In this document: positions 1-64,000 of the stretch, piece after piece
How the letters are laid out: every line of letters starts with the position of its first letter
Position numbering within the stretch: position 1 is the stretch's first letter
DNA from: Ischnura elegans
Taxonomy: Eukaryota > Arthropoda > Insecta > Odonata > Coenagrionidae
Direction: 5' to 3'
Length of the DNA: 64,000 nucleotides
NCBI RefSeq assembly: GCF_921293095.1
Contig: NC_060258.1
Location: forward strand, 1,798,001-1,862,000
The notes under the pieces: model-generated
The model's input: the letters and a program-made list of their open reading frames with translations, nothing else
The model's database searches: none
What the model was told of the DNA's origin: nothing
Translations under genes and position numbers: made by a program

Positions 1-174
1 AGGCAATTACAAATGACCATTAACAGGCTGTACTCGTGGTCTCAGCGAAATGGATTCCGGTTCTCGGCCGAGAAAACTAAGTTCCTGCACTTTCACCGTT
101 TCCGAGGTATTCATATACCTTGTGGCGTTACGTCGTTAAATATTGCAGATTGTGCACGTAAGCCCCAGGCATAG
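1..174 (+). pseudogene. Reverse transcriptase fragment of an I-like LINE, cut by the window edge
   Basis: Frame 1 reads from the first base to a TAG at 172-174. The first 40 or so residues match the segment just after the FVDD catalytic motif in the ORF2 of the LINE at 6695-10396. Shared features are TIN-L-W-NGF-FS-EKTK followed by HF-R-RG-H. The residues differ enough that this is another family or an old copy. Similarity fades after about base 125. The catalytic half would lie left of the window. It is a remnant with no sign of function. Confidence 0.75.
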
Positions 175-1242
175 GGAACTTCAATCGTCGGTCACTAGCT
201 GGTTCAGGGAAAGACTCCACAAACAAGAAATCAGCACTCAAGAAACAATTGTCAAAAAATTAACGAAATATTTTAAATCAATATCTATTAGAAGTAGAAA
301 TATTCAAATCAGAATAACTTCAGAAAACAACTGTGATAACTAATGATCTCATAGGAAACATTATCAAACTAAGTACAATCTGTATAATTTTGCTAAAATC
401 ATCCACATCAGTCACACCATCCGTCCACCACAAGTACCCGAGCAAAAGAGAGGGCTTGCCTACTCCGAGACCTGTCAGGGTGTAGGGGATAGACAGAGTG
501 GGGTTGGGTGTTGGAGGGAGAGAGAGATGTTATAGGACAACGGTAGTACTTCTCACTCTAAACTGCATACTTGTGCATCAGCAGCCTTTTCCCTTTGATT
601 GCCAAAGAGTAAGTATTCCTCCGCCGTACTACCTATACAAGTCTTGATCTCCACGTATTGCTGGTTCGGTTGGCAGATTTAGCAGAGTTTCGGAGACAAG
701 AGTTCCGAGACTTAGTCTTTGAGTCGAAGGGCCTTTGCGCGAAAAACCTTAGGACCGCTAAGAACTTTTTGCGCAAAGTTCTGCAGATAAGTTCGGAGGA
801 ATTTCTGGGGGGGTCCAGAAATTTTGGGGGGTACACTAAAAATGCCACACAGGTATGTATTCCAAGACCTGGATGGGGAAAATCATCAAGCTTGGATGCA
901 ATCATGTAACCTCTAGGTTGGAAGTTGAACACTTTACCCACTTCCGCTGTGGCTAGCAAATGGAGAAGCATTACGCACCAAGGTGTGCCGAATAAACTGG
1001 TCGTGTCAGCCATTTTATTGTAGTTGGTCACTAAAATCTTGTGCCAACATGCTTTTGGCTCTCACGTTCCCTGGTCCAGAGGAAGAGGGGGCTGGATTGT
1101 GGCCTCATCTGGGCCAGGTAAAAGAAATAAATCAAATGTGAAAGAGAAAGTTTTATTGTAATTATTTATAAGCATTTGCAATATTATTGCTGTTTTATTA
1201 TTATTTGACCTTTTTTGATTGGTACTCAGCATCACATTCTAG
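175..1242. other. No gene recognised
   Basis: Short open frames exist on both strands (143-343 plus, 633-1031 minus, 658-909 plus). None shows a known domain, a convincing start or splice context. The sequence is mixed-composition and I recognise no repeat family in it. Confidence 0.5.
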
Positions 1243-1364
1243 TTTGCTCTGAAAGAGGAGAATGAAGATGACCTATGATTGAAGGGAACTCTCCTGTGCT
1301 CTACACGTCAGATCCAGCCGGAATTTCAAGTAATGCGTCAGACCCATTGGCCACTGATGACCTG
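1243..1364 (+). pseudogene. Stray linker exon of the ZAD zinc-finger gene family
   Basis: An acceptor (TTCTAG) precedes 1243 and a donor (GTGAGT) follows 1364. Between them is a copy of exon 5 of the large gene (39464-39577). Shared stretches include GAGAATGAAGATGACCT and the coding end for SDPLATDDL. A one-base shift near 1273-1276 puts an in-frame TGA in the exon. The second half is open from an ATG at 1275. The surrounding exons and the zinc fingers are absent here. I read it as a relic of a duplicated paralogue; splice sites are still intact. Confidence 0.8.
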
Positions 1365-2157
1365 GTGAGTGTAGGTACTTCTGCTTTGTTTTGCGCAGTT
1401 TTTCCACCACACAAATTCAGTCCTCCATGGATTAATCCTATATCATTTAATCATGAATCACACGATTTTTCGTTAATTGCGAGTGATCACTTTAGCAATC
1501 ACTCTGTTTGTCAAATCGAGTGATGACTCTGTGGTGAGCATCGTGTGCAATTGTTTTTTGGGATCACTCCAGTGATGAGGTTTGCCATCAGTTTTTCCAT
1601 CACTCGTTTGGTGCTTTTTCCGTTGCTGTAACCGTCACTGACACCTCTTATCAGCCAATCGGAATGCATGCCCATATGGAGCCATGGCAGTGCAATGTTT
1701 GAAAATCATGGGAACGACGTAGAGCTGTGCATGAGATGATGCGAAAAGTGACAGCAGGAGGGACTTCGTGATTCAGAAAAAAGGTCACGCGAGCGAACAC
1801 TTTTCTGGAAAAGGGATCACTTCCCACACAGCACACTCAAAATTTATGCCGTGTAAAAGTTGCATAAATGGATAGGCATTATATGCAAACAATATTCCGT
1901 CGATTATGCACATAACATGCGAATAATATGCACATTATATTTTGTAAAGGATCAATATGACGTAAAATATAAGAGGGGGTGGGGGTATACAAGTGGTACC
2001 ACTCATATACCCCCTTTCCCGTCTAGGAAAAGTATAAAGATCTGTCTAAAAAATCTGAACACAAATCAGATTTGTCAAAATATTATTGTAACAGCGTTTG
2101 GGGGCTCATGATTTGACTTCGTTGTCCACCTTACTTTTTAAGTAAGAGCTGAGACCT
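1365..2157. other. No gene recognised
   Basis: Non-coding sequence follows the relic exon. At 1450-1600 there are several GATCACT and GAGTGAT motifs in both orientations, which look like remnants of a DNA-transposon end. At 1880-1940 TATGCA-type words recur. Nothing here supports a gene. Confidence 0.4.
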
Positions 2158-2245
2158 TTCCATTAAATACATTGAAAAACGTTGGAAAATACATTGTAAA
2201 TACATTTGGAAAAATTGGGAAATACACTGCAAAAGTTATTCACTA
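2158..2245. repeat. AAATACATT-rich segment, hAT-subterminal-like
   Basis: Four or more copies of AAATACATT or a near match occur within 90 bases. The same word occurs next to the hAT terminus at 14040-14103. Subterminal arrays of this word are typical of one insect hAT group. No terminal inverted repeat was found, so this is at most a fragment. Confidence 0.35.
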
Positions 2246-2424
2246 AACGCTTGGACACGTTTTAACGTGTCTTCATGTGTCTTGGCAGTCGTATTTGATA
2301 ATGTTCATTTATTAAATAAATCAGTGGTATATTCAGTACGTCACACTCTTTCCTGCCTGTCGGGTTATAAACTTCCAAGTTCTTTCTTTATTTTTCTAGC
2401 ATGTGTTCAATTTAACATGTTATT

Positions 2425-2814
2425 TTGCGAGCGATAAAGTGTTTTCTTGCTATCATTCAGCGATCCTGCAGTTATCTTGCCAATTCATTTAGTAACACCT
2501 GTGGAGATTTAGTGTTTAAAGACCAAAGGAAAGCGTTGATTGTAATTGTGCGAAAGTCTTATGAACTTTATTTAAGATGTAAAATTCGTGACCAAGACAA
2601 ATCGTGGGTCCCTAAATTCTGTTGCAGTTGTTGTCATAAAAGTCTTTCTGAATGGCTACACTGGGGAAATCGTTCCCTAAATTTCTAAGTGCCAATGGTT
2701 TGAGTTGAACCCACTTGCCATTTAACGGATTGCTATTATTGCAAAACCGACACTATGGGTTTAAATAAAAACAATCTTGAAATGACTTATCAGAATTTAC
2801 CGTCAGCAATGCGC
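2425..2814 (+). pseudogene. Decayed copy of an arthropod CYFC-type protein of unknown function
   Basis: One frame runs through the segment but is broken by TAA at 2686-2688 and TGA at 2704-2706. Motifs in order are CGDLVFKDQRK, SYELYLRCKI-DQDKSWVPK-CC-CCHK, VPMV(stop)VEP, DCYYCKTD and YQNLPSAMR. From memory these follow a widespread arthropod uncharacterised protein, usually with GDQDK-WAPH, PMVWREP and DCYFC. The TGA replaces the Trp of PMVW. The Cys pairs suggest a small zinc-binding fold. I cannot assign a function. The CYFC family is multicopy and may be transposon-associated. Confidence 0.7.
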
Positions 2815-2918
2815 AAATTTGACAAAATTGACAAATTTCTGATGTTTAAAATAATCTTATTCTTTGTTTTCAAGGCATTAATGGTGTGCCTTCGTTTATT
2901 TTTTGTTTATCTTCACAG

Positions 2919-4311
2919 GATAATGGCGTAAAAGGGGTTTTTGGTGGGAGAGTTTGATGACAACACTTTCGAAGTATTTCCCCGCGATTGGCTAAGGAAG
3001 TGTGGGAAGAAGGTGTTTTGGCCCAGAAATATGAGTACGAGGAAGATTGAGAATGCCATAATATCCTCAGCTCCACCTGAAGACCACTGGAAAGCTTGCC
3101 CCGTCAAAAGGGTTATTGCCCAATCAGGTAATTATTCTTTACTTCTATTGCTTGCAATTATTCCTCATTTGTCAGTCTGGCCCTGGGATGTAATGAATTT
3201 TCAATGTAGTTAGTCTTTGCTTGAGGAATGTTTCACAAAACCATAGATGTATAACTTGGATTTGAATTGGTGGCATCCAAGTGCAGTAAAAAAATCGATG
3301 GGGTCATGTTTGTTGGAATAAATGTTTTGGGGTAAGCACTCTTCAGCAAACAGAAGGAACTAGTAATGATACCAATGTTGGGAGTGGGAAACTATTGAAA
3401 GAATTTAGCCGTTTACTTCTTGGTTTACTGTCCTAATATTTATGAATGTTTGTGACTACTTAGACCTTAAAGGTATTTGCCCAAATATTACAAATTGTCA
3501 TTTTTGTGTGTATATGTATGTATATTATATAACATGTTATTTATCTACTCAAAGATACTTTTAGCAATGCTAAAAGGAAAGCGGCAAGGGCGGAATATAC
3601 TTCGTCTATATCTGACACGGAGCCAGAGGGGGAGAGGAGGAGCGTTAAGCGGCCAAACCGCTTTCTCTCCAAAAGTGAAGGAGAAGTTCCGAAGAGGAGT
3701 GTTTCAAGTGTAGGAGAAAGTGAAGAGGAGCCACTTAGAGAGGCTCCGACGATGAGCCAGGTCCCTGTGCCCAAATTTCCCCTGGAATTCGGGCTACAGG
3801 ATCTGGAAACTGATGGTGCCGGTGGAGAGAAAAATGGCGTGTATTTTATTATTTCTTTACTTTTAGGTATTGTATATGTTTGGATCCATTTACTATTAAT
3901 TCCTTTTGATTTTTTAAGGTTACATTGAAGGAAGTGATGAAAGTTCTGCACTCTCTTAACTACCAAATGAAGTCAATGAGGGCCAACCTTTTGAAGCAGG
4001 GGCAGTGCAAGAGAGCTCTTGTAGGCATGGGGAGACTGAGCAGCTGCCAAAGAGCACTTTCTCAACAATTTTGCCAATTAACGATGAAGAGGCAATGACT
4101 ACATTGTGCTCAGAGTTAAGGAATGAATCCACTAGGGAGAATCTGCTAAGAGGCGCAAAATTTCCATTTATTGACAAATATTTCCTAAATTATTTTTTGG
4201 CTATTGATTGTCAACATTTTCCCAGGTGAATGAGTTATCATATGCGGCAGGCTCTACAGAGGCGCACACAGTGCGCAACATTATGAGAAAGTTATTCACT
4301 AATTGCGGTCA
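2919..4311 (+). pseudogene. DUF4806-like gene, apparently a pseudogene
   Basis: Exons read 2919-3127, 3555-3838, 3918 to about 4150, and 4228-4311. Exon 1 encodes an EFDDNTFEVFPRDW block ending in ENAI-SSAPPEDHWK, the usual N-terminal module of DUF4806 proteins. Exon 2 continues with SNAKRKAARAEYTSSISDTE and an acidic, proline-poor stretch. Exon 3 carries LKEVMKVLHSL, then LPKSTFSTILPINDEEA. Exon 4 has AAGSTEAHTVRNIMRKLFTN, the most characteristic part of the DUF4806 domain. Damage: a TAA three codons into the first ATG frame (MA stop KGF), a one-base shift near 4000 in exon 3, and a weak exon 3 donor. The domain assignment is from memory of the family; function is unknown. Confidence 0.6.
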
Positions 4312-4704
4312 CTTTACACGTGGCGCCAATTAGTACATTCCGTGGAATTGAAATATTCCTGATGTATAGAATGCCCGATGGAAAGGGATTGTGCTTTTTT
4401 TGCCGTCGCGAAATCATGAAACTCTTCTACCGTTCTCACTGTGGGAAACTTTCCACGAGACTATTTCCCTGCGTGTGCGTAAATACTGTGCAAGTCAGTG
4501 TCCCTCTTGAGAAGCCTTTAAAATATTTCAAGTGCCTTGATGAAGCCGTCTTTTTGTCTTTATTAGATGATTGGTAGCGCTGAAGGTCAAGGCCCCTCTG
4601 AAGTGCCTTTTCTATTTAAGCAAATGCTTATTAAGGTCCACTTCTGAGGTCTTGATAAATGCTTTTATTTGTCTAATATGCCACATTACATTTTCTTGCT
4701 GTAG

Positions 4705-5582
4705 GTAAGGACCAGGACATGAAAGAGGCGCAGGAGGAATTTGAGGATCTGATGGGGAAGGGAAATATGTCGCCATGCGAGGCCATCAGGGTTTTGCATG
4801 GTGAGCGTCCTGCTCCAAGCAGGAGGAGGAGATGCCCAAAGATGGGCAGTAATGTTATCAATCTGGCTCCCATTCGTTTTGGGGAAGATTTCCCCCCTCT
4901 AGCCGATGCTATTGGGAATGCCCTACGGATTCAAGGGGACGACGAATGGTACAATCCAGAGGCAATTGGGTCAAGAGCGCCAGAGGCAATTGGGTCAAGA
5001 GTGCCAGAGGCTGTTTCGTTACAGGGCAATATTAATAATAGCTTGACCAACATGGAAGGTAGACCATCAGTCGATGCACTGTTGGCTAATGCCGGTAAGT
5101 TCTTCATGATTTCATTTTGTTTTTAATTAGAATAGTCATGGATAACTGGTTCACAATATAATATCCTGATTGTTTCCATTTGTTTTTAATAGATTCTTAT
5201 TTCATTTCTAGGTGATGATTGTGAAAAAGGGCGCATTCTGCTGCAGCATGCACGGCATTTCTTGCAGATAGGACCTTCAGAGTTCACAGTAAGTCGTCTT
5301 GGTGTAGTACCTTTATATATATGTTCCAGTATCCTGTCACTGCATTCTAGAAGCTAACATGTTATTTTCAGGTGTTATTGCATCCGTGATTTAACATTTA
5401 TATGCAGAAAGTAGACAAGGTATCTGCCATTACCATTGGGACGACACCTAAGAAGCTGCAGGAGTAGCTATTGTTAAAATTGTTTGGGAGGGACTACATT
5501 GGAGGTTTATCTGCTAGCGGCCAAAGGAGAGGGAGAGGAGGAAACCCCACAGCAGATGTGGAGACAATGGAGCCCGTCGATG
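4705..5582 (+). pseudogene. Unrecognised three-exon gene with a premature stop
   Basis: Exons 4705-5094, 5212-5288 and 5408-5582 join in frame across clean GT-AG sites. The first encodes KDQDMKEAQEEFEDLMGK and an arginine patch, then FGEDFPPLADAI. It has a short in-frame repeat, EAIGSR-P, twice. Exon 2 is rich in basic and aromatic residues. Exon 3 reads KVDKVSAITIGTTPKKLQE, then TAG at 5465-5467, then another 38 coding-like codons (LLLKLFGRDYIGG) up to a donor. The open frame beyond the TAG suggests a Gln-to-stop change. It could be the downstream end of the DUF4806-like gene before it. The tail vaguely recalls a BEN domain, which I do not claim. Confidence 0.45.
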
Positions 5583-6548
5583 GTAATTACTGATGATGCA
5601 TGGGAGGAATCTAAATTCTAATTCTTCCCTTGGAATTATAGGGCATGTTAAATATCCATGAAATGTTGAGTAAAGGCAATAGCTCATCTTCCAATTTCGT
5701 TCATGCATTCCCGCAAAGCCACGCCATTAAAGAAATTGATGCGGCTCTAACCTGCGCAATTCCGAGCACCATGTAAAACGGCCTTAAGACTTTCAACAGT
5801 CCTTGAACTCTTTTGGAACCACAATAGTCAATATTATATGTACACATTTTTGTGTCAAGTTTGATGATGATAATAATAATGTCTGTGTTACGAAAGAGAT
5901 GTTCACTGTGAAAAACACATTTAACCATACTGCTTGTTTTCCCAGCTTCTAGTGTAGGTTTTTCTTTATTTTGATTATGGTATTTTCCGGCCTGGTAACC
6001 TTTGGATACCCGCACATTCTTTGCCAGTTTATTATACGTTGTTGAAAGCCGTGGAACCTCTTGGCCTTCAAACTTCATCTTGACATATGCGGAAATCAAA
6101 GTAATGATAATCTTAGAATATGTGTGCTAAATGAAGCCTAATTTTAGTTCTCTATGAGTAGTTACAGAGTAGGCTGACATATTGCTTTCTATGAAAAGAG
6201 ATGAAAATGTTGTGATGAGACTAATTTGAAATGGATTTTTCTGAGAAACTGGGGATAGTTTCTGTAACAAATTTATATTTTACATTCACAAAAATACTGC
6301 GCACAGTACTTGTCATTTTTTGGTAGCTGTAACCTGACATTTTTTTTAACTTATCAATGTATTGCTGTCCATCATTGACATTCTGTCATTTAAGAAATAA
6401 ATGTACCTTAACTGATGGCTCATGACTGCAATGCTCTAACCAGTATCGCTATAGGGTTTTAAGGCACACAGCACAGCTAATCCTTAAAAATTCCAGTTTT
6501 TCCTTAAGTAGAAGATTAGAGTCGGCCATTCTTATACCTTAATTAACT
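5583..6548. other. No gene recognised; left flank of the LINE insertion
   Basis: An open frame on the minus strand at 5701-6099 has no recognisable domain. The rest is AT-rich and unremarkable. Confidence 0.45.
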
Positions 6549-6560
6549 GTATAATTATGG
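6549..6560. repeat. Left target-site duplication of the LINE
   Basis: The 12 bases GTATAATTATGG are repeated exactly at 12256-12267 on the other side of the element. Confidence 0.92.
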
Positions 6561-6630
6561 TAGTAGTAGTAGTATTTGGATTTAGGGTGCGTCGACGGCA
6601 AGGTCATTTTGCACCACTACTGTGCTTTTT
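6561..6630 (-). repeat. LINE 3' end: trinucleotide tail and short stem
   Basis: On the minus strand GGTGC at about 6618 and GCACC at about 6590 can pair, enclosing CGACGGCA-type sequence. The element then ends in repeated TAC units instead of poly(A). In this superfamily such 3' structures and simple-repeat tails are where reverse transcription starts. Confidence 0.6.
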
Positions 6631-6694
6631 AATTACAAAAGTTATGTATAAAGTAATCTACTGCATCTGATGTCTTCGTTGAAAGTGTACATAA

Positions 6695-9600
6695 TTAGAC
6701 TTTATTAAAAATGTTTATTTCTCTGAGAAACCGAAATGTACAGATTAAGTTGGTAGGGTGGTCTCCTAAAAGGGTTTTTAGGTCTCCCCCTAGATTATTT
6801 CGTCTTCGCGCTTCGCGGTACTTAACACAATCTAGCATGATGTGTCTAATACTTAATGGACATTTACAATCCCCACATTGGGGAGGTTCCTTCTCTTCAG
6901 TAAAGAGATACGCATGGGTCAGGGGGCTGTGCCCTACCCTCAATCGTGTAAGTACTACTTCCTCTCTCCGATTACTACGAGCTGAGGAGGGCCACGCTGC
7001 TACCATGTCCTTGATGCCACGGAGCTTGTTATTATTTAGAATCCTCCATGACTCCCTCCATTTTCCAAATACCACATTTCTTAGAGATGCTCGTAAGTCC
7101 TCGTGGGGAACCAGCGTTGAGACAATAACTTCGTTATTCAGAGCTTCCTTGGCCATAGCGTCTGCTATCTCATTCCCGGCTATCCCCTCATGTCTCGGTA
7201 CCCACAGAAAATGGATATTCAAACCCTTTCTCGAAAGGGTCAGCAGGAGAGAGTGTATTTCTTGCACGATCGGGTGCACGGGTGAGAAGCCAGAGATGGC
7301 TTGTAGCGAGCTCCTGGAGTCAGTGCATATTACAAAGGAGCCGCCGTGGTCACCTAGGGCTTCTAGAGCTGTCCTTATGGCATAAAGCTCCGCCGTGTAC
7401 ACACTGCACATCGGGTGAAGCTTTGCTCTGATGTTCCCGTGGATAGGGGAGAACACTGCACATGCACAAGCAGAGTTATCTTTCGAACCGTCAGTGTAAA
7501 CGGGGGTAAGGTTGGGGTGATTCCATCGGAACATGGCAAACAAACGCTGGTACTCCGAGGGAGTTGTGGAAGACTTCGGTCGAGATCGTGAAAGAATATT
7601 CACCACCGGAGTGGGAGTGATCCAAGGGGGGTGTTCCGAGAATGAAACAGGATACACTTCAGGTAGCGTGAATTCGCATCCGCGAATAAAATCGTTAAAA
7701 CGAACGCTTACTGGTCTGGTTGCTTTAGTCCTTCGATTAAAAACATTAATAAAATGGGGTTTAAAAAGTAAACTATAACATGGGTGACTCGTCATTGCTA
7801 AAATTTTGGAAACGTAGCTACAAAGAAGCCAGGTCCTTCGGTAGCATAGAGGAGGCTCGCCTGCGTCGGTATATATACTGGGAATCGGGCTGGTCCTAAA
7901 CGCCCCAGTGCATAGTCGCAGACCTGCGTTGTGCACTGAATTAAGTGCTTTCAAATACGTCTCGCGAGCGGACGCATACACGAATGAGCCGTAGTCTAAT
8001 TTCGACCGCACCAGTGTGCGGTAAAGTAAAATTAAGGTGGTGCGGTCTGCTCCCCAAGATGCGTGGCTTAAAAACTTTAAAATGTTCAAAGACTTCAAAC
8101 AGTTTACCTTGACAGAATTAATGTGCTCCTTCCAGTTGAGTTTGTGGTCGAGGGTCCTTACCAGAAAACGGACTGATTCCACAAATGGGAGGTTTCTACC
8201 ACCTAGGTGTAACGTGGGATTTACATGGACGCCCCGAGTGCGAGAAAAGTGAACGCACTTTGTTTTCTCCAAAGAGAAAAGGAAGCCGTTATTTTGGGTC
8301 CATTTGTGAAGTTTATTGATGGTGAGTTGCGCCATACGCGATGCATTCACGACCCTAGATGATCTGCAGAAAATCGCGAGATCATCCACAAACAGTGACC
8401 CTAACACTGGCTCCTTGATGCAGTGAGCTATGTCGTTGATCGCAATAGCGAACAACGTCACGCTCAGAACGGAGCCTTGGGGAACTCCGTTGTCAAGAGG
8501 GTAAAAATTTGACAACAACTGTCCCGTCCTTACTTTAAAAACACGGTTGGTTAAAAAATTTTGTATAAAAATGGGCAAACAGCCTCTAAAACCCCACTCG
8601 CGTAATACGCGTAGAATCTTACGTCGCCAGACCCGGTCGTTAGCCTTCTCTAAGTCGAAAAATACACCGACTACGTGTTGGCGGAGAAGGAAGGCTTCTT
8701 GGATGAAATTTTCAATTCTAACCAAGTGGTCCATTGTGGAACGGTTCCGTCTGAATCCGCATTGTATCCTAGAGAGGAGTTTTCGACGCTCCAGCCACCA
8801 AATGAGACGTCGATTTACCATTCGCTCCATTAACTTGCACAGGCAGCTGGTGAGAGAAATCGGCCGGTAAGAATTCGGATCAGCTCGGTCTTTTCCATGT
8901 TTTGGGATGGGAACAATGACGGACTCCCGCCAGGACGGAGGAAAATCCCCATTGGCCCAGAGCTGATTAAAAGTTTCAAGGATTTCCAGCAACGCCGATT
9001 CCGATAGATTTCGGAGGAAGGCATTGTGGATCTCGTCGGGTCCTGGGGACGTGTCGTGGGAGTCTTGGATGGCAGATTTCAGCTCCCAAATGGTAAATGG
9101 CATATTGTAGTCTGCCGTTGTTTTAGGCTCCATAAAGGATATAGGGACGTTCTCGAGCCTTTTCTTGAGGATCGCAAAAGAAGGTTCATAGCATTCGTCG
9201 CTGCTCACTTTGGCGAGTAATTGGGCGAATACGTTCCCTATCGCAGCTGGAGAAGTGATAACCTTTCCTTCGACTTCTAGGGAGGATATACCTAGATGCT
9301 GGCTGCTACCCGATATGCTCCTCACCTTACGCCATACCTGTGCAAGTGGAGTCCTGTGGTTGATGGAGGATACATAATTTATCCAGGAGGCCTTCTTTGA
9401 CTCCTTTATAATTAGTCGAGCCTTTGCTCTGAGTCGTCGAAATGAGGCAAGATTAGAGACAGTTGGAAACTTATTAAAAATACGGAGGGCACGCTTCCGT
9501 TTCTTAATAGCTTCGGCGCATTCCTCATTCCACCATGGTACCGCTGGTCGACGGATTGCGCCCTTAGATAAGGGGACACTACGTTTCGCTGCGTCCACTA

Positions 9601-10396
9601 TGCTAGCGGTTAGCACCTCAACGTTCTTTGTTCCGCCCCGAAGAGCATCGTACGTGAAATTAAAAGAATTTTTAAAAATAGACCAGTCGGCTTTGTGGAC
9701 AATCCAGTTGCCCTCGCGGATAAAATTCGTATTGTTAATCTCGTCAGATTTGATTAAAATCGGGAAGTGGTCACTACCACAGAGATCCGTATGGACAGAC
9801 AGTTTCAGTCTTGTAAAAATGCTGCTCGTGCATAAGCACAAATCAATGGAGGAATATTCTCCGTTAAAGGAGTTAAAGCGTGTCCTCTCGCCATTGTTCA
9901 ATAAAAAGAGGTTAAAATCTCGGAAAAAGCTGCTTAAAATCCGTCCCCTTCTGTTGCGTTGGGCAGAATGGCCGCCCCACAGAGGATCATGAGCGTTAAA
10001 GTCGCCCAATAAAATATAGGGTCGCGGCAATTGACGTATGAGGGCTTGAAGGTTATTGTCATTTACCGGAGCATCTTCCGGGAGGTACACGTTGCACAGC
10101 GTTACCTCCATGGGTGCATGGACGGTGACGGCCACAGCCTGGAATGGGGTGGTTAGCCGCACACGGAAGGTGTGTAGGGTATCCCGGACCGCTATTGCTA
10201 CACCACCTTGGGCTCTTCGCCCACTCAAGTCATCCTACCTAGTCACACTATATCCCTTTAAAATTCCCTTGTCTGTCGATTTAAAATGCGTTTCTTGTTG
10301 ACATATACATAAAGGGTTAAAATCATTTATTAAAACAGCCAGCTCCTCCTTATGCCGATAAAATCCATTACAATTCCATTGTAATATATAAGCCAT
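6695..10396 (-). pseudogene. LINE ORF2: endonuclease, reverse transcriptase and RNase H, one stop
   Basis: The start is the ATG at 10396-10394, which opens MAYILQWNCNGF, the expected first strand of an EEP endonuclease. Codon 54 is TAG (10237-10235); the frame is otherwise open for 1233 codons. Endonuclease motifs: QETHF, LLGDFNAHDPLWGG and GSDHFPI. Reverse transcriptase motifs: FFDLEKANDRVW, NGVPQGSVLS and the catalytic FVDD. RNase H motifs: YTDGS, YTAELYAI, CTDSRSS and GNEIADAMAKEA. A C-x2-C-x7-H-x4-C knuckle follows near the C-terminus (CGDC to LDC). The stop lies between two endonuclease motifs, so translation would give no active protein unless it restarted downstream. Confidence 0.93.
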
Positions 10397-10487
10397 AAAA
10401 AGGTTTAAAAAGGGTGAAAGATAAAAACAGAAAAAAAGGATGTAAATAATTAAACTTGAAGCATCATTAGCCCGGATATCTGTGGAA

Positions 10488-11632
10488 TCATCGCTTCAAG
10501 CGACTTTTCCTTCCCTTATTCCTGACTTTTTCGATCTCTGTGTCCGAAATACAGAGATCTTCGTCTATGTCCTTCTGCATCGGTTCCATACCTTTGCCGG
10601 AGGGACCAGGAGAGGTAGTTTTCTCTCGCTGGTCAGGTTTTCTGGTTGTTTTCTTTGCTGTATTTTTGGGAGACACTACGGAGGTGTTAGGGGTGTTTTT
10701 TTATTGTTGCTACTGTTACTCGCATTCGTTTTTTTTAAAACATCTATCTGCATTTCAGGTTCCGTCTGTGTAGAAATGGTGCACTTCTTAACTGGAGCGG
10801 AGGCGATTGCGGCAAAGGAACGCGAGAAAGAGGGGGCACTAAGGGCTTTGAACTTTTTCCTTGCCTCTAGGTAAGATATTTTATCCACAGTTTTAATTTC
10901 CATAATCTTCCGTTCCTCTTTCATTTTCGGGCAATCGCGAGAATAAGCCGCATGCGTACCCTCGCAATTCACGCAGCAGGCCGGTTCAGCACATTTGTCC
11001 CCATCGTGCTTGTCCTTGCCGCAGCGCGGGCAGGTGGCCTTGCCCTCACATCGCGTTGCGATGTGGCCGAATTTTTGGCACTGGAAACAGCGCATCGGGG
11101 CTGGTATGAATGGTCGCACGGGAACTGATTCATACCCTATGAACACTTTGTCAGGGAGCCGGTCACACGTAAATGTAAGCACTACAGAGGTGGTGTTTAC
11201 TATTTCTCCATTCCATTTCGTTGTCATCCGACGAGCGTCGCACACTCCCTGGGATGCCATCTCTTGTTTGATTTCGTCAATGTCCACATATAGTAGGTCG
11301 AAGTGGCTTATAACTCCCCGACAAGTGTTCAGGGTTCGGTGAACCTCCACTGTCACTGGGATGTCGTGCATCAGTTTCATGTTGAGAACCTTCTCACTTT
11401 GCGCCTGGTTTGCCGTTTCGATCAAAAGGGATCCATCCCGTAACTTTTTGGCCGATTTTATATCACCTGGGACCGTAGCAGAGAGGACTTTACGAATTAG
11501 GAAAGGGGACACTTTTTTTAGTGTTTCCCCTTCTTTCTGACATTTCATTATAAGAAATTTATTGTTTTTCATTTCTCCCCCATTCGTTTCCGAACGGGAT
11601 CTTTTGGTTGGAGGTAAGAAGTTAATATCCAT
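10488..11632 (-). pseudogene. LINE ORF1: Gag-like RNA-binding protein, frameshifted near the end
   Basis: I chose the ATG at 11632 (MDINFLPPTKRSR), because the open frame upstream of it is leader sequence. About residues 182-234 hold three zinc knuckles: CFQCQKFGHIATRC, CPRCGKDKHDGDKC and CVNCEGTHAAYSRDC. These bind element RNA in such proteins. The frame ends at 10676. The natural C-terminus (SPKNTAKKTTRK to GRKSRLKR) continues in another frame to 10488. The total of 1145 bases is one short of a whole number of codons. A run of seven T at 10696-10702 is the likely indel site, so a sequencing error is also possible. Confidence 0.85.
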
Positions 11633-12255
11633 ACGCTCGTACAAAATTCGTCCCCTGGGCTCCCCACCCACCACGGAGCCACACATTCGGGACGCCACAC
11701 CGAGATCCGGTGTGGTCGCCAGGGCTACCCAAGGGATATAGGAACCTTCGATAGGAGGCCTCTTTCGGGTTAGAACCTCCAGCGCGGGGGCCCTCCGAAC
11801 CCACACGCCTTCGGCCGCCCTACGGAGACCCCCATATCTCCAGCACTAACCCGTCCTGGCGTACGCTCGGAAGGAGCCGCCAAGCTCCCCAGCCGCCAGG
11901 AGCCGATTGACCGAGCTGGGCTCTTCTCGGCCGCCCGTTTTTCGGGGAATCCAGGGCCGAAGTGGGGTATTGAATTCCGGCCCATACCGGGTTTCCGACA
12001 CCCAGCTGGGTGCCGGAGAACTCACCCACCAGGATCCCCTTCTCCCCCTTGTACGGGTCTCCACGCACGGCAAACACGTGGGTGATTCTGGACGCCAGAT
12101 GTTACGGCTACTCAGAACAGCAGAGTCACATGCTGTCTGGACACTATCCGAGCGAACGACGGGGTTTTTTAACGAGCTTGTCTCCTCGGTGGGCTCGGGT
12201 CCGTGGGGGCGCGGCTCCCCAAAGGAAGAGATTACTCTCTTCCCCCCGTGCGGGA
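11633..12255 (-). promoter_or_regulatory. LINE 5' leader, GC-rich
   Basis: This leader is the most GC-rich part of the left half of the window and contains several overlapping spurious open frames on both strands. In this superfamily the leader carries an internal promoter. I see no specific promoter element and infer the role from position. Confidence 0.6.
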
Positions 12256-12267
12256 GTATAATTATGG
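12256..12267. repeat. Right target-site duplication of the LINE
   Basis: GTATAATTATGG is identical to 6549-6560. This fixes the 5' boundary of the element at 12255. Confidence 0.92.
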
Positions 12268-12288
12268 ATAATTGGATCCTTTATATAT

Positions 12289-12305
12289 AAAAAAAAAAAA
12301 AAAAA
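12289..12305 (+). repeat. Homopolymer run of 17 A
   Basis: It follows TATATA and lies 21 bases outside the LINE duplication, so it is not the tail of that element. It may be a tail of an older element or a simple repeat. Confidence 0.7.
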
Positions 12306-12943
12306 CATAAGATAGCAGCAGGATCAACTGACAAATGTCGCTACGCATTCTGCGTATGGGTACGCTTTTGGTGTTTGTGGCCAGTTTCAGGTCACGCACC
12401 AGTACGCTTGTGGATGCGAATGTGTTAAAGGATTGTATTTGTATTTAATAAATTTCTTTTGTAACCATATCTTACTGTCATTTATTTTGCTCCATAGTTA
12501 CAATTTAAGCTTCAACAGCATGAAGTACGAACGGCTCCTTTCAATGAATGCTATTCTACAAGCAATCTACCATTTGTGGGGAAATTCAACATAGCAATTT
12601 TGTAAATTTAGGTGCAGTGTCTGTTGATGCACAGAAAAAGTTTTTCTCACAGTTATCAATCTTTTGAGTGCCAATTTTGTCTTAATAAAGAATACAGTTT
12701 ACCTTTTCTTTGACAAGTCTAAATCTGGTCATTTCCGTCTGATATATCTTGATCTGTTCCTTTATCAACATGGATCAGTGAATCAGGATCTTTACAAATT
12801 TGCCTATCCAGATTTAATTGTTTTGTCTGCTTCGTTAAAATATATGCTGGGAATTCAATAGCCTTTTCTAGGCTTTCAATAACTGTTTCGAGGAAAGAGT
12901 TTTATAATGAATTAACTGGCTGAACTGAGACTGCTATGGCAAC
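12306..12943. other. No gene recognised
   Basis: AT-rich sequence possibly belonging to the body of the hAT relic that follows, but no transposase motif could be read here. Confidence 0.35.
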
Positions 12944-13135
12944 TGTACTGTGGCAACTGCACTCTGACTGTGCTAGGGCAACTGCACTCTGACCGTGCTA
13001 GGGCAACTGCACTCTGACCGTGCTATAACTGCACTGTGATGTTTCAATTCAAGTGCAGTTTAAGTAGAGTTACAGTACATCCCTTTTAGCACAGTTACAG
13101 TGCAGATTTAGTGCAGTCGCAGCACAGATTTTTTT
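12944..13135. repeat. Minisatellite with a partly inverted second half
   Basis: A 25-bp unit containing GGGCAACTGCACTCTGACCG repeats about three times up to 13050. From 13057 the sequence has GTGCAGT and GTTACAGT words in the opposite sense, so the two halves could fold on each other imperfectly. Confidence 0.65.
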
Positions 13136-13168
13136 GCCTGAGTATTCGTCGGCTTCAGGGAGATGAGT

Positions 13169-13786
13169 GTTTCTTTGGATTGTTGTTACCAACACTATTT
13201 TTTACAAAATGAAAGCTATAGGAGATGCAGTCAATGGTCTTCCACTATTGCGACCCACTCATTACAGGTCTGAATATGAGCTTGCAGAATAGGTTCAAAA
13301 CCTATTTCAGTTTTTCAGCGAAGTCAATGATGCAATTTTGGCGTCTTGTACCCATCCCTTCTTCAGGATGAGGTGGCTTCCAAACGACAATGTAATTACG
13401 AGCGCATCTACAGCAAATGCTAATAAATACAGCAAAAAAATTAAATCCTGATGTTCTCTGCTTAATAAATGATGGAAATTCTTCATATGAGGACTTCTTT
13501 GCCTTTTCAGATGACCCGCGACATTCCTCATTCCATGTTGTAAATAGGAATAAAATTGAAGTATTACAATTTCTTGGTGACGAATCCAAATGTTTGTCAA
13601 CGTTAAATGCATATCCGGCTGTAAAAAAAGTTGTTTGTGCGTTATAACACTGGCCTCACATCCAGTGCTCCTGTGGAAAGGTTATTTTCTTTTGCAGGAT
13701 TTATTCACAATTGCAAAAGAAGTAATTTAGCAGACTGTATGTTTGAAACACTATTGCTTCTAATGGGTAATGAGCATTTTTTGTAA
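13169..13786 (+). pseudogene. hAT transposase C-terminal half, broken
   Basis: Pieces of a hAT transposase appear in order but in three frames. FGLLLPTLFFTK comes first, then CDPLITGL, HPFFRMRWLP, EDFFAFSDD and EVLQFL. Last is the dimerisation region RYNTGLTSSAPVERLFSFAG to LLLLMGNEHFL, ending TAA at 13784. The dimerisation block (Pfam family Dimer_Tnp_hAT) is the most diagnostic. At least two frameshifts separate the blocks, one at about 13645. The catalytic N-terminal half is not recognisable. The element right end lies 320 bases downstream. Confidence 0.85.
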
Positions 13787-14029
13787 GTGAGACAAGTGAA
13801 ATAAACAAATTATTACCATATATTCTCCATATTATTTAAGACATTTTGCCCTGGGTCATGGTCTGATCGCCAATTACCTATAAATATGTTGTATGAATGT
13901 TTGAACCTCTCATTCTAAAAATAGTTAATATTTGAATTGATTTTAATGTTTTACTGGATAAGAACTTCGTTGAAGGTATGTATTTTGTCTTTTAAGAATA
14001 TATTTTGAAATAACATTTGTATTTAGCAT

Positions 14030-14103
14030 CGACAATATAATTTTTAGAAGTAATTTGTATTTTGTATCTAAAATACATTTGACATGTATTTTGCCCATCT
14101 CTG
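14030..14103 (+). mobile_element. Right terminus of the hAT relic
   Basis: The segment ends GTATTTTGCCCATCTCTG, which is the inverse of CAGAGATGGGCAAAATAC, a terminal repeat I recognise from insect hAT elements. AAATACATTTG-type words precede it. The orientation agrees with the transposase relic. No matching left end was found in the window. Confidence 0.7.
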
Positions 14104-14465
14104 TCTGATATGCATATGAGTCTCTGATATCTTTTTGGATATCTATTTCAGATAGAGATAACTTCCGTTTTGGTTTATCGTCTTACCTACTCTTTATTCT
14201 CTTATGCTATTAGTTATTCGAAATAATTTAATTTAATTTAATCTAATTCCATACATATGATAATGCATCCAGTAATTCAGGGTGCTCCAAATTTCTTTCG
14301 CATAACTGAATCATTTTAATGATTCAGTATGTTGCTTCCTAGTTTTTTATTATTTCTACAAAAGCACCAAGGTCAATTCAATCCTAAGCTAATGGTGACT
14401 TATTTTAAGATGAATATGTCACATACAATAATAGATTCGGGGTATGTCACCTCGATACTGTTTCT
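14104..14465. other. No gene recognised
   Basis: AT-rich spacer between the hAT terminus and the GTCGG-rich minisatellite. Confidence 0.4.
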
Positions 14466-14812
14466 AGTGCTGGGCCTGTGTCGTCTTCATGTCGAGTCTA
14501 TGTCGGACTTAAGTTGACTTCATGTCGGGCCGGTTTAAGGTCAAATGTCAGGCTGACAGCGTTTTGATATCGGACTGAAGTCGGTTTGGTGTCAGGCTGA
14601 AGTCTGTTTGATGTCGAGCCAATGTCAGTTTGATGTAGGGCCGACAACAGTTTGATGTCGGGGATAAAGTTGATTTTTTGTCGTGCTGAAGTCGGTTTGA
14701 CGTCGAACCGAAGTCAGTTCGATGCACGTCCGATTATTCGCTTCGCGAGTTGGCTGTAGCCTGGCTAAACGTTATCATTTCGACGATAGTCCAACTTCGG
14801 TTCCCGACGTCG
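14466..14812. repeat. Degenerate GTCGGTTTGAT minisatellite, left part
   Basis: Units close to GAAGTCGGTTTGATGTCGG, about 22 bp, recur roughly ten times with much divergence. The same sequence style resumes at 17049-17110 after the Transib element. The transposon therefore landed inside this repeat, which offers many CGTCG targets. Confidence 0.7.
14808..14812. repeat. Left CGTCG target-site duplication of Transib
   Basis: CGTCG at 14808-14812 is repeated at 17044-17048. Transib elements make 5-bp, GC-rich duplications of CGNCG type, so both sequence and length fit. Confidence 0.85.
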
Positions 14813-14853
14813 CACAGTGGTCTGGGGAGCGCTTTTTTCCGGACAAAAGTCGA
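14813..14853 (+). repeat. Transib left terminal inverted repeat, 23-RSS-like
   Basis: Heptamer CACAGTG lies at 14813-14819, the 23-bp spacer at 14820-14842, and the nonamer-like ACAAAAGTC at 14843-14851. The V(D)J consensus nonamer is ACAAAAACC, so seven of nine bases agree. Confidence 0.85.
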
Positions 14854-15192
14854 CTGTCCCATTTGTAGAGGTATATGATGGTGTTACACAACTTAAATAT
14901 ATCTTATAATGCATGCATAATGACATTCTCAAAAAATAAATATGCATTCGCTATTTTTTCTGAATAATTATACTACAACGACGTGTGATGCAATGGTGGT
15001 CTGAAAAACACTTACGCATTTATAAGTCGCCAAATCAAGTTTTACACGAATGAATGGATGTTTTCTCACTTAGAGATAATTACATGACCATTATGCTTTG
15101 GGGGAGATATCTTTAATGAAATTATTTCGTAGAATACTTATTTAATGAATCAATAATTAAGGGAAGCAAATGGATATGAGGAAGTAAAACAA

Positions 15193-15270
15193 TTACTCCT
15201 CATCCGTAGTTTCTTCACTGTCTTTGTACACGGGTGCCGAGTCTACGTTTGGGAATGAAAGCAGTCGTAG
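15193..15270 (-). pseudogene. Transib transposase acidic C-terminal tail
   Basis: The minus strand reads SFPNVDSAPVYKDSEETTDEE and stops at 15193. An acidic end of this kind is usual for these transposases. It is in a different frame from the N-terminal part, and the region between them is missing. Confidence 0.55.
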
Positions 15271-15314
15271 CACCAAAAGGATAGCACAGGTTTTTTTACG
15301 GAAAGAATTTCTTC

Positions 15315-15692
15315 TTAGGGAGGATAAAGACTTGCTGCCATTAGAGATCTGGCCCCTTTCCTGATGGACATAGTATACTGATGTTTAGTCAACTTTGCCT
15401 CAATCATTAAGCCTAATTCCTCGTCTGCATTGTAGGGAAGAACTACCTTGGTGTCAGATCTATGGATATTACAAGCTTGCCTTATATTTCTGGCTCTACT
15501 GGGGCTTATATGAATTGCCTCATCTACCATATGAGCTGCATCGCTTTGTTTGTTTGGCCGAAGACTTGCGTTTGTCGCATAAACCAGCTCTTCAGTTGTT
15601 TTTGTATCGAGAAATTCCGTGGTTCTCGTCCGCTTTGATCGCTCGCACAACGTTTCAAAATTCTTACACGGACCACTGAATGGACTACACAC
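15315..15692 (-). pseudogene. Transib transposase N-terminal region, second exon
   Basis: The frame encodes SPFSGPCKNFETLCERSK, then RARNIRQA, PYNADEELGLMIEAKLTKHQY and SIRKGARS, and stops just after LYPP. I recognise this order from insect Transib-like proteins, where a YTPDEAL-like segment, LSK-QY and a YPPY motif precede the catalytic core. The stop comes where the protein should continue into YPPY. An acceptor-like TTATTTAG or GTGTGTAG lies just upstream; which one is used is unclear. Confidence 0.65.
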
Positions 15693-16098
15693 CTAAATAA
15701 AATCAATCTTTTGATAGGTAATACTCTCATTTACGTAAATGCTTTAATATATCCCATCGATAACATTGAACTTACCCGAGGTAGAGGGTTGAGAAGTTTC
15801 CGAGCTCGTTATCTGGGGCTCGATTTTTTCCCGCCAAAAAAATCAATATCTGAATTAAGCCACAGATTTTTGTTCTGCAAAAACACGTTTATTGTTCTGC
15901 GGCTCTTTTCCCATCTCAGTGTCGCCCGAGTAATGAAAGAAAACAGCAAGTTTTGAATTCTTAGCTTCCTGTCATCTTTCACGTCCGACCTTCCTTGTGA
16001 CCTTAGAATAAGACACCAAAATTGATATGATACGCAAGCTATGGGTTAATGAATCCACTTAGTACGTTGCACGTCGGAATGAAATCACTTCCACCTAC

Positions 16099-16193
16099 CT
16101 TAAAATGTACTCATATAGATGCTTGTAACGAACGCTGTCCTTCTCGGCCCACTTCTCTCGTAAATTGAAAAAATATTCCTTCACGAGTGCCAT
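16099..16193 (-). pseudogene. Transib transposase first exon
   Basis: From the ATG at 16193 the minus strand reads MALVKEYFFNLREKWAEKD, then RYKHLYEYIL, and meets a good donor (AAG then GTAGGT). Position, phase and direction fit a first exon for the frame at 15692-15315. The frame joining depends on which acceptor is used. Confidence 0.55.
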
Positions 16194-17002
16194 ATCCGAA
16201 GACTGGTTCACAGAAAATAAGTATTCAATTTTCACTGAACAATTAGAGGAATCTTAACAATAGCTGGAGTTGTCGCACGCTGGGAGAAGCCTAGTGGCAG
16301 CCGAATTGTTGGTTTAAGCCATGTCAAATAGGCTATATTGTTGCTGATATGGTCACTGAATCATGTAGTGTTTAGGCATGGATAAAATTGTTGCTGATAA
16401 TGATAATAAATGAACCAATTGCGTCTGATAGAGAGACTCAAAACGGAGGATTTTATCAGCGAAAGCGACTTCTCGAGAGATAGCGCGCCATGGCGTTAGG
16501 ATAGCCAGGCGTCTCTGTAACACATTTCGGCTTATAAATTAAAAAAAGGCAACTTAAGGCAGATAACTCTTTCTAAATTGCTTCAAGGATAGTATTTTCT
16601 TTGCATCCTATTACATGAGAACACAGTGGTAGAGCGTGGTTTTTTTATATCTCTAACTGTGCATAATTTAAAAAAATATTTGCATATGATATTATAGCGC
16701 GCTATCCTGACACCCCGGACGCTTTCATAACATTAATAATTAGGTTTATGGATCATAAAAAAGGCGAGTTTGCTGAAATAAACTCAAAAGAAAACAAAAA
16801 AATGGCTATTGGTTATAGTATTTATAAAGTTAAAAAGCCGTCAAAAATTTGAGAAATTACACTCAAACAACTTTCGCTAAGAACCACTCCTGTAATTCGA
16901 AAAATGGGCAGTAGAGGAAGATATAAAGATCTATTTACAATGGAATGATGTTTTAGCTTCACCTATTTAGCATTTTTGGATAGTTTGAACGCAATCGAAA
17001 AA

Positions 17003-17043
17003 TCGACTTTTGTCCGCCGAAAAGGGCATCTCAGACCACTGTG
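17003..17043 (-). repeat. Transib right terminal inverted repeat, 23-RSS-like
   Basis: Read on the minus strand, CACAGTG (17043-17037) is followed by 23 bases and ACAAAAGTC (17013-17005). The right end therefore repeats the same spacing as the left. Confidence 0.85.
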
Positions 17044-17115
17044 CGTCGGATCGACCCGTAGACGACCTATGTCACCGTCGTATCGACATTGGACCGACAT
17101 GAAAATGCTACCTGG
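17044..17115. repeat. Right CGTCG duplication and resumed minisatellite
   Basis: CGTCG at 17044-17048 is the right target-site duplication. GTCGTATCGACATTGGACCG-like words after it belong to the same diverged minisatellite as 14466-14812. Confidence 0.7.
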
Positions 17116-17272
17116 GTTTGTATATTGATTTTGAGAACAGATAATTATCCTCTCTGAATTGTGTATGTACATACTTATGATTTTGACGTGTCTTATATCT
17201 TGTATATTTCAAATGTACTTCTTGGGCATATAAATACATTATAAGTATTTTAAAACCCTATTGTGAGCCAGA

Positions 17273-17531
17273 CAGAATGGTAGAAATGGCAGCCCCAGTC
17301 GCTGTACGGGAAAATGAAACTCTCCCAATTGAAAGAACCGTGACTGATGTAAACATTGATAAGAACATTTAGGTGGACAATAAGGAGACGTCTGTGCCCC
17401 CTAGTGACAAAGATGTTTGTATACAACCCAGAAGAAGTAATCTGGTAAGGAAGCCAAAGCAAGTTTTTTACTGGTAAACAGGAGGTTATTTATGTTTTCT
17501 ATTTCTGCGTACTAATATCTTAGAGGGAGGA
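17273..17531 (+). pseudogene. 3' end of an LTR-retroelement coding region
   Basis: One frame reads MAAPVAVRENETLPIERT, a TAG at about 17369, then PPSDKDVCIQPRRSN and RKPK. The RRS-x-R-RKP pattern is typical of the C-terminal end of LTR-retroelement polyproteins. A purine-rich tract (17522-17531) leads into a TG-starting repeat. The rest of the element is missing. I cannot tell Ty3/gypsy from Copia on this much. Confidence 0.5.
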
Positions 17532-17684
17532 TGTTGTCATATCGCAGAGGTTGGCATTGCTCGTTTTCTGCCGGGTTTATTTTTTATTGTTTTCTCCCCC
17601 TCTCGGAGATGGAGTGATGGAAGTGTAACATGCGAACTGCATCGTGTTTGAAATAAATGTGGCTGTAAACATTAAGTTTTAACA
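17532..17684 (+). repeat. Probable short LTR, 153 bp
   Basis: It begins TGTTGTCATATCG right after the purine tract and ends TTAAGTTTTAACA, so it has TG and CA ends. It contains AATAAA at about 17653. No second copy is present in the window to confirm it. Confidence 0.5.
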
Positions 17685-18370
17685 AATTACTCTTTACCAT
17701 GCAGTTTATTTATTTTACAGGTAACTCATTTGGGTCATGTTGGGGGAAACCATCTTGCAGATGTAACAAAAATGATGTTAACATGGTTTATTATATCGTC
17801 TGATGTGCAGTGTGTGTGTGTGTATCAGTGAAACTCTTCCTTAGTGGTGGTAAGGTAACATTTTTTACCTTTTTTATAGAACCCTCGTGTTGGTATGTAA
17901 CGAGTGTAAATCTCACTCTAGAGCAGGCCAGAAAGCGTCTTTAATGTTATTTTTTATTTTCGGGACTTATTTTCCACATTTCATGTTTATAAATCATTAG
18001 GCATTCTCGTCTTGAGGCCTCAGTCAAGAATTTCGACTGTAAAACGTGTTCAAAATTTCAATATTGTAACTATGGAGGCACCAATGCACTATATGAAAAA
18101 CAATGCATTCCATGTAGTCTGTCAGTAATACTGCCTACCTCCCTGCATTGTTTATTTTGTCGCTGAGTAAGTATATGTATCGACATTCTTGTTTTCATGT
18201 GTATATATATAATTTTAAACAGCCTCTTGCCTGTCTTTATGAAACATTTTATAGTATATTTAGCATAGCCACCAGTTCTAAGTGTAAGATACACACAAAA
18301 AACAAGGGCGATTGCTAACATTACAGTACAATCATTGAGGAGGCTGTACATGGGAAATAACTGTTAAAGG
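17685..18370. other. No gene recognised
   Basis: AT-rich sequence with a short TG run at 17811-17822. The minus-strand open frame at 18070-18351 has no recognisable feature. Confidence 0.4.
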
Positions 18371-18399
18371 ATGCCTCAGAGGACATTGAGCAGGCCATC

Positions 18400-18500
18400 T
18401 TTGTTGCACCGTCACCCTTTTAGTCGCCTTCTGCGACAAGCAGGGATACTTGTTGGACTCTCTAGTCGCCCATTCCCAGCGAATGCTTTCCTAATGAGAA
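18400..18500 (+). repeat. Dispersed conserved repeat, first copy
   Basis: CCCTTTTAGTCGCC, then a short variable step, then CGACAAGCAGGGATACT, and later GAATGCTTTCCTAA. The same words occur at 20200-20285. The GTCGC and GCGAC parts can pair. The pattern is common in arthropod DNA but I do not know its class. Confidence 0.6.
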
Positions 18501-19625
18501 TGGCCAAGAACTTGCAACAATCAGAACTAAGTCTATTGTGCTCTCATCATGTTTGCTTATTCGCAATCCCTGCATTCCAATATCTAAGTGCTTTCACAAA
18601 GTGGCATACTGAATACCAAATTGCTTTGTCACAGGTCAGAGCAGTGTAAAAAACTGATGCTCCTATAGGAGAGCATGAGAGCAGTGTAAACCCAGTAGCT
18701 ATTTAATTAAAAAATTCAACCATTGCTACAGCATCCACCACACAGCATAGGAGACCCATCTTCAAAGCACTGGATCCAATTATTTAACTCATTTGTGTCA
18801 CGCAATGCTACGCCTTAGTAATGCACATTCCCTCCACAAAGTTCAACCACCATCAGCACTCCACTTGAACCAAGAATACCTTCATCACTACAATATCTTA
18901 CTACTGCACACCTTGAATTCCGAATCAGTGATGGCATTGATAAGGCTTAAAAAATGTTGCATTGCGAATGAACTGCACTGCAACAAAGACAGAGAGGTGT
19001 GGGACAGAGAAAGTGAGGAAGTGATTGTTCTCCGATCTAGGCGAAAGCGACAAAAATTAAAAATAACTGTTATGATATAGATATTCATCATATTCTTGGT
19101 TTTATTTCATCGAGAGTAATGATATTTAATTTCATAATGCAAAAAAAGCTATCACCTTGAGTTTTTCTATGTGATAACAAGATGTTCTGGTTTTGCAATT
19201 GCTAACACCTTCAGCTCATAAAACCGACCAAACTACTGCCATCAGGCACCTAGTAGGTATTAAGAGCAATCTGTTTTCATTTAACCTGCTGAAAGACTTC
19301 TGTAATTGAATAATAATGGATTGAAATTGCAGACATTTCTGAGCTTTTGTTGTTGGATATCAGGATGGCGATATTGATGTGTAATCCAATAAATTCATGC
19401 AAAAGACATACAGGAACACTTAACTTTAGCAAATAATTTTGACTAATAGATTGTACATTCTTGCCATGATAGAGTAATGCAACAGTAAGAGGTAAAATTG
19501 AGTTTTTGTTTGCATTATTTACTTCATGAGCCAGCACAAAAAATATGTGTTGCTTGAGATACACGAGGGCCCGGCTTACTTAAGTATATACTATCTCTTC
19601 ATACTGTAATTCAGTTCCACACTGC
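18501..19625. other. No gene recognised
   Basis: Two short plus-strand frames and a minus-strand frame (19277-19564) lack domains. Nothing else stands out. Confidence 0.4.
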
Positions 19626-20155
19626 ATGTTAGCAGTGAGTTATTTAGTTTACTGTTTTCTTGTATTTTCTGTTTCTATGACTATGATCCATTTCATTTTT
19701 TTTACTTTTAAAATTCAAAAGAAGGTAGTAAGATCTATGCATTATGATAAGTTCAGGAGCCATGGCCACCCTCTTTTTAAAAAGTTAGAATTGCTTGTTG
19801 TACCATGTATTTATATTTTATGTGCATGGGTTTTTAAAAGGGAAAATTTTTCTTTGTTTCTGAAAAACATGTGCTACCAAGAACAGAATACTAGACAGGT
19901 AACTGATCCATATCTTCAACAAAATTGTGAAGTCTATTCTAGGAGGGACCAAGAGTTGTGTATTAAAGTGCGCAATGCCCTTCCAGTGCATCTAAAAACA
20001 CTCCAACAATGTCTGTATTTAAATGCCAGCTATTGTCATTCCTATAGTCAAAGTTTCTTTTTAGAGTGTGTAGAATGACTACTTTTAGTTTTAATCTGAC
20101 CTATAAGTTGTATTCCTGTAATGCCTCCAGGATGGAATAAATTATTATTTCCCAT
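19626..20155 (+). pseudogene. C-terminal fragment of a LINE reverse transcriptase, with 3' end
   Basis: The frame 19626-20078 includes FKIQKKVVRSMHYDK, HPLFKKLELLVVPCIYI, FLKNMCYQEQNTRQ and ALPVHLKTL. This is the helical region after the catalytic core of a common animal LINE type, usually LQKK-R-I, PLF--L-IL, HNTR and N-LP--IK. The polymerase core is not present. After TAG at 20078 comes a short 3' UTR ending GGATGGAATAAATTATTATT. It is a dead 5'-truncated copy. Confidence 0.7.
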
Positions 20156-20199
20156 TTTTATTACATAGGAACAATAACTTTCATAGTTATTGTGACACC

Positions 20200-20285
20200 A
20201 ACCCTTTTAGTCGCCTCTTACGACAAGCAGGGATACTGCGGAGGTATTCTCAAATCCCCTCTCCACAGGGAATGCTTTCCTAAGC
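20200..20285 (+). repeat. Dispersed conserved repeat, second copy
   Basis: CCCTTTTAGTCGCCTCTTAC, CGACAAGCAGGGATACTG and GGGAATGCTTTCCTAAG match the copy at 18400-18500. It lies just after the 3' end of a LINE fragment. Confidence 0.6.
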
Positions 20286-22197
20286 AGCTACTATTAAATG
20301 CTTGTTACACTTAAGAGTAATTCTGATGTTTTTATCACGAATAATGTACAAGCAGCCTAGGTCTGATGGTGAAACTTCGAAAAAAAAATAATATGAAGTT
20401 GCTAATTCACAATCAACATTTTTATTACAACTGAAAGTAACGTTGCACATGAAATGCGTACATTCTCTTCCAGAGTTAGGAGAATAAGTGTGACTGCAAT
20501 GTAGAAGTAAAGGTATTCCAGTATATGCAGATTGTACAAAATTAACGTTTTAGGAAAACTGATTTGATGGCCCACTGTGGTGCAAGTATAGAGAATATAC
20601 ACTTTCACAATCGAAGACCATGACATGATCACATCAACAACCTAATTTAAATGACATTCTACAAATTAATAAAATTCTTAACTGTATACCTTGAAACTTC
20701 TGGGGTAATACTTACTAAAAGTTACTTTGGCAGAAGTCATCAAGTAGTGGACATACATGTTAGTATTGCAACTCAGTTATGAGCAATTTAAGGATAAAAA
20801 GATTATTTTGCACAAGCAGAAACAAAGGAGAGATTTATATTTATTTATCACAATCAATCGAAATTTTGTCGGCAAAATTTACCATAGGTTGTTTCACATT
20901 TTTCAGTGATTTGGGTAAAATAATTCAAATTCAGGCCACTTTATTTCTTTCAACAACTATTTCACTCATTGCTTTCCTATTCCTGAGGTGAGATTTGTTA
21001 GGTAAGATACTTTAACAGTGAAATACACAGGTGGACACCATGGGTTTCACCACTTGATGCTTAGTTGTGTGCAGGGCAGATCCGGACTGCTTTCTTGCCA
21101 TTACATCCAGTCTCTTCTGTGCCTGGATTAAGATGAATGTCTCATACTTATGTACTTCTGGGTCAACATCCATACATCACTTCACAGCCTTGAGCTGAGC
21201 CTCTGGGACTCTTGAGGCATGGCTCTCTTCAGAGTATCCAAATGTTGTTTGGATAGACAGAGGGAAGAGATTTCCAGTTGTCCTAGTTTGCCTCTGCTCT
21301 GCCCTATACATATCTTAAGAAATTCATCTGGAACAGTCAAGTAAAGAATACCTACATTAGAAGAATTGGAAAAACAAACTGGATAAACTTAAAAACTGCT
21401 GCATAAAATTATATGTATTAGAAATGATGATTAAGATAATAATACCTATTAAGCATATTAGGAAATTTAATACTTTTATAATGTGGGTATACCACAGTTC
21501 TAAATAGTTAAGACCCTAGAGGCAATTCCACAGCTGGCACTGATGAGACTACATAACCACTAACCACTTCTAGCCATTGCCTAGAGATGTTACAGCATTT
21601 TGCAGCCTCTTATTAATGGGAGCAGTGGGAAGGGAAATGGATGAACAAGAGACTGCTCAGGCTTACTGAGGGTACAGATTATACCAGAGGTTACATAGGT
21701 CAAATTCCAATGCAGCGACACCACATCAGTATATACCACATACGTACTAACACAAGTAAATCTGCGGAGCATTTCAACAAACGTGAACTAACTACATATG
21801 ACCAAAGCCCTGGTACACTAATGCAGCTGCCAAAAAACTATCAACCAAAGTAAATCTCTAAAGCACCATGTTTTGCTGAAGGATATGCATCAAATTTGCA
21901 GATAAAAATGGTGACTTGCAAAAAAAGACCATCTAAGAATATGAAGCCATTGATGAGAGAATCATTGCATCTACAAGATGGTTGGTGGAATTACGGCAGC
22001 TGCAGGATGGAGAATGAAATGTGCTGACATAGAGATTCAATTTTTATGTACATAGTACCTTACTACCATGCATACATTATTGATGAATTAAAACAGAAAA
22101 ATATTAAAAGAGACTATCCCCACTTAAGTGAGAGACATTACTATGAATTATCAACCAGTCATGAAAAAACAAATGCATAAAATTCAACAAAAATTTA
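20286..22197. other. No gene recognised
   Basis: AT-rich sequence. Short open frames on both strands lack domains, splice support and codon bias. Confidence 0.4.
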
Positions 22198-22378
22198 ATT
22201 TAAGTAAATGAAAGGACGTAGCACTTTTCCACAAGAATTTTTAATGCGCACAGCGTGTTTCGGCTCACTGAGCCATCATCTGGTACAAGACACCAGATGA
22301 TGGCTCAGTGAGCCGAAACGCGTTGTGCGCATTAAAAATTCTTGTGGAAAAGTGCTACGACCTTTCATTTACTTAAAT
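22198..22378. repeat. Near-perfect long inverted repeat, 87-bp arms and 7-nt loop
   Basis: Arms are 22198-22284 and 22292-22378, with about three mismatches by eye. The right arm carries CAGATGATGGCTC, AGTG, then AGCCGAAACGCG. That resembles the core of a hammerhead ribozyme (CUGAUGA, stem, GAAA), with one core base changed. Such motifs are known in Penelope-like retroelements. Two terminal repeats joined head to head could give this structure. The ribozyme reading is inference. Confidence 0.85.
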
Positions 22379-24559
22379 ATGTCTAACTTCCCCCAATTGA
22401 AGCCTGAATCTGTTGAAAAATTTAATTCATTTGATAAAAAATTTTGGTGGGTTACGCATACAACAGGTAAACATATTAGAGTTAAAAATAAGGAGATGAA
22501 TTTACCACTTGAGGCTTTTGAACATAAGTGCATTATATTTAAAAATCCAATTGAACTGGGTGCATGCCTGCAGATCCCTTCAGTTTCACCAACTGGCAGG
22601 ATCCCCAACCATGGATGCCCTAATGTCACCATAACTCAAGAACCCTTCTAAAAAGGCTCCATTCCCCTAAAAAATACTTTTCCCGTTAACATTCGCGATA
22701 ACACAGAAACCAGAAATCAAAGATTGAAGGAGAATCTTCCACCCCTCCACGTGACAACATAGCTCCACATTCCTGTGTAAAAAATTGCTGGAATGGGTAG
22801 ATAGGCTATACTTGTGTACTCCAACAAACTTCCTTCAAGAGCCCATGCATTGATACATGATGCAATATGCTTCTTATTACAGCACTCACTGGCAGCATGT
22901 CATGTAATGATATATTTGCTATGCTAAAATAAAAAAAATATGTTTCTCGCTGCTATGGTTTTTAATTTTTTTATTACATGCATTAAGCACTAGTGATTCA
23001 TAGTCCTGAACAAAACATTCACCACTCACCATGCAGAACTGCCACGAATTTCAACTAATGGCAAAATGATATCAAATAACTCATACAAGGGATCAGGGTA
23101 AGTTGATATGATGTGAATAAATTGTACAATAGCATACTCCAACGAACTTCCTTTTTGGAGCTCATGCATTAATATATCATGCAAGGTGCCCCTCATGAAG
23201 GCATATGAATTGCCGCTATTTATCTAAAATAAGTCTATTTTGTATTGATGATCAGTTTGTTAAATATCCGTTCCCAATATAGCACCTATACCAATAAACA
23301 CATGATCATGTAACACACACATGACTTTAAATGCAAAAACAACCAAGCTTTTCAGTTAACAGAAGAATTAACTCATAACGGATGGGCCCGGCTGTGGAGA
23401 TGACATGGTGAGTTGTCAATATGGACGTCAAACTTGGCAGTCGACAATTGATTATCAGCAAACAATAAAATATAGTGACTCCGCAGTAAGGAATTGGAAC
23501 TAGCCTCTCAAGAAGACTGTAGGACAAACAGTTACAGGTACATTAGTCTTTGACATGGAGAATGAAAGTGCAACAACAATACCCGAAGGGAAGCTCAGCT
23601 AATCAACACGAACCGCAAAAGAACAGTATTACAATATATTTATTCAAGAATTAAATACTTCTTCCTCTCATGCACCGGCTATTGAAATCGAGAGCAGCTT
23701 CATATGCTACAATGGGTTTCAATTAAACTGCTGTCAGAGTGCAAGTTAAATTATAATAGTGACTTCTTCAATATTTTCAATGCCACTTACTCAGTAAAGC
23801 CTAAATGTTTTCACTGTCTTTGATAAGGAATCAGCTATGGTGACATTGACCAAAAACGAAACACCGTGGATATGGAAAATGTTTTTAAGAATCGTAATGT
23901 ACAGTAATATCCATCACATACTGAGTTCAAATAACCACATAAGGAAATGTAAATGCTTAATTGATTGCTCATAACCACAATAACTGACAATTGGCAATGA
24001 CCACATAAGGAAAAGTAATGCTTAATTAATGATGTGTTATGGAAGGACAATAAAATCATTAAAATGTAAGCTTTCACATTTGGTATGAAAATAATAGTTA
24101 TGGTGTACAGGTTGCTTACAATTAGTGACGTAATTTTTGAAGCACCCTTACATGGCTGAATAAAGGAATATATTGTATTCCTGAATCAATGTATCAAAAT
24201 AAAATTAGTCTAAATGCTTTTGATTCCAAATGCAACGAACACATTGATGCCAACATATTTCCTCTAGCTTCAAAGGAAATCAGCAGTTCATTTAATGGGA
24301 AAGAAGTTTCGAAAATATTGTGAACAATGCCTTTGCATGTGTTTATGGTACTTCATGTTGCAAAACCCTGTGTAATAACATATATAGTTTAAAAAAATGT
24401 AGATTCACTTCCCTCGACTACCAACAGTATATGTTACCACCTATTCCCTGGTTATTCCACATTACCTATCGAGGTTACCAGGCAAATGCTTCCTGATCTT
24501 ATCCAGAGAATTACACCAACGGAAAAGAAACCCCCTTTTACATGCTTACTATGAAACTA
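22379..24559. other. No gene recognised; small diverged duplications
   Basis: An open frame at 22325-22651 starts inside the hairpin and has no known domain. CTCCAACAAACTTCC-type sequence at 22820 recurs near 23140. A unit of about 66 bp with ACCACATAAGGAAA repeats at 23933 and 23999. Neither supports a gene. Confidence 0.4.
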
Positions 24560-25470
24560 TTAAAAACCATGTGTTTTCACTCCTCCGTAAATTATTTATG
24601 AGAAAGCCCATACCTTCCTGGTTAAAGTGGATACTGTCTGGCCCCCTGCAGTCTCTGTATCCCATCCAGCTATAAATTACGGAGGTTATGTATGTAAGAA
24701 CATATGCCCAATAGGTGAAGGTATAGCATATATATAAATATATTAGTATGACCTTTGTGAGCTTACAATTCAAGATACTCCTCCCTCACCCTACAATCCC
24801 AAAGAAAAGTTGTGATGAAGTCAATCCTGAAATCCACCAAAGGGATTTGAAATCACCAGAATAGGAAATCACCAGAAAGGGAAATGAAATCACCAGAATG
24901 AATATCATGTTTATACATGAACGCAATGACAACTGTAACACAAATGAATTATTGACATAATTATGAATCAAGAGAGTGAAAACATTGTCTTACTCTCCCT
25001 TGTGTCCATCAGTTGATGGCTACTAAATGACGCCGATGAATAATGTTTCCCCATTAAGCTGGAGTGGGGATCATGCTTAACAGAACCACCCTCAATGTCA
25101 AGCAATGAGTCCTGAGAAGTATCCAATGGAAATTACTCATCAGCTGTTGAAATCTTACGTCCCTCCCCAAGTCATCGGATCCTATTGATAATATAATTGG
25201 AGAATAAAAGCATCCAACATCCAGCAAAACTCTCCGCAATTCCGTCATTCTCTGGCCCGATACGCAAAGTCCAACGGCAGCAGGACAACCTATGAGCAAA
25301 TGAAGCATTTAGTAAAGAAAACAAGTTGCATTAAGGATTCGTTACAAAGAGAAAAAAATCTCCTGCCTCTCTCAAGGCGGTACCCCAGAAGAGACACCCA
25401 CCACACAAAATGGCTGTCTCTCACCATTATGTGCCCGTAAATCTCGGGTCTATCCATGGAGAATCCAAAT
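24560..25470 (-). pseudogene. Diverged SGNH-hydrolase-like gene or relic
   Basis: Three minus-strand blocks occur in the right order. The first, near 25450-25390, reads IMVRDSHFVWWVSLLG, matching the GDSH block with Gly changed to Arg. The second (about 25294-25054), after an acceptor CTCATAG, reads SGQRMTELRRVLLDVG, LSIGSDDLGR and VVLLSMIPTPA. It matches the GxND block with Asn changed to Asp. The third (about 24680-24560), after an acceptor AATTTATAG, reads GPDSIHFNQEGMGFLINNLR, carrying the D-x-x-H block. SGNH modules of this kind occur in many arthropod uncharacterised proteins. Altered catalytic neighbours and a TAA right after PTPA suggest decay, but the exon model is not certain. Confidence 0.45.
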
Positions 25471-25479
25471 CAATCACAT

Positions 25480-28199
25480 GTGGATCACTAGCGATTGACT
25501 ATGAAAAGGCAAGTGTGGCCACGATAGGCAGGGTGAAGATCAGCCAAACAACTCCCCCTTCCACGCCTCATAAAAAAACACACCAACAATGTACTCGGTT
25601 GAAAATCAGGATGACCTCTGTCTCTCATCTCCCGATTGGCATAATTAGCTACTCTTAAGTTGAAACAGGCAACTGGAGAGAAATAAAAATGTTAGCAACC
25701 TCTGCATTATTTCCAAAGCCACAAACACATTGATGGCAAAATGCTCAATTTGAATACACCTATGGTGACAATGTAAAATGAACACAGTGAACACATGTCA
25801 AATGTTTTAAAAAAAATCAAATAATCCAATTATACACCCATACTCCATATTGAGTGACAAATTGAGGAAATATTTATATCACAGGAAGGAAACATGGAAT
25901 AGCAAGATGGCAATTCATTGAACACATTGCTAATTTGTAAAACAACAACAAAAGCCATGCAAAACAGAACTATTAGAGTAAGTACATAAATAAGGTTAAG
26001 TAACATTGTTTGCAGCAAAGCACCCCTACATAGTTGAAAGTAAACAACAAATTTGTGTGACAAATTCAATGTAACAAAAAGATATCGCTTTCAGTGCATT
26101 TAACCTTTTCTCTACTAAAGACGACAATATATGTGTGGATATTTCTTGACCCAGGAGACGAAAGCCGCATATTTTCTTTGGAGGATTTCTTATGCAAATA
26201 AATGAACGCCAAATAATTACGTTTCCCAGCTCTCCCCCTTTTACGTAGGGGTTCCTGGGGGGAGCATAAGCCCTCAGATGTGAAGCCATGCCTAACGGTA
26301 CTCTTTGAGCATTTAGCCATCATATCCTGCCCAGCTTCGTCAATTTGCCATAAGGCTGCATGTCAAGAAAATATTGAGTTTTTCTGAAACCAGTGGCTTC
26401 ACCTTTCATTCTTTAGACAAATGAATCCTTTACACATATTAAATGCAAAAACAATGACTTTCGACCTGTGATTTAAAGGAGATTTTAGGGTTGCCATTCT
26501 GCCTACATACTTAAGTTCACCGTTTTTCCCAGGTTTTCACGGTCTGAATGTCACCAAATTGACAGTCTGTTAACAAGCCAACAATAAAACAATCACCAGC
26601 CGTACATCAACTAAAAAATTAACATATGCAACAGATGCTGTGAATGTAAATGCAGCGATGAAAGTGATATCTGTTATGAAATCGCCTATTGTTTGCAAAA
26701 TTCAGGAAGGCCCAACCCAACTGCGCTCTTTCCACGATACTAAATACCATAGCCACTTTTAATATGCTTATGCCTTTAGGACCTTCTTCCGTCTGGACAC
26801 TGGAAGTCCTTTTTTAATTCCTGGCTAAGAGATTGCTTTTTGCACACCTTGTTATCACCACACAGTAACCAAATTTCCCTAAACCATTTCAAATTCAAAA
26901 GGGAATTGAACATGTAACTTATTTTAACATAATTCTAGGTTATTGTGAGGCGTAAATAATATTTCTATTAAAAACAGTACCTAGCAATGCAATAATTTGA
27001 TGGTGGACTCATGGGCTAGAGGGTCTAGTACAGTGCCTGGGGCAATAGCCAGGCACTCCATTGAGTTGAGTCCCATTTCAGAGGGAAGCAAGCACAAGAG
27101 AAGTTACTCCTTTCAAAATTACACCTCAAAAGAGAGAGATTAAAAATATTCTCATGCTATGCGTAGAATGGAAAACATTTTTCTTTGGCAGAAAGAGTTA
27201 CGTATGCCATCTTCAACATGGAGTTTGCCTTAATCAATAACTCACTGACCAGAGGATCTTGCTCAACTCCAGCAGCAAGCAGCTGTTTTCCCGTGGCCTT
27301 TACTCTCCAATCATAACTATAGCTGGAAGGTGGAGCGTTACTCAAGAAACTGGGGATTTTGAAAACACAGTAGTCCTCAAAGACACTGATTTACTTCAGC
27401 TTGTCCAGACAGACGCATCTCGGGAACCCATCTGACTGCACAACCTTCAAATCAAGAGGAGGGAAATCTTTCATACTAATAATAGGTCCAATGAAATCAT
27501 TTCTTCAAATTCTCCTTCGTCGGAATTGCGATCGTTAAACAATGATGCAAAGTCACGAAAGTCAATCAATAGTCAAAGTATGGCTTGATTAGGGCTGAAG
27601 TACGAGAAAAAAATCCTTTAAATCCTCACTCCATGCAATTTCTTTTTATGGGGATTTTTAAAGCAGTTAGTGTATAAAAAAACATTTAACAATGTTGAAG
27701 AACAGAAAAGAGAGATAATAAGATGTGCAGAGTTTATTACCCTGCTTTTGCTTGGGGACATTTTACTGGATTATTTGTCAAGTGAATTCAATTATGCCTG
27801 TCACGGGAGGGAGGGCACATTGAATAATGGGTACTATATTTATTTTCATTATTATTTATAAGTATGACTTAGACTTTTTCATTAATTTAAACCAAAATTT
27901 TAATTTCATTTCAATGCACAGTTAAGTTTGAAATTTGTTTGTTTCAAAAAAGTTTGGCTCAAATCAACCCCCTTCTTAATCACTCATTTAGTAACATTGA
28001 AATGGGAATGGCACCACCCTTTAGAACACATTAAAAACCTTTAATTTAGCATGGTGCTTACCACTCCATTGTCTTGGGACATCCTTGAAAACCTTCCGGC
28101 TAGCGGGTTAATTCCATGGATATTTTTGTGCAAACCTCAGTGAATGTTGGCCACCTTAAGACCTCAGGAGGTTAACGACTTAACAAAATGGGTCCTATG
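25480..28199. other. No gene recognised
   Basis: Minus-strand open frames at 26026-26323 and 27157-27345 look slightly protein-like but show no domain and no clear splice partners. A short palindrome (GTGCCTGG and CCAGGCAC) lies near 27040-27052. Confidence 0.35.
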
Positions 28200-28720
28200 T
28201 GTACCACGCAACTCACTTGGTCACCCTTTGGTTGGTGACATTAGTTTCCTTGATATATCAAATCACGCCTTTATGACCTTTTACTTCCATTATGACCTAT
28301 GGAGGTCAAAAAATCAACAATACTGATAAATGAACTACAAAACTGTCATAAGCACCCTTTAAAACCTATAGTTTGACACACTGGTTGTCTCGATGGCTTG
28401 ACGTTTACTTCTAAGACAATTGACCCCGATTGTGGTCTCCTAAGGTCAAAAAATCAACAACACTGATAAATGAACTGCAAAAATGACTTAAGCACCCTTT
28501 AAAACCTGTGGTTTGACACGTTGGTTGTCACGATGGCCCAAAATTTACCTCTATGACCTTCGACCTCAGTATTAGCCTTGGAGGTCAAATACTGGATAAG
28601 ACGAGTATTTAGACAATACCAATGACTTGGGCACCCTTTAAAACCCATGGATCGACACCTTTGATTGTATGCTATTCTTTTGGCCACCCTTATGTCCTTG
28701 ACTGTGACCTGACTTGGCCA
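28200..28720. repeat. Tandem repeat, 140-bp period, about 3.5 copies
   Basis: The landmark GCACCCTTTAAAACC occurs at about 28351, 28491 and 28631, exactly 140 bases apart. AGGTCAAAAAATCAACA precedes the first two. Each unit has AGGTCA and TGACC words, and one has TGACCTATGGAGGTCA. Copies differ by 15-30 percent by eye, so the array is old. Confidence 0.8.
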
Positions 28721-29499
28721 AGTCACAGTGGCCATTGTTTCAGACTTTTCAACACTATAATCCAGCATCGTTTTTCTGGGGAAATGTGAGTCACGTCTGC
28801 CATGAGGATGACACTCTACCTTCAAATTAACACTGCAAGTAAATATTGATTTAAATCATAATAAGTACTTTCAGACGATTAAATAATAAACTCAAAGTTA
28901 TTTTTTCCCTTATATTAGATTCCTTCACTATAAAATGTAATTCCATTTGCTTACCTGTATTGCATTGTATTTGGGCACTGATAACAACCATAATTAAATT
29001 GTTTATTCTTTAATGGGATGACCCATTACAGGTTCATTGATGCTATACTTATAACATAAATCCTGGTAATTTTTTCAATAAAAATATTGTCCAACCCATT
29101 TTTTCCAATATTCTATGTGGTGTCAGGAGCACCCCACTCGAGTAACCTCGATCGGGAATCTCGCGTGAGTAACGCCGGGTTATTAACGTTATAATGAGCT
29201 AAAACTAAAACCAGACAGAACTGTCCGTGATAACTCAAGGAATAGAGAATTCAAGGTATTTGTTTCATTCAATAAAAACATCAAATTTACGGGTTATATT
29301 TGCAAAAATTAATAAATTCATGTATTTTGTTGAATGCTGAACATTTTTCACTGCTCTGTCGATCATTGTAAAGGTCCTTTCATAACATTTAATATTATTC
29401 ATAAAAAACTTTAATGTTCCATTAAATTTTGATCTCTAACTGAATTGCTTTTTCGTAAATTTGATACGTAATACTTTGTTGGAGTCACTTAGCATTATA
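28721..29499. other. No gene recognised
   Basis: AT-rich spacer. A short GC-richer patch at 29118-29175 contains CTCGAGTAACCTCGATC. Confidence 0.4.
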
Positions 29500-31330
29500 C
29501 TTTGCCCTTGGTGGCAAGTGATTCATCAAATACAAGATTTAGTTACTTTTTCTATTGCTATAATCTGTTGAGCCCACAAATACAAACATTTTGCTAAATT
29601 TTTCATTCTCGATGATATGAACTTGAAACTATTAAGGCCGGGCTACATGGTACATTGACATGAACAAGTTAATATCTGCTTGCCTGAATGATTTCACAGG
29701 GCTTACAATGAAAAAAGAATCAATCACGCTGAAGAAATTTCCACAGAAAATTTTGCAAAATTTTCCAGACAACATTCTGGGTCCAAAATTGACAAATATA
29801 TCTGAAACCATTGAATTTAATGAGCTTTTTCAAGCACAGTGGGCATAAAGTGGCAGGTAGGCCATCTCTAACAGCAACCTATGAAAGGAATGAAAACATA
29901 AAATGTAACCCCTCACTTACTCCGAAGTAGACAAAATCATACAAGGCATCCTCTACAGTTATCTGGCCTGCCACATTTGAAGTGAATATGTTGTAATAAT
30001 AATCATTTTCTTCACACTAATTCTGCACAGGGGTACCCTCGGAATGGGAAATTCTACTGAAAATGAATGATTACGCCATAAAAAAATACCCTTCGTGCTG
30101 TACATTAAAGTGAAAGCAGTTCTTCTCTAAGCTGCGTATTTTTTTTGTAGAATTTCACTTTGAAAATTATACATTAATCTTGCACTCAAAACGACCCATT
30201 GCCATGTTGGCTGAGCGTGACATCAGAGGCCAGTAAACAATAGGTTTAAGTGGTGCCAGTAGACTATTTGTCCAAGTTTTAGAAATACCTATGTATCTCT
30301 CTTTACAATTAATTTTTTTATACGTCAATTCCATCATCAGTCATGTGAAATATTTATCCTGAATAATTGACAGGTTTAAAGAATGTATGCAAACTGGAAG
30401 ATGCAGCACCATCTTGACAAATAGCGCTTATTACTTTCTCATCCTCCTCATTCACGGCAATTTCCACAGTATAAGCTTATTGTTGTCACTTAATGTTCTG
30501 GTGTCACCTTAGCTTCAACAGTGCAAATGTTCAAATTTATTAACACTTGAACCTAACAACCTGCTGAAACACGGTATGTCTCTCTTCCAGACCTTAAGAA
30601 TGCTAAGTAAATCGGCATAAAATATGATCTGTTGTATTTCTCCAAAACGTTAACATCACATATTCCACTATTGCGCCAAGTACACATTAAAATCAATGAG
30701 TAAATGACAGTAGTTAAATGAGACACAAACCAAGCTTTAGATTATTAGCGAATGAGATTATTGATTTAATTTATGTTACATTTCAATTTTGCGGCTTCAC
30801 AACTCTGCACAAAGAAATCTTCATTACTGGAGAAGAAATAAGTTGCGATGAACTAATCTACCCTCAGAATGTTCCCAGGATGCGTCTCTACGAAGTCGGA
30901 GTCAACCATTGCTCAATACAAACACCGTAAAAACTTTTGAACAATTCACATGCTTTCACACACCCTTCACGTTCTGCATCAGTATCGTCGTAGATGTTTG
31001 TTATCGTCGTTACTGTTTTGTTATTCCCACAGAGCGAGTCTGCTTACTCGCATTCTGATATCAAAGGGCATTTTTGTAATAATAGATAATTGTTTAGTTT
31101 AGATACCAGACTTCATTTGCACATTGCACCACTAGAGGTTTACATATGCAACAGGCTTACAATCGAAAAATGAGGTATTTCCAACGATGAGTGATACATT
31201 ATTGAGGTGTATTGCATTATTTTAAACATGGATATTTAAACATTAACTTTTTTCATTCCACATTAATGAAATTTTTGACTCTTTTTCACATTTAAAGACC
31301 ATTGATGAAATGTGACCAAGTGGAAGCCAT
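29500..31330. repeat. Segmental duplication, copy A
   Basis: Matching landmarks in copies A and B are GGCAAGTGATTCATCAAATAC (29514 and 32080), CTATTAAGGCCGGG (29630 and 32199), GAGCTTTTTCAAGCACAGTG (29822 and 32402) and CTTCATTTGCA (31112 and 33029). The shift changes from about 2570 to about 1920 bases, so copy B has lost roughly 650 bases. Each copy contains a minus-strand ZAD relic. Confidence 0.8.
29690..30070 (-). pseudogene. ZAD domain relic A
   Basis: Two exons read leftward. Exon 1, from about 30070 to a donor at 29921, has ENDYYYNIFTSNVAGQITVEDALYDFV, matching the ZAD exon of the main gene. Its CRLC start is shifted by one base near 30030 and the second Cys is lost. Exon 2, from 29878 after CTTTCATAG, reads DGLPATLCPLCLKKLIKFNGF and keeps the second Cys pair, then loses frame. 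Intron position matches the main gene. No zinc fingers follow. Confidence 0.75.
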
Positions 31331-32069
31331 GAAGTATCTCTGGGACTCAGTGATTGCTACATGAACTATCACAAATTGCTTCTTCAACAATGTCATTCAC
31401 CACCAATACTCAGAACTGCCCACGAAGACAGTCATTAACATAAAACTGCAAAATATCGCAAATTATATTAGAAAAGAAGACTTCACCGTTCAAGTAGTTC
31501 ATTGCAATCTGTACACCAGCAATTATTTTTTTCATGTACTCCAAATTAAATAAACAAAATTCATATGTAAAAAAACATCTCATCAGTAAATAAACTTCAA
31601 GAATGGGCGCAAATGTGATTTTAGAAATAACCTAAACTTTGAGTGTAACAAATTTAAAAACAAACAATTTTCCATGTACTCAAAATTAATTATACAAAAC
31701 TGATCAATGAAATAAAACACATCCCATTCTCTAATCCATGAGTCTGATTACAAAAAAACTTATATGCTGAAATAATAAGCGTTTCCATAAAGAAGACAAA
31801 AAAATATATCATGAGAATCAAAATCATCACCTCATATTTTTAACACCTGTTTACACCACACACAAACATATACAAGTTATTGATTGAATGCATGAACGAC
31901 TTTAGCAGACCAGAATGGAATGTGTACATATGCGTTGACCATATCAGAACAGCTTCTATTTTCTATTCATGCATTAATCACACAAGTTATGTGGTTACAC
32001 GGTGTATTTTGGCGTTCGTACATTTAGACATAAACCCACACGTGTTAATGTACCGTATAAACAAATACT
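30071..32069. other. No gene recognised between ZAD relics
   Basis: The left part belongs to duplication copy A. The rest is AT-rich with short unsupported open frames (30718-30930, 31880-32089). Confidence 0.4.
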
Positions 32070-33245
32070 ATGCCCGTCATGGCAAGTGAGTCATCAAATA
32101 CACGATTAATTACATTTTCAAGTTATTGCTATAATCTGTTGAAACCACAAATACAAACATTTGGCAAAACTTTTATCCTAGCCCACATGAACTTAGAACT
32201 ATTAAGGCCGGGCCACACGGTAAGGTAACACGAACAAGTTAATATCTGGTTACGTGAATGATTTCACATTATTTGAAAGTTATACGAGGCTTCCAATGAA
32301 ATAAAATAAGATGCACTCACCCTGAGGTAATTTCTACACGAAAATTTTCAAAGTTCTCCGTCCGATTGATGACAAATATTTAAGAAATCATTGAATTCGA
32401 TGAGCTTTTTCAAGCACAGTGGGCTGGCAGGCAGGTCATCTCCAACAGCAACCTACGAAATGAATGAAAACATATGCCCAAGAGATTTCACACTTGCTGT
32501 GGAAATCATGCTCATACAACGGAATAAAACAATAACTGAGGAGATCAATAAAATGTAAACCCTCACTTACTTGTAAGTCAACAAAATCGCCTAAGGCATC
32601 CTTTACAGTTATCTGGCTTCCTGCAATTGAAAAGAATATGTTGTAACAATAATAATTTTTCTTCATGCAACGTCTGCACGGAGTACCCTCAGAATTCCTT
32701 TCTGAAGACTCAGATAAATTCCCAGTAGTAATACTCATGTTTTCACAGCAATAACTCATTTTATCTGTAAAACCAGTTCATCCTCAAACAAACCATCCAC
32801 ACAGCACTCAGTGATTTAAAATTCCTAATACATTACGTTCATTTCTATGACTTACGATAACGCAAAAACTTGAGAATAATCCAGGAGAAGGGCTTATAAA
32901 GCTCACATTGACAAGGACCTCAAAAATAAATCGCATTTCAACAGAAAAGACATCAAATATTTTCCACGAACTCCATGCTCATTGACGCCTTGCTAATAAC
33001 TGACCATGATAGCAAGGATTAGCTTACATACCGAACTTCATTTGCATATTGCACCGCGAGAGGACTGCGTATGCAGAAGGCCTAAAATCGAAAAATGAAA
33101 TTTTTCCAACAATAAGTGATATATATGCTAGGTTATTACATAATTTGAAAATTAAAAATATTTTTAACCTTTCTTAATTCTACATTTCAGAATTTTTAAC
33201 TCTTTCTCATATTTAAAGACTGTAGATGTAATCTGACCTAGCGGA
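32070..33245. repeat. Segmental duplication, copy B
   Basis: This is the partner of 29500-31330 in direct orientation; landmarks are listed there. Its right end lies 550 bases before the start of the main ZAD gene. Confidence 0.8.
32321..32759 (-). pseudogene. ZAD domain relic B, head to head with the main gene
   Basis: Exon 1 (32759-32571) is open from ATG: ERNSEGTPCRRCMKKNYYCY, then ITVKDALGDFVDLQ and the donor GTAAGT. This matches exon 1 of the main gene, and the first Cys pair is present. Exon 2 (32452-32321) reads VAVGDDLPASPLCLKKL. Two codons are missing, so the first Cys of the second zinc pair is gone, and a TGA follows at EL. A donor GTGAGT ends it. Its start is 1040 bases from the ATG of the main gene, on the other strand. 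The ZAD could not fold normally, and no fingers are found downstream. Confidence 0.8.
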
Positions 33246-33799
33246 CGCCGAAGTTGGGCTTAAATTTTGTTTCCGGCCAGGTGGTTGAATAACCTTTAAC
33301 CAAAAATTTTTAAACTACAATTAATCGAAAATGTGATGAATTTTAAATGAAATGGTCCTTCTTTTCTTGAAATGGAAAGAAAATACTCTTCAAACACGGA
33401 TGTTTGGCCTGCTCTATAGGTGTGCTACTGGCGGATAAAATAGAAATTAGAAAACATCGGTTCTATACAGAGGTTGATTGTATAGTCATATAATAACAAG
33501 TGAACGTTGTGGATTAATGTTGGCGTGGATGCTTGTCCAAAGAATTTACAATTGTGTCATAAATTGTTGAAAAATTTTTCAATCCAAGCTATTGAGTCAT
33601 GATATATCTTTCCGTCGATTCATCAATTGTTGGATTTTGTGTTCCTTTCGTTTAGCATTCTAAAGTATTATATTTTCACTCATCATCTTAGTCAATGTAG
33701 TTTCCTTGTTGGAATTTGTGATCTTTGTCAATGCTGAGTAGATGATTTCTTTGACGATAAACCTGATTTAAAAATTAAATAAGATTTTGAATCGAAAAC
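33246..33799. promoter_or_regulatory. Shared upstream region of relic B and the main gene
   Basis: This is the proximal part of the 1-kb gap between divergent ATG codons at 32759 and 33800. I see no clear TATA box or known operator. Promoter function is inferred from position only. Confidence 0.3.
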
Positions 33800-33967
33800 A
33801 TGAGTCGCACCATCGGGATTTTCACGGAATCTTCAGATAGGAATCCAGGAATAGACCTTTGCAGACTTTGTAGGGAGAAGCATGATTGTTTTTACAGCAT
33901 ATTCACTTCGAATGTAGCGTACAATATAACTGTGAAGGATGCCCTACATGATTTAGTTGGCTTACAA
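33800..33967 (+). CDS. Exon 1: first half of the ZAD
   Basis: It encodes MSRTIGIFTESSDRNPG, then CRLCREKHDCFYSIF and ITVKDALHDLVGLQ. CRLC supplies the first two zinc ligands. The donor GTAAGT follows directly. The exon is 56 codons, phase 0. Confidence 0.88.
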
Positions 33968-36900
33968 GTAAGTGGCACATTAAATGTTATCGATTTTATT
34001 AAAAATGGTGCTTACTTCATGTCATGTTTTGATTCCCAACTCTATTGATGTGTAACGTGTTTATTAAAATCTCAGATTACTGTGGGAGATGGCCTGCCTA
34101 CTACCATGTGTCCACTGTGTTTGAAGAAACTTACGGAATTCTGTGTTTTCAAAAAGATTTGTTTGGAATCAGACGCAGTTCTTAGAAAAAGTTGCTTCAG
34201 GGTGAGTACTTATCGTAATTTCTTATTTGAAGACTGGTGTAGCATAAGTATTGCAGAGTTAAAGGTGAAACTCTTTGGTTTATGTAGACAAAAGTAGAAA
34301 TCAAGAATGATATATTTTGCGAAACGTTTTACGGAAAAGTGTAACAAGTCCAAAATCCCGTAAATTGGGTTTTTCCCTATCCGTCAATCGTTGGCAAGGT
34401 CCCATTAATCATGGTACTAATATATCATAGATATATTAGTATCATGCCATTAATGTTGCTGTTGGTGTTACAATGGCGACGATTGAAGACATTTTGTCTG
34501 ATTGTGGAATTAAGTGTGTGCTAATCTACGATATCCGGGAAAGAATGGCATTCAAACTCACTATTTATCAACTCAAAAAGGCAATCCACCCTCTGTGCCC
34601 TACCACGCTACCTTTTTAAGTATTTGATTAGGTAAAAGGAGCATGTTAAAGTGAACAAAAAAATCCCTGACGATTTGCTGCTAAAGATTGAAGTGTCAGA
34701 GACCCAGGAATTGGTTTGTCTATGCGTTGTCAAATAAAGTCACAGTTGCACGTAAATAAAGTACCTTTCTTTAGCTCGGGGCCTCTTCCTTACCTTTAAT
34801 TATGATCTCGTGAGGCTATGGTTATGTAAAACTAAAAATATCTTTGTGAAGCTTCGGAAATTGATAGTTTATTTTCAAGTCATCATGTATGAATAGATGG
34901 TGGTTACAATCAAGGCAAGATTGGCTAAGTATTAGAAATTAATTTAAGTGCAGAGAAATTAACTCAGGAAACATTTTCATCAAAAATGTAAAATAAGAAA
35001 GCAAATTAGGAATTTTGATTTGGTATATCTTTTCTGTATTTGTTAAGTTTATTTTTATTTTATTAACTATTTTCCAATATTGGAATATAATTTTTATATT
35101 TGCATCAACTTTGATTATTTAAATCACAGCATATTTGGATAGAACCATTTCTGTTAGTGCCCTTTAAAAATTATTTACATTTTTACATATAAAAAGAGTA
35201 TTTTATGTAATCTTTTAGATAAACTATTTTATTTCTAAAGTACATTATAAAATTTGAAAGTTTTCTACAAATTTTGTTGTTAGCAAGTTTAAATATGACC
35301 TTAGCATGAGGTCAAAGGTTACCTGTGTTAGGGGATACATTTTTTTAGGTACTGAGATATTTATCCTTCATAACAGTCTTCAAAATCTTTGCAAAGGATA
35401 TGGCATGCAAAAGCTTAGTCAGGAGTTACACCAGGCCAAATTCTCCTACTCCATCATGGCCGAAATTTCTATTTTGACAAGTTGTCCAGGTGCCCTGTTG
35501 ACGATGGACAACTCGTACATCGAAACTTCAGCTGATTGTAAGATAGAGTTGGAGAACCTAACCCAGTGGAATTCCCATGTAAATTCTAACGATTCTACAC
35601 GCAGGGAAAACCTGTGACAATTCTTTTTGTGGTATGCATGCCTGGCCAGGTTATTGCGTTCTTAATTTTTTTGGGGGTTATTGGCATAAATAAGGGCTCT
35701 AAATTAATGCTCAGAGTAGCTTAATTCTAACTATCTATTTTGAGGTCTACTCTTTTGAAACTTTTTTTATTTGTTTTGATAACATTTTGCATACTAATTG
35801 CGTGATATTTGGAATACGATTCTGTTTTAATTTGTGAATCAATTTTGTACAATGAGTTTGGAGTGTGTTGACAGAAATATTGTCTTATTGTTAGTGCATA
35901 AGGAATAATGAATGTTTTTTGCTGATTTTTTTTAGAATACATTTGAGTTCATGCAGGTAACTGTGGTGATAAACTGTTTCACCTAACTATAGAAGTAAAG
36001 ATTTGGTTCGTGATGTGTTTTTATTTTGTATTTTAATGGTTTATATGATTAATAATTTAAAATTGTGGTTAAATAATAAGGCTCTGCCCACCATATGATT
36101 GAAATGTAGCTATTAGAATGTCTTATGGGTGTGGTGTAAAAGGAAGGATGTTGTCCATTTCTAGCTGCAGTTTTTCCCCATCATTGTGGCAGAGCTTGAA
36201 TACTGGTAAGTGGTGAGGTTTTGCATGAATGAAGCCATTTTTCAATGCATTCTTATGAGTGCAACTGCTGATCTGTTAGACCATGTAATATTGAATGCAA
36301 CAAATAATAATCAGATGATTCAATGTCTGAGGAATTAGTTGGGTGCGTTCAGCCTTTGCATTTGAGTGTTTTCAGTGAGGTTTTAATGTTTAATGCTCTA
36401 GGCTTTGTAATGTGAGGTTGAGCATTTCATGCTGTGGAATTACTGTTGAATCATTGGGAACAATATTTCCTTTCTTGGCACTAAATTCCCAATGCATGCA
36501 ATTCCTTGGAAATGGCTTGGTGGGTAACTTAAATACAAAGCAGTCTCTTCTCGAGTATGGCATTGATCTTCATTGAGCAATGCCTCCAATTGATTTTCTC
36601 TGGAGGTTTTTGGCCTTTCTTCACATAGACCATTGTCATCATTGAAATGATTGTCTTTGAAGCAATGATACCAATCCTGTAACAGTGTTTCTGTTATAGC
36701 AGTCTCTCAGTTAATTTTAAAAAATATTATGGTGCTCTTCTCTCAACACTAAGTATCTAATGCCGTGACGTATTCATCATGGTTGTTGAGCAGTTTGTTT
36801 AACTAATGTCTGAGCTTGAGTCATGATGATTCTGGTAGTTCAAAGTTGAGCAGCAATCAGTGCTATCTATTGACAGGCAGTAAGAACTTTTTTTTCGAGC

Positions 36901-39900
36901 ATAATACATAATTGCTGTGTGATTGGTTTAGCATGTTTTAAGGATAATAATAACAGGGTAATTTAAAAAACCGTTTCATGAAATAGTTTTGGAAGAGAAG
37001 ATGATTTTGAGGTCTGTTTTCTTTCTGCATAGATATTGTACCCTGTATTCTCTTCCAGAGTTTATATTTGAGTATTAACAAGAGGTAAGAGAACATATAC
37101 ATTGAAAAGAGAACATATGCAATGAAAAGAGAACACATAACAAATACATTGAAAACATGCTCCACTTGTTTTTTCCATGATTGTACTGTTGAGAAAAGAA
37201 TAAGTTGTGATTTTGGCCTTTTAACAGATACTATTAAAAAAATTATAATTGCAGAAGCAAATTGAGTGAAAGAATAAGAAACTTGACTTATTTATTTTCT
37301 TAACTGCAAAAAATTGAATCTTCAGTCTCTCTTTTGATTTCTCATGAATAAAAAAAAAACGGAAAAAAGATGCATCTGAATAATCTCCATTCTCTGTCGT
37401 CTATTTTGCTGTGAAGGGGCAGCTTCTATGGTCCCAAAGATACTTAGAAAAGACACTTTGTTTACTTGGAATATCAGGGATCTTCCGGTAATTTTTTTTT
37501 CAGTTTGCACTGTACCTTTTCAGTATTTGATTAACAGGCATGCAGAGAGCAGGCTATTTTTATATGATAGCAGAGGCAATATGTGAAGCATTCTTCTTCG
37601 TAATGCCTATAGTATTCCAAATATGTATGTTTTAAAGAGATAAAGGTTTATCCCTGTTACTTTTTCTGCAGAGTTTTGAAGGAGGAGGGGCAGATGATGA
37701 GGAGTCAGAGCCTTGTGTGGAGACTAAGGACTGCATTCAAGATGTCATTGAAAAGACTTCAGAGTTCGCATGCTCAGCCCAAATGACTGAAGTAAACATT
37801 CCTGTGCCAGACTGCTTATTGCCCAGGGACAATGATTTGGTAAGTTTTAATCTCATTCACTGTGAAAACTGCGTCTAATCACCTTCAGTTTTAAAAATTT
37901 CTCGGTTGTATGAGGAATGGGGGTGTGTCTGTTATAAATTTAAGTATTTTGTGGGAAGTCACTGGCATAATGCAACCTTCAGATGTTGTTCTTTCTAGTA
38001 GTGACACATGAGGCAGGAAGTGGAACCTCACAAATGTTTTTCATGCAGGTCAATAGCAGTTGTACAGCATTGATAATCTGTTGACAGAAATGTCTCCTAT
38101 CCTGTAGCGTAAAATTTTGGATACCCTTGTCAAATCTCTGTTCAAGCCATTAGTGGTGGCTATAACAAGCCTGCCACATGATTGCCCTCTATTTGTTCAA
38201 GCCATCATCCTGCATTGTTTCAACTGAGGAACCAACATAAAATATTGTGGATCCTTTTTATGAGCCTAGGTGAAGAAATGATGCAGACAATTCAATGTAC
38301 AGTGGAACCTCGATGAATTGTTCCCACTGTTGTGCCCTTACTTTAAGTGGCCAATACTCTCATTCTAAGCATGTGATGTTGGTGGCGTAGCTCTCCCCTC
38401 CCTAGTTGAGCGTTTATATGCTGGTGTTTAATGTGAGAGTTGCAAGAATCTCATGAGTATTTTGGCCAGCTGCAATGGTGTCACATAACACAGGAGTTTT
38501 TATTATCGATTGAGGGAATTATTGTTTTGCCTTTATTGAGTGATGCCCATTATTCTCTTCTAGTGTTTTTGAGGGCATAATTTTTTATTACTGTGACTTT
38601 TTCTGCAGAGTTTTGAAGGAGGAGGGGCAGTTGATGACAATTTGGGGCCTTGTGTGGAGACTACGGACTGCATTCAAGATGCGATTGAAAACAATTCACA
38701 GCCCACATGCTCAGCCCAAACCACTGAATTATACATTCCTGTGCCAGGTTGCCTTCTACCCAGGGATGACAAGTTGGTAAGTTTTATTCTTATACTCAGT
38801 GAAACCTTAAGTGAACCACCTTCAGTTGTACAAATTTCTTGGTTGCATGAAGAAAGAGGGTGTGTCGGTCGTGAATATAAGTATTTTTATGGGAAGTCGC
38901 TCACCATTATGCAACCTTCAGTAGTTGGACTGGTCCAGTTGTAATCTTTGAGGCAAAAAACCACACAAATCCTTATTCATGCAAGTCAATATAAGTTGTA
39001 CATCACTTCTAATCTGTTGAAAAAAGTGCCTCTTACCCTACGGAGTAGCCATTGGTAGTGGCTAAAACTAGACTGTGTCTCATGATTGCCCTCGTATTTG
39101 TTCCAGCTATCTTCCTCCTTTAATTCTACTACGGAATTAGCATAAATTGTTGTGACACCTCTTTATAAGCCTGGGTAAAGAAAAGATGAACACAATTCAA
39201 TGTGCACTGGAACCTCGACCTATCGTTCCCACTGCAATGCCCCTACTGTAAGTCACCATAACTCTCATTCAGTGTGCTCTTGGTCATCTAGCTCCCTCTC
39301 CCTATTTGGACATTTATATTCTAGACTTTGATCTCTGATCTGCATGAATCTCACGAGTATTTTGCCCATCTGGAGTGGTACCAATTAAAAGAGGAGTTTT
39401 TATTATCAAATGAGGTTATTAATATTTTGCTTTTATTGAGTGATGCTCATTATCCTCTTCTAGTTTCATATAAAAGATGAGAATGAAGATCACCTCAGTG
39501 AGGAGAATAATCCCATGCTGTACACGACAGATCCAGCTGGAAGTGATGCCTCAGACCCATTGGCCACTGATGACCTGGTGAGTGTACTTTTGCCAAGTGT
39601 AATTTAATTTACCTATGGCACATTGCCATTCCTTTATGGATTATTCCCAACACCCCTTAGCATGAACCTACACCATTTTGCCTTGCCTTTGCCAACAACA
39701 GTCATGAACAACTACAGAAGAAGTTTCATCTTTGAATCATTAAAATAAAATGTAATGAACAGATTTGGTGTATTTTTCCAAACTGACCACTCAACTTTGC
39801 TCTTTGTGCAAGTAAGCTCTCTGTCATCTCGGCACTGAGTAGTCATTTGTTATGTGATCACACAAACACAGTTTCACTTCCGTTTACCATGGAGTGGAAG

Positions 39901-42900
39901 GGGGGATTTTAGGAATTGAGAGTTAAACTGAGTACTTTTGACTTAGGTACAGTGAAACAGATTGACCGTGACATCATGATGTAGCAGCTAGCCAAATTCA
40001 ACTACATAACTTGCATTCCTTATGAGGGATTGATGTTCATAGGAATGAAAATGTTGCAGATTTGGATTTTGTGATGAAAGTGAAGAGGAATTTATAGTGT
40101 GGGCTAGGGATTCAATCTTTTCTGCCATTTTTGAATGGGGTGTTTGCAATACAAGTTGATTGCCAAAAGGTATAAATTTTTAGTGATGTGAACTGATTTT
40201 TATTTACTCTGACTGAATTTTCTGCTGCTGTTGTTCATAGTCTTGAAACCCTTCCACTCTTATTGAACTCTTAAGATTTTGCTTATTCTTAGATTTTTAT
40301 CATTTTTTTTAGAAGTCAGTGCTCTTGGCCTTGTTCCCTTTTGGAAATTAATTTTAATGATCAGGGAGGTTCACAACTTAAGAACCTATTTATTTCCAAG
40401 ATTTTCCCAATGAAGTTGTTTCTCCTTCATACTATGTCTATTATTAGATTACATGGGAAGGTATAAGGCCTTTATTGGTGGAATCACAGCGGTTCATTAA
40501 GTTAATCTGTTTTCTACAAAGAAGCCAAAATCATTCATCAGGAATAATTTATTTTCTACAGAGACCATGTAATTCCAGCTTTGTTCATGATCACTTTTTA
40601 TTTGTATACCAATTGATTAAAATGGGTATCCATCGTTGTCCCTCTTTCCAATAGAGTGATCCGGTAAGATACAAGTGCTCTTCTGTTAAAGAAGATTTGA
40701 TTAGCGATGATGGACATATACTCAATGATTGCACTGATGGTGTCTCAAGCAAACTGATACATCAAGACTCTTTTGATCAGGTAATACTATTAACGAACTT
40801 TATTTTTTACTCTATCACCATCATAATTTAACAAAACTAAAATTGTTTTCATACATCCCTCAATTCCGGTCTAACATCTGCTTATCTTTTCATGCATATG
40901 GTCTTTTTTTAAATCATTAATAACTCGACCCGTGAGAAACATGCAGAGCCATTCCTTGCCCTTATTCCTGTCCACCCCTCCTTTTCTTTGTCTGTCGATT
41001 GTCCTTGAGGCCATCATATCTCATTATGTTAAGGTTTTCAGAAGACTTCTTTTCTCCCTTTCTCCTTCATACTTCCTTGTTACTTCATCAATTTCTTTAT
41101 GGTCAACGTTCTTCTGGAGCAACACATTCCAAAGCTTCCACTCTCAACTTTTCTGCAGCTGTAAATTTTGAAGCCTTTCTAACATTTCCACTCTGATTCT
41201 GATTTCTTTTTCATGGGAGATTAAGGGAATCATATTCCTATACTAGGATATGTCCTAGGCTCCCACTCAACCTTGAAAACTGTGAATAAGCTGTGAATTC
41301 TGTCATAAAACATGAAAAATCTCTCACACTTGATTGTAGATCTAGGACATTGACAGATCAAAAGAAAAATTGATATGTTGATTATATTTCAAGGTCAGTA
41401 ATGCATTTGTCTGCACACGTACATTCAAAGCACAAATATTGGTCCATGTGCCATGACGACACATTGGCCATACGCCTGCACCAAATCTGGAAGACCAGTA
41501 ACGAAAGTGTTCATTAACCCTGGTGAAATTTCAGACACTTCTTAACTTCCCTGCTTCCTCCATTTTCCAACTTACAACTTTAAGACAGCATTTAATTTAG
41601 CTAATGATAGGTAATCTTATGAGAGATAGCACTTTCATTGCTGCATTTGCATCTGCAGTGTCTGTTGCGTTAGTTAAATTTTTAGTTTATTTGAGGCTTG
41701 TGATTGTTACTTAATCAATATTTCTGCCTCAAATGGCTTATAATCACACCATGAATTAGACAACATTTAGATCGTTGATGCCAAAAAACTGTTAATTTTA
41801 TATTTAAGTAAGAGGGGGAACCCTATGTGTCGTTCTTGAAAAATATCTTTCATGGTACTGAACAGATTGGGGGCATACAGCCGTGGTGATTGCTCACCAT
41901 TGCTCACTGAATCAGTGAGGGCTCTGACGTCAGGGCACTTCCCACTTTATTGAGCACAGATATGTGTACCTTGCTCACTTCTGATCACCACAAAGCAGAA
42001 GGAAGAATCATCATCACTAGTCAACAATCCTAACATTGGTTTGATGCAGATCTCCTAGATCTGCTAGACATTATTAGGTGACATATTCCATCTATTATAC
42101 ATCCTTAATGACCTGCCCTATGAAACTCATTCAAGGCCATTCCTTACCCCTCTTCCCTTCCACCAGTCCTTCTACTCTTGATGTCATCAGGCCATCGTGT
42201 CTCATAATGTGGCCAACTAAGTAGTTCCATCTTCTGCTAAGGGTTTTTTAGAAGACCTTTTCTCCCACTCTTCGTAGCACTTCCTCGTTACATACACGGT
42301 CGATCCATTTTATATTCATCATTTATCGGTAGAGCCACATTTCCAATGCTTCCACTGTTGACTTCTTTGCTGTTGTCAACGCCCACACTTTGCTCCCATA
42401 GAGAAATTTGCTCCATATGGAAGGAAAATAAGTGGAATTCGTTTTACCTAATGTAGCATTTGGTACTCACACACTTAGTGATCGTGATGTCATGAGCAAC
42501 TGATCACTGAATACTGTACGACTAAATACCCCCAATGATTTGAATCATGTTTCCCTGGTGAAAAAGTTCAAAATGACCAAAGTCAGTTATGGTGAATGAA
42601 AAAATGTTATTGTGCTGGTTGCAGTTGGTTGCATAAATCAGGTGATGATGCAGTTTCTAGCCATATCTACCAAACAGAACTTTTCCCTAAAAATAATTTA
42701 TATAAGGCGTATTCTTACTAGAGAAGATTTGGATGTGGTAAGAACTGTATAGAGGAAATTATATGGGGACTCAGGATTTCTTCTTTACCATGTTTGAAAA
42801 GGGTATTGGATGTTGGCAAATCAGGTTGGTTGTTGAGAGATATAAATTTTTTCCTTGAGCTTATTTTGATGGAGCTTATTGTATTTATATTCTTACAATT

Positions 42901-45900
42901 AGTGGGGTACACTACTCAAATGCTGGGGGAAATGAAAAACTAGTTATACCTTGCCAGCCGACGGTCAGATTTGATAAATCTCTAATTTTTTCTGCATGTC
43001 GCAAATAGAATGACATTGACTCACCCAAAAAGAGGCTATTTGGGCTTCCAGCCAAGTAGACTCCCTCCATCCTGCTGACGTTTTGGAACACGGGTCGGGT
43101 TCCATCCTCAGGGCTAATAGGATGACGATGGAGTTGGACTCGTGTTTTGAAACATCAGCAGAATGGAGGGAGACCACCCGGCTGAAAGCCCGAATAGCCT
43201 TTTTCGAATATATATATTTTGAGAAAGCATCATATTTAACATTGACTTACCGCTACGTAAATCATCTTCACTGCATGCTTCAAAAAGGGGCTACACGTAA
43301 AACTTCTTTGAGAACAACAACAAGACAGGTAACATCATGGAAACAGTACGAAAGATTCAACACTTATCTCCTCTGGCTTCATCTGATTTTCTTTTTTGTT
43401 CCAGGTTCTCAGTGATATTCCCTTGTAATTTCTTGTATTTATTGATACTCAGGTTTACATTAGCTCTTTATTAGTAGGTTTTCACAGTTTTTTCTCACCC
43501 CCCTTCTTGTGTGATCGTTTTCCTGCAGTGGGTTTTTTCTAGAAAGGACCTTAGGTTTTTCCCATGTCTCCTTACATCTTTTTAAACTTGGTAAATGGTA
43601 ACTATGTTAACTTATAATTTTATTTGTTGACTGAAAATGGAACATCTATGTCCCTTTATATAATTTCTCTGCATGTGATTTCATGAGCAACTTCAGTATT
43701 TATTAAACTGCCTAAATTTCATGTTTGACGAGGGTTTAGATGGAAGATGGGACTTTCTTTAACAGATGAAATAAACATTTCTGTGCTCTTTCTGCATGTG
43801 TAGGCAAAGATTCTTGGTTGTCGATGAAGGATGTCGTGAGACCATCATGTCTCAAAATATTTGTGATACATTTGTTCTTCCATCTTAGGAAGGTTTTCCT
43901 ATGGCTAATTGAAATGGCAAAGTAACTAAATGGGGATATTTTATTAGTCCATAAATTTATCCTTCCTTCTTCTCTGAGGTCAGAATAGCTTTTCAGGGAA
44001 TTATTCTTTATGCATGCACCTGTAATTCATGTTTTTGTTGTGATCTTTTTATTTCTGGTACAAATTGGTTTAAACACTCAACAAGTAAGTGTTTATTGTC
44101 TTTCTTTCAGAGTGGCATAAAAACAGGGTCCCGGTTTGCAAAAGCAGATCAGAGCAGTGATGATGAAGGACGAGATGATGAAGGACGAGATGCGCACAAT
44201 GAAAGCACTGATGGGACCACAAACAAACTCGTGCCCCAAGCCTCTGAACAGGTAATAATAACAATATTTTCATTGTTTTAGTGATTCGTTTGTAAAAATA
44301 TAGCATATGTCAAGGAATGAGTAAAATACATAAATAGTACAAATTAAGAAAGAAATAATTATATTTATGAAGAAATTCGTCCACAGTAAGACAGTTTTTC
44401 AAAGAAAACTCTTGAATCTTGAGCTTGAAGAGGGACATAGTCTTTACTAACTTCTGTGAACACTTATATAATAACAATAGGGCCATGTGCCAAGGGGCAT
44501 AATTCAGGATTCTGTTCTTATAAATGTTTTTGGAGGCTTGCAGCATTCCTAGTTTAATAACAATGGTAATTGTCATTAGTTGCGTCATTATAAATATATA
44601 ATGTTTTGCACAAGCAATTGTAGCATACATGAACACCCAGGGGTGAGGTTATATACTCAATTTTTGAACAAGAGGGTGACATGGTGTGTAAGAAGGCATT
44701 TTACCTAAGAGCTGCAGTATCCTCTTTTGAATTTTGAAAATAATTTTATAACTGGGTCTAGGGCCCCAGAAGAGGATACTAATCATCTCATGCAAGTAAA
44801 AATCACCATAACAAGTTGACAATAATACATCAATATCTACAGTTTTTCTGATAGAATCAAGAAACAAGTAGACCTCATTTTTCTGCGGAGCTTCTGCGTA
44901 TGTTGCTACCAGGAGACTTGATTACCAAGTTTTTCGCCCAAATATTAGATTTTTTCTTCATTTTCTCTCAAACTGAGTTTTTTTCTTAATATACGTCCCT
45001 TTTTAGGTAGATCAACAAGTGTGAGCTGGTTGCATACACTGTTGAGTAACATGCATTGGTAAACCTTAAAATTTCTTAAAAATATTGAGATTATTCTCTT
45101 AAAAACTAATTTTTCTAAGCTATTTCTACATTTCTGTATCTCTGTCTTTAATGATGCTGATTGTATACTCATATGCAGGCACAGGCCTCAACATCTTCCC
45201 AATGTGAAGAGGTGGATGCTGAAGAGACAGGAGCCATTGGAATAGATCTGGACTCTATGCTGGTTTTGACTAAGAAAGAATCACCCAAGGAGACTGATGC
45301 CACTGAGGTATGCATGAAATTCAAATTAAATTAAAATATTGGATGAAAGTTATGTTTGGGAGAAATCCTGAATATTAAATTCTGTAAACAGGGCTATTTG
45401 AGCCCAGATTTTGAAACTGTTATTATTTTTTTCAAAATGGGCACAACGTATTATAACTGATGGCACTTGGCATGGTTTATGGGTAACTTAAAATTGGTGT
45501 GCACAAGGGAAGGAGATCTGATGAAATATCGTGTGAGTGTGTGTAATTGACCCTCAATGGAGTGTAAAGTGTTTTTCCCTTCCCTCTTGAATCCATTCTT
45601 TCCCAATTTTGGTTTTTTTCTGTATTATGTGCATGACCTGTGAAAGGTCCTCATTTTCCCCATCCACTCCCTCCCTCCAAACAACACCTGTGAGCAGCAA
45701 ATGGAGAGTGACGAAATCAGCACCTCTTCCTTCTACAAAATGAGAAGATGTTTCATCAAACCTTCCTCCCCATGGTGAGGATTCTAAGAAAACCCATTTC
45801 TACCCATGTTTTCCCCATTTGCTCCAAACCCAGAAAACTAACCCTGTCTATGTTGTAAAACCTGGACACATATCAGCTTCAGAAGACGCATTTACTCCGG

Positions 45901-48900
45901 ATTCGTATTGCGGCCGAAGCCTACGCTGTACAGCTGAAGGCGTCTTGTCTGTCACGTGGAGTTAGGTAGAGAGAGAAGAGAATCATGGAAGATAGACGGA
46001 TAAGTGAAGAGTGGTGAAGAAGAGGAAACAGGAGAACAGAAGGGTAGATTTCTTGCGTCAAGAGGAATAAAGTCAATACTCGATGCCCATAATTAAATAT
46101 TCTCTCAGCCCTCGTCGAATGAAGATGCAGGGACCACAATATGAGACAGCCAAGGAGGTCATACCCATCCATGACCAAGAGTCAATAAGTAGAACTGTTA
46201 TCCCGTATTAGCCCCCCCAGGTAAAAAGATTCTTGAAGATTTTCCCTTATCCCTCGATCAAGAATAGAAGAACTAACTGTGAAGAAGACCCATTGTCCTA
46301 CAATATTTTTCCCTTGCATTTTTATATTATATTGGCCCTTCTGTTTTCCTCGTAAAGAGGTGTATTATTGAGTATTTAGGACAGGGGGTATTATTGGATA
46401 GTGTTTAGGATAAATGTTGGTGTGGTCACTTCATTTGTTTTTGTATTCATGCCAGAGAATAACAAGGAGTGAAGATTCTTGTTTCATCTTTTAATTATAT
46501 TCTACATAGATGTTATTTGTTTAGGGTATATTGGATTGATTTGGGTTTCTTTTCACTGGCCAGTATTGTGCCTAAAGTAAAGATAAATGGGAAATAATTT
46601 CATGCATTTGTGTATTTTTCCTTTTTTATTGCATTATATTTTTTGCTGAATTTTTAATCTGTGTAATAAGCACTCGTTCTTCCGTGCACGTCAGCAAGCC
46701 ATCAGCAAAGAGCCATCCCACAACAGGACCATCCCCTTCCCCCTCTTTCTTTCCCTCCCCCACTTCCCCAGCCCATGGTACAAGACCATGAACCTCCAAA
46801 CATATCATCCCACTCCCCTTTCTTCTCCCCACGTTACGTCCTCATTTGATTCTTGGTTTTGCAGTATTTCTGTCTTTGAAATAATCCTTTTATATACTTA
46901 ATTATGGTTTAAAATTATTTTATACCTAAACATAAATTTTATTACAAAGTAAATACTTAAATGTTTTATTTTATTTGGGCTTGAGTTAACCTTAATATTG
47001 GATTACTCGACCCCAAACTGTAATTCCCACAATAACTACCATTTGAGGGTCGTTTTGGTTCAAATAGGGTGACTGTCATTGCAATGAGTAATTTATAATC
47101 ATATAGGCGCCGCCGCGATAGGAGCCCAACGACGCCTCCAGGGAGGGGATAGGGAAGGAAGGGAAGGGACGAGGAATCCCGCACCGTCACAAAGGCGGGT
47201 GGGTCCTACTATTAGCGAAACCAAGCTTGCGATATTAATGTTCTAACCATTTTTGAGGACCATTGTATGAGGAAGAAGGATCCAGCAATCAAATCGTTAG
47301 ATACCTCACCACCGGACAGTCAGATTCAATAAATCATTCATTGTTACTGCAAGTCGCAAATGGAACAGCATTGACTCACCCAAAAAAAGGCTATTTGGGC
47401 TTCCAGCCGAGTGGACTCCCTCCATCCTGCTGACGTTTTGGAACACGGGTTGGATTCCATTCTCAGGGCGAATAGGATGGGTCGGACTCATGTTTTGAAA
47501 CATCGGCAGAATGGAGGGAGACCACCCGGCTGGAAGCCCGAACTGCCTTCTTTGAATATATTCTCTGGGAAAGCATCAGATTTAACATTGACTAACCGCT
47601 ACGTAAATCATCTTCACTGGGTGCTTCAAAAAGGAGCTACACGTAAAACTTCTTTGAGAACAGCAATTAGACAGGTAACATCATGGAAACAGTAGGAAAG
47701 ATTCAACACTTATCTCCTCTGGCTTCATCTAATTTTCTTTTTCGTTCCAGGTACGCTGTGATATTTCCTTGTAATTTCTTGCATTTATTGATACCTAGGT
47801 TTACATTAGCTCCTAATTAGTAGGTTTTCACAGTTTTATCTCACCCCCCTTCTTGTGTGGGCGTTTTCCTGCAGTGGGTTTTTTCCAAAAAGGTCCTTAG
47901 GTTTTTCCCATGTTTCCTTACATCTTTTTACACTTGGTAAATGGTAACTATGTTAACTTATAATTTTATTTGTTGACTGAAAATGGAACTTCTCTGTTTC
48001 TTTATAAAATTTCTCAGCATGTGATTTCATGAGCAGCTTCAGTATTTATTTAACTGCCTAAATGTCATGTTTGACAAGGGTTTAGATGGAAGATGAGACT
48101 TTCTTTAACAGGTGAAATCAACATTTCTGTACTCTTTCTGCTTAGATTCTTGGTTGTTGATGAATGTTGTCATGAGACCATCACGTCTCAAAATATTGCT
48201 GATAAATTTGTTCGTCCTTATAAGGAAGGTTTTCCTATGGCTAATTGAAATGGCAAGGTAACTTAATGGGTCATATTTTGTTAGTCAGTAAATTAATCCC
48301 TCCTTCTTCTGTGAGGTCAGAATAGCTTTTCAGGGAATTTTTGATTTATGCATGTATCTGTAATTCATGTTTTGGTTGTGATCTTTTAGTTCTGGTACTA
48401 ATTGGTTAAAATCCATATAAATGAAGTGTTAATTCTCTTTCTGTCAGAGTGGCATAGGAACATGTGGGTCCCCTTCTATAAAAGCTGATCAGATCAGTGA
48501 TGATGAAGGACAAGATGTGCACACTGATGGGGCCACAAATGAACTTGTGCCCCAAGGCTCTTGTCAGGTAATAATGATAATTATAATGATAGTAATGATA
48601 GCGATGTTAGCGGTGACAGCGATGACAGTGGTGATTGTAATAATAATAATAGGCAGTGGAATGAGGAAAACTTGCTGTTATTGTTTGCATGCTATGAATT
48701 GCTCCTTTATACTCCTTAGCTATTTATTGCCTAGCTTACTACAGAATTCAATTGGGAATTGAAGGTTGGTAATAAGTCCAGGCATTGCAGTAGGATGAGC
48801 TAACGATATGGTGCACTGAAAATTGAATCTTTTATCTATATTTTCAAATACTAATAAGAATTTTGATAAATAACACATCTAGCAGATGTAATCCACAGAG

Positions 48901-51900
48901 TACAAACACTTTTTGCATGTGTAGAAGGTAAGTTAAAGTAAAGACACAGTGGCACAAAATCTTGAAGCAATTCAAATTAAACCTAAGTCTCAGTCACACA
49001 TTCAAACATAAGACAAATATTTGTTCACAAATTAGTAGCGATTTGTTACTTGATATTAATCCTACATTTTCTTGATAAGATGAGTGTTTTTTCTTTTTCT
49101 AGCACTATGATAGATTATTGTACAAAGTAGTGCATATAAATGTCACACACAAGCTTTTAACATGTGAATATTACAAAAGTGAATATTTTAGGGTGCTTTG
49201 TAGATATATATCAATGCAATAAATAGAATCATCATATTTTGGTGAACTCACAAAGTTACTTCTACATTTCTGTATCTTTGTCTTTAATGATGCTGATTGT
49301 GGACTCATATGCAGGCACAGGCCTCAACATCTTCCCAAGGTGAAGAGGGGGATGCCGAAGGCACAGGAGCCATTGTGATAGAGTCTTTGCTGGTTTTGGC
49401 CAAGAAAGAATCTCCCATGGAGACTGATACCACTGAGGTATGCACGAAATTAAAATTCAATTAAATGAATGGATGAAAGTGATCATTGGGATAAATCCTG
49501 AATTTTAAATGCTGTAAATATGGGCTTCTTGAGTCCAGATATTGAAACCATTGAAAATCATTATTTTCAAAAATGGCCAAACGTATTTTAACCAATGCTG
49601 CTTGGCATGTTTCATGGGTAACTTTAATTGGTGTGCACAAGGAAGGAGAGCTGATTGCAATATCATGTGTGAGTATGTGTTTGTGTGTGTGCACTGAAGC
49701 CTGAATGGAGTGTAAAGTGTTTCCCCCTTCCCCCACGATTCCCTGCTTTCCTGGTTTTGTGGTTATTTCCATGTTGTGTGCGTGACCAGTGAAAGGTCCT
49801 CACTTTCCCCATCCCCTCCCTCCAAACAACACCTGTGAGCAGCGAATGGAGAGTGACGTAATCAGCACCCCTTTCCTCTACGAAATGAGAAAATGTTTCA
49901 GCAACACCCCCTGCCCATAATGAGGATTATAAGAAAACCCGCTTCTTCCAGGGTTTCCCCCACCTTCTCCTACCCCAGAATAATAACCCTCTCTAGGTTG
50001 TAAAACCCAGACAAATATCAGCTGGAGAAGACACATTTACACCGGATTCGTATTGTGGCCGAATGCTATACTGGAGAGCTGAATGCATCTTGCCAGTCAC
50101 GTGGAGGTGAGGTAGAGAGAGAGGAGAATCGTGTAGATTAGACCGAGAAGTGGATAGTGGTGAAGAATAGGAAACAGGGGAATACAAAGGTAGATTTCCT
50201 GGGCCAAGAGGAATAAAGTCAACCCACGATGCCCATAATTTAATATTCTCTCAGCCCACGGTGAAAGAAGATGCAGCAACTCTGACAGGAGCCAGACAAG
50301 GAGGTCATACCCATCCTTGACTGAGAGTGGATAAGTAAAACTGTTATCCCGTATTACGTCCGTTTGTGTGGTTTAAGTTACTTCAGCCTAAGTGAGTTCT
50401 TGGAGGTGCATTCATGTCACAAGACAAGTTGATTGTTTCTTTTTGTGGTTGCATGCATGCATTGCATTTGACTTATGTTTTACTACGTAAAATCTTTTTA
50501 CCTATAAATCATATATGATAATGGTATTGAATTAAATCAAGTGTAATATTAATAAAATTGATAGTGCTTGCTGAAACTTGGTGGAAATCCTTTATTGTGG
50601 GAGTTGAAGAAATAAAAACTCGGCTATTTCTTTATAGTGATTTATTGTGGCGATGAACTTGCAAACCTACTAGAGCATTTAGCGGAAATGACCCTCATCA
50701 AGTCAGATACACCATATCCAGCAATAAGTGAACTTTGTGAAATCCTGAAATTGTGTACAAATCAAAAGTTTTTTCTTCATTGGCAGGCATTGCAAACAAT
50801 TAGATAGTGTAGCTATGGGGTCACCTTTGTCCCCCATCATAGCCGAAATTGGTATGGATAATCTTGAAAAATTTTGGTTCTCTATTATATGTCCTTATTA
50901 GAAAAAGCATAAAATGGTATCGATATGTAGACAATGTGTGTTGTTAGTGACAAGGGATATCATGACAGCCAATGCAATTTCTGACAATGCTCAATTCACA
51001 GGTTAAATACATTTTTAAATAAATAAATACAATTTTTAGTAGGTAAGTGATACAATGATATCTATTAAGATACAATGGAATGTAATGGGTGTAGACCACA
51101 GACTCAATTCGATTACGTATCCACTGCTGTTTATGATTTTTTTATCGTTTTGAAAGGATGGAAAATGAGATTTATTTACATTTGCTGTCATCCATAGAGA
51201 ATTCATATTTAATCATAAATATTATTGATTTACTTCTTGGTCACATGGAAAATATAAGCTAGTATGTGAGTGTATAAGGTTAAAGAATTAGTTGTATTTA
51301 GTCACCTGCTAACGTAGATCCAATTCCCTGTCCATTCATATTTTGATGCTTACTTTCAGCCTTCTTCTACGGAGAATGGAGAGCTGATTCAGAAACAGAC
51401 AATGACCATGGAGTCTATGACGGAGGCATTGGGTAAGTGCTCTTAAGTTCTTGAAAATAACTCTTCACTGAAAAGACTTAAAATAAATAATTCTGACTAG
51501 GCAAATGCTCGAAAACTGGGCCTCAGAATTCAATCAAATTTTGCAATCCTGGCATGAAATTTTGTCGTACTGTCATTCTACTTTCTATTTACAGAAGCAT
51601 GTTATTGGTCAATATTTCCATAAATTTCACTGAAATTTTATTTTTATGCGTGGCTTGACACCGGGTCCTCTGGGTGACAACTGGACAGCTTATGCACTAT
51701 ACTAATGCTCACCCTTTGCAGAGTAGCTCTTATACATTAATACATTTCACCTGCAAATGTTTAACTGGATTTGTAGTTTGAAATATTTGTTGCACATGTG
51801 ACCCCATGTGGGGACTGATTCGAGGACAACACGCAATGGACTATAACAGCAAAATTTGGTTGAATTCTTAGACCAGGTTTTGGACACTTTACTCGTGAAG

Positions 51901-54269
51901 AATAAAGAATCTGAATTTGTCATCCTTCTATATTTTCTTTAGTTTATGTTAACAGTTCTGCTGGATAATTTAATAGGTTGGCAAATTTCTAGCAAAATTT
52001 TCTTCATGTTTCAGTGATAGAAAGCAATATTTGGAGTCATGTGCATTCCTATGGGAACTTTCCCGTACTTTACCTAATAATTGTGCCTTTTAGATTGGTC
52101 AATAGAAAATAATTACCAAAAACTCACTTGTGAAAAATACAAAGCATGAGATTCCAACCTTCACGTCATTTATGTGGTATAAATAGACAAAGTTAACATG
52201 ACACTTGATGAAATGAGGACGAAAGGTTTGGTTCAGTTTTAATATGATGGGAAATTTTGCTTTGATACATACCCCATCCAATTCACTTTGTTGTGCTCAT
52301 GGAAACTGTGCTTTATTAGGTGAAACACATATTCATGGAAGAAGTGAAATATGGAAAAAAAACTAATTTGGCTAAAAAGGGCAAAACTCAATTTCAATGC
52401 CTTGTGTGCAGAAGTTTTGGTTCTGCAGAGTAATGACAGTAAGCAACCAGCCCATGCTTACTTATTCTTGTTAGCTAAGATTTCAAGGCTATAGTTTCTT
52501 CCAAAATTTTAATGGTGGTACAATGAAGTACAGGTCTTCACCCTCATTGACGGTGGATATGAAGAGTTTGAGTAATATTTATGTGATTTTACTTATAACT
52601 GCTAGGTATATTTTTTCATTAGGATGCTCTAGTGCCATTTTGCATGTAACTGTGCCCTGGGGTGCTTTCTTGAGTATATATTTCAGTTTATTATGTAATA
52701 CCTTACTTAATTTCTCTGAGCAGCATTGCCACTCAATTTGTGAAGAAATGTTTGGAAACCACTGTAAAAAATTAATTTCAACATTAGTTATGTGTACGGC
52801 ATTTAACCAAAAGATCGGTTGAAGTTGCAACTTTGAAATCTGTCTAGTGGTTATTTTGAATTAGGTCAATGAATCACAGATTACGTGCCTGAATTTACTT
52901 ATTTGAAATGTGAAATTCTTTTCTAGATATCCCAGCTTCTGAAAGAGCCTCAGCTTTGCTTGCTCTCCTTGAACCAAAAATAAGAGCATCAAATTCAAGG
53001 AAAGTAAAGAAGGTGATGGATAAAGACATTGAAAAATGTGGTACCCTGCTTGCTGATAAAATAACTTCGTGCTCAATTCCTGATGATGGACAGTTTCATT
53101 CGAAATCTAGGCGTGTGTCTGAAAGAGGAGATAGAGCAACAATGACTGTTCCTGGGGAAACAAGTGGTTGTGATAATCCAGACACCATAAAGGTTTTCAG
53201 GGTCACTGACAGTGGAAAGAGTGGCCCCGAGGCAGTCGTACGAGACAACATAGAGATAAGTACTAGTGTGATCAAAAATCCTGGGAAGCGTGCCAAATCA
53301 AAGGACAAATCCTATCATTGCATCAACTGTGGAGATGTATTCAATGCCAAACATGATCTCACCGAGCACCTCAAGATTCATTTTGGTTCTGGCAGTTTGG
53401 ATATTGATGCTAATTTGAAAATCCGAAAACATTTGGCCCTCAAAACCCTTTTTTCAAGAGGAGAATCTAATAGTTCTTATCAGCCCACCTCCTCGGAGAG
53501 TTTAAATAAGCCACTATGTAAAAGACAAGGGGTGAGACAAAAAGGAAATGGGCTTCTTAAGGAAAACTTTGGAGAAACAAGGGAGAAAAAAAAATTGAGG
53601 GAAGTGAGGAAAAGCTTCTTTGTTGATGGGAAATCATGTACTGATGGTCCGCACAAAAAGACACCTTATTCCTGCAGTGAATGTGAAAAGTCTTTCCTTC
53701 GAAAGAGTCACCTTGTCCATCACATTCGGACTCATACGAAGGAGAAACCTTATTCCTGCGGTGAATGTGAAAAGTCTTTCACTCAAAAGAGTAACCTTGT
53801 CCGTCATATGCGGTCTCATACGAAGGAGAAACCTTATACCTGTGGTGAATGTGAAAAGTCTTTTTCTCAAAAGAGTGACCTTGTCCATCACATTCGGACT
53901 CATACGAAGGAGAAGCCTTATTCCTGCGGTGAATGTGAAAAGTCTTTTTCTCGAAAGAGTCACCTTATCTATCACATTCGGACTCATACGAATGAGAAAC
54001 CTTATCCATGTAACGAACGTGAAAAATCTTTCTCTGTAAGGAGCAACCTTGTCTGTCACATGAGAATTCATACAAAGGAAAAACCTTATTCCTGCAGTGA
54101 ATGTGAAAAGTCTTTCTCTCATAAGAATACCCTTTTCCATCACATTCGGACTCATACGAAGGAGAAACCTCATTCATGCAATGAATGTGAAAAGTCTTTC
54201 TCTGTAAGGAGCAACCTTGTCTGTCATATGAGGATTCATACAAAGGAGACACCTTATACCTGCGTTTAA
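33800..54269 (+). CDS. ZAD-C2H2 zinc-finger protein, 12 exons, 932 residues
   Basis: Exons: 33800-33967, 34076-34201, 37672-37839, 38609-38776, 39464-39577, 40655-40780, 44111-44251, 45179-45307, 48448-48567, 49315-49437, 51360-51432, 52927-54269. All sites are GT-AG; all junctions are phase 0 except the last (phase 1). Joined, they stay open for 932 residues. Residues 1-98 form a ZAD, a zinc-coordinating dimerisation module of insect transcription factors. Residues 99-485 are an acidic linker. Residues 614-922 carry eight C2H2 fingers. It is expected to be a nuclear DNA-binding protein; target and role are unknown. The linker contains duplicated exons (3 and 4; 7-8 and 9-10). The start is the ATG giving MSRTIGIF, paralleled by relic B. 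Alternative splicing of the duplicated exons would also stay in frame. Confidence 0.88.
34076..34201 (+). CDS. Exon 2: second half of the ZAD
   Basis: It encodes ITVGDGLPTTMCPLCLKKL, then FCVFKKICLESDAVL. CPLC supplies the other two zinc ligands, and the helix that follows is the usual dimer surface. It has 42 codons between CTCAG and GTGAGT. Confidence 0.88.
34202..37671 (+). other. Intron 2, 3.5 kb
   Basis: The intron is AT-rich. It holds an open frame at 35306-35617 that overlaps a retroelement-like hairpin (35480-35600) and is unlikely to be an exon. I recognise no other feature. Confidence 0.6.
35440..35620 (+). repeat. Penelope-like hairpin segment in intron 2
   Basis: GACGATG, GACAACTCGTA, CATCGAAAC can form a GATG/CATC stem followed by GAAAC, then TTCAGCTG. 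Similar layouts occur at 22270-22320 and 43080-43160. GAACCTAACCCAGTGGAATT follows. Assignment to Penelope-like terminal repeats is inference from the shared GAAAC hairpin form. Confidence 0.4.
37672..37839 (+). CDS. Exon 3: linker exon, original or copy
   Basis: It encodes SFEGGGADDEESEPCVETKD, then CIQDVIEKTSEFACSAQ and PVPDCLLPRDNDL. It has 56 codons, phase 0, between TTCTGCAG and GTAAGT. Exon 4 is the same length with about 75-80 percent matching bases by eye. Confidence 0.85.
38609..38776 (+). CDS. Exon 4: tandem duplicate of exon 3
   Basis: It encodes SFEGGGAVDDNLGPCVETTD, then CIQDAIENNSQPTCSAQ and PVPGCLLPRDDKL. Length (168), phase and both splice sites are those of exon 3. The following introns are also similar (37840 and 38777 onwards). 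A leftover CTCTTCTAG at about 38560 corresponds to the exon 5 acceptor. The duplicated unit therefore reached the exon 5 border. Confidence 0.87.
39464..39577 (+). CDS. Exon 5: acidic linker exon
   Basis: It encodes FHIKDENEDHLSEENNP, then YTTDPAGSDASDPLATDDL, 38 codons. A broken copy of this exon sits at 1243-1364, about 38 kb away. Confidence 0.85.
40655..40780 (+). CDS. Exon 6: linker exon
   Basis: It encodes SDPVRYKCSSVKEDLISDD, then GHILNDCTDGVSSKLIHQDSF, 42 codons. It lies between TCCAATAG and GTAATA. It has no duplicate in the window. Confidence 0.8.
40925..41180 (-). mobile_element. LINE 3' fragment in intron 6, first copy
   Basis: Plus-strand words such as GAGGCCATCATATCTCATTATG, ACTTCCTTGTTAC, and CATTCCAAAGCTTCCACT match the second fragment at 42100-42420 in order. 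Read on the minus strand they correspond to the C-terminal end of an endonuclease-reverse transcriptase LINE. The coding frame is broken. GAGGCCATC is where the two copies are most alike. Confidence 0.55.
41867..42535. mobile_element. MITE-like element interrupted by a LINE fragment
   Basis: The left end reads TTGGGGGCATACAGCCGTGG. The right end on the minus strand reads TTGGGGGTATTTAGTCGTAC. These form imperfect inverted repeats. GATCACT/TGATCA motifs lie just inside both ends. The middle (about 42030-42420) is a LINE fragment, so the LINE went in later. No target duplication was resolved. Confidence 0.4.
42030..42420 (-). mobile_element. LINE 3' fragment in intron 6, second copy
   Basis: On the minus strand broken frames give YRxxMNIKWIDRVCNEEVLRR-like sequence and a following EGKRG-R type end. 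That is the familiar C-terminal tail of a common insect LINE reverse transcriptase. The plus strand shows ATGTCATCAGGCCATCGTGT and TTCCATCTTCTGCTAAGG. Degenerate echoes of those words occur at 43830-43900 and 48160-48240. Confidence 0.6.
43025..43200. repeat. Penelope-like inverted repeat in block 1
   Basis: The left arm GGCTATTTGGGCTTCCAGCC to GTTTTGGAACACGGG pairs with the right arm CGTGTTTTGAAACATCAGC to GAAAGCCCGAATAGCC. Arms are about 70 bp with a spacer of about 30. On the minus strand CTGAGGATGGAAC, a loop, GTTCCA, then AAAACGTC resembles a hammerhead core with one change. The resemblance is inference. Confidence 0.65.
44111..44251 (+). CDS. Exon 7: acidic linker exon with a 15-bp internal repeat
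   Basis: It encodes SGIKTGSRFAKADQSS, then DDEGRDDEGRDAHNES and NKLVPQASEQ, 47 codons. DDEGR is doubled by a tandem copy of GATGAAGGACGAGAT, which is single in exon 9. Exon 7 is the partner of exon 9. Confidence 0.85.
45179..45307 (+). CDS. Exon 8: acidic linker exon
   Basis: It encodes AQASTSSQCEEVDAEETG, then LDSMLVLTKKESPKETDATE, 43 codons. It lies between ATATGCAG and GTATGC. Exon 8 is the partner of exon 10. Confidence 0.85.
46221..47309 (+). other. Spacer between duplicated blocks
   Basis: Mostly AT-rich. A GC-rich patch at 47105-47215 (GGCGCCGCCGCGATAGGAG, then GGAAGGAAGGGAAGGG) stands out and may be part of a short retroposon. I recognise no coding exon. Confidence 0.45.
47395..47555. 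repeat. Penelope-like inverted repeat in block 2
   Basis: Copy of the inverted repeat at 43025-43200, with arms from GGGCTTCCAGCCGAGTGG to CCACCCGGCTGGAAGCCC. The hammerhead-like core is more degraded here (CTGAGAATGG). Confidence 0.65.
48448..48567 (+). CDS. Exon 9: duplicate of exon 7
   Basis: It encodes SGIGTCGSPSIKADQIS, then DDEGQDVHTDGATNELVPQ, 40 codons. It keeps the CAG acceptor and GTAATA donor of exon 7 and is in phase 0. Confidence 0.85.
48570..48655 (+). repeat. GAT/AAT-rich simple repeat at the exon 9 donor
   Basis: Imperfect GAT and AAT triplets run for about 80 bases from the donor into intron 9. Intron 7 starts with a shorter version (AATAATAAC). Confidence 0.6.
49315..49437 (+). 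CDS. Exon 10: duplicate of exon 8
   Basis: It encodes AQASTSSQGEEGDAEGTG, then ESLLVLAKKESPMETDTTE, 41 codons. Splice sites are those of exon 8, and two codons are missing relative to it. Confidence 0.85.
50640..50975 (+). pseudogene. Penelope-like reverse transcriptase relic in intron 10
   Basis: Pieces in different frames read ELANLLEHLAEMTLI, QKFFLHWQALQ, QLDSVAMGSPLSPIIAEIGM and KWYRYVDNVCC. AMGSPLSP followed by a RYVDD-like site is the signature of Penelope-like reverse transcriptases. Here the second catalytic Asp is Asn. Several stops and shifts break the frame. No GIY-YIG endonuclease was recognised. Confidence 0.75.
51360..51432 (+). CDS. Exon 11: short linker exon
   Basis: It encodes PSSTENGELIQKQTMTMES, then MTEAL plus one base. 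It is the only exon ending in phase 1, and exon 12 completes the codon as GAT. Splice sites are TTTCAG and GTAAGT. Confidence 0.8.
51433..52926 (+). other. Intron 11, 1.5 kb
   Basis: AT-rich. Open frames at 52523-52822 (plus) and 52579-52830 (minus) have no recognisable domain. Confidence 0.6.
52927..54269 (+). CDS. Exon 12: basic region and eight C2H2 fingers
   Basis: Finger 1 (from 53313) stands alone: CINC, then HLKIH. A basic stretch follows (TREKKKLREVRK near 53580). Fingers 2-8 (53667 to about 54240) are tandem, with linkers TKEKPY instead of the usual TGEKPY. Helix contact residues (-1, 2, 3, 6) read RSHH, QSNR, QSDH, RSHY, VSNC, HNTH, VSNC. Finger 6 has lost its second Cys (CGT at 54018-54020), so it should not bind zinc well. 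Fingers 5-6 and 7-8 look like copies of one pair. The frame ends with TAA at 54267-54269, inside a former ninth finger. Confidence 0.9.
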
Positions 54270-54400
54270 TGTGAAAAGTCTTATACTGCCAAAAGAAACC
54301 TTGTCTTACACATGCGAGTTCATTGGAAAGAAGCCTTATTCTTGCCTTGATTGCAAAAAACTCTCTCAATAGGTGCACATTTTCTCATTTAAAAACATTT
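54270..54400 (+). pseudogene. Decayed fingers 9 and 10 after the stop
   Basis: In the same frame beyond TAA, the sequence reads CEKSYTAKRNLVLHMRVH, a complete second part of finger 9. TAA takes the place of the Glu codon in the C-x-E-C motif of the other fingers. One base out of frame, KKPYSCLDCKKLSQ then TAG gives a partial finger 10. Both are now 3' UTR. Confidence 0.85.
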
Positions 54401-54942
54401 TTAGGTCTTAGTACTGTAATTGATTAGTGTTCATTAATTATCAAGGTAAATAATTATTATTACTATGACAACTGCATGTTTGAAATTATAGAATTTCCTC
54501 AATGTTAAAATAATACAATAATTTTCAATTAGGTGTGTGACCTAATTTCTAAATGTTCTAGTAAATTTACTGTAGTATATTTTCAAGGATCAAATAAATA
54601 ATTCCTTTATCTTTAACTGCTATTTTTATTGGTAGAAAAGTGTTTAAATTTTAATGTAAGCCATGCATGTCAACACTTTTGATAAAAGTTAAGGCACTGA
54701 GTCTCAAGAATAATTTTCTGTGGTATCAATTCTAATTGTATGATTAATTAATGTTAGTTTGTCTGTTCAATGTTTGTTCATGTAGTGCTTCTATGTATTT
54801 TTTATGAAAATATTGAGTTAATGATTCAGTACGAAAGATTAAGAGAGTTCTGAACTATAGAGTAAGTATATTATAGAGGGCTTATGGAATTGGAGGGAAT
54901 CGTATTGACTGTTTTTATTCTCAAAGGTGGGTGGGAAGTTAA
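54401..54942 (+). terminator. 3' UTR and poly(A) signal region of the zinc-finger gene
   Basis: AATAAA at 54593-54598 is the first clear polyadenylation signal after the stop, 324 bases downstream. The rest is AT-rich with nothing else recognised. Confidence 0.55.
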
Positions 54943-55717
54943 CCCTTTCGCGCCGGACCTTCCTTGAGGGAAATTCGTCCTCAATACGAGTCTCTTGAAA
55001 GTTTTCTTTACTCCCTTGCACGAAGCTTTTCTGCATCGACTGTGGGCAGTGGTTCCCTCCCTAACCATTTTTGGACCCAACTCAGTGGGGCGCCGATACC
55101 TTTTCTCGGCCTCTGTCCCAGACCCTCGAAGGATTAAAAGCCCCTTCCTAGGACGAGTCCGCGGTCAACTGGCTAAAATATTAGTGCAAAATATATGCAA
55201 ATATTTGTTGTTCGCATAGAATTTTTTCATTCAAAATGAATTATGTTTCTTTTTTGAGCGTGCAGAAATTTTAAACGAAGTTCTAACGTTAATTTAGACG
55301 GATTTAGTATATTTACTAGTTGGTCTATAACTCCGTTGATATTAACGTTAGAATTTTGTTTGAAACTTCCATGTGGTCAGCAAAAAAAGATGAATTCATT
55401 TATAGAAATAGATATGAAAAGTACGCAACAAATATAGTTTTGGAAAACCCACTGCAAATAACAGTAGTTGACCTCATGGAGAGGATAAGAAAGTGTCGAC
55501 CTGAGCGGCCGAAGATGGGACTGGGCTAGCGCTAAGGCGGATCACGAGGGGCGACCGCGTCTGTGGGTCTATTGTTTCCACCACGGTCACTTTTTTCGAC
55601 CGGACAGGCGTGGCATTCGTTGCTTAGGTTAAGAAAATAAACGCCGCACAGGTGTGGCATTCGTTGTTCATGGAAAAAAATTGTCGCCGCACAGGTGTGG
55701 CATTCGGCGCCAAAGGC
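54943..55717. mobile_element. piggyBac-like MITE 1, 775 bp
   Basis: TTAA flanks both sides (54939-54942 and 55718-55721). The left end reads CCCTTTCGCGCCGGA. The right end on the minus strand reads GCCTTTGGCGCCGAA. About 12 of 14 bases match. TTAA duplications with a CCYTT start are the piggyBac hallmark. There is no transposase. An internal stem (TTCTAACGTTAAT and ATTAACGTTAGAA) lies at 55278-55355. Confidence 0.7.
55600..55712 (+). repeat. Three tandem units near the MITE right end
   Basis: ACAGGTGTGGCATTCG or a near match occurs at about 55604, 55648 and 55692, a 44-bp period. Repeated subterminal words of this kind often serve as transposase sites; that is inference. Confidence 0.65.
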
Positions 55718-55721
55718 TTAA

Positions 55722-56368
55722 AAGCCTTACAAGGGGGTAATACGCGGAAATCAAGCTAAAACACTGTGAAACCAAACAATCGCGCAGCTCACACTCACAC
55801 CTTGCAGATTAGCTCTAAGGCATAAATTTCCCCGAAGGTCTCATTCACACACACATACTTCCCACCCCCCACTTTGCCCACCAAAGAGTACGGCCTTGAG
55901 GAGTTAGTTCTCTTTCAACTGTTCAACAACCGTACATTTTTCAATCACTTATAAAAAAAAGTAAAACATTTTATTATTATTTTCTATTTTATCACTATCC
56001 AAACTTACTAAATGTGACGATAAAATAATATTATTTCTCGATGATAAGCGCATATTTGACGCAGGGAGAGGAGGAGGATAATATTTTCTATTATCGCATA
56101 CATGCACGACTTCAATGGTGTTTTGGTTATCTTTTGATGTGAAGACGACAGGCTGCTTGCACTACTATTATTAAAACCCACCGTTGACTCTCCTTTCTTC
56201 CAATCCGAAGTTGCAGGAGACCCTTTACTTGAAGACCTGCTGCACCCAAGTGAAGTGGGAAGCGGTCCTTCGTCGGGACATTCTGCTATTTCACAATGGA
56301 GCACCACCCATCTTGACTTGATTGCTACACTAGATGCAGTTTGATTGCAAGTAAAACACACGTGTTTA
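55722..56368. other. No gene recognised
   Basis: A minus-strand open frame at 56008-56361 is serine-rich and has no domain I know. It abuts the second MITE. Confidence 0.4.
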
Positions 56369-56749
56369 CACTAGAATGTCCGGGGCAAGCCGCATACCTA
56401 TAATGCGCTAGCGGTCAATTGACCGTTCGCCCTTTTCTTGCGCTCTCTCATTCGTTTCCCCTTTATATTTTTACGTAACGAGGGTAGAAGTGTTTTGGTT
56501 ACTTTTTATGTTATGATTAGTTTCACGGTTAGATTTAGTGTTCACTTTACAAAAAATATCGGTTACATCAAAAAATATTTCTATAGGCATTATGTTTTCT
56601 CTGGACAAGAATAAAGAAATCATTTTCAGACTATTTGTTCCGAAACATCTGTAGTCAAAAAATCTCAGCGTTATCGATCGGAAAATAACGAAAGGGTGCG
56701 CGAAATATAAACGCAAACGGTCGATTGACCACCTCCGGTCTTTTTAGTG
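56369..56749. mobile_element. piggyBac-like MITE 2, 381 bp
   Basis: The left end reads CACTAGAATGTCCGG after TTTA. The right end on the minus strand reads CACTAAAAAGACCGG after TTAA. Just inside both is GGTCAATTGACCGTT or GGTCAATCGACCGTT. The left flank has one change from TTAA. The palindromic GGTCAATTGACC is present at both ends. Confidence 0.6.
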
Positions 56750-56944
56750 TTAACAGATGTGGTTTTTACCCTCCATATACTTCCACTTGGATAGGTTTGA
56801 TTGCAGGTCCGCCGCTAGAATGCACATTTGCACAAAATTCAAATATATCACATTTCCTACCATTCGGTCCAACAATACCCCTCCTAGTTATAATGGGGAA
56901 GACCCAGGTCTCCATTGATTAATCCTCTTTTTTAACCCTTCCAA

Positions 56945-58872
56945 ATTTCGATCGAAACTATTTTGAACATAAGGAATGGGAAAATCTTAAGAAAGCTATT
57001 TTACAAATAGCTAATGAAGTTTTGGGCACCAGAAATAATAAGAAACGGAAAAGAGGTTTAAAAATCTGGAACGAAGAGATTGCACAGGCCATCGAAAATA
57101 AAAAATAAACATACAGAAAATACCTACAGAGAAAAACAGAGGAAATGAAAGAAAAATATCACAGGGTCAGAAACCGCACGAAAGCAATAGTAAGGAATGC
57201 ACATATGATATCATGGGATAGATTTATAAGTGGAGTAGAGGATGATATTCATGGTAGGCAAGAAATAGGATATAAACTGATGAAACAGCTTAACAGAGCA
57301 GAGAAAGATACTGCCCAACTAAATGTTATACCGAAGGAAGAATGGATAGAACACTATAGGAGATTATGGTATGATCCAACATTAGATGATACGATCAACA
57401 CTCCAGAGGAAACAATAGGAGTAGACCCTATTGACTTGAAAGAACTAGAGTATGCTCTGAATAACACAAAAAATAGGAAAGCTGCTGGCATAGATGGAAT
57501 TGAATCAGAGCTGAAAAAATATGGAGGTACATCCCTACAAATAAGAATCCTCCATCTATACAACATGTGTTGGAAAAAGCTTGAAATCCCAAAGGATTGG
57601 AATGTGGCTAAGGTTGTTTCATTGTTTAAATAAGGAAGAAGAAATAATCCAGAGAATTACAGAGGTATAAGTCTATTAAATACTGCATATAAAGTTTACA
57701 GTAGAATAATAAATACTAGACTACAAGCTATCTCTGATACCATTTTATTAGAAGAACAGGCTGGATTTAGGATGAGAAGATCTTGCATTGACGATGTTTT
57801 TATTTTAAAACAAATAATTCAAAAACGAAGAGAGTTCAATCTGGAAACGCATCTGGCATTCATAGATTTTGAAAAGGCATTCGATCGTGTAAATGGAGAA
57901 AAGCTATGGTCAGTTATGCAGAAAAGAGGGTTTCCTAGACATCTGATAAAAGCTTCCAAGAGTATTTTAACAGAATTGTAATTGAAACAGGGAAACAGAT
58001 CACCCAAGAAATTATCATTAACCGAGGAGTTAGACAGGGTTGCAGCCTATCCCCAACCTTGTTTAATGTATATATAGATGACGTTCTAAGAATGTGGAAA
58101 GAGAATAATGTATCACCAGGCATAGAAATAGGACCATATCAATACTTAAATACAATGCTGTTTGCTGACGATCAGGTTATAATACAAGATAATGAGGACA
58201 AACTCCAGATGGCAGTACACAGACTACACGAGTTGAGCAAGCTATACTACCTGAGAATTTCAAAAATTAAAACAAAGACTGTGGCACTTTTAGGAAGCAA
58301 CCCGATACGAACAAAAATTTTAATTGAGGATCAAGTCCTGGAGCAAGTGTCACACTTCCAGTACTTAGGATGCGACATAACATATGGCGAGGAAAAAGAT
58401 ATTTAAAATAAGGTTAACACTTTCCAGAGAATATGTGGCACTATTAGAGGAACTCTAAGGAACAAAACAAGATAAGAAACACAAAAAAAATTTTACAAAG
58501 TGATGGCAGTCCCTACTGTACTCTACGGATCAGAATGTTGGGTACCAAAGAAGAAGGAAATAAGGCAGATAGAATCGTCTGAAATGAAATTTTTAAGATC
58601 AGTAAAAGGCTGCACAATATTGGATAAAATAAGAAACACTCAAATAAGAGATGAACTGGGTGTCCAAGCAGTCACTGACAAACTTAAAGACTACAAACAT
58701 AGATGGAAGGAACATTTACTTCGAATGCCAAATGAAAGAATTCCAAAGCAAGCCATGGAATATCAACCATTTGGTAAGAGAAGTATAGGAAAACCAAGGA
58801 AAAGATGGTGATTTGGAGCCGAAACAGGCTTAGTGGCCTAATCCTGGAAGGAAGAAGAAGAAAAAAAAAATA
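56945..58872 (+). pseudogene. 5'-truncated LINE reverse transcriptase, broken
   Basis: One coding path runs through the block with interruptions. Motifs: NRKAAGIDGIESELKK (57470), VVSLFK then TAA at 57631, NPENYRGISLLN, EEQAGFRMRRSC, AFIDFEKAFDRV (motif A), a frameshift near 57963, GVRQGCSLSPTLFN (motif B), LFADDQVII (motif C), VLYGSECW (58520) and HRWKEHLLRMP. Further stops lie at 57105, 58404 and about 58470. The order is that of a common RTE- or L1-like insect LINE without RNase H. It lacks the endonuclease. The 3' end is GGAAGGAAGAAGAAG plus a run of A. Confidence 0.85.
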
Positions 58873-59517
58873 TTACGCAAATACACGTTGAACATAATAA
58901 TATCTTGACCCTTCATACCCCAACAGCTTTGCTAACCGTCAATTTCTCGTTCGCTTTAGATGTAAGCACAAGAGGGCAGCACAGGTTTTGACCATCGTCG
59001 TGTGAATGCACGATTGTTTCGACGATTGCTGGAACAATCGCAATCTGAACGAGGCATAAGGAGAAGTGTCCTTTGGACCCGAAGACACGAGGGCATGCAG
59101 GACAGTGGGGAGATTATTCTCTCCCGGACTGAATGAGAGAAGGAAAACGACGAGAAAAAAGTCTCCTGTGAATGCCTAACCTAGGAACATGTAAAATGTA
59201 CTGTGGTGGATACAAATATGGTGCCTGATCTAATAGTTAATTAATTATTTTTAGTAAATATACTTTTTTTTGAACAAGCGACCCTTATCTAATGAACTGT
59301 GGCGAATCAAAGACAGGGCATAGTTTCAAACGAAGCTATCCATGCCCCATTTTGGGAGACGTTTGTGACGTCACATACGCCGTTGGGTTCCGATTTCGCT
59401 TTTTTATACTCATTCTGAGTGTGAGTTACTGGAAATCTTTGAGCTGTCAAAAGTTCTTCCTGTGGTTTGTCTCATTATCATTTATTGGAGTATTCTAGAG
59501 GATTTTCTAGTTGGATA
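58873..59517. other. No gene recognised
   Basis: The open frame at 59292-59498 has no domain. GACGATTG-type words near 59010-59030 form a small palindrome. Confidence 0.4.
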
Positions 59518-59760
59518 TTAACCCTTTCCATCCGGCGCCTAAAATTGGAAATTGTTTTCCGTCCGACGAGCAGCATGAGGAAATTTAAAACCTCTCTGTA
59601 CAGTGTTCTTTTTATGGGGCGGAGTTACTCTTGTATTTTTGATGATTTGGGACCCAACTAAACGGGGATCCCATCCCTTACCCCAGCCACTGGTTAGGCC
59701 CTTAGACACTTTCAGCCCGAAGATAAAAAAATTTAATTTGCCCATATCCGAATTTTATAA
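59518..59760 (+). mobile_element. Single end of a piggyBac-like MITE related to MITE 1
   Basis: TTAA at 59518-59521 is followed by CCCTTTCCATCCGGCGCC. Further in, GGGACCCAACT, then GGGGATCCC parallels GGACCCAACTCAGTGGGG at 55073 in MITE 1. I found no matching right end. This is a fragment or a more diverged relative. Confidence 0.45.
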
Positions 59761-60633
59761 GTAGCATAGTCGGCCGTCATCTATTGATGACGCTCGCATC
59801 TGCGTGGAATCCAGCGCGTCATGTACAGATGACGCAACCGTATCATAGTCCACGGTCCAATACTCCAAGATCAGCATACCTGTTGAGTTATCAGTGTTTT
59901 ATCAACAAAGTTGCATCAATTTTCAATAATTAACCCTTATTAAGGAATTGCGAACGTATTTTAAACGCCGTGGAATTTTAAAATAGATTTCTAGGGTTTA
60001 TAACGGAAACTTAAGTGAAAATAAGGTAATAAGACTAAAAATGTAGAAGCCTGCTATTTGTAATACTAAATTCTTGTTTAAAAATGCTTTCTCGTAGAAA
60101 AAAACGAAGAATTCATTTCATAGTACAAACATTGTAGTACGCAACAGAATATATAATTAAAAAAATATTGACAACGTAACCACTTCTTAATTAATTTCTG
60201 CGGTGAGAATGGTCATCAATGGGTGAGAGGGTTGGGATAAATTGCTCATCAGACTGAAAAGAAAGGAAAAATCTACTTGGAGATACATGTATGCATCTCT
60301 TGTATTGCGCAGTGTCATGTGTCAGAAAGGGTCTTGTTTTTTTTACCCGTGATCGTCTTCCTTTTCAGATTCATTCATTGTACCATCTGTATTGTCACTG
60401 TGTGAGGATATTCAACTATCAGTCCCCAAAAGGCAAACTTTGAGATTTGAGGTGGAATGGTGGCTCCGCTAAGTTCACCACATGCTCCTTTGAGTTATGG
60501 GTGTGCCAAGTGGTGCGTGTCTGATGTGTCTGCGCTACCTCCATGAATTCGATCGCGTTTCCGGTCCGTGAGTGGCCCTTCCATTGATTCGGGCGAAGCG
60601 GTGAAACAACTGACGCAGAGATTGCGGCAGGAT
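59761..60633. other. No gene recognised
   Basis: AT-rich. TACGCAACA near 60137 parallels TACGCAACA near 55420 in MITE 1, so the MITE relative may extend this far. ATGACGC words recur at 59785-59835. Confidence 0.35.
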
Positions 60634-60730
60634 CGGGTTGGTGTGGTGGCTAGAACGTTGGCTTCCCGCCCAGCGGACTCTGTTCAAATCTCGGCGGTGG
60701 CGGAGAATTTACATGGACTGCCCGATTCCC
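60634..60730 (+). repeat. tRNA-derived SINE head
   Basis: GTGTGGTGGCTAGAACGTTGG fits a pol III A box, and TGTTCAAATC 30 bases later fits a B box. CCCGCCCAGCGGA lies between. The arms do not pair well enough for a working tRNA (CTCTG against CTCGG in the T arm). This head is common in insect SINEs. Confidence 0.6.
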
Positions 60731-60734
60731 AGGA

Positions 60735-60990
60735 ATGGCAAGGGAAACGAAAAGAAAATTCTTCGTTTCGACCAAGAGGGAAACGAAAATAGGAGGCCTA
60801 GGTTTCGTTTCCTTCCGGCACGAAATTAAAATCACATATGAGTTAAGTTTCAACCTGGGTCGAAACTTTACTCCCGGGGAAGAAACGAAATTTATCGAAG
60901 TTCGGTTGTTCATAGTTAAGTTTCGATCCTAAAACTTGAGTGGAAGGGAATAAGAGGGAATAGTTTCGATCCATAACGTTTGACATACAT
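60735..60990. repeat. GAAACGAAA-rich inverted-repeat element
   Basis: GAAACGAAA and TTTCGTTTC words recur in both senses. The clearest hairpin is GGGAAACGAAA at 60779 against TTTCGTTTCC ending at 60812. It may be the body of the SINE or a separate MITE. Confidence 0.5.
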
Positions 60991-62829
60991 GGAGCTTAAA
61001 AAACTGAATGGCCGGTTTTCGTTCACCACTCTCCTGTTAAAGGTCAAAATGTGAGTGCCCCATGCTTCTTATTGCGGTAGGCCGAACTTCTACTAAATTC
61101 AACAACACTTCGTACTCGGAGTGTGAGTCGAAACAAAACAGTTCGAAGGTGCTAAGGTTCGAATATTGCAGGAGGTGCTGCAAGGTAAATCATATTTTAC
61201 TCAAGCAGTATCAAAAGAAAAATCGTCCAGTAAACGCGCACGCCCACGTAAAAGATGCAGAGAACAAACAGCGGTTCATCTAAATGTAAGTAAATAGAAT
61301 CTTCCTCCGTAGGAGTCCCGAATTTCTGTGTGAAAAAGGGAATAGAAACACTTATTACTCAGTATGGAGGACACTCACCAATTGAGCTCCGTCACTTATT
61401 TCTCAGTGGAAAATTAGTTGAATTAATTTTGAGCTACTCAATAATTACGCTGTGGAGATAAATAACCATACATTTACTCATAGTGAGGCAGATATAAAAA
61501 AATAATTGGAATGGTAATGTTGTCGGGGTATCATGTATTACCGCACAATAAGTTGTACTGGGTCTGTCGCAATTGTGAGGCAATTTATGACGAGGATTTG
61601 GTTTGATGATTTAAATAAATATCGACAGTTCTCCGATAATTCTCAACTACACAAAGTGATACATTTTTGAAAGTTGGACTTTTTCTCAATAGACTTAACC
61701 AAAATTCCATTCAGTTAGGAATTTCCCAACAAATGGTTTCATATTTCAGGTAGCAAGCAGCTAAAGTGTTCAATCGTGGGGAACAATTTAGAGTAGGTTA
61801 TACATTGTGGTGTCTGACCTCATCTACAGGCTATCTTAAACAATTTTTGCCATATGGTGAGACGGAACTTGAAAGGGATATGCCTAGGATTTGTAAGTTC
61901 ACTAGAAGAAAGGGTTGTAATAAATTTGCTGAATTTTTTGTTAGTCTCCGAAAATTCTTGCCAAGTATTTTGATAATTTCTTCATCAGTTACAATCTATT
62001 AGTAACTCTTAAGTGCTAATTGCTATTTTTCAACGGGAAAAGCAAGAGGAAATCGAACGGAAAACTGCGCACTCATGTCTTCGAGAGATTTGACTAAAAA
62101 ACCTAACGGGGATTTCTACTATTCGTTTGACAGGTCAAAAAATATTCTCTTAGTGCGATGGCAGGATAACTCTGCCATTGCTGTTGCTTAAAATTATGGG
62201 AATATGGTACCCATAGTAAGGACGAAAAGATATTCCCGGAGATTCCCGTAGAAAATCGAAATATCATCAACGATTAAAATCAGGGAATGGGAGGGGTAGA
62301 TTTTCTCGATAATTATGTTGTATGTTACCGTATCCACTTTATGAGCAAAAAATGGAGGTGGCCTCTATTCCAAAAAGGGGTTGACAGTGCAGTGGTGAAG
62401 CCGTGGTGATTTTACGCCTAAGTCACGGGCAAAGCAATTCCTCAGTTAGAATTTCGGTCCGAGATCGTAAAACTTTACTGAGACTAGAAATCGTTTCCAA
62501 TACTATGGCTGATGACATTTGGCATAAAAATCGGTGTCCACATGCGGAATACCTTAGGAAAAATAGCATGTATGTGGGGTTAATTCCGAGCAGCATATTA
62601 TTGAACAATACATCAGAAAAAACGATGAAAAATAAAATAGGCAGCCTAAGTTTTCAAAATTTTTTTTCCTTTTATTTTCCGGAGTTTTCCCAGCGTTGCG
62701 TAAACGCAACATTATGCAAATCATATATTATGCTGAATATAATAATTTTGTCCGAAAATTGATCTTAGGCCATAATTAACCGTAAAATACGAAATAACCG
62801 GAGTTAAAAGCCCTATGTGCAGTCTGGGG
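60991..62829. other. No gene recognised
   Basis: Several short open frames (61062-61283, 61766-62002, 62403-62762) have no domain, splice partners or codon bias. No repeat is evident. Confidence 0.4.
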
Positions 62830-64000
62830 AATAATGGATTAAGAGTGAAAGCTTCTTAATGAGATAATAAGGAGACTGGTGGTATATATGGAACGAATAA
62901 ATAAAAGTGAAGGAAGGATGAAAAGTGCTATAGATGGCAATGTATTAATAGGAAGTATGAAGTGCTAGACATGGTGGGTTATGATTGGTAGCTTCTAAAT
63001 GAGATAAGGAGACTGGAGGTACGTATGAAGCGACGGAATATAGGTGAAGGAATGATGGAAAAAATGCAATAGATAGCAAAATGTTAATAGGAAGTATAAA
63101 GTGCTGGACATGGTGGGTAAAAGTGGAAGCTTCTAAATGAGATAAGTAGGAGACTGGGAGCATGTAAGAAGCGAGTGAATAAAGTTGATGGAATGATGAA
63201 AAAAGTGCTGTAGAGGGCAATGTGTTAATAGGAAGTATGAAGTGCTATACATGGTGGGTTAAGAATGGCAGCTTCTAAATGAGATAAGAAGGAGACTGGA
63301 GGTATGTATGGATCGAATGTATAAAGGTGAATGAATGGTGAAAAGAGTGCTATGAGGGCAATATGTAAGTAGGAAGTATGAAGTGCTGGATATGGTGGGT
63401 TAAGAGTGGAAGCTTCTAAATGAGATAAGATAGAGACTGGAGTTATTTATGGAGCGAGTGAATGAAAGGTGAAGGAATGATGAAAAAAGTGCTATAAATC
63501 GCAATATGTTCATAGGAAGTATGAAGTGCTGGATATGGTGGGTGAAAAGTGGAAGCTTCTAAATGAGATAAGAACATGAATAGAGGTATATATGAAGCGA
63601 GTAAATAAAGGTGAAGGAATTATGAAAAAAGTGCTATAGATGGCAATATGATAAGAGGAACTATGGAGTGCTGGATATGGTGGGTTAAAAGTGGAAGCAT
63701 CTAAATGAGATACGAAGAAGACTGGTGGTATATATGGAGGGAGTAAAAAAAGGTTAAGGTATGATGAAAAAAGTGCTATAAATCGCAATATGTTAATAGG
63801 GAGTATGAAGTGCTGGATATGGTGGGTTAAAAGTGGAAGCATGCAAATGAGATAAGAAGGAGACTAGAGGTATGTATGAAGCGACGGATAATAGGTGAAA
63901 GAATGATGGAAAAAATGCTATAGATGGCAATGTGTTATAAGGAAGTATGAAGTGCTGGATATGGTGGGTTAAGAGCGGTCTCTCCTAAATGAGCTAAGAA
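62830..64000. repeat. Satellite array, about 141-bp units, at least eight copies
   Basis: The landmark GCTTCTAAATGAGATA recurs at about 62850, 62991, 63129, 63271, 63412, 63555, 63697, 63839 and 63980, steps of 138-143. Each unit also has AGGAAGTATGAAGTGCTGGA and TATGGTGGGTTAA. Copies are about 85-90 percent alike by eye. The array continues past the window end. Open frames on the minus strand here are repeats, not genes. Confidence 0.93.

Follow-up and report, generated by a model that had tools for sequence, protein, structure and literature searches.

The DNA analyzed here (the window) is a stretch of 64,000 nucleotides from the genome of Ischnura elegans (Odonata), and it contains a 2231-bp element that carries a heptamer, a spacer, and an A-rich nonamer-like block at each end (Table 1). 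The ends of Transib transposons resemble the signals of V(D)J recombination (RSSs), and the Transib transposase is a relative of the RAG1 core. An earlier note, made from the letters of this DNA, had taken the element to be a Transib and its ends to be unusually close to the 23-RSS of the jawed vertebrates. Just to the left of the element lies a degenerate, GTCG-rich minisatellite with a 22-bp unit (14563-14724), and the insertion sits in CpG-rich surroundings. Elsewhere in the window there are a non-LTR retrotransposon (6695-11845, minus strand), in which one frame of 1179 aa resembles endonuclease/reverse transcriptase/RNase H and another of 389 aa resembles gag, as judged by eye, and a 142-bp unit repeated in tandem 8.3 times (62835-64000) up to the window's end.

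Table 1. Features of the element and its borders, in window positions.
Feature	Position	Strand	Basis
Transib element, internally deleted and non-autonomous, 2231 bp	14813..17043	.	both ends, target-site duplication (TSD), genome copies, transposase-bearing relative
TSD CGTCG, left copy	14808..14812	+	sequence; 5-bp TSD in 22/24 copies
TSD CGTCG, right copy	17044..17048	+	sequence; 5-bp TSDs of genome copies
Left heptamer CACAGTG	14813..14819	+	sequence, pattern search, genome copies
Left spacer, 23 bp	14820..14842	+	pattern search, genome copies
Left nonamer-like block ACAAAAGTC	14843..14851	+	pattern search, genome copies, genome-wide pattern count
Right heptamer CACAGTG	17037..17043	-	sequence, pattern search, genome copies
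Right spacer, 23 bp	17014..17036	-	pattern search, genome copies
Right nonamer-like block ACAAAAGTC	17005..17013	-	pattern search, genome copies, genome-wide pattern count
N-terminal transposase exon remnant (VKEYFFNLREKWAEKD...)	16098..16184	-	translation against the same stretch in L062 ORF 715-966; coordinates by hand
Transposase remnant, nonamer-binding-like region, 125-aa open frame	15315..15692	-	basic RSKR motif after a degraded GRP; start of the HzTransib-aligning part
Deletion junction	15273..15278	.	1383 bp of L062 absent in the window copy, three catalytic motifs included
Transposase C-terminus remnant (...NVDSAPVYKDSEETTDEE; relative NLDSAPVYIDSEETTDEE)	15193..15275	-	upper border approximate

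The geometry claimed for the ends, CACAGTG followed by 23 bases and ACAAAAGTC, is present at 14813-14851 on the plus strand and at 17005-17043 on the minus strand, CGTCG abuts the element on either side, and ACAAAAGTC agrees with the vertebrate nonamer ACAAAAACC at seven of the nine letters at both ends, as had also been claimed. The two ends agree in their outermost 12 bases and in bases 29-39 and differ in the middle of the spacer. With up to three mismatches allowed, the two-block pattern has exactly two matches in the window; of 100 shuffled versions of it, not one contained two. A looser pattern (heptamer-N23-ACAAAA, one mismatch allowed) finds the same two sites only; taken alone it is weak, with six of 100 shuffles reaching two matches.

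Translation of the minus strand yields transposase pieces. Searches of Pfam and PDB with the window remnant gave chance-level similarity to an RNase, CdiI, and other names (E = 0.046-0.13, 0.88, and 1.3-9.1), and because neither database holds a significant match, membership in Transib rests on a relative found in the same genome (L062, with its left end in L068; C5:64724479-64728105). This relative aligns with the window element in two long parts, at 86-88% DNA identity. Its ends are likewise 23/23 with ACAAAAGTC, and CGACG flanks it on both sides. Its exons match HzTransib of Helicoverpa zea (PDB 6pqn, with five further entries) with E values of 1.1e-26 and 3.8e-89, aligning with chain residues 8-155 and 155-463, and it is through this autonomous-type relative that the Transib identity of the window element is established. 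The window copy retains the N-terminal part of the transposase, including a frame that is 84% identical over residues 7-125 to the relative at C5:64725873, and the last residues; the three catalytic motifs of L062, which begin at 1917, 2346, and 2967, all fall in the stretch that it lacks. A RAG1-core-like DDE transposase (in the relative), 5-bp GC-rich TSDs, and CAC-starting ends with an RSS-like heptamer were all found. By its sequence, the element is a decayed Transib with an internal deletion, and it is non-autonomous. It is itself an ordinary disabled copy, and it represents a further Transib family in a genome rich in Transibs.

In a search of this genome (1.72 Gb, 110 contigs), at least 47 stretches matched the element, with 40 of 172 candidates scored. 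Forty loci were fetched, of which one was the window copy again; 23 of the 39 further loci are two-ended, and with the window copy there are 24 two-ended copies. Exact 5-bp TSDs abut the heptamers in 22 of these 24 (CGACG in seven, CGGCG and CGTCG in five each, CGCCG in three, CGCCA and CGGCA in one each), L012 and L027 being the two copies without one, and this places the boundary of the element directly outside CACAGTG, as proposed. It should be mentioned that the flanks of L010 and L017 are similar, and that their TSDs may not be fully independent. Among the 48 ends, CACAGTG is present in 46 (not in L011 left and L017 right), CAAAA at the 23-bp position in 47 (not in L025 left), and the full ACAAAAGTC in 43 (not in L013, L015, L017, L020, and L025, all left ends); heptamer and full ACAAAAGTC occur jointly in 41. 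The alignment of these ends thus went the way that the earlier note had anticipated: the family conserves both the spacer length and the ACAAAA block, the CGNCG duplications recur (20 of 24 copies, with CGNCA in two), and the 48 ends do not show the variable spacing, missing ACAAAA block, or different boundary that would have counted against a two-part end. Divergence from the column majority is 1.3-2.2% in 23 of the 24 copies and 6.1% in L027, which points to a single, fairly recent burst. Since the copies lie only about 2% from their majority, conservation within the family tells little about selection.

Some copies have histories of their own. The most diverged two-ended copy, L027 (C1:166378355-166380605), has no abutting duplication; it is followed by three extra bases and then by TGCCA, which repeats its left flank. 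Eleven loci (L029-L039, on C8, C7, C1, C19, C3, C6, C4, C5, and C2) hold the same truncated copy, about element positions 792-2231, with a common right flank, cggcgtatcgct, and none is farther than about 4.2 Mb from a contig end; they were apparently spread by duplication of subtelomeric DNA and not by transposition. Four copies (L042-L045) have in common roughly 200 additional bp at element position 1604-1615, bordered by a 12-bp repeat, apparently a nested insertion that was later carried along by Transib transposition.

The two-block end is not restricted to the window family. Genome-wide, CACAGTG-N19..27-ACAAAAGTC has 1203 exact matches (619 and 584 by strand), against six for the reversed control. 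Among the 100 of these ends that were listed, all on C1, the spacer is 22 bp in 60, 23 bp in 39, and 21 bp in one; that is, 99 of the 100 have 22 or 23 bp, though 19-27 was allowed. By their spacers, the listed ends fall into nine clusters, and the left and right ends of the window family make up two of these; among the listed ends there are 25 neighbouring pairs resembling whole elements (18 of type 22/22, six 23/23, and one 23/22). A protein search of the genome gave at least 150 transposase-like matches (150 of 814 candidates scored), with identities from 100% to 29% and frames of up to 714 aa, several of the scored matches having open frames of 559-714 aa. The window family sits in a large Transib radiation.

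L061, which belongs to another Transib family, has an open 710-aa frame (6pqn, E = 9.8e-123, aligned with residues 9-481 of the 497-residue HzTransib chain), and both of its ends read CACAGTG-23-CCAAAA and are bounded by CGTCG. Five further loci were fetched, and the search for their ends demanded only CAC, an inverted repeat, and a duplication. TSD-bounded ends were obtained in three: L064 (22/22, TCAAAA), L066 (23/23, ACAAAAGTC), and L067 (22/22, GCAAAA and CCAAAA). In L063 and L065, no TSD pair bounding the ends was found within the fetched stretch, and both were left out of the following count; the left end of L063 has CACATAG, a differing heptamer, with an ACAAAA that is not independent because the search pattern asked for CAAAA, and that of L065 has CACAGTG with CAAAA at the 22-type position. 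CAAAA stands at position 31 or 32 in all ten ends of five TSD-bounded elements with different spacers, the window element included, and the chance of this per end is 0.0005-0.0065 (2000 shuffles); as each element contributes a pair of ends that depend on one another, the ten ends amount to at most five independent observations. Common to these five elements are CACAGTG, a spacer of 22-23 bases, and a CAAAA core.

Five fetched transposase loci have open frames of 489-714 aa. All three catalytic motifs, mapped by hand onto the HzTransib triad D126/D225/E436 (as named in PMC6941560), are kept in L061, L063, L064, and L065, and the frame of L066 ends before the last motif. In an alignment of six transposases, every row has G-R-P (G-R-R in L063), an F four residues on, and a basic R-x-K-x-R block, and in all six this region precedes the part that aligns with HzTransib; the solved HzTransib chain is matched from residue 8 on only, and the GRP part of the profile has no counterpart in it. 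A whole-protein profile of the six is colinear with the nonamer-binding region of RAG1 in 3jbw, GRP falling on GRP, at only 0.3 bits for this region; most of the RAG1 match comes from the C-terminal part (3jbw, E = 2.4e-05). When the profile of the GRP-containing region alone was compared with PDB, RAG1 was not listed up to E = 10; HzTransib was (E = 7.5e-10, in the later part of the region only), along with two chance-level names. For these reasons, the likeness of the GRP-containing region to the nonamer-binding region of RAG1 is suggestive and not proof. Transibs have been reported to contain an equivalent nonamer-binding domain with GRP (PMC9435367).

How close do these ends come to a vertebrate 23-RSS? 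The "unusually close" of the earlier note holds in part: the heptamer, the spacer to within one base, and the CAAAA core stand, and the exact nonamer and the 12/23 pairing do not. CACAGTG, a 23-bp spacer, and an ACAAAA core are common to the window ends and the vertebrate signal, whereas the nonamer tail is GTC in the window family and ACC in vertebrates, which leaves seven of the nine letters of ACAAAAACC. Vertebrate RSSs pair 12/23; in the host genome, 24 of the 25 paired elements among the listed ends are 23/23 or 22/22, and one is 23/22. The window ends bound a transposon, and a vertebrate RSS flanks a gene segment. It is very unlikely that the window ends are 23-RSSs in the full vertebrate sense and equivalent in function to V(D)J signals. 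The consensus heptamer, the 23-bp spacer, and the seven matching nonamer letters at both ends would agree with such a reading, but the exact nonamer ACAAAAACC at 19-27 bp is not clearly enriched in the genome (13 matches against seven in the control, two of the 13 looking like Transib ends by eye), and spacers of 22 bp are the commoner ones among the 100 listed ends. Nor was there an excess of 12-bp-type partners (spacing 10-14, ACAAAAGTC nonamer only; five genome-wide against eight in the control), and a 12/23 asymmetry with this nonamer was not found in the host genome. In L061 and L064, the nine letters that best match the RSS nonamer lie elsewhere than at the 22-23 position.

The opposite reading, that ACAAAAGTC is a mere part of the terminal inverted repeat, kept by recent shared ancestry, and that only the heptamer matters, is possible but somewhat unlikely. 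It draws on the low divergence of the copies, which makes conservation within the family little informative, on the ends of HzTransib, described as resembling the RSS nonamer hardly or not at all (PMC8289069), and on the seven-of-nine RSS-nonamer matches that some ends also have at further distances. Against it stand CAAAA at position 31 or 32 in all ten ends of five TSD-bounded elements with different spacers, and ACAAAAGTC lying 22 or 23 bp from the heptamer in 99 of the 100 listed ends across nine spacer clusters. As for an inverted repeat formed by chance in a CpG-rich minisatellite flank, the array at 14563-14724 is the one circumstance in its favour, and its probability is practically zero: no shuffle contained the two-block pair, and the genome copies, 39 further family loci with both ends in 23, refute it.

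We are highly confident in the explanation that the element is a non-autonomous Transib which has lost about 1.4 kb, has kept its ends, would be mobilisable in trans, and has ends that are most likely read in two blocks in a RAG1-like manner. Its structure, copies, duplications, and deletion, the relationship to HzTransib, and the conservation of both blocks are direct observations; the course of events may be pictured as follows. An autonomous Transib with a multi-exon transposase lost about 1.4 kb, the three catalytic motifs included. As both ends were kept, the element could be mobilised in trans, presumably by the transposase of intact relatives, and it spread at CGNCG sites. A RAG1-like transposase dimer would read two blocks per end, CACAGTG at the cut and the CAAAA block 22-23 bp further in, the latter perhaps through the GRP-containing N-terminal region. 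Cutting at the heptamer border would produce blunt element ends and hairpinned flanks, as may be expected from the literature on HzTransib and RAG, and insertion into CGNCG would follow with a 5-bp stagger.

The Transib superfamily was reportedly described by Kapitonov and Jurka in 2005 from Drosophila and Anopheles. The window family shares with it the RAG1-core-like transposase (in relatives), 5-bp GC-rich duplications, and a heptamer with an A-rich nonamer-like block. Most Transib families have symmetric ends (PMC8289069), and symmetric RSS-like Transib ends, as well as Transib heptamers and nonamers identical to those of RSSs, have already been published (PMC8355894 and PMC6941560). Some families have symmetric spacers of 20-22 bp and others a 12/23 asymmetry, according to PMC8355894, whereas the window family is symmetric 23/23. 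Autonomous Transibs are typically single-copy or number a few copies at most, as stated in PMC4411706; the host genome, in contrast, has at least 150 scored transposase-like matches and 1203 matches to one end pattern. HzTransib is reported to cleave by a nick-hairpin reaction, which closes the flank into a hairpin and leaves the end of the element blunt (PMC6941560), and it differs from the window family in the reported lack of a clear nonamer. Drosophila hopper and transib2 likewise make 5-bp duplications but target CCANTGG (PMC3276498), whereas the window family uses CGNCG or CGNCA. The RAGL transposons (ProtoRAG and protostome RAGL) also have a CAC terminus and 5-bp duplications; they carry RAG1L and RAG2L, and, unlike those of the window family, their ends are about 15-17 bp long or have TR5 in place of an RSS-like nonamer (PMC7204232 and PMC8289069).

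A further observation concerns Transib ends that lie head to head. At C5:1935731/1935732, in locus L049, a window-family copy (L012) borders with its right end on the left end of a second Transib-like element. CACTGTG is followed directly by CACAGTG without a duplication, and a 23-type end here meets one of 22-type; the other terminus of the second element was looked for and not found. A genome search for the 16-base CCACTGTGCACAGTGG gave four sites, against none in the control. CAAAA blocks stand on both sides in two of the four, L049 and L069 (C6:67323399/67323400), the latter joining two 22-type ends, again CACTGTG abutting CACAGTG without a duplication; L070 and L071 may be chance, because they have CAAAA on one side only. 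Ten further sites, against none in the control, have a single CGNCG between two heptamers. These ten sites, known from pattern matches alone, are explained by insertion into a neighbour's duplication, and no joining is needed.

The two zero-gap sites, L049 and L069, fit blunt end joining of a signal-joint-like kind, though a small deletion or an assembly error is a possible source. It is rather improbable, in our estimate, that the Transib ends of this genome work as complete two-part recombination signals which a nonamer-binding region reads, and that blunt joining at the heptamers can unite ends from different families within chromosomes. If this were true, a Transib enzyme would be making the counterpart of the V(D)J signal joint. 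It is still argued whether the two-part RSS of heptamer and nonamer predates the vertebrates, and with 1203 end matches, five open-frame loci, and an N-terminal GRP-type motif in one genome, the origin of the RSS becomes a question that is directly testable by binding and excision assays.
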